Assembly (NCBI RefSeq): GCF_019670105.1
Contig: NZ_AP023032.1
Coordinates: forward strand, 871,501-935,500
Source: Agarivorans albus
GTDB lineage: Bacteria; Pseudomonadota; Gammaproteobacteria; Enterobacterales; Celerinatantimonadaceae
DNA: 64,000 nt
Reading direction: 5' to 3'
A program made the position numbers and the translations under genes. How positions within the stretch are numbered: position 1 is the stretch's first letter; each line of letters opens with the position of its first letter. Under the pieces are notes generated by a model that worked only from the letters and a program-made list of their open reading frames with translations, searched no databases and was not told the DNA's origin. Of this stretch, positions 1-64,000 are shown piece after piece.

Positions 1-323
1 GGGAGCCGCAAGAGCGCGACTTTATTGGCCGCCAAGCCTTAGAAGCTCAAAAAGCCGAAGGCACCGACAAGCTGGTTGGTTTAGTCATGGAAACCAAAGG
101 CGTAATGCGTGCAGGCCAAGCGGTTACGGTAGTGAATGAGTATGGCGAAGCGTTACCTGGTGTTGTCACCAGCGGCACTTTTTCTCCTACTTTGGGTCAA
201 AGTATTGCCTTGGCTCGTATCGCCAATTGCGATGTAGAAGAAGCCTTAGTGGAAATGCGCAAAAAACAGGTTAAAGTGAAAGTAGTAAAACCTGTATTTG
301 TGCGTAATGGCGCCAAAGTGTAA
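1..323 (+). CDS. gcvT: Aminomethyltransferase GcvT, C-terminal part (5' end outside window)
   Basis: T-protein of the glycine cleavage system; it transfers the aminomethyl carbon from lipoyl-H-protein to tetrahydrofolate and releases ammonia. The reading frame is open from base 3, so the first internal ATG (87) is not the start. The visible tail ([11 protein letters not shown], then [16 protein letters not shown], then a Gly-Thr-Phe-Ser-Pro-Thr turn) matches the C-terminal barrel of GcvT. The gene is followed after 78 bases by gcvH and then gcvP, the usual gcvTHP order. Only about 106 residues are visible, so the folate site cannot be checked. Confidence 0.93.
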
Positions 324-401
324 GCCCAAATAATCGAATTTTGTTTGTAGATTTAACTTTAAATTAAAACCTTAAGTAAGAACTTATAGAGGAAAGGAAT
401 T

Positions 402-794
402 ATGGCTAATATCCCTGCCGAACTGCGTTATGCCAGTACTCACGAGTGGGTACGTTCAGAAGGCGATGGCGTATACACCGTTGGCATTAGTGAGCACGCG
501 CAAGAGCTACTTGGCGACATGGTGTTTATTGACTTACCAGACGTAGGCGACGATATAGACGCAGGCGATGACTGCGCAGTAGCGGAGTCGGTTAAAGCTG
601 CCTCAGACATCTACGCGCCACTAAGCGGTGAAGTAGTAGAGATTAATGAAGAACTAGAAGATTCACCCGAGCAAGTAAACAGCGATGCTTACGGCGATGG
701 TTGGATGTTTAAAGTTAAAGTGAGCGACGAAAGCGAGCTAGAGAACTTACTCTCGGCCGAAGATTACGCCGCCACTATCGAAGAAGATGAATAA
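402..794 (+). CDS. gcvH: Glycine cleavage system H protein
   Basis: Lipoyl carrier that shuttles the aminomethyl group between P-, T- and L-proteins in the cytoplasm. It has 130 residues, normal for the family. The lipoylation site is Lys65 in [13 protein letters not shown], followed by the PLSGEV turn. An AGAGGAAAGG Shine-Dalgarno sequence lies just before the ATG. The gene sits between gcvT and gcvP, but a clear intrinsic terminator follows it, so gcvP may not simply be co-transcribed at equal level. Confidence 0.97.
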
Positions 795-809
795 GCTTTG
801 ATCAAAAAT

Positions 810-837
810 GCGCTCCGCTAGTCGGGGCGCTTTTTTT
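810..837 (+). terminator. Intrinsic terminator between gcvH and gcvP
   Basis: GCGCTCCG pairs with CGGGGCGC (one G-T pair) across a 5-base CTAGT loop and is followed by seven T. It lies 16 bases after the gcvH stop and 69 bases before gcvP. Confidence 0.85.
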
Positions 838-905
838 ATCCGTAACACAATAATAAACCCGACTAAACGCAACGCATTTTGTTTCAGTAATACAGGAATA
901 GTTTA

Positions 906-3791
906 ATGAACCCGTCTTTGCCGTTAACCGAACTAGAGCAAAACCAAGACTTTATTCGCCGCCATATTGGCCCCGATCAAGCCGAAGTTAACACCATGCT
1001 TAAACAGCTTGGCTTAAGCTCTGTAGAGCAACTTATTGAGCAAACGGTGCCTCAGCAAATTCGTTTAAACCAAGACCTAAGTATTGGCGATAGCCTCACA
1101 GAGCAACAAGCGCTTGCTGCATTACGTAAGCTAGCTAAGCAAAACAAGGTTTACCGTAGCTACATTGGTATGGGCTACCACAATACCCATGTACCGCACG
1201 TTATTTTACGTAATGTATTTGAAAACCCTGGTTGGTACACCGCCTATACGCCTTACCAACCAGAGATTGCCCAAGGCCGCTTAGAAGCGCTGCTTAACTT
1301 CCAACAGTTAACCCTAGATTTAACTGGCTTAGAGCTAGCTAGTGCTTCGTTATTGGATGAAGCTACCGCCGCAGCCGAGGCCATGGCACTAGCCAAGCGT
1401 GTGTCTAAAAATAAAAAATGTAACCTGTACTTTATTGCCGACGATGTGCACCCACAAACCATCGACGTAGTAAAAGAGCGTGCCGATTTCTTTGGCTTCG
1501 ACGTTGAAGTAGGCCCAGCCGAAAGCGTGGTTGAGCACAATGTGTTTGGCGCGCTGCTACAATACCCCGGCACTACCGGCCGAGTGCGCGACTTAAGCGA
1601 GCTAATCGAACAAGTGCATAGCAACAAAGGCATTGTGGCTGTAGCGGCCGATATTATGGCCTTGGTAATGCTTAAATCGCCAGGTGCCATGGGTGCCGAC
1701 GTAGTACTAGGCTGCGCTCAACGCTTTGGTGTACCTATGGGTTACGGCGGACCACATGCAGCATTTTTTGCAACCCGAGACGCTTACAAACGCTCCTTAC
1801 CGGGTCGTATTATTGGTGTATCTAAAGACAGGCGCGGTAAGCCTGCTTTGCGTATGGCCTTGCAAACCCGCGAGCAACATATTCGCCGCGAAAAAGCTAA
1901 TTCAAACATTTGTACTGCCCAAGTATTGCTAGCCAACATGGCCTCGTTTTATGCGGTATTTCATGGCCCAGACGGCCTGCGCACTATTGCCCAGCGTATT
2001 CACCGCTTAACCGCTATTCTTGCTCACGGCCTAGAGGCCAAAGGCCTAAGCCCAGAGCACGCCCAATACTTTGATACCCTAAGCATTAAAGTAAGCGATA
2101 AAGAGGCGATTAAAGCACGCAGCGAAGCATTAGGTATTAACTTGCGTATGGATTTAGACGGCAGCGTAGCGCTTAGCCTAGATGAAACCACCACAGCAAG
2201 CGACGTAAATGACTTATTCACGGTATTGCTGGGCGAAGATCACGGCTTAGACGCCGCGCGTTTAGATGATATTGTGAAAGGCGAAACCTGCATACCAGAA
2301 ACGCTTTTACGCGATACGCCAATTTTGGAGCACGAAGTATTTAACCGCTACCGCAGCGAAACCGATGTACTGCGTTATATTCGCAAGTTAGAAGGTAAAG
2401 ACTTAGCGCTAAACCACTCGATGATCTCGCTAGGTTCTTGCACCATGAAGCTAAACGCCACCGCCGAGATGATCCCAGTAACTTGGCCAGAGTTTTCCAG
2501 CATGCACCCCTTCTGCCCAAGTGACCAAGCGCAGGGTTACCACGCCATGATTAGCCAGCTAGAAGACTGGCTAGTAAATATTACCGGTTACGATTCAATT
2601 TGTATGCAGCCAAATTCTGGCGCGCAGGGTGAATATGCGGGCTTATTGGCGATTCAAAAATACCACGCTAGCCGCGGCGACCATCACCGCAACATTTGTT
2701 TAATTCCTAGCTCGGCGCACGGTACCAACCCAGCTTCTGCACAAATGGCTAACTTAAAAGTAGTGGTAGTGGCCTGTGATAAAGAGGGCAACGTAGACAT
2801 GGACGACATGCGTAGCAAAGCGGAAGAGCTAGCCGAGCAGTTGTCATGTGTGATGATCACCTACCCAAGTACTCACGGTGTATACGAAGAAACCATTAAA
2901 GAGATTTGCGACATTGTTCATGACAACGGCGGCCAAGTGTATATGGACGGCGCCAACATGAACGCCCAAGTAGGCATTACTTCACCGGGCTTTATTGGCT
3001 CCGACGTAAGCCACTTAAACCTACACAAAACCTTTGCTATTCCACACGGTGGCGGTGGCCCAGGTATGGGGCCAATTGGTGTTAAAGCCCACTTGGCACC
3101 GTTTGTGGCAGGCCACAGCGTAGTAAGCAATGGTAAAGCTAGCCACGCCAATGCCGCGGTATCGGCTGCGCCTTATGGCAGTGCCTCTATTTTGCCAATT
3201 AGTTGGATGTACGTAGCTATGTTGGGTAACCAAGGGCTGCGCCAATCATCAGAAATAGCCATTCTAAACGCCAACTACCTAGCCAGTCGTTTAAGCCAAG
3301 GCTTCCCTATTTTATATAGCGGACAAAACGGCCGAGTCGCCCACGAATGTATTATTGATATGCGCCCACTTAAAGAAGCGACCGGTATTACCGAAATGGA
3401 CGTAGCCAAGCGCTTAAACGACTACGGCTTCCACGCGCCAACCATGAGCTTCCCAGTAGCGGGCACCCTAATGGTAGAGCCTACTGAGTCGGAATCACTA
3501 GCCGAAATCGACCGCTTCATTGATGCGATGCTATCGATACGTGCCGAGATCGCCAAAGTAGAAACCGGCGAGTGGACGCTACAAGACAATCCGCTAGTAT
3601 TTGCCCCGCACACCCTAGACGACCTAACCGACGCCCAGTGGACCCATAACTACAGCCGCGAGCTAGCCGTGTTCCCATGTGACGCAGTTAAGCAAAACAA
3701 ATTCTGGCCTACAGTAAACCGCATTGATGATGTGTATGGGGACAGGAATTTATTCTGTGCGTGCCTTCCGATGGAAGCGTATCAAGAGTAA
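906..3791 (+). CDS. gcvP: Glycine dehydrogenase (decarboxylating), P protein
   Basis: PLP-dependent decarboxylase of the glycine cleavage system; it decarboxylates glycine and loads the aminomethyl group on lipoyl-GcvH. It has 961 residues, the full length of the single-chain homodimeric form. The PLP lysine is K708 in [18 protein letters not shown]. The start is supported by AGGA eight bases before the ATG, and the N-terminus (FIRRHIGPD) is typical. Because a terminator separates it from gcvH, it probably depends on read-through or on its own promoter in the 111-base gap. Confidence 0.97.
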
Positions 3792-3823
3792 AAATCAAAA
3801 GATTTTCAGTGTGTTATGATTAA

Positions 3824-3850
3824 AGCGAAGCAGCGATGCTTCGCTTTTTT
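3824..3850 (+). terminator. Intrinsic terminator of gcvP, first copy of a repeated hairpin
   Basis: AGCGAAGCA and TGCTTCGCT form a perfect 9-bp stem around a GCGA tetraloop, followed by six or more T. The same 20-base core GCGAAGCAGCGATGCTTCGC recurs at 4885 and 6409. Confidence 0.9.
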
Positions 3851-3879
3851 TGTTTTATCTGCCACAGGGTTAGACATAG

Positions 3880-4434
3880 GTGACTAGATTGAAATTTTTT
3901 GCTTTATATCTTTTGTCGCTATTTGCTACATCAGTATTTGCCGGTTTTGATACTGAATTTATTGATACTCGAATTGGCCGGTTATTTATGCCTGCGAATG
4001 AGAAAAACTATTCATGTGATTATGTCGATAGTTTAAGTCCTAAGGTTGATAGCCAAAGTCTCTGGTTTGTCGATGGTTATTATTACAGATTTAACTGGTA
4101 CGACTCTGATAAGGCGGACTGGTCTGAAGTTTGGCCTTTTTTAAAGAATCCTCAACAAAAAATTGAAGGGGAGAATGCGAAGGAATTGGAAATCTGGCGG
4201 GAACTATTTTTTAGTTTTGGTTCCCCAAAACTTGCGGATAGCAGTTCTTCTCATTTGTTCTTTACTTTTGAAGGCTCGAAAAGTCATTTTGAATCAAAGT
4301 CACTACAGTACATAAATGGAAGTTATTTAGAAATAAATAAACATAAGCGAAACGTGTACAGCAAAGAGGAATGTGAATCGATTAGTATTGGTTCTATTGT
4401 TGAGCGAATAATAGACCAGCAATATGATAACTAA
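3880..4434 (+). CDS. Exported protein of unknown function
   Basis: I do not recognise this 184-residue protein. A Sec-type signal peptide is clear (Lys/Arg-rich start, then FFALYLLSLFATSVFA), so it is probably periplasmic. The chain is rich in Tyr, Trp and Asp, with no known catalytic motif. The start is uncertain: GTG at 3880 lacks a good ribosome site, whereas TTG at 3889 lies 8 bases after AGG and would give a leaner signal peptide. The 3' end overlaps the next gene by 11 bases, suggesting coupled translation. It is AT-richer than gcvP, fitting an accessory patch. Confidence 0.7.
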   Translation: MTRLKFFALYLLSLFATSVFAGFDTEFIDTRIGRLFMPANEKNYSCDYVDSLSPKVDSQSLWFVDGYYYRFNWYDSDKADWSEVWPFLKNPQQKIEGENAKELEIWRELFFSFGSPKLADSSSSHLFFTFEGSKSHFESKSLQYINGSYLEINKHKRNVYSKEECESISIGSIVERIIDQQYDN

Positions 4435-4876
4435 TTGGCTAAAACAAAAGCTAGTTTACATTGGGGCAAGCTGTCAACTGACCTTATTTAAAGCTATAAC
4501 GCTTAGCTTAGTATTGCTTTCTGGCGCGGCTTGTACCCAAGACAATAAATCTTTGCAAGTAAGGGATGAAGTTGTTGGTGTTGTCGGCGGTGAAACCGTA
4601 ACCTATATGAGATATAACACCGAAGAACAACCTTGCATCACTTTGTGGCTAGAGAATGCAGATGTTTCTAAAACGCTATGTAAGTACACCGATCAACAAG
4701 GTAATACCGTAGATGTAAGAACAGATGTTGCGGCTGTAGACTACCTTTCTCCAACATTTACCGCTGATGGTTTAGAAGTGATTTTAGATTTAATCTCTTA
4801 TTACTTGGATTGCCGTATTTCACTTACCGAATCGACGATTGGTGAGCCTGTTTGCACATTCAAAGATATGGATTAA
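4424..4876 (+). CDS. Putative exported protein of unknown function with a duplicated tail downstream
   Basis: This 150-residue protein is not recognised. It begins with a long basic stretch and a hydrophobic segment (ITLSLVLLSGAAC) resembling a signal peptide. The Cys could be a lipidation site, but Gly at position -3 makes a poor lipobox. The mature part contains four cysteines and no known motif. Its last 77 codons, the following hairpin and about 60 further bases recur with divergence at 6171-6492. It overlaps the preceding gene by 11 bases and ends in its own copy of the repeated hairpin. Confidence 0.65.
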   Translation: MITNWLKQKLVYIGASCQLTLFKAITLSLVLLSGAACTQDNKSLQVRDEVVGVVGGETVTYMRYNTEEQPCITLWLENADVSKTLCKYTDQQGNTVDVRTDVAAVDYLSPTFTADGLEVILDLISYYLDCRISLTESTIGEPVCTFKDMD

Positions 4877-4884
4877 GAGGATAG

Positions 4885-4911
4885 GCGAAGCAGCGATGCT
4901 TCGCTTCTTTG
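4885..4911 (+). terminator. Second copy of the GCGAAGCA hairpin
   Basis: The same 20-base palindrome core as after gcvP, followed by TTCTTT rather than a pure T run. It lies 8 bases after the stop of the 4424 gene. Confidence 0.75.
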
Positions 4912-5038
4912 TGTGTGCGTATAGTGAGGGTAACTAGTTGAGCTTAAAGTTACTCTGGCCGTTTTTATTCGTTCATCTTCACAGGATATAACCAAAATCG
5001 TTACATAATTAACCTACTTTAAGATTTCTCAGCCCTCG

Positions 5039-5062
5039 ATTATCACATAAGTATATGATAAT
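5039..5062 (+). promoter_or_regulatory. Imperfect palindrome upstream of the 5098 gene
   Basis: ATTATCACATA and TATATGATAAT flank AG and pair with few mismatches. The site lies 36 bases before the ATG and just upstream of the TATAAT at 5079, a plausible operator position. No regulator is assigned. Confidence 0.35.
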
Positions 5063-5097
5063 ATTGAAAATACTACTTTATAATCTAAGGAAAGATT

Positions 5098-5829
5098 ATG
5101 TTTTATATGAAAGGACTCATATTTAGTCTTCTTCTACTTTCACTACAAGCTTATAGTTACCCGTTTACCAACACTGATATCAATGTTGATTTAGATGCAG
5201 ACATTAACCCTTTTATCTGGGAAGACCCATATTGGGATTATCCCAACTTTTATGGTAATTCTGCACTAAATTGGCAAAGTGGGAAGTGGGATTTTTCTCG
5301 TTTACACTTTTGGGATAATAGTGAGTTCAATTTCATTGGTGGCGCAACTAATGCCAACGTAGCAAGTTATAGAGACTCGATAATAAACGTTGATGGGGGG
5401 AATATTGAATTTGCAGCTTTTACTCGAGACACATCCAGTCTTAACATAAACTCAGGTAATGTTAGACATGCCCATGCTTTTGGCAACTCTTCTATCACAT
5501 ACAGGGGGGGGCACATTGATGTAGGTATTACTTTATCTGATGCATCTATTTTAAATGTGATAGGGAGTAATCTAGATTACAATCTAATTGGTCGGGATGA
5601 TCATTTTGGACGAGACATATATTCATTAACTGGGGTGCTCGAAAATGGAGAGGCATTTGAGACACAATTAAAGCTTACCGATGGGTTTTCCGGAGAGATA
5701 AAGTTACTACAACCAGTTAGTGTGCAAGAACCGAAAAGTGTTTTATTATTAATACTTGCTTTCATGGGTTTTTGGTTGTTTAGATTTTCAAATCTTAAGC
5801 TAATAAATAATGAAGAATTACCAAATTAA
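5098..5829 (+). CDS. Exported protein with PEP-CTERM-like sorting tail
   Basis: This 243-residue protein has an N-terminal signal peptide (GLIFSLLLLSLQAYS) and a C-terminal tripartite tail: a Gln-Glu-Pro-Lys motif, a hydrophobic segment (SVLLLILAFMGFWLF) and basic residues. That matches the PEP-CTERM signal read by an exosortase, although the motif is QEPK rather than a perfect PEP and about 12 residues follow the basic patch. The middle carries repeated short turns rich in Asn, Asp, Gly, Ser and Ile, suggesting a small beta-helix. AAGGAAAG precedes the ATG and TATAAT lies at 5079. Function unknown; probably surface or matrix. Confidence 0.7.
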   Translation: MFYMKGLIFSLLLLSLQAYSYPFTNTDINVDLDADINPFIWEDPYWDYPNFYGNSALNWQSGKWDFSRLHFWDNSEFNFIGGATNANVASYRDSIINVDGGNIEFAAFTRDTSSLNINSGNVRHAHAFGNSSITYRGGHIDVGITLSDASILNVIGSNLDYNLIGRDDHFGRDIYSLTGVLENGEAFETQLKLTDGFSGEIKLLQPVSVQEPKSVLLLILAFMGFWLFRFSNLKLINNEELPN

Positions 5830-6169
5830 ATGATTTAATATCCCTAATAAGAAATAAAGATCTAGAAAAACCCTCAATTGAGCCATTTTCTAATTACGAA
5901 GCTAGATTATTTATAGGTGATATCTCCTTTAGCATTGTAAATAAAGGTGGGGCAGAGTCTGAGGGAACCCCACAAATTTATTCATGCCTTTCCAGCCTCG
6001 TTTTCAACGAGGCTAGTTATTAGTATTCTAAGCATATCAATAGCTTGCTGCCAGTGTTCTTTCTTCAACGTTAGCTTTCTATCTCAGTAAGCACTTAAGC
6101 CAATCATTTGGTTGGAGAGAATGTTTCAATGCTTAATCGAGTTAGCCTGATAACGGTAGTGTTTATCTG
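5830..6169. other. Gene-free stretch with one hairpin
   Basis: No supported gene. It holds a perfect 9-bp hairpin at 5994-6014 (AGCCTCGTT, loop TTC, AACGAGGCT) without a T run on either side. The rest is AT-rich sequence of no recognised kind between the PEP-CTERM-like gene and the truncated gene tail. Confidence 0.5.
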
Positions 6170-6400
6170 CGGCTAGAGAATGCAGATGTTTCTAAAACGC
6201 TATGTAATTACACCGACCAACAAGGTAATACCGTAGACGTAACAACAGACGTTGCGGCCGTAGATTACCTTTCTCCAGTATTTACAGCAGATGGTTTAGA
6301 AGTGACCTTGGATTTAATCTCTTATTATTTGGATTGTCGTATACCCATTAGTGAAACCACGATTGGTGAGCCTGTTTGCACATTCAAAGATATGGATTAA
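6170..6400 (+). pseudogene. 5'-truncated diverged paralogue of the 4424 gene
   Basis: The frame reads RLENADVSKTLCNYTDQ and continues to the same end as the 4424 gene (CTFKDMD, TAA). It aligns to 4646-4876 at a constant offset of 1524 bases with no insertion or deletion. I count about eleven synonymous and nine amino-acid differences. Homology stops abruptly at 6170 and no start or ribosome site is visible upstream, so the 5' half, including the signal peptide, is missing. The copy probably evolved under constraint before being truncated. Confidence 0.75.
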
Positions 6401-6492
6401 GAGGATAGGCGAAGCAGCGATGCTTCGCTTTTTTTCTTTGTGGTAATAGAGTTTGAGCAGTTGAATTTATAGTTACTCTGACCCCTTTTATA
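6171..6492 (+). repeat. Diverged direct repeat of 4647-4968 (gene tail, terminator and downstream bases)
   Basis: The copy covers the coding tail, the GAGGATAG spacer, the GCGAAGCA hairpin and a downstream stretch that includes AGTTACTCTG in both copies. Spacing is kept throughout, showing one segmental duplication rather than convergent terminators. Confidence 0.75.
6408..6435 (+). terminator. Third copy of the GCGAAGCA hairpin
   Basis: Identical 20-base palindrome core followed by seven T. It sits 8 bases after the stop of the truncated paralogue, as in the intact copy. Confidence 0.85.
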
Positions 6493-6533
6493 CCTTGGTT
6501 GTTATTTTCTTATTTATGGAGGCCCTAAATTTT

Positions 6534-7154
6534 TTATTTTGAATCCACTATTATGACATTCCCGTTGTCCGCATTATCGTTTTTCATACTTTCATCAAGT
6601 TTAATTCTGGTGCGGCCAGCAGCAAAAATATTCGGCCATATATCAAGGCAATAATCTCTAGCAGGTATCTCTATAGATCCTGACACTATGAAAACACGAG
6701 TTCTATCTGTAGAAACGGAATCAATCACCAAATCACAGTCCCTCTCGAATAGATAAGGTAGTGTACTTATTGAAGCTGAATTGAAAGTGAGGTTCCTGCT
6801 GAGAACCCTCTTCGTATTGAAATGATATTTGTTTCCCCTCGCATCAAAGAGTCGCTGCATACTTTCTTTATTTGAGTAAGAAATGGCTTCGATTTCAACG
6901 AGATCACTTCGAACATAACCTATAGTAAGTACACCGAGGCTCAACCACTCTACACTTTTTAAATAATCTACACTAAGATCACTTTCGCCATACTCTTTTT
7001 GAGGTAAAAGTAGTACAGTAACTCCTTCGCTTTCAAGTGCTTTTCTATTGACAAGTTCAAAAGCCTTTTTCTCTAAACTTTCACCAGAGTATCCATTAGC
7101 ACTTAAAGTCACCATTAAAACTAACAAAATTTTTCTGATAACTAAGAATCTCAT
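6534..7154 (-). CDS. Exported protein of unknown function
   Basis: This 206-residue protein is not recognised. It has a signal peptide (basic start, ILLVLMVTLSANGYS) and is likely periplasmic. The mature part has two cysteines that could form a disulfide (ERDCDLVI and ARDYCLDI). No catalytic motif is visible. It runs convergent to the accessory patch and is followed upstream by 115 bases that include an IS-end-like string near 7193. Confidence 0.65.
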   Translation of the reverse strand: MRFLVIRKILLVLMVTLSANGYSGESLEKKAFELVNRKALESEGVTVLLLPQKEYGESDLSVDYLKSVEWLSLGVLTIGYVRSDLVEIEAISYSNKESMQRLFDARGNKYHFNTKRVLSRNLTFNSASISTLPYLFERDCDLVIDSVSTDRTRVFIVSGSIEIPARDYCLDIWPNIFAAGRTRIKLDESMKNDNADNGNVIIVDSK

Positions 7155-7269
7155 TTTTCACCCCAAATTCTTATAGTCGTTGGCATAATTAGTGTACTGG
7201 TCAACTAAATTTGGCCACCCCGTTATAAGTTTTAAAGAACTGCACCTTTAAAGCCTTGGTCTCTTAACT

Positions 7270-8781
7270 TTAAAAATCACTTATCACATTAAACGCTCTA
7301 TATTCGTCGTAGGCGTATTGATCGGTCATGCCGCTGATGTAGTCGATAATCAGCCTTGTGCGATAGTAAAACTCGCGACATTGTTCGTTGCCAAACGCAT
7401 CATTTACTGGTGCTTCGCCCGTAGCCTTTTGATAGGCCGCCAAATGCTTAGCTGGCAGCTTTTTGAATAGGCGCTTTATGTAAGCAGAGATTTTTGCTTT
7501 GGGCTTGGTGTTATCGACTAAGTATTCAAATTGGCCTTGGCTTAGCGCTAGTAGTGGTTGGTAGCAGGCCATTAAGCCAGAGATAATTTGGTAGCCTTGT
7601 AGTTCGCGGGCTTCTACCTCTGGGTGGCAAAAGCAACGCTCTAGCGCGACGCTTTTAAAGGTTTCTACAATCAGGTGGTTTACGCTGCCATCTTCGATAA
7701 GCGCGCGGTTTAAGTTGCCTTGATAAACCGCTTCTAAGTTTTCTACAAACTGATTTTTGGCATGTTCGGGCAAGCGTTGGTTTACTGCTACGCGTAGGTA
7801 AACAAAAAACATCGAGTCTCTTTCTTCATCACTTAGCTGTTGTTTTTTGCTTTGGTGAGCAAATTCGAGAATGGTTTCCATTTCTTTTGGTTTGCAGCAG
7901 CCGTGTTCACTGCTTAGCTTGGCAAAGGTGGCTAATAGCGCGTGCTTTAGTTCTTTAATGCTCAGCACGCCTTTTTCTATTGCGTCTTCTAAGTCGGCGA
8001 TGCCGTAAGACACATCATCGGCCGCTTCCATAATGTAAGAGAAGGGCGAGCGACAGTATTGGTCTATGTCTAGGCTGTTGCGAAGTTCCTCAACATAACT
8101 TTGCTCGCTAAGGTAATAGCCCACTTTCTTTTTTAAGTAACTAAACGGTGCGCTTTTATCTGGCTTGGCTTCTGTTCCGCAGCGAGTGTATTTGAGTATG
8201 CCAGAGGCTTGCGAGTAGGTGAGGTTGAGCTTTAATAATGAGTGAATAAGCCGAATGCCTTGGGCGTTGCCCTCAAAGCTGACTAAGTCTCGGTGGATGG
8301 CTTCTGGCAGAGTTTGTTTCGGTTTTTCGTTCTGGTCTTCATCTAGCTCTGTTGCTTGCGAGCTTTGGTAAAGGCTATTGAGGTTTTCACTTAGCCAATC
8401 AATTAAGGCTTCTTCACCAAAGTGACCAAAGGGCGGGTTGCCAATGTCGTGCATTAAACAGGACATTTCAACAATGCTTTCTAACTGGCGCTCTAAGCCT
8501 TTAAGTTGGTGGCTGTTTTGTTCATCTACTAAGGCTTCGCAAATGAGCTGCGAAATATAACGCCCCACCTGCTGTACTTCTAAAGAGTGAGTAAGGCGAC
8601 TGCGCACTGCGGCGTTGCGCTCTAAGGGGAAAACTTGGGTCTTTTGCTGCAAGCGCCTAACTGCAGCGCTGTTAATTATTCGGCCTCGGTCGCTTTCAAA
8701 CTTCTTTAGGTCGGCATTAAGATCTGGCTTAGCTGGGTAGGGCCGAGTACCGAGAATTTTGCTAGCGAAATTTACTGTCAT
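7270..8781 (-). CDS. dgt: Deoxyguanosinetriphosphate triphosphohydrolase (dGTPase)
   Basis: Cytoplasmic HD-domain enzyme that hydrolyses dGTP to deoxyguanosine and triphosphate. At 503 residues it matches the long enterobacterial Dgt type. The HD metal ligands are visible: His65 in RLTHSLEVQQVGR, His111-Asp112 in CLMHDIGNPPFGHFGEEAL, and a later Asp in AADDVSYGIADLED. The N-terminal DRGRIINSAAVRRLQQKTQV stretch is characteristic. It is transcribed alone, divergent from a possible small membrane protein and rhlE. Confidence 0.93.
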   Translation of the reverse strand: MTVNFASKILGTRPYPAKPDLNADLKKFESDRGRIINSAAVRRLQQKTQVFPLERNAAVRSRLTHSLEVQQVGRYISQLICEALVDEQNSHQLKGLERQLESIVEMSCLMHDIGNPPFGHFGEEALIDWLSENLNSLYQSSQATELDEDQNEKPKQTLPEAIHRDLVSFEGNAQGIRLIHSLLKLNLTYSQASGILKYTRCGTEAKPDKSAPFSYLKKKVGYYLSEQSYVEELRNSLDIDQYCRSPFSYIMEAADDVSYGIADLEDAIEKGVLSIKELKHALLATFAKLSSEHGCCKPKEMETILEFAHQSKKQQLSDEERDSMFFVYLRVAVNQRLPEHAKNQFVENLEAVYQGNLNRALIEDGSVNHLIVETFKSVALERCFCHPEVEARELQGYQIISGLMACYQPLLALSQGQFEYLVDNTKPKAKISAYIKRLFKKLPAKHLAAYQKATGEAPVNDAFGNEQCREFYYRTRLIIDYISGMTDQYAYDEYRAFNVISDF

Positions 8782-8846
8782 ACTCTAAGCCGCTCTCTAT
8801 CAATTAGAGTATTTATACTGCTGTATTATCTATAGAAAATCAATTG

Positions 8847-8987
8847 GTGAGGTTTTTGAAAATAGTAGTTTGGATCATTACTGAGAAGTGGCTGGCGTTG
8901 ATAATAGTGGGAGTGATGTTTTTATATTTACTTGCGATAAAGGCGACGGTTTTAGCGTGGTATTTACGGCCTTGGCGGTTACACTAA
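8847..8987 (+). CDS. Possible small single-span membrane protein (46 aa)
   Basis: An open frame starts at GTG 8847 (or TTG 8856) and encodes about 46 residues with one long hydrophobic segment (WLALIIVGVMFLYLLAIKA), then an aromatic and basic end (WYLRPWRLH). No strong ribosome site precedes the GTG; GGTGAGG lies rather close to the TTG. Third-position base use looks coding-like. It lies alone between divergent dgt and rhlE. It could be chance, and I cannot name a family. Confidence 0.35.
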   Translation: MRFLKIVVWIITEKWLALIIVGVMFLYLLAIKATVLAWYLRPWRLH

Positions 8988-9063
8988 GCCGCTTAGCTGG
9001 TGAGTATTTACTCCCAGTATTACAGTGCTTTTATTAAAGCACCTTGTTTTATAAGGCTTGTTT

Positions 9064-10350
9064 ATGTCGTTTAGTGCGTTAGGTTTGTGTGATGTTTTGC
9101 TAAAAGCCGTTGCAGAGCAGGGTTATGCCACTCCATCATCAATACAGCTTGAAGCGATTCCAGCTGTGTTAAGCCAGCGTGATGTTATGGCGGCAGCACA
9201 AACTGGCACCGGTAAAACGGCCGCTTTTACCTTGCCAATGGTGCAGCTGTTAGCGGGTGGGAACAAGCCGCAGGCCTTAGCGGTGCGGGCATTAGTGATT
9301 GCCCCAACTCGAGAGCTGGCTGCACAAGTTGCCGAAAGTGTTAAAAACTACAGCAACAAGATGAACATTAGCACTGCTGCGGTATTTGGTGGGGTGAGGA
9401 TTGAGCCGCAAATCGCTCAGCTGCGAGATGGAGTAGACGTGCTGGTGGCAACACCGGGTAGATTGCTTGATCTTTATAAACAACAGGCTGTTAAGTTTGA
9501 GCAGCTTGAGATTTTAGTGTTTGATGAAGCAGACCGGATGTTAGATTTAGGCTTTATCGACGATATTCGCAGTATTCAAAGCTTACTGCCTAAACAGCGC
9601 CAAACTTTACTGTTCTCTGCCACCTTTTCTCAACCGATTAAGGCGCTAGCCAGGGGCATGCTTAATAACCCCAAGCTTATTGAAGTAACCGCAGTAAATA
9701 GCACCGTTGATACGGTTAAACAGCGTATTCACCCAGTGGATAAAGCACGTAAAAGCGCCTTGTTAATCTACCTGCTTAAAAAGCATAAATGGACGCAAGT
9801 GCTGGTGTTTAGTCGCACTAAACGCGGTGCCGATGCTTTGGTCTCTCAGTTAGCGAATGTGGGGATTACGGCTGCTTCTATTCATGCAAACCGTACCCAA
9901 CATGCGCGAACCAATGCTCTAGAGGGCTTTAAAGGTGGCAGCATAAAAGTGCTGGTGGCTACCGATATTGCTTCGCGAGGCATTGATGTTAGCCAACTGC
10001 CATGTGTGATTAATGTTGATTTACCTTATGTTGCAGAGGACTACGTGCATCGTATTGGCCGCACCGGGCGTGCTGGAGCCTCTGGCTTGGCGATTTCATT
10101 GTTTAGTGAAGATGAGTCTAAACAGCTAAAGGCAATAGAACGACTGATTGGCCGCCAGTTTACATTGGATGTTATCCCGCGCTTTGCTCCTACTCAAAAA
10201 CAGCCAGAACCGCCTTGTGATGACGACGATGTGTATGGCAATTTTGAGCCAGACCCTGTCGCGGATTACAAAGGTAAATCTAAAGGGCGAGGAAGCCGCA
10301 GTGGGAAAAGCTCTAGCAGAAGTGCTAAAAGTAACAAGCGGACAAGGTAG
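9064..10350 (+). CDS. rhlE: DEAD-box ATP-dependent RNA helicase, RhlE type
   Basis: RNA-unwinding ATPase for ribosome maturation or mRNA turnover. From ATG 9064 it has 428 residues; a TTG two codons earlier is less likely because AAGG is best placed for the ATG. All core motifs are present: Q motif GYATPSSIQ, AQTGTGKT (45-52), PTRELA, TPGR, DEAD (154-157), SAT (185-187), ATDIASRGID and HRIGRTGRAG. The opening MSFSALGL is typical of RhlE. The C-terminal tail is basic, Ser/Arg/Lys-rich and low-complexity, as expected for RNA binding. Confidence 0.9.
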   Translation: MSFSALGLCDVLLKAVAEQGYATPSSIQLEAIPAVLSQRDVMAAAQTGTGKTAAFTLPMVQLLAGGNKPQALAVRALVIAPTRELAAQVAESVKNYSNKMNISTAAVFGGVRIEPQIAQLRDGVDVLVATPGRLLDLYKQQAVKFEQLEILVFDEADRMLDLGFIDDIRSIQSLLPKQRQTLLFSATFSQPIKALARGMLNNPKLIEVTAVNSTVDTVKQRIHPVDKARKSALLIYLLKKHKWTQVLVFSRTKRGADALVSQLANVGITAASIHANRTQHARTNALEGFKGGSIKVLVATDIASRGIDVSQLPCVINVDLPYVAEDYVHRIGRTGRAGASGLAISLFSEDESKQLKAIERLIGRQFTLDVIPRFAPTQKQPEPPCDDDDVYGNFEPDPVADYKGKSKGRGSRSGKSSSRSAKSNKRTR

Positions 10351-10500
10351 CCTTATCTACTAACGGTAAATGCGATTATTTGATTTACTGAATCTGAAAT
10401 TACTTTATTGATTGTTGTGTTACTAGTGGTAATATCGCTATGTACTCGTAGCATTGTTATTGGGCTCTAATTATCTTCTGATGATTGAGTTTTATATTGT

Positions 10501-10947
10501 ATGAAGGGAAACACTGTACACATGGAAGAGATAAAGGATTTCATCGTTGATGTTGGAGATGACAACTTAGTTGTTTCTTTATCTGATACCAGCGAAAAGA
10601 TTAGCTTAAGAGGTGTTGTTGTGGAACATGGTTTTAGCGTTCCAGCAATTGGTACTCTTTGGTTGACTAGCGATGATTCGCCTTATGAGGAAACGCTACA
10701 CATAAGTTTAGTTGATAAAGACTTAAAGCTCATTGAGCAAGTTGAGTTGTATAAACCATACACCCCCGGTGTTCTAAAGGATGTTGTAGCTAATGATAAC
10801 TCTATTCAATTTGAGTTTTGGCAAGGCGTTTTTCACCAAGTAACCATAGAAAATCAAAAGAAATTGCGTTTTTCTCGTTTCTTTCCTCAAGCTGGCTGTC
10901 ATTACTCAAATAAATTTGAGGCTAGCTACTTAACTATTTCGAAGTAA
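10501..10947 (+). CDS. Protein of unknown function, partner of the 10958 gene
   Basis: This 148-residue protein is not recognised. It has no signal peptide or membrane segment and looks like a small acidic beta-rich cytoplasmic protein. The first ATG has no clear ribosome site; the ATG at 10522 follows AAGGGA by about 13 bases, so the true start may be seven codons later. The stop is 10 bases before the next ATG, which points to an operon. By position it could be an immunity or chaperone partner of the membrane-active protein that follows; this is inference only. Confidence 0.6.
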   Translation: MKGNTVHMEEIKDFIVDVGDDNLVVSLSDTSEKISLRGVVVEHGFSVPAIGTLWLTSDDSPYEETLHISLVDKDLKLIEQVELYKPYTPGVLKDVVANDNSIQFEFWQGVFHQVTIENQKKLRFSRFFPQAGCHYSNKFEASYLTISK

Positions 10948-10957
10948 GGCATTAAGA

Positions 10958-11986
10958 ATGGATGCTTATTTAAACGATAAAGATATCGAGAGCTGTATCC
11001 AGCAAATGGAGGTTGCAGCGATTAACTTTGGTAGCCGCTTTATTAATGATTCAAAAGTGCGTGCTCTATACATGGCTCAAACTAAGTCCATGGCAACAGA
11101 GTTGAAGGCTGCATACAAATCAGGGCATATTACACCAAAGCAAGCAGCGTTATCAGCAAACCAGATGCGCAATGAGATTATGGATTTTGCTCGAAGTAAA
11201 ACAAGCGATATCGGCCGAGCAAAGGTAGTAAAGCTTAAGGCTAGGGGGCTAGATCTTGAAACGCTGTTAAATAAATATTCGAATAAGCATTTTGGAAAAG
11301 CTTTTAGTGATTTAACTGAGCCTGAAGCTGCAACTATCTACAAGAATATCGTGTCTAGTGCAGGAAGAGCCAACCCTAAAGTTAGTGTGAGAGCGAGCAA
11401 CTTAGGCAGAGCGGGGCGCGCTCTTTGGGTGCTATCTGCTTGTATAGCTGTATATAACATTAGTAATGCCAGCAATAAGCTCAAAGCTACTGGCAGGGAG
11501 GCGGCTAACGTTGGTGGTGGTTTCGCTGGCGGTGCTGCAGGTGGAGCTGTAGCAGGCATATGGTGTGGACCTATTGGAGTGGCAATTGGAGTTGTCGTTG
11601 GTGGTGTATTGGGTTCAGTTCTTTCTGATCAAGTGTATGTTGAGTTAGCTGGACCTGACGGAGATTTTGCTAAAGCATTTATCCCAAGGTTCACGAATGC
11701 TTTCTCTACTAAAGAAAGTCAAATGGCTTCAGCCTTAGTGAAAGAGTGTTCTTACGAACTCGATAAAGTGTTCAGTGTTTTTGTTGAGTTAAATGACAAG
11801 TATTCAACTGATGCTGACGATGTTGCAATGTACTACACCAAATTGGTAAAAAGTGGTGACTTCCCGCTGGTAAAGCAAGCCTTATCTCTTCATCAATCTT
11901 TAAAAAGCTACTTAATTCAATCAATGGAAAGTGGTTGGACGTCTGCCGATGAAAAAGACTGTATAAGATATTTGCATCAAATATAG
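10958..11986 (+). CDS. Protein with glycine-zipper membrane hairpin, possibly effector-like
   Basis: This 342-residue protein has no signal peptide. Residues 1-150 are mostly helical and charged. Residues 155-170 are hydrophobic (ALWVLSACIAVYNI), and 185-222 form a Gly/Ala zipper (GGGFAGGAAGGAVAG, then GVAIGVVVGGVLGS). The rest is again soluble and helical. A buried zipper inside a soluble chain resembles pore-forming domains of some contact-delivered effectors, but no VgrG, Rhs or toxin marker gene is nearby and I claim no family. AAGG lies 8 bases before the ATG; it is coupled to the 10501 gene. Confidence 0.6.
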   Translation: MDAYLNDKDIESCIQQMEVAAINFGSRFINDSKVRALYMAQTKSMATELKAAYKSGHITPKQAALSANQMRNEIMDFARSKTSDIGRAKVVKLKARGLDLETLLNKYSNKHFGKAFSDLTEPEAATIYKNIVSSAGRANPKVSVRASNLGRAGRALWVLSACIAVYNISNASNKLKATGREAANVGGGFAGGAAGGAVAGIWCGPIGVAIGVVVGGVLGSVLSDQVYVELAGPDGDFAKAFIPRFTNAFSTKESQMASALVKECSYELDKVFSVFVELNDKYSTDADDVAMYYTKLVKSGDFPLVKQALSLHQSLKSYLIQSMESGWTSADEKDCIRYLHQI

Positions 11987-12124
11987 CTCCAATGAATAAA
12001 GGCGTAGGTTTGCTTAATTTAAATAGCTAATTGTCGCCTTCTTCTTAACACCTTCCCTCAACTCATATCTCAGAAACGATTCTGAATAATCTTTAACTTA
12101 CCTTCGAAATACTGTAGTTTATTT

Positions 12125-12144
12125 TTAATTGGACGTTCAATTAA
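12125..12144. promoter_or_regulatory. BetI-type operator
   Basis: TTAATTGGACGTTCAATTAA is a 20-base palindrome with one mismatched pair, ending 20 bases before the betI ATG. Sequence and position fit the dyad bound by BetI repressors, which choline relieves. Confidence 0.75.
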
Positions 12145-12164
12145 TAAAAATTTGAGTGACACTT

Positions 12165-12758
12165 ATGCCAAAGGTAGGGATGCCTGAAATACGTAAACCG
12201 CAGCTGGTAGAGGCTACTATGGCGGTAATAAACGAAGTAGGTTTGTCGGGCGCAAGCGTGACTTTAATTAGTAAAAAAGCCGGTGTGTCTTCGGGCATTA
12301 TTCATCATTATTTTGGTGGTAAACACGGCCTATTAGAAGAAACTATGCGTACTGTGTTACGTAAGTTATCTGCCGCTTCCATTGCGCATTTGCAAGCCGT
12401 TGAGCCCAACGATGTAATGGCTAGGGTTAAAGCGATTGTTGCTGCCAATTTTGATGGCTACCAAGTAGAAGGCAAGGTAGTTAAAACCTGGTTAGCATTT
12501 TGGGCGCAGGCGATGCACGACCAAGATTTACATCGCTTGCAACGTGTGAATGAGCGCCGCTTATTGTCGCACCTTCGTTTTGAACTCAAACACATTTTAC
12601 CTGCCGAACAAGCCGCTTTTGTTGCCCAAGGTATAGCAGCACTTATCGACGGTATTTGGCTGCGCGGGGCACTTAATCCCGAGGGTATTTCTGCTGATTA
12701 TGCGCAAAAGCTGGTAGCAGATTACCTAGAAAAACAACTCGCTCCCTATTTAGGCTAA
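12165..12758 (+). CDS. betI: Choline-responsive repressor BetI (TetR family)
   Basis: TetR-type repressor of the choline-to-glycine-betaine genes; choline releases it. From ATG 12165 it has 197 residues and starts [15 protein letters not shown], very close to known BetI; a GTG three codons earlier is less likely. The helix-turn-helix lies at about residues 28-50 ([21 protein letters not shown]). It heads the bet cluster and sits directly behind a BetI-type palindrome, so it is probably autoregulated together with betBA. Confidence 0.94.
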
Positions 12759-12799
12759 GTTTTAACTAAGCAACAACAGCTAACTACTAAGGCATTTTG

Positions 12800-14260
12800 A
12801 TGACAATGAAGTCTCTTTTTATCCATGGGGAAGCCCTTGAAGGCTCTTCGGCGGATACGTTTATCACAACTAACCCGGCCACCGGCGAGGCGCTAGCTGA
12901 AATTACTCAGGCCTCTGCCGAGGATGTAGACCGCGCTGTGGCCTCTGCACAGAAGGGCTTTAAAGTGTGGTCAGCTATGAGTGGCGCTGAGCGAGGTCGC
13001 ATTATGATGCGAGCTGTTGCCATATTACGTGAACGTAATGACGAGCTGGCAGAGTTAGAAGTGAAAGACACCGGTAAGCCGATTCAAGAAGCGATAGCGG
13101 TAGACATTGTTACTGGTGCCGATGTGATTGAGTATTACGCGGGTTTGGCAGCGGCTATTCAAGGCCAGCAACAAGACCTAGGCCACGGTCAGTTTTTTTA
13201 TACGCGTCGCGAACCCTTAGGTGTATGTGCCGGAATAGGCGCATGGAACTACCCCATTCAAATTGCCATGTGGAAATCTGCCCCTGCCATAGCGGCAGGC
13301 AACGCCATGGTGTTTAAACCTTCGGAAGAAACCCCTTTGTCTGTACTCAAATTGGCAGAGATCTTTAGCGAGGCTGGCGTGCCTGAAGGTGTCTTTAACG
13401 TGGTGCAAGGTGATTATCGAGTTGGGCAAATGCTGTCGCGCCACCCTGATATCGCCAAGGTTTCGTTTACTGGTGAATCAGGCACCGGCAAGAAGGTAAT
13501 GGCCGATGCTGCTGGCACGCTCAAAGACATCACTATGGAGCTGGGCGGTAAGTCACCTCTCATTGTATTTGACGATGCCAAGCTAAATAACGCGGTGTCG
13601 GCAGCCATGCTAGCTAATTTTTATACCCAAGGAGAGGTGTGTACTCACGGTACACGGGTGTTTGTGCATGATGCCATTTACGATGAGTTTGTAGAGAAAA
13701 TTACCCATCGAACACGCAAGCTAAAGGTGGGTGACCCAAGTGATACGGAGACACAAATTGGCGCGCTTATCTCGCGCGAGCATTTAGAGAAGGTGCTGGG
13801 TTTTATTGAAGCAGCAAAAGCCTCTGGCGCACGTTTACTATGTGGTGGCCAGCGTGAAACGGCCAATGGCTTAGATAAAGGTTACTTCGTGCAACCCACC
13901 ATTTTTGCAGATTGTAGCGACGATATGCCGCAAGTTAAGCATGAAATTTTTGGCCCGGTAATGTCGATTCTCCGTTTTAATGATGAAGATGAAGTGATTA
14001 AACGTGCTAACGCTACCGAGTATGGTTTGGCGGCGGGTTTGTTCACCCAAAACTTATCGCGTGCTCATCGGGTTATTGCACAAATAGAAGCCGGTATTTG
14101 CTGGGTAAATACCTGGGGCGGCTCGCCAGCAGAAATGCCCGTAGGCGGTTATAAACAGTCGGGCATCGGCCGAGAGAATGGCATAGAAACGCTTAATCAC
14201 TACACTCAAAATAAGAGTGTAATGATTGAGTTAGGTGACTTAGAAAGCCCTTACGAATAA
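12800..14260 (+). CDS. betB: Betaine aldehyde dehydrogenase
   Basis: NAD(P)-dependent oxidation of betaine aldehyde to glycine betaine, the second step of osmoprotectant synthesis. It has 486 residues from ATG 12800, where AAGG is well spaced; the TTG just before it is unlikely. The catalytic Cys is C281 ([12 protein letters not shown]) and the general base is E247 (MELGGKSPL); the cofactor loop is [11 protein letters not shown]. Many BetB have Asn where this protein has His after CT, a minor change. It lies 41 bases after betI and 52 before betA. Confidence 0.95.
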
Positions 14261-14312
14261 GCCATTCAGCACTAACCACTGCTAAGGCTGGGTTGGCCAA
14301 ACAGGGAATAAG

Positions 14313-15983
14313 ATGAACACCAATTACGATTATATTATTGTTGGCGCAGGCTCTGCAGGTTGTGTATTAGCCGACCGCTTAAGTGCTTGTGGTAAACATA
14401 CGGTTTTATTGCTTGAGGCGGGCGGCAGCGACAAAAGTATATTTATTCAAATGCCTACTGCTTTGTCTTACCCCATGAATAGCAAAAAGTATGCATGGCA
14501 GTTTGAAAGCCAGCCAGAGCCGGGTATTGATAATCGCCGTTTGCATTGCCCAAGAGGGCGAGTGCTCGGTGGCAGTTCTTCGATTAATGGCATGGTGTAT
14601 GTGCGTGGTCATGCTTGCGACTTTGATGAATGGGCAGAGCAGGGCGCACAGGGGTGGAGTTATCAAGAATGCTTGCCCTATTTTCGCCGAGCTGAGTCAT
14701 GGATTGATGGCGCCGATGATTACCGAGGGGGCGATGGCCCACTGGCTACCTGCGCTGGTAATAATATGAACTTAAACCCGCTTTATCAGGCCTTTATTGA
14801 TGCTGGTCAGCAAGCGGGTTACCCAACAACCAGTGATTACAACGGTTACCAGCAAGAGGGATTTGGCCCCATGCATATGACCGTAGACAAAGGCGTGCGC
14901 GCTTCAACATCAAACGCTTACTTACGCCGAGCCCTTAAGCGCAGCAACCTCACCTTGCTAAAAGGTGTGCTTACCCGCAAGGTACTAATTAAAGACCAAC
15001 ATGCCATTGGGGTAGAAATTGAGCGAACTGGCCAAGTAGAAAAGCTGTTTACCAACAAAGAAGTGCTGCTGGCTGCAGGCTCTATAGGTTCGCCGCAGTT
15101 ATTGCAGTTATCGGGCATTGGGCCGAAAGCCGTTTTAAAAGATGCAGGTGTTGAGCTGGTTCAAGATTTGCCAGGTGTGGGGGAAAACCTGCAAGATCAC
15201 TTAGAAGTGTATTTTCAATATGCCTGTCGCCAGCCGATAACCCTTAACAGTAAGTTAGGGCTAATTAGCAAAGGCTTGATTGGCGCGCGTTGGTTATTAC
15301 GAAAAGATGGTTTAGGCGCAACTAATCATTTTGAATCTTGCGCGTTTATTCGCTCGCGGGCTGGACTGAAATGGCCGAATATTCAATATCACTTTTTACC
15401 CGCAGCGATGCGTTACGACGGCCAAGCTGCTTTTAGTGGGCATGGTTTTCAGGTTCATGTTGGGCCTAATAAACCCCAAAGCCGAGGGCGAGTGTGGATT
15501 AGCTCGGCCGATCCTCATGCCAAACCTAATATTCAGTTTAACTACATTAGCACCGAGCAAGACAAGCAAGACTGGCGTGACTGTATTCGTTTAAGTCGAG
15601 AGATTTTGGCGCAGCCAGCCATGGATGGTTATCGCGGCGAAGAGATTCAACCCGGCGCTAATATTAACAGCGATGAAGCGATAGATGCGTGGGTAAGGCA
15701 AAATGTAGAAAGTGCTTATCACCCTTCGTGCAGTTGTAAAATGGGCGGTGATGATGACCCAATGGCCGTGGTAAATAGCCAGTGCCAAGTAAAAGGCATT
15801 ACTGGCTTACGGGTGATTGATTCCTCGGTATTTCCTACTATTCCTAATGGTAATCTTAACGCCCCTACCATTATGGTGGCGGAGAAAATAGCGGACTCTG
15901 TTTTAGGAAAACCACCGCTTGCTCCTTCAACGGCAAGCACTTGGATAGCCCCTGATTGGCAAACTAAACAGCGAAGTACTTAG
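14313..15983 (+). CDS. betA: Choline dehydrogenase (GMC oxidoreductase)
   Basis: FAD flavoprotein that oxidises choline to betaine aldehyde, usually membrane-associated and coupled to the respiratory chain. The 556 residues match BetA. The FAD dinucleotide loop is [12 protein letters not shown] at the N-terminus; the GMC signature is [18 protein letters not shown]. The catalytic His is H470 ([12 protein letters not shown]), with the paired Asn in [14 protein letters not shown]. It closes the betIBA cluster. No choline transporter gene lies alongside. Confidence 0.95.
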
Positions 15984-16113
15984 CTCTGCATAGCGCTAAC
16001 TAAAGCTTAGCTTTGTGCCAACTGTGGCCGACTATCTCGCTTAGTTGGCCTCAGCTAATCATTTCATTATTTGCAGTTATTTACCGACTAAATTATGTCG
16101 TACATCTCATTTT

Positions 16114-16127
16114 TGTAAACGTTTACA
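16114..16127. promoter_or_regulatory. LacI/GalR-type operator, distal
   Basis: TGTAAACGTTTACA is a perfect 14-base palindrome with the central CG typical of LacI-family sites. It lies about 390 bases before the kinase ATG. Confidence 0.7.
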
Positions 16128-16342
16128 CTTGTTCTCTTGATTTATTTTTTATAGAGGAACACATTAACATCAGAAATGTTGCACTGCCAATTGGTTGGTT
16201 TTTAAACCCCAAATGTAGCTGTTATAGAGTTTCCACTGTTATTAACGCACTGCTTAGCAGTTGTGGTGTTTTAGCAGCGGCTTCTTCATTACTTGCTCCA
16301 CTATGCCTTAAAAGCTAAATACAGTGTTTTCTTGTTTTTGTG

Positions 16343-16356
16343 TGTAAACGTTTCCA
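16343..16356. promoter_or_regulatory. LacI/GalR-type operator, proximal
   Basis: TGTAAACGTTTCCA matches the distal site in all but one base. Centre-to-centre spacing to the distal site is 229 bases, suitable for looping. No LacI-family gene is present in the window. Confidence 0.65.
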
Positions 16357-16516
16357 TTTCCGTGTTCATGGCTATAAAAGTCAACGAGGTGGGTTTTGCT
16401 ACGCATGCTTTGTTGCACAGTGTAAGCACAATAAGAAACGCGGATTAAACAACAAGGCACTAGCAAAGGCATTAAAGAAGTTAGTAACTAGCAGTAAATA
16501 ACGGAGGTTTTTTTAC

Positions 16517-18151
16517 ATGGCCGATTTAGTGATTAATGACAGAGAATCGTGGGTAAATGACTCGATTGATGGAACCTTATATACCCAACAACACAATAAC
16601 CTTAGCCGCTTAGATTTTGGCAATGACATTAAAGTTATTGCCCGATCAGATTGGCGTAAAGACAAAGTGGCAATTATATGTGGCGGTGGCTCGGGCCACG
16701 AACCTGCTCATGCCGGTTTTGTTGGCAAGGGCATGTTAACCGCAGCGGTGTGTGGTGATTTGTTTGCCGCCCCAAGTGTAGACGCAGTGCTTAACGCAAT
16801 ATTGCATGTTACCGGCGACGCTGGCTGCTTGGTGATTATTAAGAATTATACTGGCGATCGACTTAACTTTGGGCTTGCTTGCGAGAAAGCCAAAGAAATG
16901 GGCCGCAAGGTAGAGATGGTAATTGTAAGCGATGATATCTCCATTCCGGATAACCCTAAACCTCGTGGTATTGCTGGCACTTTATTTGTGCATAAAGTTG
17001 CCGGTTATGTCGCCGAGCAAGGCGAAGATCTAGCCGCCGTAACCAAAGCCGCACAAGACACCATTGATGCAACGGCAAGCATTGGCATTGCCTTACAGAG
17101 TTGTACCTTACCAAGTGATAACAGTGAAGAGCGCATTGCCAAAGGTAAAGCTGAGTTAGGTTTGGGGATTCATGGTGAAGCAGGCATAGAAACTATCGAC
17201 CTAAGCCAGTGTAAAGAGTTGGTGCGCATAATGGCGGATAAGCTATTAACCGCTTGCCCTAGCAACAGCCATGCTGTGCTGATTAACAACTTAGGCGGCC
17301 TATCACCTATTGAGATGAACGTAGTAGCAAAAGATGTTGTTGAGTCTGCGCTGGGTGAAAATGCCGAATATTTTATTGGCCCGGCACCGTTGATGACCGC
17401 CATCGATATGAAAGGCTTCTCGATCTCAATGTTAAAGCTAGACGAGCTTAAACGTGCCGCCTTGTTTGCTGATAGCCAAACAAGTGCATGGCCTGGCGTT
17501 AGCACTAAGCAGCCTTTAGCGTTCACTCCCTGTGAGTCACAGTCTTCGACCGTTAAATTTGCGGCTTCGCAAAATGATGAAGTGGCCAGCGCTTTACGCA
17601 CTGCGTGTAACACCATTATCGATAACGAAAGTGCACTAAACCACCTCGATGCCATCGTGGGCGATGGAGATACCGGTTCAACCTTTGCCTCTGGCGCACG
17701 TAAGGTGCTTGCCGAATTAGACGCTAATCAATTGCCTTTAAACGAGCCTGCACTGCTGATGACCTTGATTGGCCAACAGTTAACTACGGTAATGGGCGGC
17801 TCATCGGGTGTATTGCTGTCTATCTTCTTTACCGCTGCTGGTCGAGAGTTAGCTGGCAGTGATGATTTAGTCGCTGCCCTGCAAGCTGGCTTAGCCAGAA
17901 TGATGCATTACGGCGGCGCTGCAGTAGGCGATAGAACCATGATCGATGCTTTATTCCCGGCTTTTGAAGCCTGGAAGAAAGACGGTTTTGCTGCGGGAGT
18001 ACTGGCGGCTAAAGCAGGGGCAGAGAGCACGCTAACGATGACTAAAGCAAACGCTGGGCGCTCGTCTTATTTAAACAGCGACACCTTAAATGGGGTAAAA
18101 GACCCTGGTGCATTCGCTGTTGAAAAAGTATTTGAATCATTATCGAAGTAG
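16517..18151 (+). CDS. dhaK: ATP-dependent dihydroxyacetone kinase (fused DhaK-DhaL)
   Basis: Phosphorylates dihydroxyacetone to DHAP using ATP. The 544 residues hold a DAK1 domain (about 1-330) and a DAK2 domain (about 350-544) in one chain, the ATP-type arrangement rather than the PTS-dependent split form. DAK1 shows GGGSGHEPAHAGFVGKG and the substrate-binding His219 (GLGIHGEAG). DAK2 shows the phosphate and Mg loop VGDGDTGSTFASGA. ACGGAGG precedes the ATG. It is followed 10 bases later by gldA, so the pair converts glycerol to DHAP. The upstream LacI-type sites suggest repression. Confidence 0.93.
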   Translation: MADLVINDRESWVNDSIDGTLYTQQHNNLSRLDFGNDIKVIARSDWRKDKVAIICGGGSGHEPAHAGFVGKGMLTAAVCGDLFAAPSVDAVLNAILHVTGDAGCLVIIKNYTGDRLNFGLACEKAKEMGRKVEMVIVSDDISIPDNPKPRGIAGTLFVHKVAGYVAEQGEDLAAVTKAAQDTIDATASIGIALQSCTLPSDNSEERIAKGKAELGLGIHGEAGIETIDLSQCKELVRIMADKLLTACPSNSHAVLINNLGGLSPIEMNVVAKDVVESALGENAEYFIGPAPLMTAIDMKGFSISMLKLDELKRAALFADSQTSAWPGVSTKQPLAFTPCESQSSTVKFAASQNDEVASALRTACNTIIDNESALNHLDAIVGDGDTGSTFASGARKVLAELDANQLPLNEPALLMTLIGQQLTTVMGGSSGVLLSIFFTAAGRELAGSDDLVAALQAGLARMMHYGGAAVGDRTMIDALFPAFEAWKKDGFAAGVLAAKAGAESTLTMTKANAGRSSYLNSDTLNGVKDPGAFAVEKVFESLSK

Positions 18152-18161
18152 GGAGATGAAC

Positions 18162-19238
18162 ATGGACAAGATTATTATTTCACCTAGCAAATACATTCAG
18201 GGCGAAGGAGCATTAGCTAATATTGGTGAGTATGTTGCTACTTATGGTATGCAGCCATTGGTGATTGCCGATGATTTTGTAATGGGCTTAACCAAAGGCA
18301 CTGTTGAAGCGAGTTTTAAAGAACAGCTTGTTGAATTTGATACTTTTAATGGCGAATGCTCGCGAGAAGAAATTAACCGCTTAATCGACAAAACTGATTC
18401 GGTAAAAGCGGACGTGATTATTGGTATTGGTGGCGGTAAAACGCTAGATACCGCTAAGGCTGTTGCTTATTATTGCAAGTTGCCAGTGGTGATTGTGCCA
18501 ACCATTGCTTCTACCGACGCACCGACCAGTGCTTTAGCGGTTATTTACACCCCAGAAGGTGAGTTTAGCGAGTACTTACTATTCCCTTCTAATCCCAATA
18601 TGGTGATTATGGACACCGCTATTATTGCCGCAGCACCAGTGCGCTTAATTGTTGCCGGCATGGGCGATGCCTTGTCTACCTGGTTTGAAGCGCGCGCCAA
18701 TATGACCTCGGGTAAAACAACCATGGCAGGCGGCGCGCCAACCCGCGCTGCACAAGCTTTGGCTAAGTTGTGTTTTGAAACTTTAATGGCCGATGGCCTG
18801 AAAGCCAAAGTGGCCGTAGAGAACAAGGTAAGCACTAAAGCCGTCGAAAACATTATTGAAGCCAATACCTATTTAAGTGGCATTGGCTTTGAAAGCTCAG
18901 GTTTAGCTGCAGCGCACGCTATTCATAATGGTTTAACCAAGCTTGAAGAGTGTCACCATTTACTACATGGTGAAAAGGTTGCTTTTGGTACGCTCACTCA
19001 ATTGGTGTTGGAGAATGCACCTTTAGAGGAAATTAATCAGGTGATTGCGTTCTGTAAATCAATTGGTTTGCCTACTAACCTGCACGATATGGGAGTTAAA
19101 GAGATTGATCGCGATAAGTTGCTTAATGTAGCCGAAGTATCGTGCGCAGAGGGCGAAACCATTCACAACATGCCGTTCCCTGTTACCGCTCAATCGGTAC
19201 TGTCGGCAATATTAACTGCCCATCAATTGGGTAGTTAA
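18162..19238 (+). CDS. gldA: NAD-dependent glycerol dehydrogenase
   Basis: Zinc-dependent iron-type alcohol dehydrogenase converting glycerol and NAD to dihydroxyacetone and NADH. I start it at ATG 18162, six bases after GGGAG; the resulting MDKIIISPSKYIQG matches known GldA, giving 358 residues. The nucleotide site is GIGGGKTLDTAKA. Predicted zinc ligands are D169 (GMGDALSTWFEA), H252 (AAAHAIHNG) and H269 (LLHGEKVAFGTL). It is co-transcribed with the kinase and ends in a strong terminator. Confidence 0.95.
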   Translation: MDKIIISPSKYIQGEGALANIGEYVATYGMQPLVIADDFVMGLTKGTVEASFKEQLVEFDTFNGECSREEINRLIDKTDSVKADVIIGIGGGKTLDTAKAVAYYCKLPVVIVPTIASTDAPTSALAVIYTPEGEFSEYLLFPSNPNMVIMDTAIIAAAPVRLIVAGMGDALSTWFEARANMTSGKTTMAGGAPTRAAQALAKLCFETLMADGLKAKVAVENKVSTKAVENIIEANTYLSGIGFESSGLAAAHAIHNGLTKLEECHHLLHGEKVAFGTLTQLVLENAPLEEINQVIAFCKSIGLPTNLHDMGVKEIDRDKLLNVAEVSCAEGETIHNMPFPVTAQSVLSAILTAHQLGS

Positions 19239-19272
19239 CTCCAACTATTTAAGCACAACTTTAGTTGTTTTT

Positions 19273-19298
19273 ACCGAGCCACTAGGCTCGGTTTTTTT
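19273..19298 (+). terminator. Intrinsic terminator of the dhaK-gldA operon
   Basis: ACCGAGCC and GGCTCGGT form a perfect 8-bp stem around ACTA, followed by seven T. Confidence 0.92.
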
Positions 19299-19307
19299 GT
19301 TTTAACG

Positions 19308-19361
19308 TTGACAAAAAAACAAACATATGCAAAATATTACATATGTAAATTAATGCATATG
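19308..19361 (+). promoter_or_regulatory. arsR promoter with three phased CATATG operator repeats
   Basis: TTGACA at 19308-19313 and AATATT near 19333 look like a promoter. CATATG occurs at 19324, 19340 and 19356, exactly 16 bases apart, covering the -10 region up to 4 bases before the arsR ATG. ArsR-family repressors bind dyads in this position. Confidence 0.6.
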
Positions 19362-19365
19362 AACG

Positions 19366-19692
19366 ATGAACCCTCAATTATTTTATAAATGCCTCGCTGA
19401 TGATGTTCGCCTAAAAGCCTTGATGATTATTGCCGAGGCTGGTGAGGCTTGTGTCTGTGATTTGATGCAAGCTTTGCAGCTCGACCAACCAAAGACTTCT
19501 CGCCATTTAGCGCAGTTACGCAAATGCCAAGTATTGCTCGATCAGCGGCGCGGTAAGTGGGTGTATTACCAATTACACCCTGAATTACCAAGCTGGGCCG
19601 AACGGGTGTTGCGCGAGACTCAAGCCAATAACAAAGACTACTACCAAGCAGAGTTAGCGCGCTTTGAAGCGAATAAACAACAGCTTTGCTAG
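19366..19692 (+). CDS. arsR: Arsenical-resistance repressor ArsR
   Basis: Winged-helix ArsR/SmtB repressor, 108 residues, released from DNA by As(III) or Sb(III). The metalloid site is Cys29-Val-Cys31-Asp (EACVCDLMQALQ), as in the E. coli-type ArsR. The recognition helix follows (QPKTSRHLAQLRKCQVL). It is followed 53 bases later by an ACR3 arsenite permease, confirming its role. The phased CATATG repeats in front are the likely autoregulatory operator. No arsenate reductase gene is in this cluster. Confidence 0.92.
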   Translation: MNPQLFYKCLADDVRLKALMIIAEAGEACVCDLMQALQLDQPKTSRHLAQLRKCQVLLDQRRGKWVYYQLHPELPSWAERVLRETQANNKDYYQAELARFEANKQQLC

Positions 19693-19745
19693 TGGATTGA
19701 TCACAGAACTCACCCTCACAGCTAGCTGGGGAAGAAGGTAACAAA

Positions 19746-20762
19746 ATGGGATTATTTGAACGATATTTAACAGTATGGGTAGGTTTAGCCATTGTTGTTG
19801 GCATTGCTGCGGGCAGCCTAGTGCCCGAGGTATTTGCGGTAGTGGCTGGCCTTGAGTTTGCACATGTTAATTTGGTGATTGCCTTACTTATTTGGCTAAT
19901 GATTTACCCGATGATGGTGCAAATTGATTTCTCATCGATTAAAGATGTGGGTAAAAAACCAAAAGGTTTGCTGCTTACCATTGTGATTAATTGGCTGATT
20001 AAACCCTTTAGCATGGCGTTGCTAGGCTGGTTGTTTTTTAAAGGTATATTTGCCGATTGGGTAGACCCAAGCACCGCGACTGAATATATCGCTGGCATGA
20101 TCTTGCTTGGCGTAGCACCGTGTACCGCGATGGTATTTGTATGGAGCCAGCTGACCAAAGGCGACGCTAATTATACCTTAGTGCAGGTTTCGATTAACGA
20201 CGTAATTATGATCTTTGCCTTTGCGCCAATAGCCGGCTTTTTGCTTGGGGTGAGTGATATCACAGTACCTTGGAATACCTTGCTATTGTCGGTGGTATTG
20301 TACGTTGTCGTACCACTAATAGCAGGGGCTATTACCCGTAAAAAGCTAGATAAAAGCAATGACCACTCACGGCTAAATCAGTTTTTGGCCACTATGAAGC
20401 CTTGGTCGATTATTGGTTTGCTGGCCACTGTAGTGTTGTTGTTTGGCTTTCAATCGGAAACAATATTAGCCAAGCCTGAAGCCATTGTTCTTATCGCTAT
20501 TCCTTTGCTTATTCAAACCTATGGCATTTTTGCGCTGGCTTATTGGTTAGCCAAGCGCATGCGTTTGCCACATAACATTGCTGCCCCAGCTTGCATGATT
20601 GGCACCTCTAACTTTTTCGAGCTAGCAGTAGCGGTTGCCATATCGCTATTTGGTTTGCACTCTGGTGCTGCGCTAGCCACCGTAGTTGGTGTATTGGTTG
20701 AAGTGCCAGTAATGCTCTCTTTGGTATGGTTTGCCAATCGCACTCGCCATTGGTTTAGTTAA
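19746..20762 (+). CDS. arsB: Arsenite efflux permease, ACR3 family
   Basis: Inner-membrane As(III)/H+ antiporter of the bile-acid/arsenite/riboflavin transporter superfamily. The 338 residues form about ten hydrophobic segments. Diagnostic ACR3 stretches are seen: [13 protein letters not shown], then [19 protein letters not shown] with the conserved cysteine, and [21 protein letters not shown]. The start has GAAGAAGG upstream. It forms a minimal arsR-acr3 operon. The name arsB is used loosely; it is not the 12-span ArsB of E. coli. Confidence 0.93.
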
Positions 20763-20786
20763 TCTAAAATAGTTACTCTCTCTGCG

Positions 20787-21698
20787 CTAAGCCGCGGGGA
20801 GGGTGACAATATCGTTGTTCTGCACATCTTCAAGCGCAAAATCTATCAGCGCCCTTACCTTACGAGGCAGCACATTGCCTTCTAGGTAAACGGCATACAG
20901 AGGATGCATTGGCAGTTGATAGTCTTCCAGCAGCCGCACCAGTTTTCCTTCACTCAACTGTTTATGTAAAACGAAGTTGGGACATAGCGCCACACCGCAG
21001 CCCTCTGCTGCCCAATCCCGAGCAATATTGGCACTATTCACCATCAAGTTTCTAGTGGGGTGAAAGGTATATTCTTGGCCGTTTTGCTGAGAGACCCAAC
21101 GATTGGCATTGCGCCTATTGGTGTCGATGATGCAAGTGTGAGTATCTAAGTCACCGGGGCTAAGCGGAGTGCCTTTAAGCTTTAAGTAGCCGGGTGATGC
21201 CACCAAGTGGCTGGTAAATTCAAATAGCTTACGTGCTTTTAAAGTAGAAACGTCGGGAGTGCCAACGCGAAAAGCGAGGTCGAAACCATCGCTTGCCAGA
21301 TCTACATGCTGATCGCTTAAACGCAAGTCGATGCTTAGCTCAGGATGGATAGCGGCGAAACGGCTCACTAAACCTTGTATGTAGATTTCGCCAAGAGTCA
21401 CTGGTGCAGCGATGCGCAACGTACCGTGTAAGCTTGTGGCTTCCTCATTAATGTTCGCCAGCAAATCATCAAATTCGTTCAACAGGGCGGGGGCCCGATT
21501 AAGTAGCTGCTGACCCGAAGGTGTAAGCCCCACTTTTCTTGTAGTGCGTTGCAACAGGCGAGCGCCAAGCTTGGTTTCTAATTCCGCTACGTATTTTGAG
21601 GTGAGTCGGTTGGATACACCTAAGCGTTTTGCTGCTTCGGTAAATGAACCGGTTTGCGCTGTAGCAACAAATGCCTTTAAGCCGTCAATCAAGTCCAT
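20787..21698 (-). CDS. LysR-family transcriptional regulator
   Basis: A LysR regulator of 303 residues: N-terminal winged helix-turn-helix (LKAFVATAQTGSFTEAAKRLGVSNRLTSKYVAELE) and a periplasmic-binding-like effector domain from about residue 90. It is divergent from ygiD-yqjG with 148 bases between the starts, the classical LysR arrangement, so it likely controls that quinone-related pair. It runs convergent to the arsenite permease. The effector is not predictable. Confidence 0.85.
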   Translation of the reverse strand: MDLIDGLKAFVATAQTGSFTEAAKRLGVSNRLTSKYVAELETKLGARLLQRTTRKVGLTPSGQQLLNRAPALLNEFDDLLANINEEATSLHGTLRIAAPVTLGEIYIQGLVSRFAAIHPELSIDLRLSDQHVDLASDGFDLAFRVGTPDVSTLKARKLFEFTSHLVASPGYLKLKGTPLSPGDLDTHTCIIDTNRRNANRWVSQQNGQEYTFHPTRNLMVNSANIARDWAAEGCGVALCPNFVLHKQLSEGKLVRLLEDYQLPMHPLYAVYLEGNVLPRKVRALIDFALEDVQNNDIVTLPAA

Positions 21699-21846
21699 GC
21701 TAATTACCCATTAAGAACAAATTGGAGATAGTCATTCTATATCTTCTCCATTGTGAGGTGAATCTCTTAGGCTGATAATTGCTGCATTACCGTTTAATGC
21801 TTCGCTCAGGCCAAACGGCACTGGGCCGAAGGGAGAAAGAGGCGAG

Positions 21847-22668
21847 ATGGCGACTCAGCAAGGCTTAAATATTCTTGGCGCGAATGCTACAACGCCGCCC
21901 ATGCCGGTGGTGTTTATTGGCCATGGCAATCCTATGAATGCCCTAGAGGAAAATCGCTTTACCCAAAGTTGGTCGCAGCTTGGTCAAACTTTAATTAGGC
22001 CGCAGGCAATATTGATGGTTTCCGCTCACTGGATGACACCCGGTGTAAGCCTAGTAGATAGTTCCGCCAAGCCTCAAACCATTCACGATTTTTACGGCTT
22101 TCCAGAGGCTTTATTTGCCGAGCGCTATCCAGCCAGTGGTAACCCCTTGTTGGCGCAGCAGCTTACTGAACTGTTAAGTGATCATCAACTTCAAACCGAT
22201 AGCAGTTGGGGGCTTGATCATGGCGCTTGGTCGGTATTGAAATGGATGTATCCAGCAGCGGATGTTCCGGTATTTCAGCTCTCTATCGATGTATCACAAA
22301 ACTTGAGTTGGCATTTCGCCCTAGGCCGCAGCTTGTCAGTGCTGCGTCGCGAAGGCGTGATGATTATTGGCTCGGGCAATGTTGTACATAATCTAGCGGC
22401 GCTAAAGCACAGCTCCCAACCTTATGACTGGGCAGAAGAGTTTGATGCCTTTTTTGCTAAACGCTTAGCGCAACGAAATTTTTCTGACTTAGTCAACCCA
22501 GCAGTCATGGGCGGTTTAATGCGCATGGCTAACCCAAGTTTAGAGCACTATATACCGGCTATTGTGGTTGCCGGCGCAGCTAACAATAACGATTACCTAA
22601 GCATGGTAAGCGAAGGTTTTGATCTTGGCGCATTATCCATGCGCTCATTTGTTTTTCATCAAGTTTAA
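21847..22668 (+). CDS. ygiD: 4,5-DOPA-type extradiol dioxygenase family protein
   Basis: Class III extradiol ring-cleavage dioxygenase-like enzyme, 273 residues, related to E. coli YgiD and plant DODA. Likely metal ligands and active-site histidines are seen in FIGHGNPMNAL, SAHWMTPG, GLDHGAWSVLKWMYP and GSGNVVHNL. GAGGCGAG precedes the ATG. The gene is 13 bases before yqjG, suggesting an operon handling catechols or hydroquinones. The true substrate in bacteria is not established. Confidence 0.87.
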   Translation: MATQQGLNILGANATTPPMPVVFIGHGNPMNALEENRFTQSWSQLGQTLIRPQAILMVSAHWMTPGVSLVDSSAKPQTIHDFYGFPEALFAERYPASGNPLLAQQLTELLSDHQLQTDSSWGLDHGAWSVLKWMYPAADVPVFQLSIDVSQNLSWHFALGRSLSVLRREGVMIIGSGNVVHNLAALKHSSQPYDWAEEFDAFFAKRLAQRNFSDLVNPAVMGGLMRMANPSLEHYIPAIVVAGAANNNDYLSMVSEGFDLGALSMRSFVFHQV

Positions 22669-22681
22669 ACAGGAGTCACTT

Positions 22682-23653
22682 ATGTTAGTAAATGGAGTAT
22701 GGACGGAAGACTGGCAGCCTTTACAAAAAGTGGATGAACAAGGGCGTTTTGTAAGGCAAACTTCCGGATTCCGCCATTGGATCACCGCCGACGGCAGCCC
22801 TGGTCCAACAGGTGAGGGTGGCTTTAAAGCCGAAGCAGGGCGTTACAGATTATACGTGGCTTTAATTTGCCCTTGGGCATCACGGACACTGATTGCACGT
22901 AAGCTAAAAGGCTTAGAAGCGCTAATCCCTGTTACGGTGCTTAACCCTAGTTTAACCCCGCAAGGTTGGCGTTTTGGCGGCTACCAAGGTGCAGATCAAG
23001 ACCCGTTGTTCTCTGCTAATTACCTACACCAAATTTATACGCAGGCTGATCCTAACTTTACCGGAAGAGCTACCGTGCCAGTGCTCTGGGACATGCAGAA
23101 AAATGTGATAGTGAATAACGAAAGTGCTGAGATTCTGCGCATGTTCGATAGTGCGTTTGAGGAGTTAGTACCCTCTAAAATTCGGCTTTATCCAGAGCAA
23201 CATAGTGAAGAAATTGATGCCCTAAATACGCGAATTTATCACCAGTTTAATAACGGCGTTTATAAAGCAGGCTTTACTCAGTCGCAAGCTGCTTACCAAG
23301 AAGCGGTAAACGGGGTATTTGAAGTATTAGAGGAACTGGAGCAAATGCTAGCAAAGCAACAATATTTAATCGGGGACACGCTTACCGAAACGGACATTCG
23401 CACCTTTGTAACGTTAATACGTTTCGATGTCGCCTATTACGGCCTCTTTAAAACTAATCGCAAACAAGTTGCCGATTACTCCAAGTTATCAGCGTACATG
23501 CAGCGAATACTAGCCATACCTGGTGTGGCTGAGACGGTGAGTATTGACCATATTACTCGCGGATATTATTCGATTAAGGCTTTAAATCCTTCTGGCGTGC
23601 GGCCAATAGGGCCTGCGCATATTGATGCCCTAAAGGCTGAAGTGCTTAGTTGA
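22682..23653 (+). CDS. yqjG: Glutathionyl-hydroquinone reductase (Xi-class GST)
   Basis: Reduces glutathionyl-hydroquinones to hydroquinones with glutathione. I start it at ATG 22682, seven bases after AGGAG, giving 323 residues beginning MLVNGVWTEDW; the open frame extends upstream but inside ygiD. The catalytic Cys63 lies in LICPWASRTLI, and TVPVLWD, NNESAEILRMF and the C-terminal GST helices are typical. It is paired with ygiD, so both probably detoxify aromatic or quinone compounds under the divergent LysR regulator. Confidence 0.92.
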   Translation: MLVNGVWTEDWQPLQKVDEQGRFVRQTSGFRHWITADGSPGPTGEGGFKAEAGRYRLYVALICPWASRTLIARKLKGLEALIPVTVLNPSLTPQGWRFGGYQGADQDPLFSANYLHQIYTQADPNFTGRATVPVLWDMQKNVIVNNESAEILRMFDSAFEELVPSKIRLYPEQHSEEIDALNTRIYHQFNNGVYKAGFTQSQAAYQEAVNGVFEVLEELEQMLAKQQYLIGDTLTETDIRTFVTLIRFDVAYYGLFKTNRKQVADYSKLSAYMQRILAIPGVAETVSIDHITRGYYSIKALNPSGVRPIGPAHIDALKAEVLS

Positions 23654-24009
23654 ATATGACAAGCTAGATTTTGTTGTTAAATAGGCTATCTTGCAGCAAG
23701 TTTACCCAAGTGCACTGGGCTTTAATACTTTAGGTAAATAGCGAAAACTTGTAGTTAGTAAGCTGTTGCAAACAAATAGCCTGTTTTAGCGACTTAGGCC
23801 TAAATAATTTAGTTAAGCTTATGAACTTAAAGTGATTATATTTGATATAACTGTCAGTTTATTTTACATCTTGGAACTTAATGTAATCTTCGTAATAAAA
23901 TATTTTTATAAATATCAACTGGTTACTGGACTGGTCTAATTTGTGCTTATGGATGCCAGAGTGACAATTTAGTCAACTAACTTCCACTTTCAAAACTTAA
24001 GGACAGACT
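23654..24009. other. Intergenic stretch, no gene seen
   Basis: AT-rich sequence between yqjG and a PEP-CTERM gene; it should hold the promoter of the latter. I see no convincing hairpin, operator or open frame. Confidence 0.5.
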
Positions 24010-24615
24010 TTGAAAAAGTTAATTAGTTTAATCAGCGTGCTTTTATTTAGCACTGCAGCACAAGCCACCCCAATTTCAAGCGGATTGATCATTGAGGGGA
24101 CCACCTTTTCTAGCAACAATGCTTTTCAGTTTTTTAATGATTCTACAGAGGGTGAGAAAATCACCTCGATAACTTGGGACTTAAGCCCAATTGGTGCTTT
24201 CTTTGACTCAACCGATACGAGCCCTGGTTTGAGCAGCAGCCCACTTACATTAGGAGCCTCTTCTTCTGTAGGTCATATTTTCCCTACCAACAATGCCTTG
24301 AATGGCTCGAGCATTTTAACCATCTCGTTTACTGACTTTGATGCGGGTGAGTTTTTTACCTTTGGTGTCGATACTGATTTCTTAAGTGATCCCGATGCAG
24401 TTGGTTTGAATGGCGATCAGTTTTTTGGCGCGACGGCCTTAGCTATTTTTTCTGACGGTAGCCAGCGTTTTGGTACTTACGCTCCAACTAACGTAGCTGG
24501 TTTTGGTTCTGAGGTGTCGATCGTAGGGGCAGTAACAGTGCCTGAACCTGCTTCAATACTGATGCTAGGTTTAGCACTATGTGGCCTTGGTGTTTCCCGT
24601 AAACGTAAAGCTTAA
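24010..24615 (+). CDS. PEP-CTERM sorting domain protein
   Basis: A 201-residue exported protein. The start is TTG 24010, with AAGGA six bases upstream, giving MKKLISLISVLLFSTAAQA as signal peptide. The C-terminus is a perfect PEP-CTERM signal: VPEPASILMLGLALCGLGVSRKRKA. The middle is Ser/Thr/Phe/Asp-rich and beta-like with no cysteines. Such proteins are cut by an exosortase in the inner membrane and released or anchored at the surface, often with exopolysaccharide. No exosortase gene is in the window. Specific function unknown. Confidence 0.88.
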   Translation: MKKLISLISVLLFSTAAQATPISSGLIIEGTTFSSNNAFQFFNDSTEGEKITSITWDLSPIGAFFDSTDTSPGLSSSPLTLGASSSVGHIFPTNNALNGSSILTISFTDFDAGEFFTFGVDTDFLSDPDAVGLNGDQFFGATALAIFSDGSQRFGTYAPTNVAGFGSEVSIVGAVTVPEPASILMLGLALCGLGVSRKRKA

Positions 24616-24679
24616 TTGGCAATGCGAGTGCTCTTGCATGGGCGCTAGATTATTAAGCCAGTTTTATCTCGGTAACAGA

Positions 24680-24703
24680 AAAAGCACCCTAGGGTGCTTT
24701 TTT
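24680..24703. terminator. Bidirectional terminator between PEP-CTERM gene and yghU
   Basis: AGCACCCTAGGGTGCT is a perfect palindrome with A residues before and T residues after it, serving the two convergent genes. Confidence 0.85.
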
Positions 24704-24718
24704 AGTGGGTAATTGAGC

Positions 24719-25576
24719 CTAAGGCTTTTTACTTAATACCGCATCAATATCTGCGGCGCTGTGGCGCTCGGCTAATTGCTCCCATTCTTCGCCCCATACC
24801 CGATTAACAATACGGCCACGTTGCACAGTAGGGCGTTGCTCTATTTCTTTAGCCCAGCGCATTACGTTGGTGTAGCTTGCAGCGTCTAAAAACTCTGCGG
24901 CTTCATACACCGTGTTAAGCACAACGTTGCCATACCAAGGCCAGGTAGCAATATCTGCGATGCTATATTCGCTGCCACCTAAATACTGATTATTGGCGAG
25001 GCGTTTATCTAATACATCGAGCTGACGTTTGGTTTCCATGGTGAAGCGGTTAATAGGGTATTCGTATTTTTCTGGTGCGTACGCATAAAAATGTCCAAAG
25101 CCACCACCTAAATACGGAGCAGAACCTTGTAGCCAAAATAGCCAGTTCATGGTTTCGGTACGAGTGACGAGGTCTTTAGGCAGCAGGTGGCCAAACTTTT
25201 CGGCCAAGTAGAGCAAAATAGCCCCCGACTCAAATACCCGAATAGGAGTGTCACTAGAATGGTCGCTTAAAGCCGGAATCTTAGAATTAGGATTAATATC
25301 CACAAAGCCAGAGGAAAATTGGTCGCCTTCACCAATGTTAATTAAGTAGGCGTCGTACTCTGCCTCTTTAACGCCTAGTGCCAGCAACTCTTCCAGCATT
25401 ATCGTTACTTTTTGCCCATTTGGCGTAGCTAACGAATGCAACTGTAAAGGGTTGGCGCCCACAGCAAGGGTTTTCTCATGCCGTGCGCCAGAATCGGGCC
25501 GATTAATGCTTGCCCACTGACCACCACTTTCGCTGTCCATAGTCCAAACTTTTGGTGGCGTGTATTGGTTTGTCAT
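24719..25576 (-). CDS. yghU: Glutathione S-transferase-like disulfide reductase YghU
   Basis: Nu-class GST with disulfide-bond reductase and peroxidase activity in the E. coli homologue. The 285 residues match, with the diagnostic stretches TPNGQKVTIMLEELLALG, DQFSSGFVDINPNSKIPAL, ESGAILLYLAEKFG and LGGGFGHFYAYAPEKYEY. The N-terminal extension before the thioredoxin fold is also typical. It is a single gene with GGAAACAC before the ATG, convergent with a PEP-CTERM gene. Confidence 0.93.
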   Translation of the reverse strand: MTNQYTPPKVWTMDSESGGQWASINRPDSGARHEKTLAVGANPLQLHSLATPNGQKVTIMLEELLALGVKEAEYDAYLINIGEGDQFSSGFVDINPNSKIPALSDHSSDTPIRVFESGAILLYLAEKFGHLLPKDLVTRTETMNWLFWLQGSAPYLGGGFGHFYAYAPEKYEYPINRFTMETKRQLDVLDKRLANNQYLGGSEYSIADIATWPWYGNVVLNTVYEAAEFLDAASYTNVMRWAKEIEQRPTVQRGRIVNRVWGEEWEQLAERHSAADIDAVLSKKP

Positions 25577-25903
25577 TGTGTTTCCTTATCTGTTTAGGTG
25601 CTACCTATATGGATATAGGGATGGTTTTGCTACATAAAACCGTTGTGGTTGTTTTAATTTGAACGCTTAAAGCAACAAAAAAATTCAGCCACAACAAGTC
25701 TCCTTATTATCGAGAATCTATACCTAGCTGTGTTGTTACACTTTAGGTGGAAACGACTAGCAGTAGCAAATGATTTTAAGTTCAGAAAGGAGAAAAAAGC
25801 CGAGCTATTGGGGTCACTCGGCGGATAATGTTTAACAGACTACTAATGCCAACAGGTGTTGCATGATACCGCTACAGAAGCTGGCAATGTAGTCTATTCG
25901 AGA
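25577..25903. other. Intergenic stretch carrying one terminator
   Basis: No gene seen. It contains the yghU promoter side and, at 25792-25822, a terminator for the leftward PEP-CTERM gene. Nothing else is recognisable. Confidence 0.5.
25792..25822 (-). terminator. Terminator of the leftward PEP-CTERM gene
   Basis: Read on the minus strand, GCCGAG and CTCGGC flank a 12-base loop and are followed by TTTTTTC. Stem is short (6 bp). Confidence 0.65.
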
Positions 25904-26494
25904 TTACTGAGTATTGCTTCTCAGTTTGCTATTTCTAAGCTTTCTAGCAGCTAAACCAAATACGGCTAAAGCGAAAACCATAAGGCTGCTTGGCTCAATA
26001 ACGCTGGCTGGGGCATTAGTTAAAAAATCTATTTGCAGGAACATATCGCTGGTTACCGAGGTTTCAGGTAACGCAAAAGAAACACTGTCTGCGGTAAAGT
26101 CGGTTTGTACCCCTGTCATATTGGTACTTACATCAAGACCAGTGAGCATTTTATTGGGCGTACCTAGCCAATCGAGATCGGACAGCACAAAGCTTAATAA
26201 GCCCTGTCCATCGCAGGTAAACCATCCGCAGTAAGGACCATTATCAAAATCAACCCTTAGTGCGTTGGCTAGAACATCGATGCTTAGTGAGTTTTCGAAA
26301 TTGAAATAATCTGGGTATTCAATTTCATCACTTACGGTAGCCGCTAATGCGCCATTACCCTCACACAGTTGGTGTGCAGATCCAGAACTTTGCTGGCAGG
26401 ATAAATACACCTCATCGCCGATAATGGTTGCAGAGGCTAAATTTGAAGCCAGCAACATCGCGCCTACTGCAAATATACCTAACAGTCTATTCAT
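25904..26494 (-). CDS. PEP-CTERM-like exported protein (IEP variant)
   Basis: A 196-residue exported protein with a signal peptide (LLGIFAVGAMLLASNLASA) and a C-terminal VIEPSSLMVFALAVFGLAARK tail followed by basic residues. The motif is IEP instead of PEP but the layout is that of a PEP-CTERM signal. The mature part has four cysteines in two pairs (LSCQQ with HQLCEG; PYCGWFTCDG). AGGGAA precedes the ATG. Probable surface protein of unknown role. Confidence 0.8.
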   Translation of the reverse strand: MNRLLGIFAVGAMLLASNLASATIIGDEVYLSCQQSSGSAHQLCEGNGALAATVSDEIEYPDYFNFENSLSIDVLANALRVDFDNGPYCGWFTCDGQGLLSFVLSDLDWLGTPNKMLTGLDVSTNMTGVQTDFTADSVSFALPETSVTSDMFLQIDFLTNAPASVIEPSSLMVFALAVFGLAARKLRNSKLRSNTQ

Positions 26495-26702
26495 AACTAT
26501 TCCCTATGTTTATTGGATGCAGTAACCACTAAGCAGGGATTAAGCCAAAAATTTTTAAAGGTTTACTTACATATACTTAGACGGTTTTTTGTTTAACATG
26601 GTTAGTTGAAAAAGAAAGATTATTCTCAGTTTGCATTTTGCGAAACATAAGACTTGATAGTTTGGATGTTTGGCTAGTGATACAAGCAATAACTACATTA
26701 AA

Positions 26703-26735
26703 GCTATGCAAGTTAGCGTATTTAACTTGCATAGC
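26703..26735 (-). terminator. Strong hairpin downstream of the MFS gene
   Basis: GCTATGCAAGTTA and TAACTTGCATAGC form a perfect 13-bp stem with a 7-base loop. On the minus strand it is followed by TTTAATG, a weak T run, 8 bases after the MFS stop. Confidence 0.65.
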
Positions 26736-26742
26736 AAATGCT

Positions 26743-27930
26743 TTAATTTGAGCGCGGTTTTAGGCCTAAGGTAAGCACTGCAATGGCTAAAGTAATTAGC
26801 ATGCTAATAGCGCAAAAATCTACAACCGCTACAAAGCCGTCGCTGTCGATGAGCTCGCCAGCTATAAGTGCTCCAGTACCAAAACCAAAAGACATGGCAA
26901 ACAATAAAACACCTTGGGTTAGTGCCGGAGAAAATGGACTTAGCTGTTCAGCTATGGCGGGAATCACCATGTCAAACCATGAGATTGCTTGCATCAGCAA
27001 TACAATCAACAGAACAGGTATTGCGCTAGGTATCTGTGTTCCCACAGCCAGCCATAAACCAATAGCAGTAATCGCATAGCAACAGAGTCCGGTTATCCAC
27101 ACTACGTAAGGCCCACTTTTTTCAGCCCAACGTCCAGCAGGTTCTAGTAAGGCGATGGTGAGAACTGCTGAGGCTGCTAAACCAAAAGCTGAGTGGCCTA
27201 AATCTACAGAAAATACCTGCTTAATAATCAGCGGGCCGGTTTCCATTAAATTGGTAGAGGTAAGCATCGAAAGAAAAATCGTGGCTAAAAAAGCGCAAAA
27301 GGCTGCCTTCCCTCGATGGGAGAAAGCAGGCTTACTGCTTAGTTCATCAGCTTGTTCGTGCTCTTGATTGTCTAAAATCACCTTAGGTGGTGGAGCTATA
27401 AATACAGTGACTATAGAAATGCTAACTAAAGCCATCATCAAGATGAGTTGTTGTTCGCTGGTCCAATTCAAGAGGCTCACTAAACCTAGTAATGTACCTG
27501 CGATAACAATGCCCAAAAACTGAAACTGAAATAAGCGACTTAAGCCCCTACTATGCTGATTAGCAGGCAGAGAATTGATCACAAAAGTGGGGTTTAACAC
27601 CAGCTGAGACACGGTGCCTATGCCAATACTTAATCCAACCAGTAAATACATGTAGCTTTGGGTTGTCGCAAAGTAGAGCAGTATTAGCGACAGTAGATGA
27701 GAAAACAGCGCCACTTTTTGTAGCTGTCGATGAATAGAATATTTGTCGGCCAGCCAGCCAATAAGTGGCGCGCTAATGCCAAAAATGCCAATGAGCGACA
27801 TGACCGAGCCCATTAACGTGCCGCTGCCTGTCCGCTCAATAATCAATGGTGTAACTAATAGCGCTAAGCCTACCCATTGCACAACCCCATTGGACATTTG
27901 CGCAATATACCAGGGTTTAAATTCTTTCAT
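26743..27930 (-). CDS. Major facilitator superfamily transporter
   Basis: A 395-residue inner-membrane protein with about twelve hydrophobic segments in two halves separated by a charged central loop near residues 185-200. The cytoplasmic loop 2-3 reads GWLADKYSIHRQ, the MFS signature. GGAGG lies six bases before the ATG. It is transcribed alone, so no substrate is suggested by context; drug or metabolite efflux is possible. Confidence 0.85.
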   Translation of the reverse strand: MKEFKPWYIAQMSNGVVQWVGLALLVTPLIIERTGSGTLMGSVMSLIGIFGISAPLIGWLADKYSIHRQLQKVALFSHLLSLILLYFATTQSYMYLLVGLSIGIGTVSQLVLNPTFVINSLPANQHSRGLSRLFQFQFLGIVIAGTLLGLVSLLNWTSEQQLILMMALVSISIVTVFIAPPPKVILDNQEHEQADELSSKPAFSHRGKAAFCAFLATIFLSMLTSTNLMETGPLIIKQVFSVDLGHSAFGLAASAVLTIALLEPAGRWAEKSGPYVVWITGLCCYAITAIGLWLAVGTQIPSAIPVLLIVLLMQAISWFDMVIPAIAEQLSPFSPALTQGVLLFAMSFGFGTGALIAGELIDSDGFVAVVDFCAISMLITLAIAVLTLGLKPRSN

Positions 27931-28352
27931 TTGTACCTCCAGAGTTATTCAAAAACTATCGCCTGTGCGTTCAACCCTTGAAGGTGCTCAAGAGTGAAAA
28001 AGTAGGGCGAATAGTCGGATTTAACTCAGAGTAAAAATTTCGACAGCTTTGGCACAGTGTCTTACTCGTTGTTACTCAGTAGCGGAGTAAGTTACTGGGT
28101 TTATTGTTCCATTCTTCGAAATAATGCTTCCCGCTGCTGCCACTTACTCTTGTTTAACTCTCTCGATAAGCTTTGTTGCATGAATTAGCAGGGTGCTAAT
28201 TGCGCGGACTCTCAGATTAGTAGGGAGTCCAGAATTTAGCCAATCTCAAGCAAGTTAAGCCTTCGGCGATAAGTAAACGTGGTGGGGCGGTAGCAAAGCA
28301 AATTAGTGGGCTTGTGATATTGGCATTTGATTCCTAACTAAAGGTAATACAC
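27931..28352. other. 422-base intergenic stretch with a small hairpin
   Basis: Divergent promoters of the MFS gene and the DUF3179-like gene must lie here. A hairpin at 28206-28230 (GGACTC paired with GAGTCC, extendable by two pairs) stands within it, without a T run. No gene or known riboswitch is recognised. Confidence 0.45.
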
Positions 28353-29453
28353 ATGAATAGAACAACCTTAAAAGCACTTTTTTATAGCTTGGCTTTATTG
28401 ATTGTTATTGTCAGCGTCGGCTCGGCAGTAGGGGTAACCGAACCGGGGCAAAAGTTTGGCACCGACAGGGCTGTAGTAATTTGGCTGCTAGAGCATCGAG
28501 TATTAGTTGCAGTAATCAATATACTCATGATGATCGGTTTAGTTGTGCTTAATCGAAGAGCCCAAATTTGGCCACGTTCAATAATGGCGGTGTGTTCAGG
28601 CCTAGTTGCGCTGGGTATTTGGTGCAGTAACTACGCTACTCAAACGGTGTTTCCTTCAAAGCAGCATAACGCTGAATATTACGACGTAAGTTACGCCGAT
28701 ACCGTGTTACCAGATGACCAAGTAATGTATGTAGTGCAAGTTGGTGACGACGTACGCATGTTCCCGCGTGAGCATTTACAAATTCCCCATATTGCAGGTT
28801 GGAACGTAGATGGCACCGACTACACCATGACCTTTTGTGGCTTGTCTAATTTGCCGGTAGTGATTGAAGCCGACTACGGTTTAGGCGAGTCTGACTTAAA
28901 CGTATCGATTCAAACACATAACAATCTGATTTTTAAAGACACCAAAAACGATGTTTTTCTTCAGCAAATTACTATGGAATCGGAGTTTACCGACCACAAA
29001 CCAAAACAAGTTCCAAATACTTTAATGTCGTGGGCTGCAGCGCGTGAGTTATACCCTAATGGCCAGGTGTTTATTTACCACTATGACCGTTTACTAGACA
29101 AGATGATCAATACCGCTTTTCAAGATGCTTTAGATGTTCAATTTGATAAAACGAGAGAAGATGAAGCTGCGTTTCCTACACTGCGCCTAGACGATAAACG
29201 CTACAACCAAAAAGAGCTGATTTATGGTTACGATGGTGGAGACTTCCAGTTTGCTTTTAGCATTGATGACGCGCGAACTTTTGCTGATGAAACCTTTGAA
29301 GTGAACGGCCAAACCTTAAGCATTAAATACAATAGCGAACATGACTTTGCCTACTTAGTCGATGGAGAAGGAGAACAGTTACCTACTCATAACGGCTTAT
29401 TCTGGATGGTGTGGTCGCACTGGTTCCCTGATACCGTTACTTTAAACGGCTAG
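28353..29453 (+). CDS. DUF3179-like membrane protein
   Basis: A 366-residue protein with three N-terminal hydrophobic segments (about 8-30, 48-66 and 78-95) and then a soluble domain resembling DUF3179: VMYVVQVGDDVRMFPREHLQIPHIAGW, TMTFCGLSNLPVV, a Phe-Leu-Gln-Gln-Ile core and the end-of-domain WAAARELYPNGQVF. The family function is unknown. The conserved Cys in TFCGLSN matches the usual TYCPLC position, but the second Cys is replaced by Asn. It is a single gene with its own terminator. Confidence 0.7.
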   Translation: MNRTTLKALFYSLALLIVIVSVGSAVGVTEPGQKFGTDRAVVIWLLEHRVLVAVINILMMIGLVVLNRRAQIWPRSIMAVCSGLVALGIWCSNYATQTVFPSKQHNAEYYDVSYADTVLPDDQVMYVVQVGDDVRMFPREHLQIPHIAGWNVDGTDYTMTFCGLSNLPVVIEADYGLGESDLNVSIQTHNNLIFKDTKNDVFLQQITMESEFTDHKPKQVPNTLMSWAAARELYPNGQVFIYHYDRLLDKMINTAFQDALDVQFDKTREDEAAFPTLRLDDKRYNQKELIYGYDGGDFQFAFSIDDARTFADETFEVNGQTLSIKYNSEHDFAYLVDGEGEQLPTHNGLFWMVWSHWFPDTVTLNG

Positions 29454-29480
29454 CCGATGCCCTAAGCTATAATCAAAAAA

Positions 29481-29505
29481 AAGCCCGATAAGTAGCGGGC
29501 TTTTT
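29481..29505 (+). terminator. Intrinsic terminator of the DUF3179-like gene
   Basis: AAGCCCG and CGGGCTT pair across an 8-base loop, with a run of A before and TTTT after. A very similar hairpin stands at 38644. Confidence 0.85.
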
Positions 29506-29695
29506 AATTAGCTTGTAAGTTGTTATTTGTGTTTTAGGTGTTGGGCTGTTGTAAATCGTTTATGCCCCAAAGTGAGCTAGCGTAACTGATTGAACGTTAA
29601 AGATGCTCAAAGAGGACATTGTGAGCGATAATAGGAAATGTGTTGATGGCGACCCATACCTGCGTGTGCTAGGCTTTTGTTTATGAAGAATTATT

Positions 29696-29727
<32 letters not shown>

Positions 29728-29740
29728 TGGAGCATGGAGA

Positions 29741-30970
29741 ATGAATACTTTCCTTACCCGCGTATTATTAACCGTTGGTATCGCAGTTACGTTTAATACT
29801 TCCGCTTCAGAAAGCGATGGCGGAATTCCCTACAAGTGGGCTCCATGGAAAGATCCTGAGAATCCAATGGTACTCAAGATGACTGACGAGAAAGATGTCT
29901 TGTTTGAACGCCGGGATCAGTCAATGGGTGCCAAGCGTGAGCCCGGATTATTCTATCCAAATCGCTATACCTTCGGCCCGAACTGGTCGGCAATACCGAC
30001 CTTTTTGGGTGCGCCGATTGCCCAGACACCAGAAGACCTAAAAGCGGCTAAAGTTGACATCGCCATGTTCGGTATGACGATTGGTGATCAGATGTTGCCA
30101 GGCGGTAGATTTGGTGCCCAGCAGATGCGGTCACTGATTGACTACATGTCGTACCCTGCTCAGGGGACAGATCAGTTTATTGGTGTTGATATCGGCAAGC
30201 TGGTCATGGTTGATTACGGTAACGCTGCCGCTAACTGGATGGCGGATAATCAGGTCAACCTTGATGAGGTGCATAAAATTGTCAGTGAAATCTTAAGTGC
30301 CGATGCGATTCCTGTTGGTATTGCTGGCACCCATATTCAAAGTTACGGATTTATGACAGCGCTAGCTGAGAAGTATGGTCCCGGTGAAGTGGCTATCGTT
30401 CACGTAGATGCGCACTACGACGCCTATAAAGCGGGTGCAGGTCGTTTCGTTCACAATGGGTCTTTTTTCAAACTGGCTGTCGAGAAGGGAGTCGTAAAGG
30501 GCAGTGACATCCATCAAGTTGGCTTGCGCGGCCAAACGCCGGGGGCTTACGATCTAAACTGGATGCGTGAAAACAAGTTGAATTTTCACTTCCAGGCTGA
30601 AATCGAGAAAAATGGGTGGGATGCGGTGCTAGCTAAGCTGCTTTCAGAGGTCAAAGGCCGCAAGGTATACATAACCTTTGATATGGATGGAGTTGACCCA
30701 GCATATGCACCTGGTGTGGGTACGCAAGATCCTGACGGCCTAACGGCAGGCCAGGCGATCCAACTGGTGCGGGCTTTGGGCATTCAAAACGAAATCGTCG
30801 CTGCTGAATTTAATGAGTACAACCCACTTTTGGACGATGCTCATCAAACAACAGGCATTCTGATGGATCGCCTAATCCGTTCGCTACTCGGCGGAATTCA
30901 GGGGCGTAGAGAAGGAATAACAGACCCAATGTATTACGACCCTGAACGTATCAACCACGCTGATCAATAA
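29741..30970 (+). CDS. Exported arginase/agmatinase-family ureohydrolase
   Basis: Predicted periplasmic binuclear-metal hydrolase of a guanidino compound. The 409 residues start with a Sec signal peptide (FLTRVLLTVGIAVTFNTSASES), followed by an N-terminal extension and the arginase fold. Six metal-ligand positions can be placed: H198 (GTHIQS), D223, H225 and D227 (VDAHYDA), D314 and D316 (FDMDGVDP). The usual GGDH reads AGTH, but the His is kept. Most ureohydrolases are cytoplasmic, so export is notable. It leads a block with a parvulin and three HupE/UreJ-like proteins, suggesting nickel or another metal as cofactor. Substrate unknown. Confidence 0.85.
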   Translation: MNTFLTRVLLTVGIAVTFNTSASESDGGIPYKWAPWKDPENPMVLKMTDEKDVLFERRDQSMGAKREPGLFYPNRYTFGPNWSAIPTFLGAPIAQTPEDLKAAKVDIAMFGMTIGDQMLPGGRFGAQQMRSLIDYMSYPAQGTDQFIGVDIGKLVMVDYGNAAANWMADNQVNLDEVHKIVSEILSADAIPVGIAGTHIQSYGFMTALAEKYGPGEVAIVHVDAHYDAYKAGAGRFVHNGSFFKLAVEKGVVKGSDIHQVGLRGQTPGAYDLNWMRENKLNFHFQAEIEKNGWDAVLAKLLSEVKGRKVYITFDMDGVDPAYAPGVGTQDPDGLTAGQAIQLVRALGIQNEIVAAEFNEYNPLLDDAHQTTGILMDRLIRSLLGGIQGRREGITDPMYYDPERINHADQ

Positions 30971-30986
30971 CATCTCTCCGAACAAG

Positions 30987-31004
30987 AGGCCGGGTATCCG
31001 GCCT
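30987..31004 (+). terminator. Attenuator-like hairpin between ureohydrolase and parvulin genes
   Basis: AGGCCGG and CCGGCCT form a perfect 7-bp stem around GTAT, 17 bases after the stop. The following bases (TGTATACG) have no real T run, so it may reduce rather than stop read-through or protect the upstream mRNA. Confidence 0.5.
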
Positions 31005-31034
31005 TGTATACGCTGAATGGATTCAGGGCAATAT

Positions 31035-31844
31035 ATGGACATGAAGCACGCTTTCCTGAAAGAACCATTGTTACATTTCCTGTTTTTGGGAGGGTTGATT
31101 TTTCTCGCCGATGCATTGTTGGCAAGTGATCGCAAGGAACAAATCTTCGTTGACCAAAGCAGTATCGACTATTTGGTCAAGCAGCAGGAAAGGCTATCGC
31201 TGCGTACTTACAGCGATGAAGACATTGAACAGTTAATTGCGGCCTACATTGAAGACGAAATCCTTTATAGAGAGGCGTACAAGCGTGGATTGAACCAAGG
31301 AGACACACGCATGCGCCGCAATATGATCCTCAAACTCAGGGGATTGATGATCGCTAAGGTGAAGGAGCCCTCCGAAGCTCAACTAAAAGATTTCTACCAA
31401 AATAACCTCGAACGCTACACTGGCCCTGAGCAGTTTCAGGTCGATCATGTTTATTTTAAAGATGAAAGCAGTGTCTCAACTGGTCTGCTCGATGAGCTCA
31501 ATCAAGGGGCAGATTTTCGATCCTTGTCTGAGTCTTATTTTCAGACCTATGGCCAGTCTTCAATTAATAGTCCCCGCAGTGAACTAGCGTCTTTGTTCGG
31601 CGAACAAGCTTCTCGTTACATCGTAGAGACTGACTCTGACCATTGGATGGGACCATTCTCATCAGCTCAAGGGATCCACTTTGTTAAACGATCCGGAATA
31701 ACCCCGCCAAAAGTTGCGGCTTTTGAACAGGTAGCACCTTATCTGCCAATGGACTGGCAAGCGGCTGAGGCCCGCAAGTTAATTGATGCTGAGCTTGATA
31801 GTGTGCGTGAGAACTACAGCATCGTGGTGGAGCGCACTCAATGA
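31035..31844 (+). CDS. Membrane-anchored parvulin-type peptidyl-prolyl isomerase
   Basis: Periplasmic PpiC/SurA-like folding helper anchored by one N-terminal segment (LLHFLFLGGLIFLADALLA). The helical chaperone-like part shows DEDIEQLIAAYIEDEILYREAYKRG, then a parvulin domain from about residue 115 (YTGPEQFQVDHVYFKD ending in GPFSSAQGIHFVK). I choose ATG 31035, six bases after GGG; ATG 31017 in frame is possible. The stop overlaps the next ATG by four bases (ATGA), so it is translationally coupled to the HupE/UreJ gene. Parvulins with such neighbours recur in bacteria; the client protein is not known. Confidence 0.8.
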   Translation: MDMKHAFLKEPLLHFLFLGGLIFLADALLASDRKEQIFVDQSSIDYLVKQQERLSLRTYSDEDIEQLIAAYIEDEILYREAYKRGLNQGDTRMRRNMILKLRGLMIAKVKEPSEAQLKDFYQNNLERYTGPEQFQVDHVYFKDESSVSTGLLDELNQGADFRSLSESYFQTYGQSSINSPRSELASLFGEQASRYIVETDSDHWMGPFSSAQGIHFVKRSGITPPKVAAFEQVAPYLPMDWQAAEARKLIDAELDSVRENYSIVVERTQ

Positions 31845-32848
31845 CACAGGCGGTTCAGTCATGGATGCTAGCTATTGCGCTTTTTTTTGTTACCGCAAGT
31901 GTATTTGCACACGATATTGGTGTGTCCAAGGCTGAACTCGTCGAGGGTTCTAACAACCAGTACCAGCTTCGAGTTCATGCTCCAGCAATGATGGCGGCCC
32001 GCTTTTCGTCACCGCAGCTGCCGGAAGGCTTTGAATTTACTGCAAACCCACGAGGCAGTCAGCAGGGGCAGTGGAAGGTCTTTGAGTTTTCAGCGGAGCG
32101 TGCACTGAGAGCAGGGGATGAGATTAGGCTTGCTTGGGAACGAGATGGTCTGATGGTGACCACTTACTGGGGAGATGGTAGCCAAGTCAGTCGATTGTTT
32201 AAAAATCAAGCCGGTGCGATCACCTTGTCTATGGCGCAATTAAAGGCCACCTCTGGTAGTTGGCAAGATGCAGCACAGCGCTATTTGTTTTTGGGAGTTG
32301 AGCACATCCTACTAGGAGTAGATCATCTGTTGTTTGTACTGGGTTTGCTCTGGATCGTTCGAGGATCTGCAGCCCTGGTTAAAACCATTACAGCTTTTAC
32401 TCTGGCTCATAGTATTACCCTTGGACTAGCTACCTTTGATTATTTAACCCTTCGTTCGGCACCCGTTGAAACCTGTATCGCACTAAGTATCGTATTTCTC
32501 GCGGTCGAGATCATGCGGGCGCGTGAGGGGCAAACAGGCTTGACTCATCGATATCCATGGGTCGTCGCATTTGCTTTTGGTCTGCTGCATGGTCTGGGCT
32601 TTGCGGGGGCTTTATCAGAGATTGGACTAGCCCAGAGTGAGATCCCACTGGCATTATTATTTTTCAATGTGGGTGTCGAGCTTGGCCAGTTAATCTTTGT
32701 CTTTACCGTATTGTTGGTGGCGTTATTCGGTCGAAAGCTAAACCTAGCCATACCAAACCATATTCGAGTGTTACCCGTATATTGCCTTGGAGGGCTCTCA
32801 GCCTATTGGCTCTTGACGCGGGTAGCAATGCTTGGTTCACCAGTTTAA
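31841..32848 (+). CDS. HupE/UreJ-type membrane protein with periplasmic N-domain
   Basis: A 335-residue protein of the HupE/UreJ_2 type: a signal peptide ending VFA before His-Asp, a beta-rich periplasmic domain to about residue 140, then six or seven membrane segments. The nickel-permease-like HX5DH motif is present (H155, D161, H162 in VEHILLGVDHLL), as are FTLAHSITL and AFGLLHGLGFAGAL. The ATG overlaps the parvulin stop. Family membership suggests metal uptake or sensing, but transport has been shown only for distant HupE members. Confidence 0.82.
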   Translation: MTQAVQSWMLAIALFFVTASVFAHDIGVSKAELVEGSNNQYQLRVHAPAMMAARFSSPQLPEGFEFTANPRGSQQGQWKVFEFSAERALRAGDEIRLAWERDGLMVTTYWGDGSQVSRLFKNQAGAITLSMAQLKATSGSWQDAAQRYLFLGVEHILLGVDHLLFVLGLLWIVRGSAALVKTITAFTLAHSITLGLATFDYLTLRSAPVETCIALSIVFLAVEIMRAREGQTGLTHRYPWVVAFAFGLLHGLGFAGALSEIGLAQSEIPLALLFFNVGVELGQLIFVFTVLLVALFGRKLNLAIPNHIRVLPVYCLGGLSAYWLLTRVAMLGSPV

Positions 32849-32938
32849 CTTTCTTAGCTTTGCCAAACAGAATTGTTGTAACCGAGCTAAAAAAACACAG
32901 TCTAATCAATATCCGTTTCAAAGAATAAAAGGAATTTC

Positions 32939-33520
32939 ATGAAAACGAATCAATTACTATCCATACTCGCGGCTATGTTGCTGCTGTCATTTAATGCCAG
33001 TGCACATGAAGTAACCGGCTTTGGGGGCGGATTCGTAAGTGGTTTTGTGCACCCCGTTCTTGGTGTAGACCATGTCGTGGCTATGATTGCCGTTGGGCTT
33101 TGGGGAGCATTGCTCGGTGCCCCAGCTCTTTGGGTATTGCCTGTGGTATTTCCGTTAGTGATGGCTTTTGGTGGTGTTTTAGGGATCATCGGCCTCCCCA
33201 TCCCCGCCGTGGAGACTGGCATCGCAACTTCAGCAGTTGTGTTGGGGGGGATGATTGCTTTTGCCTTGAAGCCTCACTTGCTGGTTGCGGCCATCGTCGT
33301 TGCCATATTTGCTATTTTTCATGGGCATGCTCATGGTACAGAGTTGCCACAATCAGCGACTCCCTTGGCGTATAGCATAGGGTTTGTAATATCCACGGGG
33401 TTGTTGCACCTGTGCGGTATTGTGTTTGGCCAGCTTGTACGTGCACCAGCCGGAAGGGTGCTCATTCAGGCGACGGGCGGCGTGATTGCTACGGCTGGTG
33501 TTTGGATCCTTGTTTGGTGA
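32939..33520 (+). CDS. HupE/UreJ-family nickel permease-like protein
   Basis: A 193-residue protein of classical HupE/UreJ size. A cleavable signal peptide ends SAHE, a common start for the mature chain in this family. The motif is perfect: GFVHPVLGVDHVVAMIAVGLWG, with H38, D44 and H45. About six membrane segments follow, including a His-rich loop (HGHAHGTELP) near residue 125. AAAGGA precedes the ATG. It probably brings in nickel or a similar ion for the exported hydrolase encoded upstream; this is inference. Confidence 0.87.
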   Translation: MKTNQLLSILAAMLLLSFNASAHEVTGFGGGFVSGFVHPVLGVDHVVAMIAVGLWGALLGAPALWVLPVVFPLVMAFGGVLGIIGLPIPAVETGIATSAVVLGGMIAFALKPHLLVAAIVVAIFAIFHGHAHGTELPQSATPLAYSIGFVISTGLLHLCGIVFGQLVRAPAGRVLIQATGGVIATAGVWILVW

Positions 33521-33531
33521 GCTTAACCACA

Positions 33532-34116
33532 ATGGGAAGGGTTGTATTACTTTTACTTTCCTTGCCAAGGCCAGCCTTAGCGCATAGTCCATTTGAGGGC
33601 GCAGGCGTTTTTTATGGTGGGTTATTGCATCCCCTTGGTGTACCAGCGCATTTGCTACTTATCATTGCGCTTGGCTTGTATGCAGGTCAATCAGGAATCG
33701 AAAAAAGCAAAGCGAGCGTCTTAGCTTTTGTGCTTGCTTTGATATCGGGCTTAGTTGGTGCCAGCTTTTTTGTGCAACCAGGGCTCGAGCCTACGCTTTT
33801 AGCTGCGGGCGCGATTGTGGGACTCTTCGTTGCCAGTAAGCTAACTGCTATACGATATTTGAGCGTAACTACGGCTGCAGTCGCGGGTTTTCTTGTAGCA
33901 TATGACTCACCACAGGAAAGCTTGGTTGGTATCGCTAAATTGGTAGCGATGATTGGTACTGGGCTTGGTATATTTATTGCGTTTTGCATTGCCACTTTGA
34001 TTTCTGAATACTTCAACAGCTTAACATGGCAAAAAATTGCGGTGAGAGTCATGGGATCTTGGATCGCGGCTGCTTCACTCTTGGTGTTGGCCCTATCCCT
34101 TAGTTACCCAGCTTAG
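33532..34116 (+). CDS. Divergent HupE/UreJ-like protein lacking the motif aspartate
   Basis: A 194-residue membrane protein starting at ATG 33532, 11 bases after the previous stop; the open frame extends upstream inside the other gene but a signal peptide (VVLLLLSLPRPALAHS) fixes this start. The layout copies HupE, but the motif reads HPLGVPAH, so both histidines (H33, H40) are kept and the Asp is replaced by Ala39. It may be a partner subunit or a degenerate paralogue. The stop lies inside the loop of a large hairpin. Confidence 0.72.
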   Translation: MGRVVLLLLSLPRPALAHSPFEGAGVFYGGLLHPLGVPAHLLLIIALGLYAGQSGIEKSKASVLAFVLALISGLVGASFFVQPGLEPTLLAAGAIVGLFVASKLTAIRYLSVTTAAVAGFLVAYDSPQESLVGIAKLVAMIGTGLGIFIAFCIATLISEYFNSLTWQKIAVRVMGSWIAAASLLVLALSLSYPA

Positions 34117-34130
34117 TGGGTAACTAAGGG
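34097..34130. terminator. Large perfect hairpin at the end of the ureohydrolase block
   Basis: CCCTTAGTTACCCA and TGGGTAACTAAGGG form a 14-bp perfect stem with loop GCTTAG. The stop codon of the last gene lies in the loop. No T run follows on the plus strand, so it may be an mRNA-end stabiliser or a remnant of an element end. Confidence 0.6.
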
Positions 34131-34660
34131 AACCGGCCCGTAGTCGCTGCCTCTGCTTTTTCAGAAAACCCTCGGCTAAAGCGACGACTGGTAGCACGTA
34201 AAGTCCTCATTAAACATAGCAATAAACTTGATGATGGCTGTCTTGCCAAGGCTATATCGCCTGTGTACCACTAACTAGGTGTCGCTTCAAAAAGGGGCTC
34301 AAGCACTATACAGAACGCGTTTACAACGCGCAGGCACATCGAGATTGAAGACCGGCTTGAAACTGAAACCCTAGCACTTATCTAGCGACAATTGATTCAT
34401 ACATGGTGTCGAAGGTATGAATGTTTAAGGCTGAATTCCTAACTCATTTGTGTCCAAAAGTTTGTTAGGACTCAGTAAGGAGCTAAGCCGCAGAACCTTT
34501 AGGTGTCTGGGCCTAAGCTGGTAATTCAATAAGAGCCTCATTTTATCGGTACTGGCAGGTGGAGTTTCTGCTTCACCATCCTTGAACCTTGCTTATGTAT
34601 TGCTGCTGGCTTTGCTCAAAATAAAGCGTTTGCTCACCCAAACTATCCGAAGATGAAGCT
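34131..34660. other. 530-base stretch without a recognised gene
   Basis: No supported gene, RNA or repeat. Short open stretches occur, for example around 34291-34345, but they are interrupted by stops and could be decayed coding sequence or chance. It separates the ureohydrolase block from the GH13 gene. Confidence 0.5.
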
Positions 34661-36649
34661 ATGCTAATTGTTTTTACAGTGGGGGAATGGCTGGTGTTAC
34701 GTTTGTTTTTTATCTTGCTCGGTTTGCTGTGGAATCAGGGCTTATATTCTGCTGAAGTGCAAAACTGGTATCGCTCGGCCAGTTTTTATCATATCTGGCT
34801 TAAGTCTTTTGCCGCCTCTCATCAACAGCATGAGGTTGGTGACATTCAGGGCATTATTCAGCGCTTCGATTACTTAAATGATGGCCAGGCCAATGCGGGG
34901 AAGGATCTGGAAGTAGATGCCATTTTGCTTTCGCCTTTTTACCTTAGTGCACGTAGCTCCGAAGACCCCTTAGATAATATTCATGGTTATGACGTGGTGG
35001 ACTATTACCAAGTTAATCCAGTGTTTGGTGATAAGGCTGATCTTAAGCAATTGATAGACTTGGCCCATAGCCGCGGGGTAAAAGTGCTGTTTGATTTTGT
35101 CCCGGCTTACACCTCGATAAAACATCCTTGGTTTATTAACTCTGCTAATGGCGGCGACAAGCGCGATTGGTATGTGTGGGACAAGCAGCCCTCTTCTCAG
35201 TGGCAAGCCGCATGGGGGGGAGGCAGTTGGCAAGATGTTTGGAAAGCCCATGGCAATAGCTATTTTTATAGTTATTTTCAAAGCAGCGAGATTGCCGATT
35301 TAAACTTGCATAACCCTCAAGTGCGCCAAGCTCTGGAGGAAGTATTAAAATATTGGTTCGATTTCGGTTTTGATGGTGCCAGAATTGACGGCGCTCCCTA
35401 TTTAATTGAAGACGGCCCAGGCAAACAGGCTGACCGGCCTGAAACCTTCCAAATATTGCGCGAGTATCGAGCCATTGCCGACAGCTATGAGCAAGGCAAA
35501 GTGCTAATCGCCGAAACTTGGCGACCTTCTGAACTTGTGTCGAAGTACTTTGGTAATGGCCACGATCAAATTCATATGGGCTTTGATTTTGACTTTGCTT
35601 GGCAAATTCCCGGTGCGATTAAACGCGGTAATGATCAAGGTTTGCGCAACTTGCATGAGCAGCAAACCCAAGATTATCCGTCTGGTTATCAAACGGCAGC
35701 ATTTTTAAGTAACCACGACAGTTACATTTCTAGACCAATGACAGTATATAAGGGCAATGCTAATCAAGCGTTGCAAGCCGCGGCTTTACAGTTACTGAGT
35801 AGCGCTACGCCGTTCATTTTTTATGGTAATGAGCTAGGTATGTTGGGAGAACATCAACCCGATGCGCAGCTGCGTGGTTTGTTTAATTGGCAAGATGTAG
35901 AACGGCAGTTAGCCTTGCCAAACTCCTTGTTAAACCAATATCGACACCTACTTAAGATACGCCGCGAGCACTCCTTTATTAGTGAGGCTTCGTTGCAATT
36001 TTTAGATACCCATAGCGACAAGGTGTTTGCCTATGCCTTAGCCACCCAGCAGCAGGCGCTGGTGGTGCTTATTAATACCAATAAAGCCCCCAGTCGAGCG
36101 CAGCTTAATATGGCGCAAGTAAGCGCTTTAAGTACTCATCAAGATTATCGCTTATCGCCTGTTTTAGGAGAGCCTGTGCAAAAACGCCGAGAGGCTTTGG
36201 CTGGTGCTGCTAGCTATCAACTGGAACAACTACCAGCAGAGAGTGTAACGGTGCTCTATTTAGGAGAGCAGCAAGCAAGCTTGGTGGCAAGCTATCCAGA
36301 TAAGGTCGTTGCACCTACCACGGCGTTAGTGCCAAGCGCCATTGCCTTAAATAGTTTGTATTTGCGTGGTGATATGAATGGCTGGGATGGCAGTTTACCA
36401 ATGGCTTTAGGTGAAAACGGCCTTTGGCAAGTTAAGCTAAAGCTGCAAAAAGGCCGTTATCAATATAAGTTTGAAGTGAATGGTCAGCCATTGTGGGGGC
36501 GCAACTGGGGAGATAATAGTCGTAACGGTATTGGCGATATTGATGGCGAAAATATCCGTTTAAGGGCGGCTAGTGGTGGCTGTTACTTATTTAGTTTTAA
36601 CCCGAAAAATCGTCAATATCTGGTGCAACAACAAGAGAGCTGTGATTAA
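34661..36649 (+). CDS. Secreted GH13 alpha-amylase-family enzyme with C-terminal starch-binding-like domain
   Basis: Exported glycoside hydrolase acting on alpha-glucans, 662 residues. A hydrophobic signal follows the start; GTG 34694, behind GGGGGA, would give a more usual signal peptide than ATG 34661. The (beta/alpha)8 barrel shows DAILLSPFY, DFVPAYTS, the nucleophile D243 with R241 (FDGARIDGAP), acid/base E285 (LIAETWRP) and D353 (LSNHDS). A C-terminal module from about residue 565 (LYLRGDMNGWDGSLPM, then YQYKFEVNG) resembles CBM48/CBM20-type folds. Exact specificity is not clear. Confidence 0.88.
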   Translation: MLIVFTVGEWLVLRLFFILLGLLWNQGLYSAEVQNWYRSASFYHIWLKSFAASHQQHEVGDIQGIIQRFDYLNDGQANAGKDLEVDAILLSPFYLSARSSEDPLDNIHGYDVVDYYQVNPVFGDKADLKQLIDLAHSRGVKVLFDFVPAYTSIKHPWFINSANGGDKRDWYVWDKQPSSQWQAAWGGGSWQDVWKAHGNSYFYSYFQSSEIADLNLHNPQVRQALEEVLKYWFDFGFDGARIDGAPYLIEDGPGKQADRPETFQILREYRAIADSYEQGKVLIAETWRPSELVSKYFGNGHDQIHMGFDFDFAWQIPGAIKRGNDQGLRNLHEQQTQDYPSGYQTAAFLSNHDSYISRPMTVYKGNANQALQAAALQLLSSATPFIFYGNELGMLGEHQPDAQLRGLFNWQDVERQLALPNSLLNQYRHLLKIRREHSFISEASLQFLDTHSDKVFAYALATQQQALVVLINTNKAPSRAQLNMAQVSALSTHQDYRLSPVLGEPVQKRREALAGAASYQLEQLPAESVTVLYLGEQQASLVASYPDKVVAPTTALVPSAIALNSLYLRGDMNGWDGSLPMALGENGLWQVKLKLQKGRYQYKFEVNGQPLWGRNWGDNSRNGIGDIDGENIRLRAASGGCYLFSFNPKNRQYLVQQQESCD

Positions 36650-36655
36650 TGCCTA

Positions 36656-36691
36656 ATAAGCTTGAGCAGCTAAGTTAGCGCTCAAGCTTAT
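36656..36691. terminator. Bidirectional hairpin between convergent genes
   Basis: ATAAGCTTGAGC and GCTCAAGCTTAT form a perfect 12-bp stem with a 12-base loop between the GH13 stop and the end of the leftward NmrA-like gene. No long T run. Confidence 0.6.
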
Positions 36692-36696
36692 CGAGC

Positions 36697-37608
36697 CTAG
36701 TTAAGTTTAAGTTGTTGTAAAACCTGGCTAAGCGGGGTGCTTTGATAGCTTTTTTGCAAGGCTTGGCGCATTTTACTGCCATCTAAAATAACCGGTTGCT
36801 GCCAGAGATAACGCATCTTCAATACTTCTTTTAGCATCGGCACAAAAGGTGCAATTATCGAAAACCCCCACCAGGCGAGGTTTGTACTTTTTATATTGGT
36901 GCCATTACTAGCAAAGGCCTGTTGCCAGTCTTTTCGGCTGAGTGCTAGGCCTGGGTCGTGCCAAACTTCAAAGTCTGCTTGGCTTTGTTCTAGCAGCTGG
37001 ACGGTATTGGCGCATAAGTCGGGCAAGTAAGACCAAAAGTGTACATGTTCTTGGTTGTGAGGAAAGGCAACTTGGTAGCGAGATTTTCTATGTTTAACCA
37101 TGGTGCTTACCCAGCTTAGATGGGTGTGTGGGCCAATAAAATCGCCGGCTCGAACAATGGTAACTTTTGCGCCATTCTCACTGGCTTGTTTTAAACGTTG
37201 CTCCATTTTTACCCGTACTTGTCCTTTCTCACTGGGCGGGTGCATTGCTTGATTTTCGTCAATCAAACTGGCTTGTGGGTTAAAGTTGTACACGTTACCG
37301 GGAAACAAAACGCGTAAGCCAAGTTGCTCCGCCACTTGTAAGCAAGGCTCTAACAGTGGCAAGGCTTGTTGTTGCCAGCGGTGGTAAGGCGGATTTAAAG
37401 CGTAAACGATCAAATCTACGCCCTGAGCAGCGACCATTACTTGTTGTTGCTTAAGTGCATCGCCCACAATCAGTTTCGCCTCTACGAATGAGGGGACTTT
37501 ATTCGGATCTCTAACTAGCGCTTTAATCGACCAGCCAGCCTTGCTTAAAGCTAAAGCCATCTCTAAGCCAAAGTTGCCATTTATACCCAGTATTAGTGCT
37601 GTTTTCAT
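36697..37608 (-). CDS. NAD(P)-binding Rossmann protein (NmrA/epimerase-like)
   Basis: A 303-residue atypical short-chain dehydrogenase. The dinucleotide loop is ALILGINGNFGLEMALALSKAG, followed by ALVRDPNK; no clear YxxxK catalytic pair is seen, fitting the atypical NmrA or sugar-epimerase-like group. It is divergent from a LysR gene with 92 bases between the starts, so the LysR protein probably controls it. Substrate unknown. Confidence 0.78.
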   Translation of the reverse strand: MKTALILGINGNFGLEMALALSKAGWSIKALVRDPNKVPSFVEAKLIVGDALKQQQVMVAAQGVDLIVYALNPPYHRWQQQALPLLEPCLQVAEQLGLRVLFPGNVYNFNPQASLIDENQAMHPPSEKGQVRVKMEQRLKQASENGAKVTIVRAGDFIGPHTHLSWVSTMVKHRKSRYQVAFPHNQEHVHFWSYLPDLCANTVQLLEQSQADFEVWHDPGLALSRKDWQQAFASNGTNIKSTNLAWWGFSIIAPFVPMLKEVLKMRYLWQQPVILDGSKMRQALQKSYQSTPLSQVLQQLKLN

Positions 37609-37700
37609 GATGCCTGTTTCCTTTGTTTGTCTTGATAACTAAATTGTATAATTCATAATCAGATAGGGAATGGCATAAATCTGCTAATGGGTATGCATAT

Positions 37701-38579
37701 ATGAATAGCGATAACTGGCAATGGTGGCAGTATTTTCTTGGTATTGCTCAGCAGGGAAGCTTGAGTAAGGCTGCGCAACACCTCGGGGTATCGCAGCCCA
37801 CTTTAAGCCGGCAGTTACAGGCAATGGAGCAGCAACTTGGCCAGCCCTTATTCGACCGTAGTACTCAGGGCTTAAGCCTTACTTTGTTTGGTCAAAGCAT
37901 GTTGGAAGAGTGTCAGAACATGCAAAGTAGTGCCGAGCGGCTGCAGCGCTTAGCTGCGGGTCAAACCCAAACTTTAACTGGCAGAGTGCGCCTAGCTGCT
38001 AACGAACTAGTGGCTTTGTATTACCTGCCTCAAATAATGCCTCGTTTTATGGAAACCTACTCAGAGGTTTCCTTAGAAATTGAAGTGAGCAACAGCGCCA
38101 GTAACCTAGATAAACGTGATGCCGATGTGGCGATTAGAATGTTTCCGCCGACGCAGTTAGATTTGTTATGCCGCAAAGTGTCTGATATCCCTCTAGGCTT
38201 TTACGCCAGCTCAGAGTATTTGGCAAAACACGGTATGCCAAAGGATCAAACTAGTTTGTTTAGCCATAGGGTACTGGGTTATGACCGCGACCCGCAGTTT
38301 GAAGTGGGGGCGCGCCAGTTAGGCATGAACATCAAAAACGAACAATTTTTGTTGCGAACCGACTTTTTGCCTCTGCAGCTTGAGCTGGCCAAGCAACATG
38401 CAGGCATAACGGTTACCCACAAATGCTTGGCAGAAGCTGCCGGTTTAATCGAGATTGAATTGGGCTTCGAACTACCTGCTTTACCGGTGTATTTGGTGTG
38501 TCATCGGGATGTTCAGCACAACAAAAAAATCCGTGTATTGATGGATTATTTAGCTGAGTACTTAGTGGCTTGTTGCTAG
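37701..38579 (+). CDS. LysR-family transcriptional regulator
   Basis: A 292-residue LysR protein: helix-turn-helix YFLGIAQQGSLSKAAQHLGVSQPTLSRQLQAME and a substrate-binding-like domain (VRLAANELVALYYLPQIMP onward). The divergent NmrA-like reductase gene is its probable target. It ends before a shared terminator with the convergent nucleotidase gene. Confidence 0.87.
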   Translation: MNSDNWQWWQYFLGIAQQGSLSKAAQHLGVSQPTLSRQLQAMEQQLGQPLFDRSTQGLSLTLFGQSMLEECQNMQSSAERLQRLAAGQTQTLTGRVRLAANELVALYYLPQIMPRFMETYSEVSLEIEVSNSASNLDKRDADVAIRMFPPTQLDLLCRKVSDIPLGFYASSEYLAKHGMPKDQTSLFSHRVLGYDRDPQFEVGARQLGMNIKNEQFLLRTDFLPLQLELAKQHAGITVTHKCLAEAAGLIEIELGFELPALPVYLVCHRDVQHNKKIRVLMDYLAEYLVACC

Positions 38580-38643
38580 CGATTGTTGTTAAGGGCTAGA
38601 GCCAGCGTTGGTTTATTGTAGTGTTAAGCAGCTAAGGTAACAA

Positions 38644-38667
38644 AAAGCCCGCTAAGTAGCGGGCTTT
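38644..38667. terminator. Bidirectional intrinsic terminator
   Basis: AAAGCCCGCT and AGCGGGCTTT form a perfect 10-bp stem around AAGT between convergent lysR and nucleotidase genes. It is nearly the same hairpin as at 29481. Confidence 0.88.
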
Positions 38668-38689
38668 ATTTAACTAGAAGGCGCTTAGC

Positions 38690-40534
38690 TTAGTTTTGCA
38701 GGTTGCCATCGGTATCGTAGAACATTTGGGTGCTGTAGCTTTCTAGCGGCAGTTTGTCGATGGTGCCATTACGTTCTACGTAATCAACAAATGATTGCGC
38801 GTAGTCTAAGAAGCTATCTTCAAACTTACTCTCATCGGCAGAGATGTCGGCAAAGCTAAAGTATCCATCGCGGCCGCCAGCAATGTAGTTGTTGGTTACC
38901 ACTGTGAAGCTGTCACTATCGGCCAAGGCTATCCAATCGGTGGTGCCTTTGGCTTTTACTTCTACGTCGTATAAACGAGAGCCAGCAGCTTGCGACATAT
39001 CCACCTTGTAACGTAAACCAGCAGCGTAAGGGTAAGCGCCAGTAGAGCCTTCTGGATCTAGCGAGTAATCTACAGCTTCGTTAAGTACCGTTTTGATTTC
39101 TGCGCCAGTCATTTCCAAGTAAACCAAGGTATTCGCGAAAGGCAGTAAGGTGTAGGCATCGCCAATGGTGTAATCGCCTTGTGGTACGTCGTTACGTACG
39201 CCGCCGGCATTTTGAATGGCTACGTCACCACGTATGGCTTGCTCCAAAAAGGCTTGAGCTACAAGGTTTGAAATATCTGAACCATTAGCGCTGGTGGCCG
39301 ATACATCACACAAGGTGCTACGGCCTTGGCCTGGGATGCGCTCAAAGCATAGGTTTTGTGCCACGTCGCCTACTACTGATTGTTTTAGCACGTCAACTTC
39401 TTCGGCATAAACCGCTAGTAAATCTGCAGCATTAGCGTCGGCTGTAACAATCGATAAGTTAGGGTTGGCGGCTACTGCGTCGGTAACTGCAGTGCGAGTT
39501 GCACCGGTAAGCTCAACGCGGTCACCGTTAGTGTCTTTGCGCATAAAGCTGTCTGCTAGCAATAGGTGAGGGGTACCTGCACAGCTTTCTAGCTTGCCGT
39601 TGCCATCGAAGGTAACAGCTAAATCACCCACTACCGCTGAGTATTGCCAAGCTTGGGCAACACATACTGGGTCGCCGTCTAAGTTGCTTACCATGGTTGG
39701 GTAATCACCTGCACTGTTTAGGCCTAGCTCTTCAAAGTCACCTAATAGGGTGTGTGAGTCGCCACCAATGATCACATCTACATCGGTAAGTTTTGCGGCT
39801 AGCTCTAGGTCGTTTTTGTACTGATAGTGAGTTAACAAAATGATGTTGTTAACGCCTTTTTCTTTTAGCTCATCGATGTACATTTGCGCCGTGCTGGTTT
39901 CATCATGAAACTGAGTGGTGGCATCAGGGCTTGAAGAGTTTTTAGTTTTAGTGGCAATGTCGATGCCGATAATACCCACCTTGGCATCGCCAAATGACTT
40001 AATCATGTATGGCTGGAAGTAATCCCAACGGGTAGTAGGCGCAAGCGGCGATACGCCAACTTCAGGTTCCACGTTGGCAGCCAATACTTGGGTTTGGCAA
40101 GTTGGGCTATATAAAAACTCTAAGAAAGTTTTTAGGCCAGCATCGCCGCCATCAAATTCGTGATTACCTAAAGCGAAAGCGTCAAAACACACTTCGTTCA
40201 TTAAGGCTGCATCGGCTTCGCCTTTAAATAGGGTGTAGTAAAGATCGCCAGTAATTGCGTCACCCGCGTGCAGCTTTAATACATTGTCTTTACTTGCGGC
40301 TAGATCATTGATTTTCGCTACAACTTTTGGAAAACCGCCTACCGAAACTCGAGTTGCTTCGCCCGCTAAGTTTAAGTCTATACCGCTATCAGCTTGTAAA
40401 TGAGAGTGGTGATCGTTGATATGCAGTACGTTAATGCTAAGTGGCTGAGGGCTTGGAGTACTGTCGTCGTCATTACAGGCAACTAAAGCAACACTAAGGG
40501 GAAGAAGGGCTAACCATTCCTTGCGAAAATTCAT
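38690..40534 (-). CDS. nadN: 5'-nucleotidase/metallophosphatase lipoprotein, NadN-like
   Basis: Periplasmic or surface nucleotidase, 614 residues. A lipobox (SVALVAC) predicts a lipoprotein. The metallophosphatase domain shows LHINDHHSHLQ, LHAGDAITGDLYYTLFKGE, LGNHEFDGGD, LLTHYQ and GGDSHTLLGD; the C-terminal substrate domain shows IQNAGGVRND, FANTLVYLEMTG and STGAYPYAAGLRY. These stretches are closer to Haemophilus NadN (NAD pyrophosphatase/nucleotidase) than to UshA. It likely releases nucleosides and phosphate from external nucleotides. The symbol is by resemblance only. Confidence 0.82.
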   Translation of the reverse strand: MNFRKEWLALLPLSVALVACNDDDSTPSPQPLSINVLHINDHHSHLQADSGIDLNLAGEATRVSVGGFPKVVAKINDLAASKDNVLKLHAGDAITGDLYYTLFKGEADAALMNEVCFDAFALGNHEFDGGDAGLKTFLEFLYSPTCQTQVLAANVEPEVGVSPLAPTTRWDYFQPYMIKSFGDAKVGIIGIDIATKTKNSSSPDATTQFHDETSTAQMYIDELKEKGVNNIILLTHYQYKNDLELAAKLTDVDVIIGGDSHTLLGDFEELGLNSAGDYPTMVSNLDGDPVCVAQAWQYSAVVGDLAVTFDGNGKLESCAGTPHLLLADSFMRKDTNGDRVELTGATRTAVTDAVAANPNLSIVTADANAADLLAVYAEEVDVLKQSVVGDVAQNLCFERIPGQGRSTLCDVSATSANGSDISNLVAQAFLEQAIRGDVAIQNAGGVRNDVPQGDYTIGDAYTLLPFANTLVYLEMTGAEIKTVLNEAVDYSLDPEGSTGAYPYAAGLRYKVDMSQAAGSRLYDVEVKAKGTTDWIALADSDSFTVVTNNYIAGGRDGYFSFADISADESKFEDSFLDYAQSFVDYVERNGTIDKLPLESYSTQMFYDTDGNLQN

Positions 40535-40626
40535 CTTTACTAACTCCGTTTAGATAGAAAACTCTAAACACTAGAGAGTTTAGATGAACCATAGATGAAC
40601 TATTTTTGTTAGTTTTATGTCGGTGG

Positions 40627-41928
40627 CTAAACTGGCCAGTCAACCATGTTGGTATGGTCGCTTGGTAAGCTGCCTAGCTCGCCCTGCCAACGTTTAATAA
40701 ATTGTTTATTTGGGTCAAACATTTTGCTTTGTTTATCGATGTCGAAGTGGCGACCACCACGTGGGTCTGCACCTACTCCTGCAATGTATTGCCAATTCCC
40801 CCAGTTGCTAGCTACATCGTAATCAATCAAGCCTTGTTCAAAGTAGGCCGCGCCGTAGCGCCAGTCTACTTGCAGTTCGTTTACTAGGCAGCTAGCGACA
40901 ATTTGCCGGCCTCGGTTCGACATCCATCCACTGCTGTTTAGTTGATGCATTAGCGCATTCACCAAAGGGTAGGCCGTATTGCCCTCGCACCATTGCTTAA
41001 AGCGCTGGGCGTAAAAACTGGTATGTAAGGTTTTACCGTTAACCCCAGAAAAACTAAACAGCTTGCTGCCATGCGCACGGGCATACCAATAAAAGTACTC
41101 GCGCCAAAGCAGTTCAAAGTAAATCCAATAGCTGGATTCATTAGCGCCGTGCTTTGCTTCGTAATTACCTAAAGCCTGTAAAACCTGCCTAGGGCTAACA
41201 GCACCATGGGCGAGAAACGGCGATAAGCCAGTTGAGAACAGCTCGCCGCTTAGGGCGTTACGGGTTTGTTTGTAGTGGCTTGCAGCAGTGGTTGAAAAGT
41301 AATGCTCAAGATGATTACAAGCTGCTTGCTCACCTGCTTGAAAATCGCTTGAATGATGTTCTGGCAGTTTAATTAGCGGTGCAGGGCTTAAGTTACTTGG
41401 CGCTTTAGGTAGCTGATGTAAGATGGCTAAGGGCTCTGCTATCGCAAGCTCTTCTACTTGCTTACGAAAGGGTGTGAAGCTTGTAGGTAAGTTGCTTACA
41501 TCAAAAGGTAATTGCTGTTGCTCGAATAAGCTGTTGCTGCTGGCAGAGTGAAAGCGGATCTGCGGATAGGCAAGCTGCAGGGCGAGCCATTGTTTGGCTT
41601 CGTCACTGCCTGGGTGCACACTTCTGCCAATATCGGTGATGCGATAGTGTTGAATGTAAAGGGCGACTTGCTGCTCAAAATGACCATGTTCGATAAACAG
41701 CTGTTGGCCAAGTTGATTTAAGCTAAAATTGAGTTCACTTAAGGTCTGGTTTAAGTAGGTCTGTTTGGCCAAGCTTACCTTGGTTTGGCTGAAGTGCTGC
41801 ACAAAGGGGCTAGTGGCTTGGTTTATGTAAACGCAAATGAGCTGGTCAACTTGCCGCGCGAGTTGCTTAAGTGCAGGGTTGTCTTGCACTCTACAATCGT
41901 TATCGAAAATAAACAGCCCTAGTCGCAT
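40627..41928 (-). CDS. DASH-type cryptochrome/photolyase
   Basis: Flavoprotein that repairs UV pyrimidine dimers in single-stranded or loop DNA with blue light. It has 433 residues, a little short for the family. The N-terminal antenna domain starts RLGLFIFDNDCRVQDNPAL, typical of Cry-DASH. The FAD domain shows FELLWREYFYWYARAHG, SSGWMSNRGRQIVASCLVNEL, then DYDVASNWGNWQYIAGVGADPRGGRHF, with the DASH-specific ending FDPNKQFIKRW. It is divergent from a Nudix gene. Confidence 0.93.
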   Translation of the reverse strand: MRLGLFIFDNDCRVQDNPALKQLARQVDQLICVYINQATSPFVQHFSQTKVSLAKQTYLNQTLSELNFSLNQLGQQLFIEHGHFEQQVALYIQHYRITDIGRSVHPGSDEAKQWLALQLAYPQIRFHSASSNSLFEQQQLPFDVSNLPTSFTPFRKQVEELAIAEPLAILHQLPKAPSNLSPAPLIKLPEHHSSDFQAGEQAACNHLEHYFSTTAASHYKQTRNALSGELFSTGLSPFLAHGAVSPRQVLQALGNYEAKHGANESSYWIYFELLWREYFYWYARAHGSKLFSFSGVNGKTLHTSFYAQRFKQWCEGNTAYPLVNALMHQLNSSGWMSNRGRQIVASCLVNELQVDWRYGAAYFEQGLIDYDVASNWGNWQYIAGVGADPRGGRHFDIDKQSKMFDPNKQFIKRWQGELGSLPSDHTNMVDWPV

Positions 41929-42041
41929 TCTTGCTTCCCAAAATTAGTGGCGAATAAACTAGTTTACGTATCTGCTTGTTATTCAGTTTAATCTGGCGAG
42001 TGTTTGGCTGCTTAGTTTTTCTTTTACTACAGGAAATGATC

Positions 42042-42503
42042 ATGATCCCTTTGAATACTTCGATAGTGGCTGGCGTGGCTTTGTCGCAAATCGACGGTGA
42101 AACCAAAATGTTGCTTATGAAGCGAACCAAGGGCAATTATTGGTGCCATGTAGCGGGGCATATTGAAGGGGATGAAAAAGCTTGGCAGGCGATAATTCGA
42201 GAGTTTAACGAAGAAACCCAAATTGAGGTGAAACAGCTATATAACGGCCAAATTCTTGAGCAGTTTTTTGAAGCTAATGTAAACGTGATGCAAATTATTC
42301 CGGTATTTGTGGTGTTTTGCCCGGCTGAGCAGGCGGTAGTGTTGAACCATGAGCATAGTGAATTTCGCTGGTGTAGTTTGCAAGAAGCCTGTGACTTAGT
42401 GCCTTTTCCTAATCAGCGAGAAGTGTATCAACAGGTTTGGCAGAATTTTGTTTTAAACAAACCCCACCCTTTGTTTGAGGTAGATATAAGCCCACTTAGT
42501 TAG
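42042..42503 (+). CDS. Nudix hydrolase
   Basis: A small 153-residue hydrolase of nucleoside diphosphate derivatives. The start is ATG 42042, seven bases after AGGA; an in-frame ATG lies two codons earlier. The Nudix box is GHIEGDEKAWQAIIREFNEET followed by QIEV: the REFNEE metal-binding core is intact, but the usual Gly after EE-x is Gln. It is divergent from the cryptochrome gene with 113 bases between. Substrate unknown. Confidence 0.85.
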   Translation: MIPLNTSIVAGVALSQIDGETKMLLMKRTKGNYWCHVAGHIEGDEKAWQAIIREFNEETQIEVKQLYNGQILEQFFEANVNVMQIIPVFVVFCPAEQAVVLNHEHSEFRWCSLQEACDLVPFPNQREVYQQVWQNFVLNKPHPLFEVDISPLS

Positions 42504-42768
42504 CGAATGAGTCAGGTGCGGCAAGTGCTGTTAATGATAATTTTTTGATTGATTATCTCTGCAGATGTTAGTCTAAGCGTATGTTATTTATGAATTTGTA
42601 CTATCTATTTGGCATGCATTTAGCGCACTTGTAACTTGTTATGAAGATACTACAAATTTAGTGGTTTTCCGTTCAAATGAGCGTAAAGCATGGTTTTAAT
42701 TAAGCTTTAGCGAATTGAGCTGTTCAGTTTTTTAGCGATGTTCGCTTCCTCATCTTATAGGTTTGTAG

Positions 42769-43371
42769 ATGTATTTCTCTAAAGTATTACCTTTGTCTTG
42801 GTTGTTGTTACTCGCACTTAGTGGCTGCGGAGGCTCAAGCGATTCGCCAGAACCTCAGTCGGATGATGAGGTGACTCCGGTCAACCCTGTTGAGCCAACA
42901 GAACCGGAGCCCAATGAGCCGGTTGATCCAGACCCGAGAGAACCGGTAAATAATTCATTACAAGCCAGTATGCTGCGCTTAGTTAATGAAGCTCGTGGTG
43001 AAGGCCGTAATTGTGGTAGTACATTTTACCCAGCCGTTGCGCCTTTAAGCTCGAACCTGTCTTTGCAATTGGCTGCTGAAGAACACTCTAACAACATGGC
43101 TAACTATGACTTCTTTTCTCACACAGGCTTAGATGGCTCAAGCTCCGCTACTCGAGCTAGTGCTCAGGGTTACAGTTGGTCTTATGTGGGAGAAAACATC
43201 GCCGCTGGGCAGCGCTCGGTAGAGGCTGCAATGAATGGTTGGCTTCAAAGCAGTGGCCATTGCGCCAACATCATGAATGCTAACTACACTGAGTTAGGCG
43301 CCGCAAAGGCCGAAAATGCCAGCAGCAGTTATGGCATTTATTGGACTCAAGTTTTTGGCGCGCAGCGTTAG
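42769..43371 (+). CDS. CAP/SCP-domain lipoprotein
   Basis: A 200-residue surface lipoprotein. The lipobox is LALSGC, followed by a Pro/Glu/Asp-rich linker (about residues 25-60) and a CAP (SCP/PR1) domain: LVNEARGEG, AEEHSNNMANYDFFSHTGLDG, YVGENIAAGQRSVEAAMNGWLQSSGHCANIMN. The His/Glu cavity residues of the family are kept. Bacterial CAP proteins are poorly characterised. It is a single gene with a strong terminator. Confidence 0.88.
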   Translation: MYFSKVLPLSWLLLLALSGCGGSSDSPEPQSDDEVTPVNPVEPTEPEPNEPVDPDPREPVNNSLQASMLRLVNEARGEGRNCGSTFYPAVAPLSSNLSLQLAAEEHSNNMANYDFFSHTGLDGSSSATRASAQGYSWSYVGENIAAGQRSVEAAMNGWLQSSGHCANIMNANYTELGAAKAENASSSYGIYWTQVFGAQR

Positions 43372-43403
43372 TTTATTGAGCGAACTTACCAATTGATTTA
43401 ATC

Positions 43404-43432
43404 AAACCCAGAGCAGTGCTCTGGGTTTTTTA
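43404..43432. terminator. Bidirectional intrinsic terminator
   Basis: AAACCCAGAGC and GCTCTGGGTTT form an 11-bp perfect stem around AGT, with T residues following, between the convergent CAP and phosphatase genes. Confidence 0.92.
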
Positions 43433-43440
43433 TGGTGGGT

Positions 43441-45990
43441 TTATAGCTTGTTGATTTGATATTTGCGGGTATTGTCAGTTAGCGTGATTTGGTAAAGCCC
43501 AGCACCTTGAGTGAGCTTGATACTGCTACTCTCGTTGCTGTGGGTTTCACCGTCATTATTGCTGTCGCCATACCACTTGTCGTTTGCGTAGAACTTGAAA
43601 CGCGGATTATTGTTTGTGTCTTCAATATTTACCAAAATCTGCCAAGTGTTGTCGGCAATTAAGCTCATGGCACTATTTCCCCAGCCATTTGCTGTGCCGC
43701 GAAAATCTACCCCATTGAAGTCTTTACCAAAGCTGGTTTGCGGATCATGCACCGTTACAATTAGTGTATCGTTGGCTTGATTACCTAAAGAATCGGTAAT
43801 AGTTAAGGTAATGGCAAAGCTACCTGGCTCGGTATACATTGTGGTGGCCGATTGACCCGATAAACCATTCGACCACTGATAACTAACTATTTCACCGGCA
43901 AAAGCTTGAGAGCCACTTGCGTTAAAAGTAACACTGTCACCTAGTTTAAGCTGAATGTCAGCGCCAGCATCGGCAGTTAAGGCCGGTTTGCTATAGCTAT
44001 GCGCGTCGAGTAATTGTTTGCTGCGGTCATCTCCAGGGCGGTAACCAGCGGGTTGAACTTTATTACCCACACTGCCCATGCCGTAAGTTTTTAGCTCAAA
44101 GTTGTTGGCTGAAACATTTATGATGGTAAAACCTATTTCGTAGGCTGTTCCGTTACTATTGTGAGGGTAAAAAGCCAATTGGTTCATATTGTTGCTAGTA
44201 GTATTACGTGGCCATTGTCCAGCTGGTGCCGCAATCATATAACCTACACCTTGGTTGGCTGCCCGGCCGTACCCAGTTTTGTTAAAGTCTAGGCTTTGCT
44301 GAGTGGCGTAAACAGGCTTTAAGCGCTGGTATTCATGTACGTGCCCAGTAATTGACCAGTCCAATTTTTGGTTAAAGTAATCGGTATAGGGGCGCACAAA
44401 TTCAACTTCGCTTTTTCCTCCAGCAGGGTTGATAGCAGGAACATGCCAATATGCGAAACTCCACGGACAGGCTTGTGCTTTATTTACTTCTTGCTCCAAC
44501 CAACTAGCTTGAGTAGCAGCGTTGTTGGCGTTGTCGCGCTCGGGATGGCGCCCATAAAACACTGGGATCTCTGAGTTAACACTAATGAAACAGGCGCTAC
44601 CATATTGGAAGCTGTAATAGTCAGGGTCACTCATATCTGGTGATAAGTAGAAGTATTTTCTAAACGAACGAGTATCTTCTGGGTTGCTCCAATACTGTTC
44701 TGAATCACTCACATTGTGGTTACCTGGCGTATCGTGATTCCCCATGGCTGGTAGTATCGGTTTAGAGGAAAATAATTGTTGGCCTTTATCAAAAAATACC
44801 TTCCACCAATAAAAGCGCTCATCACTATGGCTAACATCGTCTTTTACCATGTCGCCTACAGTAATAATAAAGTCGAAGTCATCCATGTGATCGGCGGCAA
44901 TAGCTTGTGCAATGTCGTGCCAACGCTGTTCTCCTTGCTCATCTTGCATATCTCCAATTACCAAAAAACGACTGTAATTCATCGTTGTTTTAGCCGTTGT
45001 AAAACTGTACTGCTGTGATAATTGTGCATTTGGCCCTAGCACCTTGTACTGATACTCGGTATTGGGAGTGAGTTGAGTAAGGGTAATATGGTGAACTTTT
45101 CCCAGGTCATCAGCTAGAGGCGCTACTTGGTCTTCTGTTTGTTCAAGCCATTGGTTAGTGCCCGCCGATCGATAGTACACCACGGCGGTGAAGTTGCTGT
45201 TAGCTTGGGCTAGCTCGTAATTGACCACCATATTAGTGGCTGGGTCTAGCACAGTAGCGGTATTGTAATCACCGCTCTTACTTGGTGTGAGTAAACTAAG
45301 GTAAGGCCCAATATAGGGCTTAAATGGTTTATTTATACAGTCTTCGAGATTTGGGTACCACTGATGACCGCTATAACAACCAGGTTCATTGCGACTAAAT
45401 TCATCATTTTTATTGAGGATGAAATTCAGTTTTAAGCCGCTAGCTAGTTCACTTTGATATTGGCTAGGTAGATCCCAGTAGTAGTAACCACTGTTGGGAT
45501 CAATGGCTAGGTTGGGTTGGTTATTCCAAGTGTGTCCTTGCAGTTCTGAGATAGCACTACCGTTGGAAATCCATGCCCAAATACTAGGTGGATTACTGAA
45601 GTCTTGGGCATCAAAGTAGAGCCGAAATTCACTGTTTGAGGTGGTTTCTGAGTGGTCACAATGGCTAACAGCTTGTAGCGAAATAGCATGGCTTTGGCTG
45701 TTAAAGCTGATTTGGTAACTACCTGTTTGCGAAATTAGATAGTCTTGCGCTGGATAGCTTTCACTCCAATCGCCGTAGCGATCTATTTTGAACCGCGGAT
45801 TGGTTGTCGAAAAAGTCTGGCAAGTTTGGTATTGCTGACTGGTTATTTGAGTAAGCGCAGTGTTTTGCCAATTGTTTGGTGTACCTCTAAATTGCCAAGT
45901 ATGGGCGCTGGCTGCTGAGATGCTTAATAACGTTGCTAATCCAAACGCTAAGCGCCAAGTTTTAGCAATTTGCTGTTGTGGTATATTCAT
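43441..45990 (-). CDS. Secreted purple-acid-type phosphatase flanked by carbohydrate-binding-like modules
   Basis: An exported multidomain phosphatase of 849 residues from ATG 45990, which follows GGAAGG; the open frame begins 18 codons earlier. After a signal peptide ending SAASA come an N-terminal module (WQFRGTPNNWQNT), a CBM26-like module (RLYFDAQDFSNPPSIWAWIS), a fibronectin-like purple-acid-phosphatase N-domain, a metallophosphatase (IGDMQDEQG, GDMVKDD, MGNHDTPG, TGHVHEYQ), a PKD domain, and a C-terminal module (VDFRGTANGWGNSAM) resembling the first. The symmetric binding modules suggest it works on or near polysaccharide. Confidence 0.82.
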   Translation of the reverse strand: MNIPQQQIAKTWRLAFGLATLLSISAASAHTWQFRGTPNNWQNTALTQITSQQYQTCQTFSTTNPRFKIDRYGDWSESYPAQDYLISQTGSYQISFNSQSHAISLQAVSHCDHSETTSNSEFRLYFDAQDFSNPPSIWAWISNGSAISELQGHTWNNQPNLAIDPNSGYYYWDLPSQYQSELASGLKLNFILNKNDEFSRNEPGCYSGHQWYPNLEDCINKPFKPYIGPYLSLLTPSKSGDYNTATVLDPATNMVVNYELAQANSNFTAVVYYRSAGTNQWLEQTEDQVAPLADDLGKVHHITLTQLTPNTEYQYKVLGPNAQLSQQYSFTTAKTTMNYSRFLVIGDMQDEQGEQRWHDIAQAIAADHMDDFDFIITVGDMVKDDVSHSDERFYWWKVFFDKGQQLFSSKPILPAMGNHDTPGNHNVSDSEQYWSNPEDTRSFRKYFYLSPDMSDPDYYSFQYGSACFISVNSEIPVFYGRHPERDNANNAATQASWLEQEVNKAQACPWSFAYWHVPAINPAGGKSEVEFVRPYTDYFNQKLDWSITGHVHEYQRLKPVYATQQSLDFNKTGYGRAANQGVGYMIAAPAGQWPRNTTSNNMNQLAFYPHNSNGTAYEIGFTIINVSANNFELKTYGMGSVGNKVQPAGYRPGDDRSKQLLDAHSYSKPALTADAGADIQLKLGDSVTFNASGSQAFAGEIVSYQWSNGLSGQSATTMYTEPGSFAITLTITDSLGNQANDTLIVTVHDPQTSFGKDFNGVDFRGTANGWGNSAMSLIADNTWQILVNIEDTNNNPRFKFYANDKWYGDSNNDGETHSNESSSIKLTQGAGLYQITLTDNTRKYQINKL

Positions 45991-46233
45991 TAACCTTCCT
46001 TTTGTTTTTATTGAGATCTCTATGGATCTTTTTAATCCCAGCAAAAGGCTAACACGGTTGTTTTTTGTTCGTTTAGTGTCTAATCCAATTATGTGTGGTG
46101 GCGCAACTTAACAACGTAAAGTTGAATAATCGCTGACGTTAGCTGCAAAGTTTCCTCGATAGAAGATAATATGTACAGCTAGTGGTTCTAAGCTAAAGCA
46201 GTGTTAGTTTGTCTTTTTAATGTTTATTTAGCT

Positions 46234-46761
46234 TTATTCTGTTCTACGAATGTTGTTGATCTCTTGTCGAGTTAACCCCAGTAGCTCTAAAAATTGTTGG
46301 TGTTGTTCGGGCCGCAGGCGTTCAAACTGAGTATGCCAATCGGTCATATCTTGTTCACTTAAGCCGGCGGCTTGCATCACTGCCACCCAATCATCTTTAC
46401 TCACCTCATTCTGCTTTAAACGCTTGGCTTTATCCAATAGCAACAGAACTGCTTTTTGTTGTACGCGTAACTTTTGAACCTGCAATTCTAATTGTTGGAA
46501 GTGCTCACCTAATAAGCCATTTAGAATTTGATGTTCAACGAGACTCTCTTCGTTATCTAACTGCTGAGCTATTTGTTTTATCGGCATGCCAAAGGCTCGT
46601 AGTGCGATAATTTTTTCCAGCCGAGCTTGCTCTGGTTGACCATACCAACGATAGCCATTGCTGGAACGGTAAGCGGGGTTTAGCAGCTGCTGCCGCTCGT
46701 AATAAAGAAGGGTAGTTCTTGATAAGCCGTACTTTTTGGCTAGCGCACTAATGTTTAGCAT
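46234..46761 (-). CDS. MerR-family transcriptional regulator
   Basis: A MerR-type activator of 175 residues from ATG 46761 (a TTG lies four codons earlier). The winged helix reads MLNISALAKKYGLSRTTLLYYERQQLLNPAYRSSNGYRWYG, then a dimerisation coiled coil (HFQQLELQVQKLRVQQ) and a C-terminal domain without cysteines, so metal sensing is unlikely. It is divergent from an EamA transporter whose promoter has MerR-type geometry. The ligand is probably organic. Confidence 0.87.
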   Translation of the reverse strand: MLNISALAKKYGLSRTTLLYYERQQLLNPAYRSSNGYRWYGQPEQARLEKIIALRAFGMPIKQIAQQLDNEESLVEHQILNGLLGEHFQQLELQVQKLRVQQKAVLLLLDKAKRLKQNEVSKDDWVAVMQAAGLSEQDMTDWHTQFERLRPEQHQQFLELLGLTRQEINNIRRTE

Positions 46762-46777
46762 GTTTTTTCTCAATAGC

Positions 46778-46808
46778 TTGACCCGTCTATAAGTATAGCC
46801 TTTACAAT
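46778..46808 (+). promoter_or_regulatory. MerR-type promoter of the EamA transporter gene
   Basis: TTGACC (46778-46783) and TACAAT (46803-46808) are separated by 19 bases, the overlong spacer that MerR proteins correct. The dyad CTATAAGTATAG at 46787-46798 is centred in that spacer. Confidence 0.78.
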
Positions 46809-46837
46809 GCGCACCTTACATCGATAAGCGAGTTAGC

Positions 46838-47740
46838 ATGTTAGAAAATATTCTGTTTGGTCAAGGCTTTCACATTCCAAGTAACAAGCATAAAGGCATT
46901 GCTTTAGCGCTAGTTTCTACGGCGCTATTTGTTGTAGTGGGCGCGTTAGTGCGGGTATTGAGTGAACGTATTCATGTGTTCGAAATTTTGTTGTTTAGAC
47001 AGCTAGTATTTCTGGTGATACTTAGTCCAGCCATTTTTACTCACTGGCAAAGCCTTATTAGGCCGCAATACTTAGCGTGGCATTCGGCCCGAATTGTCGG
47101 GGCATTTGTTGCTTTAAGTTTGAGCTTTCTGGTGGTGGCTAATATCCCCTTAGCCGACGCCACTGCCTTGGGTTTTACACAGGTAATATTTGTGGCGCTA
47201 ATTTCTAGATTGCTGCTGGGCGAGCAGGTTAACTGGCAGCGGGTTGTGGTTATCGCCGTGGGCTTTGTAGGCGTACTGCTGGTTATTCAACCTAGCTTTG
47301 CAAGCAGCTCTTTAAACTACATTGTGCTTGGTTTGCTCTCAGCATTGGGAGCTGCTATCGCAGTAATTTGTGTTAAGAAGTTAACGGGGAAAGATTCCAC
47401 CACTAATATATTGGCCTATCAAGCGGTATTTGTTGGCGTATTGGCTGCCATTGGTGCTTGGTTTAATTGGCTTACTCCTTCTTTGTACGAGTTAATGCTG
47501 TTATTGGCGGTAGGTATTTTGTCATCAATTGCACAGTGGTTTGGCGTAACCGCATATAAGTATGGAGAAGCCAATGTGGTATCCAATATCGAGTATGTAA
47601 AAATGATTTATGCTATTTGCCTAGGATATTTTTGTTTTGGCGAAGTTCCTAATCAATTGGCTGTGCTTGGAGCTGGGATATTGATGTTAAGTCCGCTGTT
47701 GCCGAGACAATTAAGCAGGTTCATTCGAAAGCCTAGTTAA
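46838..47740 (+). CDS. EamA/DMT-family transporter
   Basis: A 300-residue inner-membrane protein with about ten hydrophobic segments in two EamA repeats (about 15-140 and 155-290), the drug/metabolite transporter layout. Typical pieces are DATALGFTQVIFVALISRLLLGE and GVTAYKYGEANVVSNIEYVKMIYA. It is divergent from the MerR gene and likely under its control, so it may export the compound that MerR senses. Confidence 0.87.
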   Translation: MLENILFGQGFHIPSNKHKGIALALVSTALFVVVGALVRVLSERIHVFEILLFRQLVFLVILSPAIFTHWQSLIRPQYLAWHSARIVGAFVALSLSFLVVANIPLADATALGFTQVIFVALISRLLLGEQVNWQRVVVIAVGFVGVLLVIQPSFASSSLNYIVLGLLSALGAAIAVICVKKLTGKDSTTNILAYQAVFVGVLAAIGAWFNWLTPSLYELMLLLAVGILSSIAQWFGVTAYKYGEANVVSNIEYVKMIYAICLGYFCFGEVPNQLAVLGAGILMLSPLLPRQLSRFIRKPS

Positions 47741-47825
47741 GCGCAAAGTAATTGACTATTTTTGTTGATGGGGTCAAAACACTACGGCCTTGTTTTGTTA
47801 TTCTGCAATTTTGAGGGGAGTAAGT

Positions 47826-48500
47826 ATGATGGCAACAACACTGGCTTTTGATGTTTATGGCACCCTTATCGACACCCAAGGTGTTCTAAATAAACTGCGC
47901 GAATATATGGGCGAGCAGGCCGCGCCTTTTTCACAAGCTTGGCGAGATAAGCAATTAGAATATTCGTTTCGCCGAGGCTTAATGCAAAACTACCAAAACT
48001 TCGCCTTGTGTACCGCGCAAGCTTTGGACTATTGCTGCCAAGTGTTTCGGGTGCCACTCACTGAGCAACAAAAGCAGAGCTTGTTGGCTATTTACAAAGT
48101 ATTGCCCGCTCATCCTGAAGCAAAACAAGCTTTAGCAGGCTTACAACAAGCGGGCTTTAGGCTTTATGCTTTTTCTAACGGTGAGCAAGCTGCAGTTGAA
48201 CTGTTATTAGAAACTGCTGAGATCCGGCCATTTTTTAGTGCAGTGGTTAGTGTTGATGAGGTAAAAAGTTTCAAACCTGATCCAGCGGTTTACCAGCATT
48301 TTCTTAATAAAACTCAAAGCCAAGCCAAGGATACTTGGTTGGTTTCTTCTAATCCCTTTGATGTTACTGGTGCGGTATCTGCAGGTTGGCAGGCTGCATG
48401 GGTACAACGGTCGCCAACTGCGTTGTTTGACCCCTGGGAGCTAGCACCCACCGTTACTATCACCTCCTTATTAGACTTAGCGGAGGTCTTGCCGGGTTAA
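47826..48500 (+). CDS. HAD hydrolase, haloacid dehalogenase type II-like
   Basis: A 224-residue hydrolase from ATG 47826, which follows GGGGAG; the open frame extends 12 codons upstream. HAD motifs are FDVYGTLIDT with nucleophile D9, FSNGEQAAVE with the motif II Ser, SFKPDPAVYQ with the motif III Lys, and SSNPFDVTGA with motif IV Asp. The pattern matches type II haloacid dehalogenases, but a phosphatase role cannot be excluded. Confidence 0.85.
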   Translation: MMATTLAFDVYGTLIDTQGVLNKLREYMGEQAAPFSQAWRDKQLEYSFRRGLMQNYQNFALCTAQALDYCCQVFRVPLTEQQKQSLLAIYKVLPAHPEAKQALAGLQQAGFRLYAFSNGEQAAVELLLETAEIRPFFSAVVSVDEVKSFKPDPAVYQHFLNKTQSQAKDTWLVSSNPFDVTGAVSAGWQAAWVQRSPTALFDPWELAPTVTITSLLDLAEVLPG

Positions 48501-48604
48501 GCTGGCTGCTTTATTTTGAACTCGCACTAAGTTTACGGCGTTTCATATTGCTACAGTGCTGCACGTAGACAGGTATTCATTTCAAGCTGAAAGGTAGTTG
48601 TAAT

Positions 48605-49204
48605 ATGGCGCAAGTAGATAAAAAACATTCGCAACAAATTTACTATTTCGATGACGCTACTTTTGCAGAGCAAACCCAATGCCAAGAAGTGATTTACGAT
48701 TACAACCATAGTCGGCCTTCCGAAATAGAACGACGTGCTAAGTTGCTTAAACAGATTTTTGCTGAAGTGGGCGAAGATTGCATGATAGAGCCGCCATTAA
48801 AGGCCAACTGGGGAAAGCATACTCACTTAGGTAATAAGGTTTATGCTAACTTTAATCTCACCCTCGTGGACGATACCCACATCTACATTGGTGACTGCAC
48901 CATGATTGGCCCGAATGTCACCTTGGCAACAGCCGGTCACCCAATAAACCCTAAACCTCGCCAGCAAGCGGCTCAGTTTAATGTGCCTATTACTATTGGG
49001 TGTAATGTATGGATTGGTGCTAATTCGGTGGTATTGCCGGGGATTTCGATTGGAGAAAATAGCGTTATAGGGGCGGGCAGTGTGGTGACCAAAGACATTC
49101 CCGCTAACGTGGTGGCAGTGGGTAACCCTTGTAAAGTATTACGTGAAATTAGTGAGCGCGATAAGCAGTTTTATTACAAAAACTTAGCTTTTGAAGGTGA
49201 ATAA
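48605..49204 (+). CDS. Maltose/galactoside O-acetyltransferase family (left-handed beta-helix)
   Basis: A 199-residue acetyl-CoA-dependent sugar acetyltransferase of the Maa/LacA/NodL group. The N-terminal cap has YDYNHSRPSEIERRAKLLKQIF, then hexapeptide repeats with the catalytic His in TLATAGHPINPKPRQ and the coil ITIGCNVWIGANSVVLPGIS, ending GNPCKVLREI. The acceptor sugar is not predictable. It is a single gene. Confidence 0.9.
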   Translation: MAQVDKKHSQQIYYFDDATFAEQTQCQEVIYDYNHSRPSEIERRAKLLKQIFAEVGEDCMIEPPLKANWGKHTHLGNKVYANFNLTLVDDTHIYIGDCTMIGPNVTLATAGHPINPKPRQQAAQFNVPITIGCNVWIGANSVVLPGISIGENSVIGAGSVVTKDIPANVVAVGNPCKVLREISERDKQFYYKNLAFEGE

Positions 49205-49358
49205 TAACCCTTTCTTACTTGGTGCCCCGATCTTGGTTCTTTAAGGCTTGGATGCAGGCCGCAAGTTGTTCAACGGCTAAATTTGCCAGAATGCCATGGT
49301 TTGCTGGGTTTCTATAGTTGCGAAGTAAAGTCGCTAAGTTGAGTTACTGGTCCATGTT

Positions 49359-49390
49359 AATCAGCAGTAGCCTTATGGCTACTGCTGATT
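49359..49390 (-). terminator. Strong hairpin downstream of the LPMO gene
   Basis: AATCAGCAGTAGCC and GGCTACTGCTGATT form a 14-bp perfect stem around TTAT, 18 bases after the LPMO stop on the minus strand. There is no T run, so it may act mainly to protect the mRNA end. Confidence 0.6.
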
Positions 49391-49408
49391 AGTGCCTAAT
49401 GCCTAATA

Positions 49409-50911
49409 TTATTGGCAGATATCTCCTGTTAATACAGGTACCTCTGAGCTTCCATTGCTACTGCCTTGGAAACCAAAGCTCACTGTCTGGCCAGGTTCTA
49501 CTTTGGCATTCCAAGCTGCATTGCTTACTGTGTAAGGGCCGTCGCCAGAAAGCACTCCATTCCATAGTTGGGTAATGCTACTGCCATCGCTATAGGCCCA
49601 AGTTACTTGCCAACCGTTAATCGCTTGCTCACCAGTGTTGATGATGCGAACTTCGGCGTTAAAGCCCGATCCCCATTGGTCAACAATTACGTACTCACAA
49701 CCTGCTTGGCTTGGCGGTAGTGCAGTAATTACCAGTTCTTGGTTACTGCTGGTTTCTAACAAGCCATCAGACACAGTGAGCACAACCGCGTAGCTACCGG
49801 CCGCTTCATAGTCGTGATTAGCAGTAACGCCAGTGGCTGTATAACCATCACCAAAGTCCCATTGATAACTAAGAGTATCGTTTTCTGCATCGCTAGAGCT
49901 GCTAGCGTCGAAGCTGGCGGTTAAACCTTGGCTGCTTGCATCAAAGCTGGCTATAGGCGCGGTGTTGGCGGTGGACTTAACGTCAATACTCACTAGCGCT
50001 GGGGCGGATTCTAGTGCTTCGTTGTCGGTTACGCTAAAGCTAAAGTTGTCGGTGCCAACAAAATCCGCTGTTGGGGTGTAGCTTAAAACGGGGGGCGTAC
50101 CGCTTAAAGTACCATTGATTGGCTGACTAAGTATTTGATAGCTAGTAATTTCTCCACCGGTATCGCTGCCACTTAAGGTTATGCTAACGGGCGTATCCTG
50201 GGGAGTGGAAATTTGTTGCGGAGTGGCTATTGGCGTACCCAACGTATCTTCGGAGTAAGCTAAATCAATACAGCCATGGAAGCGCTCATAGGTCCAAGAG
50301 TTGCGGCCCCATTCGCCATAGATCACTTGGTGACCACTGCGTTCAGGCAGGGTACAGGTGGTGGTAAAGGTCACCGCCTCTTTATTCGCCACTACCGCAG
50401 GATTAGCATTAGGTTGGCTATCATCGTAGGGCAAAACACAGAAGGGCTCTGCCTCAAAATCATCCCATGTTAAAGCTTTGCTTGGGTCAAATACAAAGCC
50501 TGGTTTAGTTATCCAGTAATGAAATTCACGGGTATCAGAGAAGTGGTTTCCCCATTGAATGTTCCACGTTATGTCTAAAGGACCTGCTTGAGCAGCTTGC
50601 CCTGGCCAGCTTGTGGCTACATCCCATGGTGTTGCTCCACCCTGCCATGTTTCGCTGTCGAAACCACATACATTGTTGGGCAGTGGTGAAACCACTGCGC
50701 GGCCTTCGGTATGAGTGAGCACACTCATAAACTTGTAGCCACCTTGTGGGTCATTTTCAAAAGCGTCAATACAATGCGCACTGCTAGCTTGATCAGGTTT
50801 TTCTGTTAAGCCACACAGCGCATTTCGTGATGGTGGATCTACGATTAAACCATGCGCAAATGCTTGGCTGGTTCCTAGTAGACATAATGAAAATATTAGC
50901 TTGTTAGTCAT
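49409..50911 (-). CDS. AA10 lytic polysaccharide monooxygenase with CBM2
   Basis: Secreted copper enzyme that oxidatively cleaves chitin or cellulose. Start is ATG 50911 behind AGGGAA; the open frame runs 30 codons further. The 19-residue signal peptide ends QAFA, leaving His20 as the free N-terminus; the second histidine-brace residue is H123 (IQWGNHFSDTREFHYWIT). Domains: AA10 (20 to about 210), Ig/cadherin-like (about 220-305), PKD (about 315-395), CBM2 (about 403-500, INGWQVTWAYSDG, WNGVLSG). CBM2 binds crystalline cellulose or chitin. Confidence 0.93.
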   Translation of the reverse strand: MTNKLIFSLCLLGTSQAFAHGLIVDPPSRNALCGLTEKPDQASSAHCIDAFENDPQGGYKFMSVLTHTEGRAVVSPLPNNVCGFDSETWQGGATPWDVATSWPGQAAQAGPLDITWNIQWGNHFSDTREFHYWITKPGFVFDPSKALTWDDFEAEPFCVLPYDDSQPNANPAVVANKEAVTFTTTCTLPERSGHQVIYGEWGRNSWTYERFHGCIDLAYSEDTLGTPIATPQQISTPQDTPVSITLSGSDTGGEITSYQILSQPINGTLSGTPPVLSYTPTADFVGTDNFSFSVTDNEALESAPALVSIDVKSTANTAPIASFDASSQGLTASFDASSSSDAENDTLSYQWDFGDGYTATGVTANHDYEAAGSYAVVLTVSDGLLETSSNQELVITALPPSQAGCEYVIVDQWGSGFNAEVRIINTGEQAINGWQVTWAYSDGSSITQLWNGVLSGDGPYTVSNAAWNAKVEPGQTVSFGFQGSSNGSSEVPVLTGDICQ

Positions 50912-51318
50912 GTTATTCCCTTTTGTTGTGAGTGGAATGAACACCAGCTTGAAGCCAGCGCGCAACCTACTGTTATCAAGGCTGTTTGTTATAGTTTTCA
51001 ACCTTGGTAAAGCTCAAATAACTACGACTACTCACTTCCGTAATGATTGTTGAGTTAATTAAGGAACGTAGTTGAGCTTATTGCGCGATTCCAGAAATCT
51101 GCTGAAGCAAAACTTTAGTGAGTTTCATTGGTAATTGATTATGTTGTCACTAATCACATTTTGTTGGCAAAAGAATCAATAAAAGAGGGGTAAGAGTGGA
51201 ATGTTTGCTGTTGATACTGGCTTGAGTGCTGGGATAAATCACATTTAGCAAATAAATTTTGAATGATATTTAAGCAGGTATAAAAGGCTACAGCTTATAC
51301 CGTATTGGGTACTCATTA
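50912..51318. other. Intergenic stretch upstream of the LPMO gene
   Basis: It should hold the LPMO promoter. I see no convincing operator, terminator or gene. Confidence 0.45.
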
Positions 51319-52128
51319 TTATTTAAGCATTAGAATACCGTTGTTGAGTTGGGCATTTATATTGTGTTCTTGTTTGATTTTTTGGCGCCACTTTGTGGCT
51401 ATTTGCTGCAGTTCTCCTTCCGCTTGCATGTCCTTAAATGCCTGTTGCCATTGCTCTGTGTCGTTAAACTGATTAGACATCGCAATATACACTGCTTGCT
51501 GTTTGAGCTCTCTAAGTAAAATAAAGCTACTGGGGTCTATGCCAAGTTCACTGGCAACAATCTGTAAACCGGCACTCTCATAAGCAATAGTTTTAATTCG
51601 TTTTCTCGCTAACAATTGGATGTTGAGCTTATGGCTACTGTTTACCGATAAGTTGTTTAAGCCTTGCTGGGCAAGCCATTCGTGGCGAATATCACCGTTA
51701 GCCACGCCAATAGTTGGGTAATCGGCTAGCTTTTCATAGGTGTTTGGGTTGCTTTTTAAGCCATACAAGCCCCATGTTTTAATTAGAACCGGTCCAATCC
51801 AATTGAGCTTTTGATCGCGCTCAGCGTTACGGCTAAAGGAAAACACCATGGTGTTGTGGTTATGGTAAGCGGTTTTTAATGCTCGTGCTTCAGGTACGAT
51901 TTCTAGCTTGGCGTTAATGTTTAAACGTTTCGCTAGAGAATAAACAATATCAACCACATAGCCTTGAATCTGGCCATCTTCATCTAAGTAGCTGGCAGGT
52001 GGTTCATTTACGGTAATAAACTTAATCGGCGAGCTCGAAGCTACCGCCTGACTAAGGGTAAAGTGAACAACAATTAGCGCAAATACCAGCGGTTTTAACT
52101 TAGAGTGAACAGAGTGCTTGAATGGAAT
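51319..52128 (-). CDS. Periplasmic solute-binding protein (SBP_bac_3-like) with no canonical start codon
   Basis: Amino-acid-binding-like periplasmic protein. The in-frame GTG at 51957 cannot be the true start: the frame upstream is open and encodes a signal peptide (LKPLVFALIVVHFTLSQAVA) and the first domain strand (SPIKFITVNEPPASYLDEDGQIQG), matching the family. No ATG, GTG or TTG occurs between the upstream stop (52138-52140) and this region; ATT at 52128 is the best placed codon. Either ATT is used or the start has been lost by mutation. The length of about 269 residues is normal. Confidence 0.65.
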   Translation of the reverse strand: MPFKHSVHSKLKPLVFALIVVHFTLSQAVASSSPIKFITVNEPPASYLDEDGQIQGYVVDIVYSLAKRLNINAKLEIVPEARALKTAYHNHNTMVFSFSRNAERDQKLNWIGPVLIKTWGLYGLKSNPNTYEKLADYPTIGVANGDIRHEWLAQQGLNNLSVNSSHKLNIQLLARKRIKTIAYESAGLQIVASELGIDPSSFILLRELKQQAVYIAMSNQFNDTEQWQQAFKDMQAEGELQQIATKWRQKIKQEHNINAQLNNGILMLK

Positions 52129-52165
52129 AAGTGTAGTTCAAACTCTTGGTGTTAAAGTTTCTAAA

Positions 52166-52468
52166 TCAGTTATTGGCAGTTTGTTCGTCGGCACAACATT
52201 CGTCTTGTAAAAAACTAATTACCGTTTGCAGGCATTCAAACTCTGCCACGCAATAAAGTGTTCGTCCTTCCCTGCGCTGGCTAAGCAAGCCTGCAGATAC
52301 CAAGCTGGATATGTGATGCGACAAGGTTGAGCCAGGAATGGCCAACTTTTCTTGTAATCCGCCTACTGCGATACCGCTGTAGCCCGCCCTTACAACACTA
52401 CGGTAAATGCTTAGGCGAGTAGGGTGGCCCAGTTCTTTTAGGGCTTTAGCGATGCTTTCAGTATTCAT
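52166..52468 (-). CDS. ArsR-family repressor
   Basis: A 100-residue winged-helix ArsR/SmtB regulator: LGHPTRLSIYRSVVRAGYSG, then the recognition helix in LAIPGSTLSHHISSLVSAGLL and the wing QRREGRTLYCV. The Cys-Val-Cys site of ArsR is absent, but cysteines occur at YCVAEFECL and DECCADE near the end and could bind a metalloid. It is divergent from an ArsP-like permease with twin matched palindromes between, so it probably represses both. Confidence 0.85.
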   Translation of the reverse strand: MNTESIAKALKELGHPTRLSIYRSVVRAGYSGIAVGGLQEKLAIPGSTLSHHISSLVSAGLLSQRREGRTLYCVAEFECLQTVISFLQDECCADEQTANN

Positions 52469-52490
52469 AGGGGGCTCTCTGTAAAAGTAT

Positions 52491-52510
52491 ATTTCGATAT
52501 TACTGGAAAT
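52491..52510. promoter_or_regulatory. Operator 1, ATTTC-N10-GAAAT
   Basis: ATTTC, ten bases, GAAAT (extendable to ATATTTC and GAAATAT), 23 bases before the arsR-like ATG. Same architecture as operator 2. Confidence 0.65.
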
Positions 52511-52539
52511 ATCTTGTTTTTTCCAATGCTCAAGTATAT

Positions 52540-52559
52540 ATTTCGAATAATCTAGAAAT
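52540..52559. promoter_or_regulatory. Operator 2, ATTTC-N10-GAAAT
   Basis: The same half-sites and spacing as operator 1, centre to centre 49 bases, ending 14 bases before the permease ATG. Confidence 0.65.
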
Positions 52560-52573
52560 TTGGAATTAATTTG

Positions 52574-53494
52574 ATGTTTAACATAAATAATGAAATGGCC
52601 TGGCAGGCCTTAAATATGTTTGGCTTTCTAGCGGTAGAGTTAACCTTGTTGTTTTTAGTTATAAGCTACTTGGTTGGGGTATTGCAGCTGTATATACCGC
52701 CACAAAAAATCCAACGTATCTTGAGTGCTAAAAATGGTTCGGGTTATATCGTGGCGGGCTTTTTGGGGGCAATAACACCATTTTGCTCTTGTTCAACCAT
52801 TCCTTTTTTAAAGGGCTTATTACGCGCTAGAGCGGGATTTGGCACCATGATGGTATTCCTGTTTGCCAGCCCATTGCTTAACCCGATAATTATTGGTTTG
52901 TTTGCGGTAACTTTTGGCTGGAAAGTGAGTGTGTTTTACTTTGCTATTGCCATGGGTGTATCGGTAGTCGCTGGATATTTGTTAGAGAAATTAGGGTTTG
53001 AAAAGTACGTAAAAGCAGAATCTTATCTTGAGCCAGAAGCCAAAAAATGTGGTTCTTCTTGTTCAGGCAAGCCCGCAGTAGAGCGCAGCAAGTGGTTGAA
53101 AATTTGGGACAGTACTTGGCTGGATTTTAAAAAGGTATTGCCTTACTTAATTGGCGGTATTGCAGTTGGCTCGTTGATTTACGGCTTTATGCCAAGTGAG
53201 TTGATTGCCCAATTTGCGAGCAAAGATAACCCATTAGCGGTGCCTGTAGCGGCTGTTATTGGTATTCCTTTGTACATTCGTGCTGAAGCGGTAATTCCTT
53301 TAAGTGCCGCTTTGGCGGCAAAAGGTATGAGTTTAGGGGCGGTAATGGCACTGATTATAGGCAGCGCTGGGGCAAGTTTGACCGAAGTGATATTGCTTAA
53401 ATCCATCTTTAAAAATCAGATGATTGCAGCGTTTTTACTGGTAATTATTGGGATGGCCATTGGCGCAGGTTATTTATACAGCTTTTGGTTTTAA
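52574..53494 (+). CDS. ArsP/DUF318-type membrane permease
   Basis: A 306-residue inner-membrane permease of the YraQ/ArsP group, from ATG 52574 (a TTG precedes it by one codon). The signature is ITPFCSCSTIPFLKGLLRAR, repeated in spirit by RAEAVIPLSAALAAKG in the second half. About eight membrane segments surround a central hydrophilic loop with a Cys motif (KKCGSSCSGK). ArsP members export trivalent organoarsenicals; that role is plausible here because an ArsR-type repressor is divergent. Confidence 0.83.
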   Translation: MFNINNEMAWQALNMFGFLAVELTLLFLVISYLVGVLQLYIPPQKIQRILSAKNGSGYIVAGFLGAITPFCSCSTIPFLKGLLRARAGFGTMMVFLFASPLLNPIIIGLFAVTFGWKVSVFYFAIAMGVSVVAGYLLEKLGFEKYVKAESYLEPEAKKCGSSCSGKPAVERSKWLKIWDSTWLDFKKVLPYLIGGIAVGSLIYGFMPSELIAQFASKDNPLAVPVAAVIGIPLYIRAEAVIPLSAALAAKGMSLGAVMALIIGSAGASLTEVILLKSIFKNQMIAAFLLVIIGMAIGAGYLYSFWF

Positions 53495-53509
53495 AGCAAA
53501 TTAGCAAAG

Positions 53510-53677
53510 CTAGGGTTTGGGCTTTTTGGCCAAAACCCTAAGTGCCTTAGGGCTTACTCCTAGCCTGTCTTTAATCGCTCGGCTAAAGTTGGCTTAGTGT
53601 TTATAACTCAGTTGATGGGCTACTTCGGTAATGCTTAGCGAGCTGTCTGTAATCACGCTGTAAATTGTTGCCTTAGC
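53510..53677 (-). pseudogene. Remnant of an AraC-family regulator (C-terminal HTH)
   Basis: On the minus strand the frame reads SSLSITEVAHQLSYKH, a stop (TAA, 53594-53596), then ANFSRAIKDRLGVSPKALR and a final TAG. This is the second helix-turn-helix of AraC/XylS regulators, normally continuous across the stop position. Only about 50 codons remain and the N-terminal part is missing, replaced by the 3' end of the neighbouring reductase gene. Confidence 0.8.
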
Positions 53678-54992
53678 GTAGTTCAAACAGTTCGCTGTGA
53701 AAATGCTTAAGTGGGTAGCCGAAGTGAGCCAGTTGTTGTTGTAAGTTACTAGAGAATGCAACGGGTCCACAAAACCAAATCTTACGTTGCATTAAATCTT
53801 CAACTTCGTTTACCAATTGCTCAGCGCTTAATAAAGCTTGGCGGCTGTTGTCGATAATTCTTAACTCCACCTGACTGCTCGAAGAGAGCTGCTGTAGCTC
53901 TTCAATTAACTTGGGTTCTAAGGTTTCACTGCAGTAATACAGGGTCGCCTTAGGTGGATTATTCATGGTTTGACGTTGTTGTAAAATGGCCGTGAAAGCC
54001 GCTATACCGATGCCTCCGGCAATCCATAATTGCGGTGCCGAATCATTAAAATCAAAGTTACCGTAGGGGCCTTCTACTTTTAGCTCTTGGCCGATGTTAA
54101 GGCGGCTTTTTAGGTTGGCGGTAAAATCACCTAGCTCTTTTATCAGGAAGCGCACGTGACCAGTGCCGGTATTAGTTGATGCAATGGTAAAGGGGTGTGG
54201 TTCTTCACCCGGAAAACCAATAAACGCAAATTGCCCACTATTGTGACCATGCCAGTTGGGCACGCTTAGGCGTAAATCAACGACTTTATCTTGGGGTAGA
54301 AATCTAAAGTTAGCCACTGTGGCGGTGTGCTGCTTAGTTTTACCAATACGGCCAAACAAACTATATACCGCAGCAACACTGCCCACCCAAATTAACGCTA
54401 AACAGGCATATGTTATGGGGTAAGGCCAATAGCTATGTTTAATTAAAATCACTGAGTGAAAGGCAATGGCTAAAAATGCTAGCGACATGAGTTTGTGCGA
54501 GTAACGAAACCCTTTGTACCTAATCACCCCCACTAAGGCGACAATTGCTAGCACTACAAAGCTGTAAAAGGCTACTTCGCCTACTTGTTCAGCCAGTCCG
54601 CGTAAAGGACGCACCAGCGCATATAGCGAATCGGAATTATTGGGACCAGTGCCTCTAACCGGTTTGTCTAGTATCCCCGCTCTTACTAGTTGCTTAGGAA
54701 TAATCGCCAGTAGCCAATGCACCGCTGCTACTAATACCGAGGCGATGCCGAGGTGTTTGTGCAAACGATAGGATTTGTCTAAGCCCTTGGTCAGCCATTC
54801 GATAAAGGGTAAGCGTAAGGCCAAAAGCATAGCAATACTCATTAAGCCCACGGCTAACATGCCGCTGTACTGAATTAGCGCCGAACGCCATTGAAAAAAG
54901 TTATCTGAAGAAAACAGGTTGGGTTCTGCTTGTAGCCATAATCCAGTAATGGCGGCTAAGAGCAGCATTATAGTTGCAGTTGTTTTACGCAT
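53673..54992 (-). CDS. Ferric reductase-like transmembrane flavoprotein
   Basis: A 439-residue membrane oxidoreductase. About six N-terminal hydrophobic segments form a ferric-reductase-like domain with histidines for haem (YRLHKHLGIASVLVAAVHW and LAIAFHSVILIKHSYW). An FAD-binding domain (HPFTIAS, then GQELKVEGPYGNF) and a NAD-binding part (LWIAGGIGIAAFTAIL, KIWFCGP) follow. It carries electrons from NAD(P)H across the membrane; the acceptor is unknown. Its stop codon overlaps the AraC-family remnant. Confidence 0.87.
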   Translation of the reverse strand: MRKTTATIMLLLAAITGLWLQAEPNLFSSDNFFQWRSALIQYSGMLAVGLMSIAMLLALRLPFIEWLTKGLDKSYRLHKHLGIASVLVAAVHWLLAIIPKQLVRAGILDKPVRGTGPNNSDSLYALVRPLRGLAEQVGEVAFYSFVVLAIVALVGVIRYKGFRYSHKLMSLAFLAIAFHSVILIKHSYWPYPITYACLALIWVGSVAAVYSLFGRIGKTKQHTATVANFRFLPQDKVVDLRLSVPNWHGHNSGQFAFIGFPGEEPHPFTIASTNTGTGHVRFLIKELGDFTANLKSRLNIGQELKVEGPYGNFDFNDSAPQLWIAGGIGIAAFTAILQQRQTMNNPPKATLYYCSETLEPKLIEELQQLSSSSQVELRIIDNSRQALLSAEQLVNEVEDLMQRKIWFCGPVAFSSNLQQQLAHFGYPLKHFHSELFELR

Positions 54993-55290
54993 GATTCGGC
55001 CTTACTCATCCTTTGGTAACAAGTATAAAAAGGCCAGTCTTTAGTTAGGTAAAGCTAGGGTAAAGAAGTGTAAAGTAAAGAGTGTGTAGTGACTAAAGCT
55101 TGTTTCAAGTGCTGAATGCCGCTTTCACAGTCAATATTATACAAATAACTTTATGGATAATTATGTTTATAAACCAATAGCTTGTTTTACATTCTCGCGT
55201 CAAGTTAGTTTACATTTTCAATCAACTCATATAGCTGTGTTTCACTACTCTACTGATTTAATTGTCATTTTTGTTCTGGTGCATATCCTG

Positions 55291-55314
55291 CATATTGTCA
55301 TTAATGTCAATATG
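55291..55314. promoter_or_regulatory. Near-perfect 24-base palindrome upstream of a PEP-CTERM gene
   Basis: CATATTGTCATT joined to AATGTCAATATG: 22 of 24 bases are symmetric, with mismatch only at the T positions beside the CATTAATG core. It ends 53 bases before the ATG at 55368, a normal operator distance. Confidence 0.65.
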
Positions 55315-55367
55315 TAGATCTTATAACCATTACTGATCAAAACTTATAGAAAGGAACAGAAAGAAAA

Positions 55368-55937
55368 ATGAATTTAATGAATGCTGCTTCAGTTGTTTTA
55401 ATCATATTTTTTAGCGGTTTTGCTAATGCTGGGTTGATAACGTTTGAAGATAATGAGAGGTTTTCTGATTTTGGATTTAGCACTATCAATGTAATTGACT
55501 TATTTGCTAACCCATATCCTACGTCCAATGCGGGATATAACACAGTTCTCCAATCGGGTGATTATGTAGCATTTGGGCAAGCGAATACCGCCACTGATAT
55601 ATGGATGACAGATAACAGTCTTTGGAGTTTTGATAGTGCATTTTTTGCCGCTGCTTGGGAGAGTGCCAAAACCGTTACTATGCAAGGTTTAGATGTGAGC
55701 GGAAATGTTATTCAATCGGAGGTATACAGCGTTAGTCAAAGCACGGCCTCTTTTCTTACGCCTAATTTTATGAACATACACAAACTACGATTTATCCATA
55801 CTGACCACCAATTAACATGGGATAACTTTCAATTCAGCCAAGCCAAGCATGAAGTTCCAGAGCCTTCTACGCTTGTGATTTTTGTGTTAAGTATGATTGT
55901 TTTGTTATTACGTCGATTCAAGAGACAACAAGTTTAA
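55368..55937 (+). CDS. PEP-CTERM sorting domain protein
   Basis: A 189-residue exported protein with a signal peptide (AASVVLIIFFSGFANA) and a perfect C-terminal signal VPEPSTLVIFVLSMIVLLLRR plus basic residues. The mature chain (LITFEDNERFSDFGFSTI, then GLDVSGNVIQSEVY) resembles carbohydrate-binding-like beta-sandwich PEP-CTERM proteins. AGAAAGGA precedes an ATG run. A 24-base palindrome upstream suggests dedicated regulation. Confidence 0.88.
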   Translation: MNLMNAASVVLIIFFSGFANAGLITFEDNERFSDFGFSTINVIDLFANPYPTSNAGYNTVLQSGDYVAFGQANTATDIWMTDNSLWSFDSAFFAAAWESAKTVTMQGLDVSGNVIQSEVYSVSQSTASFLTPNFMNIHKLRFIHTDHQLTWDNFQFSQAKHEVPEPSTLVIFVLSMIVLLLRRFKRQQV

Positions 55938-55967
55938 TTTAATTTTTGAAAAGTTCTAATTGTGCAC

Positions 55968-55988
55968 GGGAAGCCTTAAGAGCTTCCC
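55968..55988 (+). terminator. Terminator-like hairpin between convergent genes
   Basis: GGGAAGC and GCTTCCC flank CTTAAGA and are followed by CCCTTCTTTTG, a weak T run, after the PEP-CTERM gene. Confidence 0.6.
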
Positions 55989-56004
55989 CCCTTCTTTTGT
56001 GGAT

Positions 56005-57003
56005 TTAAAACCCTTCCAACACAATTTTTCCTTTAGCTTTTTGCGACTCGATAAAGGCGTGAGCTTGTTTGAGGTTGTCGGCATTTATTTGGCCAAAGTG
56101 TTCACCTAAGGTACTTTTTATCTTCCCTTTATCAATGAGAGTGGCCACTTCGCTGAGTAACTCATGCTGTTTAATCATGTCCTCGGTTTGGAACATTGAG
56201 CGGGTGTACATAAACTCCCAGTGTAACGAGATACTTTTTAGCTTCAGTAGTTTTACATCTAACTCAGCTGGGTCATCAATTAACCCAAACTTTCCTTGTG
56301 GCTTAATAACCTTAACAATCTCGGCCATATGTTCGTCGGTATTGTTTAAGCTCACTACGTAGTCGATGTTGTTTTGCTCGGCTAACTCTTCACTTAAAGG
56401 AGTGCGGTGATTAATAATTTGGTCGGCCCCCAATTCTTTTAACCAAGCCTGGGTTTCAGGGCGAGAGGCAGTGGCAATAACCTTAAGATTGGTGAGCTGT
56501 TTAACCAGCTGAACCATTATCGAGCCTACGCCGCCAGCGGCACCAATGATTAAAATAGACTTTGGCTCAGTTTTGCTCACTTGCAAGCGGTCGAATAGCA
56601 TTTCCCACGCGGTTAGTGCAGTGAGAGGCAAGGCGGCCGCATTTGCTGCTGGAATGCTAGTTGGCGCTAAGCTAACTATGCGCTCATCTACCAGTTGGTA
56701 TTCTGCATTGCTGCCAGCGCGAGTTAAGTCACCGGCATACCAGACTTTGTCACCTACCTTGAAAAGCTGGGCTTGGTCGCCAACTTGCTCCACAGTGCCT
56801 ACTGCATCCCAACCGATTACTTTCCATTGGCCTTGTTCGGCGGAGACATTGGCGCGAATTTTAGTATCAACAGGGTTTACAGAGATGGCTTCAACTTTTA
56901 TTAATAAGTCTTTAGCACTGGCGTTAGGCTTTGGCAGCTCAATATCTTGCAGTGATAAGTCTTCACTAATTGCTAGTGCTTGTTGGTAGGCTACAGCTTT
57001 CAT
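56005..57003 (-). CDS. MDR-family zinc-type alcohol dehydrogenase/quinone oxidoreductase
   Basis: A 332-residue NAD(P)H-dependent reductase. Start is ATG 57003 with GGAG just upstream; a further ATG four codons earlier overlaps that ribosome site. The GroES-like domain contains ISVNPVDTKIRAN and GWDAVGTVEQVG; the Rossmann part is ILIIGAAGGVGSIMVQLVKQL. Zinc-ligand cysteines are absent, as in the quinone-reductase branch. It is a single gene; substrate unknown. Confidence 0.86.
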   Translation of the reverse strand: MKAVAYQQALAISEDLSLQDIELPKPNASAKDLLIKVEAISVNPVDTKIRANVSAEQGQWKVIGWDAVGTVEQVGDQAQLFKVGDKVWYAGDLTRAGSNAEYQLVDERIVSLAPTSIPAANAAALPLTALTAWEMLFDRLQVSKTEPKSILIIGAAGGVGSIMVQLVKQLTNLKVIATASRPETQAWLKELGADQIINHRTPLSEELAEQNNIDYVVSLNNTDEHMAEIVKVIKPQGKFGLIDDPAELDVKLLKLKSISLHWEFMYTRSMFQTEDMIKQHELLSEVATLIDKGKIKSTLGEHFGQINADNLKQAHAFIESQKAKGKIVLEGF

Positions 57004-57134
57004 TGGTGGCTCCATTAGGGCGAAAATCCAGATAACTCAGTGTAGTAGAGTTTAGCTATAGGAAAAACACAGCTGCGATTAAATCACTTTCAATTTATTT
57101 TTGATAATCAGTGAGAAGTGCGTAGTTGCTCTGG

Positions 57135-58412
57135 CTAAATAGCACTAAAGAAATAACGGGCAGCTAACTGGAATAGTTGTTCGTTGGTGTCTGCTTCTAG
57201 CCCGTGCAAGGCGCGCTGTGGCCGTTGGCTGTTTAGCCATTGGTATTCGCCACCTATAAACCAGTTTTTGTTTAACCTATATTGGTAGGCGAAGGTAAGG
57301 CCTTTACCGCGCTCGTTATTGTCATCCAAGGGAGTGTTGTCGCGGTCGATGTTTTCAAAGGCTTCTACCCGCAGGCTCACTCGGTGCTTCTTTTTAAAGT
57401 TGTGGGTGAGCATGGCAAAACCATTGGCAAAGTCCATCTTTACAGCATCTTGGCGATCGAGCGATTGCATCAAGGTTGAGCCGTTCATGTATTGCCACAA
57501 TAGTTGCCACTGCTTGTTTATCCGCCATTTTCCACCTAAGTGAGCAAAGCGGGTTCGCCACGCGTAGTCGCCACCATCAATTAAGTAAGGTTTAGCCAGG
57601 TTATCGTAGTATCCCACTCTAAACAGGCCATGGCGTCTTATGCTCCAGTCCAAGTTAGTATGAAAGCCGGGGCGATGATCTATTTCTTTAAATGGGTTTG
57701 AACGGCGGGTTTGATCGGCTAATGCGGGTTGCAACGGTTCGGGGAACGGGCGAGTTTCCCCCCATAAAGTTTGTCTCGAGCTACTGGTCCAGCCGTGCCA
57801 AGCTAATAAGGCCCCTGCTGGGTCGTTGGCCACAAACAGCGTGCCGCTTAGTGACAAGTTGTGTTGGGAGTTAGAGAATTTACCTAAGCGCTCTAGTTTG
57901 GCCTCGATGCCGGTGGTGCGAATTTCTTCTCCAACCCAAGTGTTAAGTGTGGAGGCGTTTAACGTATAAGGCGTGGCCCAGGCGGTGGCGGTGTTTTCTA
58001 AGGAAATACTCGGATACATAATGCCCGCTCGGCCCGACCAGCGAAGGCCACTCTCTGAGGGGAGACCTTTATAACTAAAAAAAGCCTCAGTAAAACCTAG
58101 CGCACTATCTTCTTGATCGAGCCAGCTATTTAAAACCAGTTTGCCAGAGAAGCCGTTATCCCAGTGAGCGCTTAAATCTAAGCCTGCTTGAGCAATAGAA
58201 AGTTGGCTTCCATCAGAGTAGCCAAATTTGCCGTAGCCACCTTTTACATAGCTGTCGCTGCTATCTACATGGCTAGCGCGTAAATCGAGGACCCCTCTTG
58301 CGCTATATTCCGCAGCCTTGGTGGGGTTTAGCGTAGCTGTTAGCATCAAACAGATGCTGAAAATAATTCCCTTATTCGGCAAACTCGATGCTCTCCTGAG
58401 CGAGTAATTCAT
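57135..58412 (-). CDS. Outer-membrane beta-barrel protein of unknown function
   Basis: A predicted outer-membrane porin-like protein of about 425 residues. The signal peptide is IIFSICLMLTATLNPTKA. Alternating strand patterns with aromatic girdles run to the end (LAARYFFSAI). I place the start at ATG 58412, inside the 3' end of the EAL gene; TTG 58382, ten bases after AGGAG, is an equally good alternative. The overlap shows translational coupling with the c-di-GMP gene. No family is recognised. Confidence 0.72.
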   Translation of the reverse strand: MNYSLRRASSLPNKGIIFSICLMLTATLNPTKAAEYSARGVLDLRASHVDSSDSYVKGGYGKFGYSDGSQLSIAQAGLDLSAHWDNGFSGKLVLNSWLDQEDSALGFTEAFFSYKGLPSESGLRWSGRAGIMYPSISLENTATAWATPYTLNASTLNTWVGEEIRTTGIEAKLERLGKFSNSQHNLSLSGTLFVANDPAGALLAWHGWTSSSRQTLWGETRPFPEPLQPALADQTRRSNPFKEIDHRPGFHTNLDWSIRRHGLFRVGYYDNLAKPYLIDGGDYAWRTRFAHLGGKWRINKQWQLLWQYMNGSTLMQSLDRQDAVKMDFANGFAMLTHNFKKKHRVSLRVEAFENIDRDNTPLDDNNERGKGLTFAYQYRLNKNWFIGGEYQWLNSQRPQRALHGLEADTNEQLFQLAARYFFSAI

Positions 58413-60690
58413 ACAATTCTTTAGCGGGTTTTGGGCGACTAATAAAGTAGCCTTGAGCCAAATTGCACTTGGCTTTTTCCAGCCAACGCAAGCTCTCGAT
58501 ATCTTCAATACCCTCTGCTACTACACTTAAGCCCATGTTGTGCGCCAGCTCAATGGTCGACTTCACAATAATGGCATCGTCGGCATCAATGGCGAGCTTT
58601 TGTACAAAAGACTTATCAATTTTGAGCTCATGCACCGGTAGGCGTTTTAACTGAGCAAGGGACGAGTAACCAGTGCCGTAGTCATCAATAGACAATTTAA
58701 AGCCACGTTTTTTAAAGCGAGCCAGCAAGGCTATCGCCGTTTCAGGGTCGTCAACTAACGCGCTTTCTGTGACTTCTAAAGTGAAGGATTCTGCTGCTAG
58801 TTGCTTGTTTTCGATATTCTGGCAAATGAAGCTATAAAAGCTATCGTCTTTTAGGTTTTCGCCAGAGATATTGATCGCGATGTTGACGTCGACGCCTTTA
58901 ACTTTCCAAGCCAGGCTTTGTGATAAGGCTTCTAAAAATACCCAGCGAGTGAGCGGGTTAATTTGACCAGTATGTTCGGCAATTTCGATAAATGCATCGG
59001 GTGGAACCATGCCTAACTCTGGGTGTTGCCAACGTACTAAAGCTTCTACATGGGTGATTCTGTTAGCGGCAAAGCTAAACTTTGGCTGGTAGTGCAGGGT
59101 GAGCTGGTTATTTTGAATGGCCTTTTTAAGATCGTTAATTAGGCTTAAACGTTCAACAGTATTGGTATCGGCACTTGGGTCGTAGATGTAACAATGGCTG
59201 CGTGCTTCTCGACAGTGATTTAAGGCCGCATCTGCTTTTTGCAGTAACTCTTGCGGATTTTGACCATGCTCTGGAAATAAGGCTACACCTACATGCGTTT
59301 GCAGCTGTAGATGCATATCTTGAAAATTACAGCCTTCGTGCATTTGCATACTAATAAGCTGCAAATGTTGTTGTACGTTGTCTCGGGTTACATTTGGCAG
59401 CAATACAATAAATTCATCGGCACCAATGTGACACAGGTAGTGTTCGCTTTTTAGTGTGCTTAGGCGTTTGCCGGCTTCTTTAATTAGCTGGTCGCCAGCT
59501 TGGTGGCCTAAGGTATCGTTTACTTGTTTTAGACGACAAATGTTTAAGTGGAACATCGCAAAGGGCTGTTTGCTGTCTGCTGTAAGTTGAGTAAGTTTAT
59601 TGGCCAGCCAGTTGCGATTGGGTAACTCGGTAAGAGGATCGTGGTTTAAACGGTGGTTAATGGCTTGTTCACGACTGAGCACCTGTTCTTGCATGTTGTT
59701 AAATTCGCTGGCTAGTTGGCCAAGCTCGGTTCTGTCGTTAATCGATACCGGCGTTTGATAGTCACCAGCGGCTAGCCGCTTAGCTTGTTTCACCAGCAGC
59801 TTAATTGGCCGGGTAATGTCATCAGCAATTAGGTAAGCCGCTATCATCGAACAGAACAGTGTGAGTGCCGTGAGCAGTAAAATTTGCACCCAACTTTGCT
59901 GAATCACTGCCACTAGGTTGTCTCTAGAGCTATGCAGCACGACATAAAAAGCGCCTTCACCCGCTACGCTAAATTGTTGGTGCAGAGCAATTACATCACT
60001 GTTGGTTTGGCTTAGTAAGGCTTTAGCGCTAGCAACATTGGCATCGGGATTACTTGAGCCCAACAAAGACCATGTTTGCTGTTGCTCTAGGATAAAGTCT
60101 GTTTGCAAGCCGGTTTGGCTTAAAAAGCTTTCTGCCAAGGAGGGGCCAATTTCGTAACCAAAACCGACCCAACCAATAATCGCTGGACCACTTTTTATCG
60201 CTGAAAGGTGCAGTTGGTAAAGTTGGTTGCCAATAGCGTAGTAGGGAGGTAGTTGGTTTTGTTGTAAGGCTGGCATAAAGGCAAAAGTTTGGCCTTGTTG
60301 TTCACCTCTTACTACTTTGGGGTTTTGATTTCCTTGTTGGCTATTTACTAATTGCAGCTCAATCATGCCTGAAGGCGTAACTACCATGGAGAGGTCTGCA
60401 TTTATGCGCTTACCATGATTGTGCAGGGCAATCGCAACACTGCGTTTGTCTTCACCAAATACACTTTTTAATCCGTAATCGTTGGTGACGGTTTCGGCAA
60501 AGCTGCTTAAGTAAAATCCTCGGCGATTAAACTCACTTTGAAATAGAGCGTTAGCTTTGCTTAGCTGCGAGTCGATGGCTAATTTTTCTTTCAGCCTTAA
60601 GGAGTCGTAGGTAGACCAAAATGAGATCGCTTGAAGCAGTAACAATAGCGATACTATCAGCAGTAGTATTTTGGTCTTTATGCTTTTCAT
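58372..60690 (-). CDS. HAMP-GGDEF-EAL c-di-GMP protein with degenerate GGDEF
   Basis: A 772-residue inner-membrane signalling protein; start ATG 60690 follows AGGAG by five bases. Two membrane segments (about 7-25 and 265-290) frame a periplasmic sensor, then HAMP (TRPIKLLVKQAKRLAAGDY), GGDEF and EAL domains. The GGDEF site reads GADEF (423-427). The EAL domain is intact: E549-A550-L551 in HVEALVRWQHP, then DDYGTGYSSL and VVAEGIED. It is therefore most likely a phosphodiesterase. It sits between a cupredoxin-like protein and an outer-membrane protein, both coupled to it. Confidence 0.9.
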   Translation of the reverse strand: MKSIKTKILLLIVSLLLLLQAISFWSTYDSLRLKEKLAIDSQLSKANALFQSEFNRRGFYLSSFAETVTNDYGLKSVFGEDKRSVAIALHNHGKRINADLSMVVTPSGMIELQLVNSQQGNQNPKVVRGEQQGQTFAFMPALQQNQLPPYYAIGNQLYQLHLSAIKSGPAIIGWVGFGYEIGPSLAESFLSQTGLQTDFILEQQQTWSLLGSSNPDANVASAKALLSQTNSDVIALHQQFSVAGEGAFYVVLHSSRDNLVAVIQQSWVQILLLTALTLFCSMIAAYLIADDITRPIKLLVKQAKRLAAGDYQTPVSINDRTELGQLASEFNNMQEQVLSREQAINHRLNHDPLTELPNRNWLANKLTQLTADSKQPFAMFHLNICRLKQVNDTLGHQAGDQLIKEAGKRLSTLKSEHYLCHIGADEFIVLLPNVTRDNVQQHLQLISMQMHEGCNFQDMHLQLQTHVGVALFPEHGQNPQELLQKADAALNHCREARSHCYIYDPSADTNTVERLSLINDLKKAIQNNQLTLHYQPKFSFAANRITHVEALVRWQHPELGMVPPDAFIEIAEHTGQINPLTRWVFLEALSQSLAWKVKGVDVNIAINISGENLKDDSFYSFICQNIENKQLAAESFTLEVTESALVDDPETAIALLARFKKRGFKLSIDDYGTGYSSLAQLKRLPVHELKIDKSFVQKLAIDADDAIIVKSTIELAHNMGLSVVAEGIEDIESLRWLEKAKCNLAQGYFISRPKPAKELYELLAQESIEFAE

Positions 60691-60705
60691 CGGCGCTCCT
60701 GCCAA

Positions 60706-61365
60706 TTAGTACTCTGAGAGAAAATCAAAATCATCCGGATTTTGCTGTTCTAGTTCTTCATCTTCTAAAGCGTTGGGCAAGCTAAGTGCTAGTTTACCAT
60801 CGTTATTAACGTTTAGCTTTTGGCTAAGTTGCTGGTTAGCTGTTTTAAGCTCTGGATGCCAAACCACCAGTTGGTAGTCTCCCGCTGGCACAGCAGTAAA
60901 TTTAACCATTCCTTGGGCATCGGTTTTGTTAAACAAAGGGGTATCAACCAATAATAAATATGCGCCCATCCAATCATGAATATTACAGCCCATGGGTACC
61001 ACGCCGCTGTGGTCGAAGTCATGTTTGCTGTGGGTCTCTCCCGACTTGATTTGAAATGAAAACTTATTATCACCGGCAGCCGAATATATGTGGTGAGTAA
61101 TGTTGTCGTCATTATTAAAATCGACTTGGTTGCCACGTTGCGCAACGCTGATATAGGGAACAAAGGCTTTATCTCGTTGGCCAATAACCACCGTTTGCTG
61201 GTTTATCTGCTTGAGTTGATGGCCTTGTGGCTCGAGGTAAACCACCACATTGGCGGCGGGGCTGCCATCGGGTTGGCTGAGACTTAGCTGATAGCTAAAA
61301 CTTGAATTGGCAAGGCTCGAAAAGCTGAGAATTATTAGAGTTAGGCTGGTGACTATGTTTCTCAT
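60706..61365 (-). CDS. Periplasmic cupredoxin-like protein (methylamine-utilisation-like)
   Basis: A 219-residue exported protein from ATG 61365. A signal peptide (LTLIILSFSSLANS) is followed by a beta-rich domain with a copper-site-like arrangement of residues: NITHHIYSAAGD, then THSKHDFDHSG, then VVPMGCNIHDWMGAYLLLVD. A short carboxypeptidase-regulatory-like region (GMVKFTAVPAGDYQLVVWHPE) and an acidic tail end it. It is 15 bases before the EAL gene and may feed a copper or redox signal to that sensor; this is inference. Confidence 0.78.
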   Translation of the reverse strand: MRNIVTSLTLIILSFSSLANSSFSYQLSLSQPDGSPAANVVVYLEPQGHQLKQINQQTVVIGQRDKAFVPYISVAQRGNQVDFNNDDNITHHIYSAAGDNKFSFQIKSGETHSKHDFDHSGVVPMGCNIHDWMGAYLLLVDTPLFNKTDAQGMVKFTAVPAGDYQLVVWHPELKTANQQLSQKLNVNNDGKLALSLPNALEDEELEQQNPDDFDFLSEY

Positions 61366-61550
61366 CGGCATCCTTTCGCCACATTACTGGTGGCTGATGA
61401 AATCTGTTGGTGGTTTGGTTCTAGTATTTAGACCTTAGCACTTAGTCAAATATTACAGCCTATTTGGCTTGGGTATAACTGAGTTTTTTAAGTGTAAGCA
61501 CTTGGTAGTTAATTGAGGAGCAGAAATTGCGCTAAATGCGGCATAGATAG

Positions 61551-61581
61551 AAAAAGCCTAAAGCAAATGAGTACCTTAGGC
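61551..61581 (-). terminator. Terminator of the 61593 gene
   Basis: On the minus strand GCCTAAG pairs with CTTTAGGC (one bulge) and is followed by TTTTTCT. Confidence 0.65.
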
Positions 61582-61592
61582 AGGCTGTTAGC

Positions 61593-62000
61593 TTAATCGT
61601 TGTTGCTTAATGCATGTAAGGCTGCGGCCCGGCGAGTTTCATGTTCATTCATAAAGTAGCAGCGGTGGGTATAAGCAGAGGTTAGGGCTTTATGCTTATC
61701 TAGGTCTGGATAACGTTGGTCGTAACGCTCACTAAAGTTTAAGTATTGGCGATGGTTTAACTGCCTTACAGAGTTAGCTAGCTCGCTAGGTACCTGATAT
61801 TCAGCGATGAGTGCTTGGTAATCTTGTTGGTGTACCGCTACCCGCGCATGGTTTTTTAAGTGTTTTGCGGCTGCCATGCATGCTGCCGCTTCGTTAAGTT
61901 CAAACATCATTTCTGCAGCTTGAGGTGGTAGCTCTTTGGCTTGGACGGTAAGTGCTAGGCCCGCGCTAAAAGCGACTAAAAGTAATTGGCGAAAGGTCAT
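61593..62000 (-). CDS. Small exported protein of unknown function
   Basis: A 135-residue protein from ATG 62000, which follows AAGG by eight bases; the open frame begins six codons earlier. The signal peptide is LLLVAFSAGLALTVQA. The mature chain is helical and His/Tyr-rich, with two cysteines (AAACMAAAKH and HRCYFMNE) that could form a disulfide. Not recognised. It is a single gene, divergent from a metallophosphoesterase lipoprotein. Confidence 0.72.
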   Translation of the reverse strand: MTFRQLLLVAFSAGLALTVQAKELPPQAAEMMFELNEAAACMAAAKHLKNHARVAVHQQDYQALIAEYQVPSELANSVRQLNHRQYLNFSERYDQRYPDLDKHKALTSAYTHRCYFMNEHETRRAAALHALSNND

Positions 62001-62196
62001 GTAATTAGCCTTGAACAAGAGGTTTTAATAAGAATAAGGCAGCGTTATAGAGGTCAATTATTAAATAAATATTACGGTTAGTACTTAATTTTAGTAATTG
62101 CTTTAATTAATAAAAATGAAATCTTAGTGTCATATTTTGAATTCAGCATCCTCAGCCAAATCAACTAGATAACTGGCGAAATGGAGATATTACCTA

Positions 62197-64000
62197 ATGC
62201 CGACTTCAACTAAATCAGTGTTTCGCGCTACTTTGTGCGCTGCGACAGTGAGCGCACTACTTAGTGCTTGTAACAGTGATAGCAATAATGACCAAGATAC
62301 TTCAAGCCCAATTGTACCGGCATCGCTGTCTATTGGTCTGTTACCTGATACCCAAGGAAATGGTTGGGAAGTAGCGCAACACCCCATGGAAGCAGTGTTG
62401 GCTAAGCACCAAGCACATGGCGTTGATTTGGTTATTCCGGTAGGTGATTTAACCAATCACGGTTCAACCAAAGAATGGGCAGAGTGGCGAGAGGTTGCTG
62501 AGAAGTACCGTGAAGCGGGCATGGAGTTTTTGCCAGTAATGGGCAACCACGAAACCAGCTGGGCTTACACGGTAGAATGGATTGAAAACATGCGTCACTA
62601 CATTCCTGAAGACGCAGTTCACATGCCTAGTGCCGAGTGGCTTAACTATTACATTATTCGTGAAAACGTATTGGTGATTGGCCTTGCTTATTACAACCTA
62701 CCGATTGCCTTTGGTTGGATTAAAGATGTAGTTGCAGAACATGAAGGTAAGTTTGAACATGTGGTAATTGCCAGCCACGATGGTTTGATTGGCGCTAAGT
62801 ATGGGCAAACCCGTGAGCAAATTGTACAGGGCACTAAAGATGACAATCGCCTGTTTGATATTCATAAAGAGATCCGAGAGTTATTTGCCGAAAAAGATGT
62901 AATTTGGGTGCAAGGACACGAGCACATGTATCAGCGCTCGCAAGTGCATGCACGGGTATTAGGTTCTAATGATCCTGGTGGGCGCAATGCCGAACCGTTG
63001 GCATCTACCCCTAGTGGTGGTAATTACCGTATGCCATCTTATACCCAAATTGTTAGTGGCAATGCTTCTTACAAGGGTTATGAATACCGTTATGGCGAAC
63101 GCGAGCTGATTCAAGATGTGATTCAACATAAAATGGATAGCATGAGCAATGGCTCGGAGCATTACGATGCCAACGCCGCAATGTTACATTTTGATGGTTC
63201 TAGAGTCGATTACCGCGCTTATTCGGCGCCTCATACCATTAAGGCCAACAGTGATGGCCCTAAAGAATTGCTTGAGCCTAATTGGACCTTAATGGACAGC
63301 TTTAGCCGCAGCTCCAACCGTTGTGAATCATTGATCTATCCAAACTCGATACCCGATGATCAACGCCCAATTCTTAACCATATTGTTGAATACAAAACTG
63401 CTTCCTGTGTGGCCGATGACCAAAGTACGGCCAAGCTGTTAGGCGGCACAAACAATACCTTTAATCGGGTAGACACCACCGAACGAACCATGGGGTATAC
63501 GGCAGGCTTTAACCGCGCCGAAAGCATGAACGACATGATGCGTTTAAGCTACCAGTTCTTATTTACTAAGCATTCTTCTTGGGATGTAAATTTAAATGGT
63601 AATAACCGAGTAGTGCCTAATTACGATTCAATTCAACCTGATGAGTCTGGCGCAGAAACTGGCCATGTAGTGCTACCTGCCACCACCATCGACATGAAAA
63701 AGCACCTCACTTTGAGTTGGATGCCGAAAGAGGCCGCTACGGTTTCTGACGTGTTGCTAGTGAGTGGTACCCAAGTGCATGGTGGGGTTTATCAAAATGC
63801 CTACGGCGGTGAAGTTGATATTCGCACCATAGCTGGCCAGCCTGGCTCGCAACCCGATGGAACGGCTAAGCAACCGGTGGTCGATTTACCAAGTTATGCA
63901 ACTCAAGCTTGGGATGTAGAACAGATCATTGCTGATCCATATGGCATTGAGTTTACAACCGAGAATTTGGCACAGGCAGAGAACTTAAACCTTGCTTGGA
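62197..64000 (+). CDS. Metallophosphoesterase lipoprotein (3' end outside window)
   Basis: A surface or periplasmic calcineurin-like phosphoesterase, open to the window end (601 codons visible). GGAGAT precedes the ATG. A lipobox (LLSAC, Cys25) predicts a lipoprotein. Metal-binding motifs are SIGLLPDTQG, IPVGDLTNHG, PVMGNHETSW, IASHDG and QGHEHMYQR. The region after about residue 340 is a large extra domain without a recognised fold. It is one of three secreted phosphoesterases in the window; the substrate is unknown. Confidence 0.85.
   Translation, partial: MPTSTKSVFRATLCAATVSALLSACNSDSNNDQDTSSPIVPASLSIGLLPDTQGNGWEVAQHPMEAVLAKHQAHGVDLVIPVGDLTNHGSTKEWAEWREVAEKYREAGMEFLPVMGNHETSWAYTVEWIENMRHYIPEDAVHMPSAEWLNYYIIRENVLVIGLAYYNLPIAFGWIKDVVAEHEGKFEHVVIASHDGLIGAKYGQTREQIVQGTKDDNRLFDIHKEIRELFAEKDVIWVQGHEHMYQRSQVHARVLGSNDPGGRNAEPLASTPSGGNYRMPSYTQIVSGNASYKGYEYRYGERELIQDVIQHKMDSMSNGSEHYDANAAMLHFDGSRVDYRAYSAPHTIKANSDGPKELLEPNWTLMDSFSRSSNRCESLIYPNSIPDDQRPILNHIVEYKTASCVADDQSTAKLLGGTNNTFNRVDTTERTMGYTAGFNRAESMNDMMRLSYQFLFTKHSSWDVNLNGNNRVVPNYDSIQPDESGAETGHVVLPATTIDMKKHLTLSWMPKEAATVSDVLLVSGTQVHGGVYQNAYGGEVDIRTIAGQPGSQPDGTAKQPVVDLPSYATQAWDVEQIIADPYGIEFTTENLAQAENLNLAW

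Follow-up and report, generated by a model that had tools for sequence, protein, structure and literature searches.

An Exported Arginase-Family Enzyme Encoded with a Parvulin and HupE/UreJ-Type Proteins in Agarivorans albus: A Candidate Case of Metal Loading outside the Cytoplasm

Introduction

The guanidine hydrolase GdmH, the comammox guanidinase and the guanidinobutyrase and guanidinopropionase of Pseudomonas aeruginosa are cytoplasmic enzymes, and the HupE family has been described as one of nickel permeases. The comammox guanidinase holds nickel and manganese, according to PMC11410670. Metformin hydrolase (MefH, MfmAB, MetCaCb) is a nickel ureohydrolase of the arginase fold, made up of active and inactive subunits and with a HupE gene downstream; one such operon includes urea genes, HypA/HypB are encoded in the operon, and the searchable portion of the report makes no mention of a signal peptide (PMC11399263). 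A further protein of relevance is Ang-1, an anglerase-HupE/UreJ-2 protein (PF13795) that bound copper more tightly than nickel, for which metal uptake rather than a periplasmic hand-over is proposed and for which no arginase, DUF3604 or isomerase neighbor is named in the account that was available (PMC12537917, section 8).

How enzymes exported in the unfolded state acquire their metal is poorly understood. To our knowledge, dedicated nickel maturation systems act in the cytoplasm. Here we describe a five-gene block in which our analysis supports an exported ureohydrolase accompanied by a parvulin as well as a metal protein of HupE type; a literature search, with most subscription papers lying outside it, returned no described exported ureohydrolase with either partner.

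Results and Discussion

The window, a stretch of 64,000 nucleotides from Agarivorans albus (contig NZ_AP023032.1, positions 871,501 to 935,500), contains five genes within 29741-34116, at the coordinates given for them in the initial annotation. The features are as follows (window numbering):

29741..30970, + strand: ARG, Sec-exported arginase/ureohydrolase-family enzyme, 409 aa (PF00491, metal ligands, signal rule, AlphaFold2 fold)
31017..31844, + strand: PPI, membrane-anchored parvulin-type peptidyl-prolyl isomerase, 275 aa (PF13145, conserved residues, hydrophobic N-terminus)
31841..32848, + strand: HUP2, HupE_UreJ_2 protein, 335 aa, with signal peptide, predicted periplasmic β-sandwich and helical HupE domain
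32939..33520, + strand: HupA, HupE/UreJ-family membrane protein, 193 aa (PF04955)
33532..34116, + strand: HupB, divergent HupE/UreJ-family membrane protein, 194 aa (PF04955; start chosen from sequence)
29503..34601, no strand: strain-variable block with all five genes (same-genus alignments)

The PPI stop (31842-31844) and the HUP2 start (31841) share an ATGA, as had been noted; the PPI start may lie 18 or 24 bases further in, and for HupB the ATG at 33532 (194 aa) is the more likely start over the GTG at 33412 of the open reading frame listing.

ARG matches the Arginase family in a Pfam profile search (PF00491, E 2.9e-57), and alignment establishes that H198, D223, H225, D227, D314 and D316, which on family knowledge we take to be the ligands of a binuclear metal center, are all intact. 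The best fold matches of its AlphaFold2 model (pLDDT 85) are agmatinases, proclavaminate amidinohydrolase and guanidinobutyrase, followed by metformin hydrolase and guanidinase (from E 4.3e-24). By profile, fold and the six ligands ARG is a member of the arginase/ureohydrolase superfamily. It falls below the NCBIfam equivalog cut-offs for agmatinase (123.3 bits vs 174.3), arginase (83.6 vs 227.6) and formimidoylglutamase (81.7 vs 229.15). The P. aeruginosa guanidinobutyrase and guanidinopropionase are among the solved sequences nearest to ARG (3nio, E 2.2e-33; 3nip, E 9.1e-25), and the fold is common to GdmH and the comammox guanidinase (7esr and 9fek matched) at 22-23% identity. Unlike these cytoplasmic enzymes, ARG appears to be exported: its N-terminus satisfies our signal-peptide rule on a direct test, used because the rule is anchored on a motif and the AGTH of the window protein gave no anchor. 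The description of an arginase-family enzyme with a Sec signal and six ligand positions is thus borne out. The same rule was passed by 93 of 108 ARG relatives vs none of 41 controls (two of the 43, L003 and L039, being untestable), a family that may look cleaner here than in a blind sample since relatives were fetched with exported seeds; among the 15 that fail, five (L055-L058 and L060) have no signal-like start of any kind. Most relatives carry a GGDHS motif that reads AGTHIQ in the window ARG.

PPI matches Rotamase_2 (PF13145, E 5.2e-13, 50.3 bits with a cut-off of 27), which together with an anchor read from the hydrophobic N-terminus confirms a membrane-anchored parvulin. In an alignment of 56 sequences, the window included, Gly219 and Trp210 are invariant and His221 is present in 55, while the first parvulin His (H144) is replaced by Gln in 26, so that the isomerase activity of these parvulins is uncertain. 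HUP2 matches HupE_UreJ_2 (PF13795, E 2.3e-46, 157.7 bits with a cut-off of 24.5) and HupA and HupB match PF04955 (E 2.5e-54 and 1.1e-13), in keeping with the three HupE/UreJ-type proteins originally reported. The predicted periplasmic β-sandwich of HUP2 (approximately residues 25-131) resembles in fold the metal-binding proteins ZrgA, PA4063 and Ang-1, with 6% identity to 9gce over 101 residues. With Ang-1, as described in PMC12537917, HUP2 shares a signal peptide and the HupE_UreJ_2 domain and, as far as the prediction goes, may share the β-sandwich. A putative cleavage at A23-H24, read by pattern and alignment rather than by a predictor, would place a His first in the mature protein, which would also be Ang-1-like; all 43 sequences have either His or Asp in the corresponding column, 24 of them Asp. 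Searches among solved structures gave no credible sequence relatives of PPI or HUP2.

Several features set the block apart from the metformin hydrolase operon, namely the signal-like start, the parvulin, the HupE_UreJ_2 protein and the absence of HypA/HypB-type chaperone genes, none of which were detected by Pfam among the five block genes or their two flanks. There is, further, a single enzyme copy with intact ligands, unlike the active and inactive subunits of metformin hydrolase, although tandem copies in some exported relatives suggest that such an arrangement may occur among them.

Conserved synteny had been proposed as a check, an absence of co-occurrence in other genomes being regarded as evidence against the annotation. 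We find PPI and/or HUP2 in 34 of 82 loci encoding ARG relatives, with both in 28, and the gene set is seen again across several families of Gamma- and Alphaproteobacteria as well as in one Verrucomicrobiota genome. At 20 of the 82 loci the enzyme gene has one or other partner no more than 1.5 kb away, vs none of 43 other arginase-family loci taken with 1.5 kb flanks, including those of guanidinobutyrase/guanidinopropionase type, and on these counts the arrangement is not due to chance. Neither partner is present in the fetched stretch of 48 of the 82 loci, some of which are accounted for by short contigs; the linked pair is therefore not obligatory for the enzyme. HupB has a relative at one of the 82 loci (L051) and HupA at none, which rules them out as conserved partners.

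Urease or urea-ABC-transporter (Urt) genes are encoded at 27 of the 82 loci vs one of 100 PF13795 loci. By Pfam, none of the five genes in the block is a urea gene, and the host genome encodes both functions in a Urt-urease-UreJ cluster. No Rfam family, guanidine riboswitches included, reaches the gathering threshold in the window; in a scan of six of the 82 loci the one match was a 5′ ureB sRNA in L046.

The 100 PF13795 loci were drawn phylum-wide as the surroundings of matches at E 3e-39 or better, some cut by contig ends, and omit the window itself, a match (G574:C2:79552) inside a stretch already fetched and a near-copy (G798). An adjacent parvulin is found in 28. None of these 28 encodes an ARG relative; instead a DUF3604 protein is present in the stretch in 25 of them vs one of the 72 loci without parvulin, and a signal-like start is seen in 23 of these DUF3604 proteins (one of the 25, in L231, is a 136-residue piece only). 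The remaining three pairs have neither DUF3604 nor an arginase relative. No DUF3604 gene lies beside the exported arginases in the 82 loci, searches among solved structures gave no credible DUF3604 sequence relative, and in the literature nothing surfaced beyond a Chlamydia transposon paper. The suggestion that parvulin and HupE are dedicated to the ureohydrolase does not hold for the parvulin-HupE_UreJ_2 pair, with DUF3604 in the stretch at 25 of the 28 phylum-wide pairs.

On balance we think it probable that the block encodes a periplasmic ureohydrolase with metal-loading and folding helpers, whose urea product passes to UrtABCDE and urease. This reading is based on the observed gene content, ligand conservation, signal-like N-terminus, conserved neighborhood and urea genes, from which, with predicted folds, we infer the metal, its hand-over, the parvulin client, the substrate and the urea route. 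Sec would export the arginase-fold enzyme unfolded, and folding would take place in the periplasm, aided by the membrane-anchored parvulin. The periplasmic domain of HUP2 may capture metal that its helical domain moves or buffers, and HUP2 would hand two metal ions to the enzyme at the membrane, nickel most likely, with manganese or cobalt possible. Some guanidino compound would then be cleaved outside the cytoplasm, releasing urea to be taken up by the host via UrtABCDE and split by urease. The earlier proposal of HupE metal supply to ARG survives in that a HupE-type metal protein does sit beside an exported enzyme. Import into the cytoplasm alone would not be sufficient; a periplasmic HUP2 domain of predicted metal-binding type fits better, because a cytoplasm-directed metal pump by itself would not supply a Sec-exported enzyme. 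What emerges is an apparently uncharacterized exported ureohydrolase family, linked to urea uptake, through which marine and sphingomonad bacteria would break down some organic nitrogen on the outer side of the cell membrane.

It is also conceivable, if unlikely, that the HupE proteins import nickel for cytoplasmic urease and are made alongside the ureohydrolase since urea is the urease substrate, the enzyme acquiring its metal unaided. By family knowledge HupE/UreJ proteins bring nickel into the cell, and both the urea genes at 27 loci and the host urease are in line with this. However, the host urease cluster already has its own UreJ, urease and Urt genes are both missing from the stretch at 12 of the 34 loci that have PPI or HUP2, and none of the 28 PF13795-parvulin pairs has urease genes, because the sole urease-bearing PF13795 locus (L247) is without parvulin; nor is the parvulin accounted for.

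Returning to the helpers proposed above, parvulin and HupE_UreJ_2 together have the look of an accessory unit on which at least two different families of exported metalloenzymes draw. More tentatively, and at something short of even confidence, this unit may be dedicated to maturation in the periplasm, inserting a transition metal into Sec-exported metalloenzymes, with at least two client families (exported ureohydrolases and DUF3604) and client-matched parvulins, amounting to nickel-type metallation outside the cytoplasm. A conserved pair tied to two exported families makes the metal-loading question testable by simple deletions. In a quick parvulin tree, with long-branch warnings, the sequences split by neighbor, the 24 ARG-associated rows forming one side of a branch (SH-aLRT 98). 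This split, and neighbors drawn almost entirely from two families with export signals, argue against a general role of the pair in envelope stress or metal homeostasis, in which it would be inherited along with exported enzymes and not act on them; this we regard as improbable despite the in vitro copper preference of Ang-1 (PMC12537917), the existence of more than one kind of neighbor and the three pairs with neither. About as improbable is that the enzyme is a detoxifier or signal breaker removing an extracellular guanidino compound, with nitrogen gain from urea incidental. In its favor, the block has no urea gene, and neither urease nor Urt is encoded in the stretch at 55 of the 82 loci; against it, a Urt-urease route exists in the host and urea genes recur next to relatives.

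The HUP2 tree leaves one vs two origins of the ARG pairing undecided (p-AU 0.32) and, with one origin not rejected, does not support two separate pairings. Six loci were omitted from the PPI and HUP2 trees as likely near-copies, as were short frames (under 190 or 250 aa); L054 was left out of the HUP2 tree, the first version of which used every fifth protein without parvulin. For the ARG tree 26 loci were omitted as likely near-copies and 26 control loci were taken in.

No orthologues in close relatives were found among 78 other genomes searched, the best other match having E 1.3e-28. The five-gene block is strain-variable. Genome G001 of the same genus aligns at ∼96% up to 29502 and resumes at 38639; the alignment of G004 stops at 29453 and resumes at 34602, with different genes in between, and that of G005 likewise breaks at 29453.

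The five-gene block and its enzyme

Five genes running in one direction make up the block, each with a Pfam match (E 2.9e-57 to 5.2e-13):

29741-34116, one direction: ARG (Sec-exported arginase-family enzyme), PPI (membrane-anchored parvulin), HUP2 (HupE_UreJ_2 protein, PF13795), HupA and HupB (two further HupE/UreJ-family membrane proteins)

The gene identities and their order are as claimed in the initial annotation, which had described a parvulin gene joined by an ATGA overlap to the next gene, here that of HUP2, and three HupE/UreJ-type proteins in the same direction. Its description of ARG also holds, in that the N-terminus is a Sec-type signal that passes our signal rule when tested directly and all six metal ligands are kept. 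ARG lies below the NCBIfam cut-offs for agmatinase, arginase and formimidoylglutamase; among proteins of solved structure its closest sequence relatives are guanidinobutyrase and proclavaminate amidinohydrolase, and the best matches to its predicted structure (pLDDT 85) include agmatinases, guanidinobutyrase, metformin hydrolase and guanidinase. The host genome encodes four arginase-family proteins, a single PF13795 protein and four PF04955 matches, three of them at the block (HUP2 included) and one the UreJ of the urease cluster. Directly upstream of the ARG start codon the hexamer CAACAG occurs five times (29696-29725).

The block is strain-variable, with no close orthologue in the 78 other genomes compared. 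The same-genus genome G001 (∼96% DNA identity) aligns to the window until 29502 and again from 38639, and in G004 different genes occupy the interval between 29453 and 34602. Preceding the block is a DUF3179 membrane protein gene (28353-29453), part of the backbone since its counterparts in two same-genus genomes are 99% and 87% identical.

Exported relatives and their neighborhood

A genome scan with three seeds confirmed 153 loci with relatives of ARG, of which the best 80 were kept; adding L046 and L050 gave 82 loci. The relatives are spread over Gamma- and Alphaproteobacteria, Verrucomicrobiota and Actinomycetota, among other groups, and Paraferrimonas sedimenticola carries the two nearest (85% and 52%). 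A simple signal rule applied to N-termini is passed by 93 of 108 relatives, as against none of 41 controls from other arginase-family loci; five of the 15 that miss it (four Actinomycetota, one unclassified) have no signal-like start at all. In a tree the exported family stands apart from 26 control rows (SH-aLRT 94), although exported seeds had been used to fetch the set.

The synteny search that the initial annotation had proposed finds a parvulin in the stretch at 33 of the 82 loci, HUP2 at 29, both at 28 and either at 34. One or the other lies within 1.5 kb of the ARG relative at 20/82 loci; 20/82 also have one in the same orientation no more than 300 bases away (with the window, 21 of 35 rows), and ten sphingomonad-type loci carry the pair on the opposite strand, 3-5 kb away. 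Neither was found in the 1.5 kb flanks of any of 43 other arginase-family loci.

Other neighbors recur. Molybdenum-type oxidoreductase genes lie near the exported arginase in sphingomonads (L046 4498-7160, beyond which the pair sits; L126 6274-8379), the family of the L046 gene being present in 12 loci. Sphingomonad-type loci (L130 293-3754 and 19 others) encode a hybrid histidine kinase whose N-terminal part is long, hydrophobic and without a Pfam match. DUF3299 proteins are encoded at L052 (9341-9841) and a further 15 loci, most of them roseobacter-type; except for L052 these show neither parvulin nor HUP2. Rubritalea marina (L054 3493-5529) has a strongly divergent HupE_UreJ_2-like protein of 679 aa, ∼2 times the usual length.

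The parvulin-HUP2 pair beyond the ureohydrolase

Among 398 genomes drawn across the phylum PF13795 exceeds its cut-off in 96, and 100 stretches were taken around such matches. A parvulin adjoins HUP2 in 28 of the 100, and none of the 100 contains an ARG relative, so that the pair's range is wider than that of the exported ureohydrolase. A DUF3604 protein is present in 25 of the 28 stretches with parvulin (L231 only a piece; all between L194 and L259) versus 1 of the 72 others. A representative matches PF12228 with E 1.1e-213, and a signal-like start is seen in 23 of these 25 proteins; no DUF3604 protein was found at the 82 ARG loci. A single branch (SH-aLRT 98) separates the 24 parvulins of ARG loci from the others, in a tree that was built quickly and gave long-branch warnings. 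HUP2 rows from ARG loci form two groups, a single group not being rejected (p-AU 0.32). Because the pair accompanies either ARG or DUF3604 proteins and the parvulins split by neighbor, the data suggest a shared unit in which the parvulin is matched to its client.

Urea genes

Urease or Urt genes are found at 27 of the 82 ARG loci and in 1 of the 100 PF13795-sample loci, one without parvulin. The host urease was found by PF00449 and its UreJ by PF04955; genes beside them, named by inspection as putative UrtABCDE and UreBDEFG, served as queries for these counts, and those relatives of UrtA and UrtC that were tested score above their NCBIfam cut-offs. With urease/Urt genes near relatives and in the host, an exported enzyme releasing urea would fit the neighborhood.

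Proposed function

On balance we lean towards ARG acting as a ureohydrolase in the periplasm, with PPI and HUP2 serving its maturation. The Sec-exported enzyme would become active in the periplasm after maturation by both proteins, with metal, most likely nickel if metformin hydrolase and guanidinase are a guide, delivered there; the substrate cleaved and the route taken by urea are likewise conjectural. The genes, ligands, signal-like start, synteny and urea genes are observed, and the folds are predicted. Counting against this reading, the pair is missing from the vicinity of the enzyme gene at 48 of the 82 loci, the described role of HupE proteins is import, and the parvulin activity of PPI is uncertain.

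The individual parts are already known. Literature searches found no published description of the combination, or of the pair tied to two exported-protein families, and there is a fair chance that the pair is a new kind of maturation unit.

Tandem copies that have lost metal ligands

Twelve exported relatives have lost metal ligands, Asp316 being replaced by Ser in all 12, and each adjoins a copy with intact ligands; the window has the intact-ligand copy only. Pseudoalteromonas, Alteromonas, Paraglaciecola, Komagataeibacter, Novosphingobium and Sphingobium contribute one each, two Pseudohongiella loci four and MAGs two. Eight of the 12 were retained in the tree, where they group together (SH-aLRT 100).

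Loci with tandem copies, one member ligand-poor: L063, L066, L071, L073, L106, L107, L117, L124, L128, L129

The arrangement resembles metformin hydrolase, a trimer in which a single active subunit is joined by two inactive ones (PMC11399263); the ligand-poor members are similar to the latter. Frame-split genes were seen for an arginase-family protein in L128 (12332-13896) and for HupE_UreJ_2 and parvulin in L102 (3570-5391).
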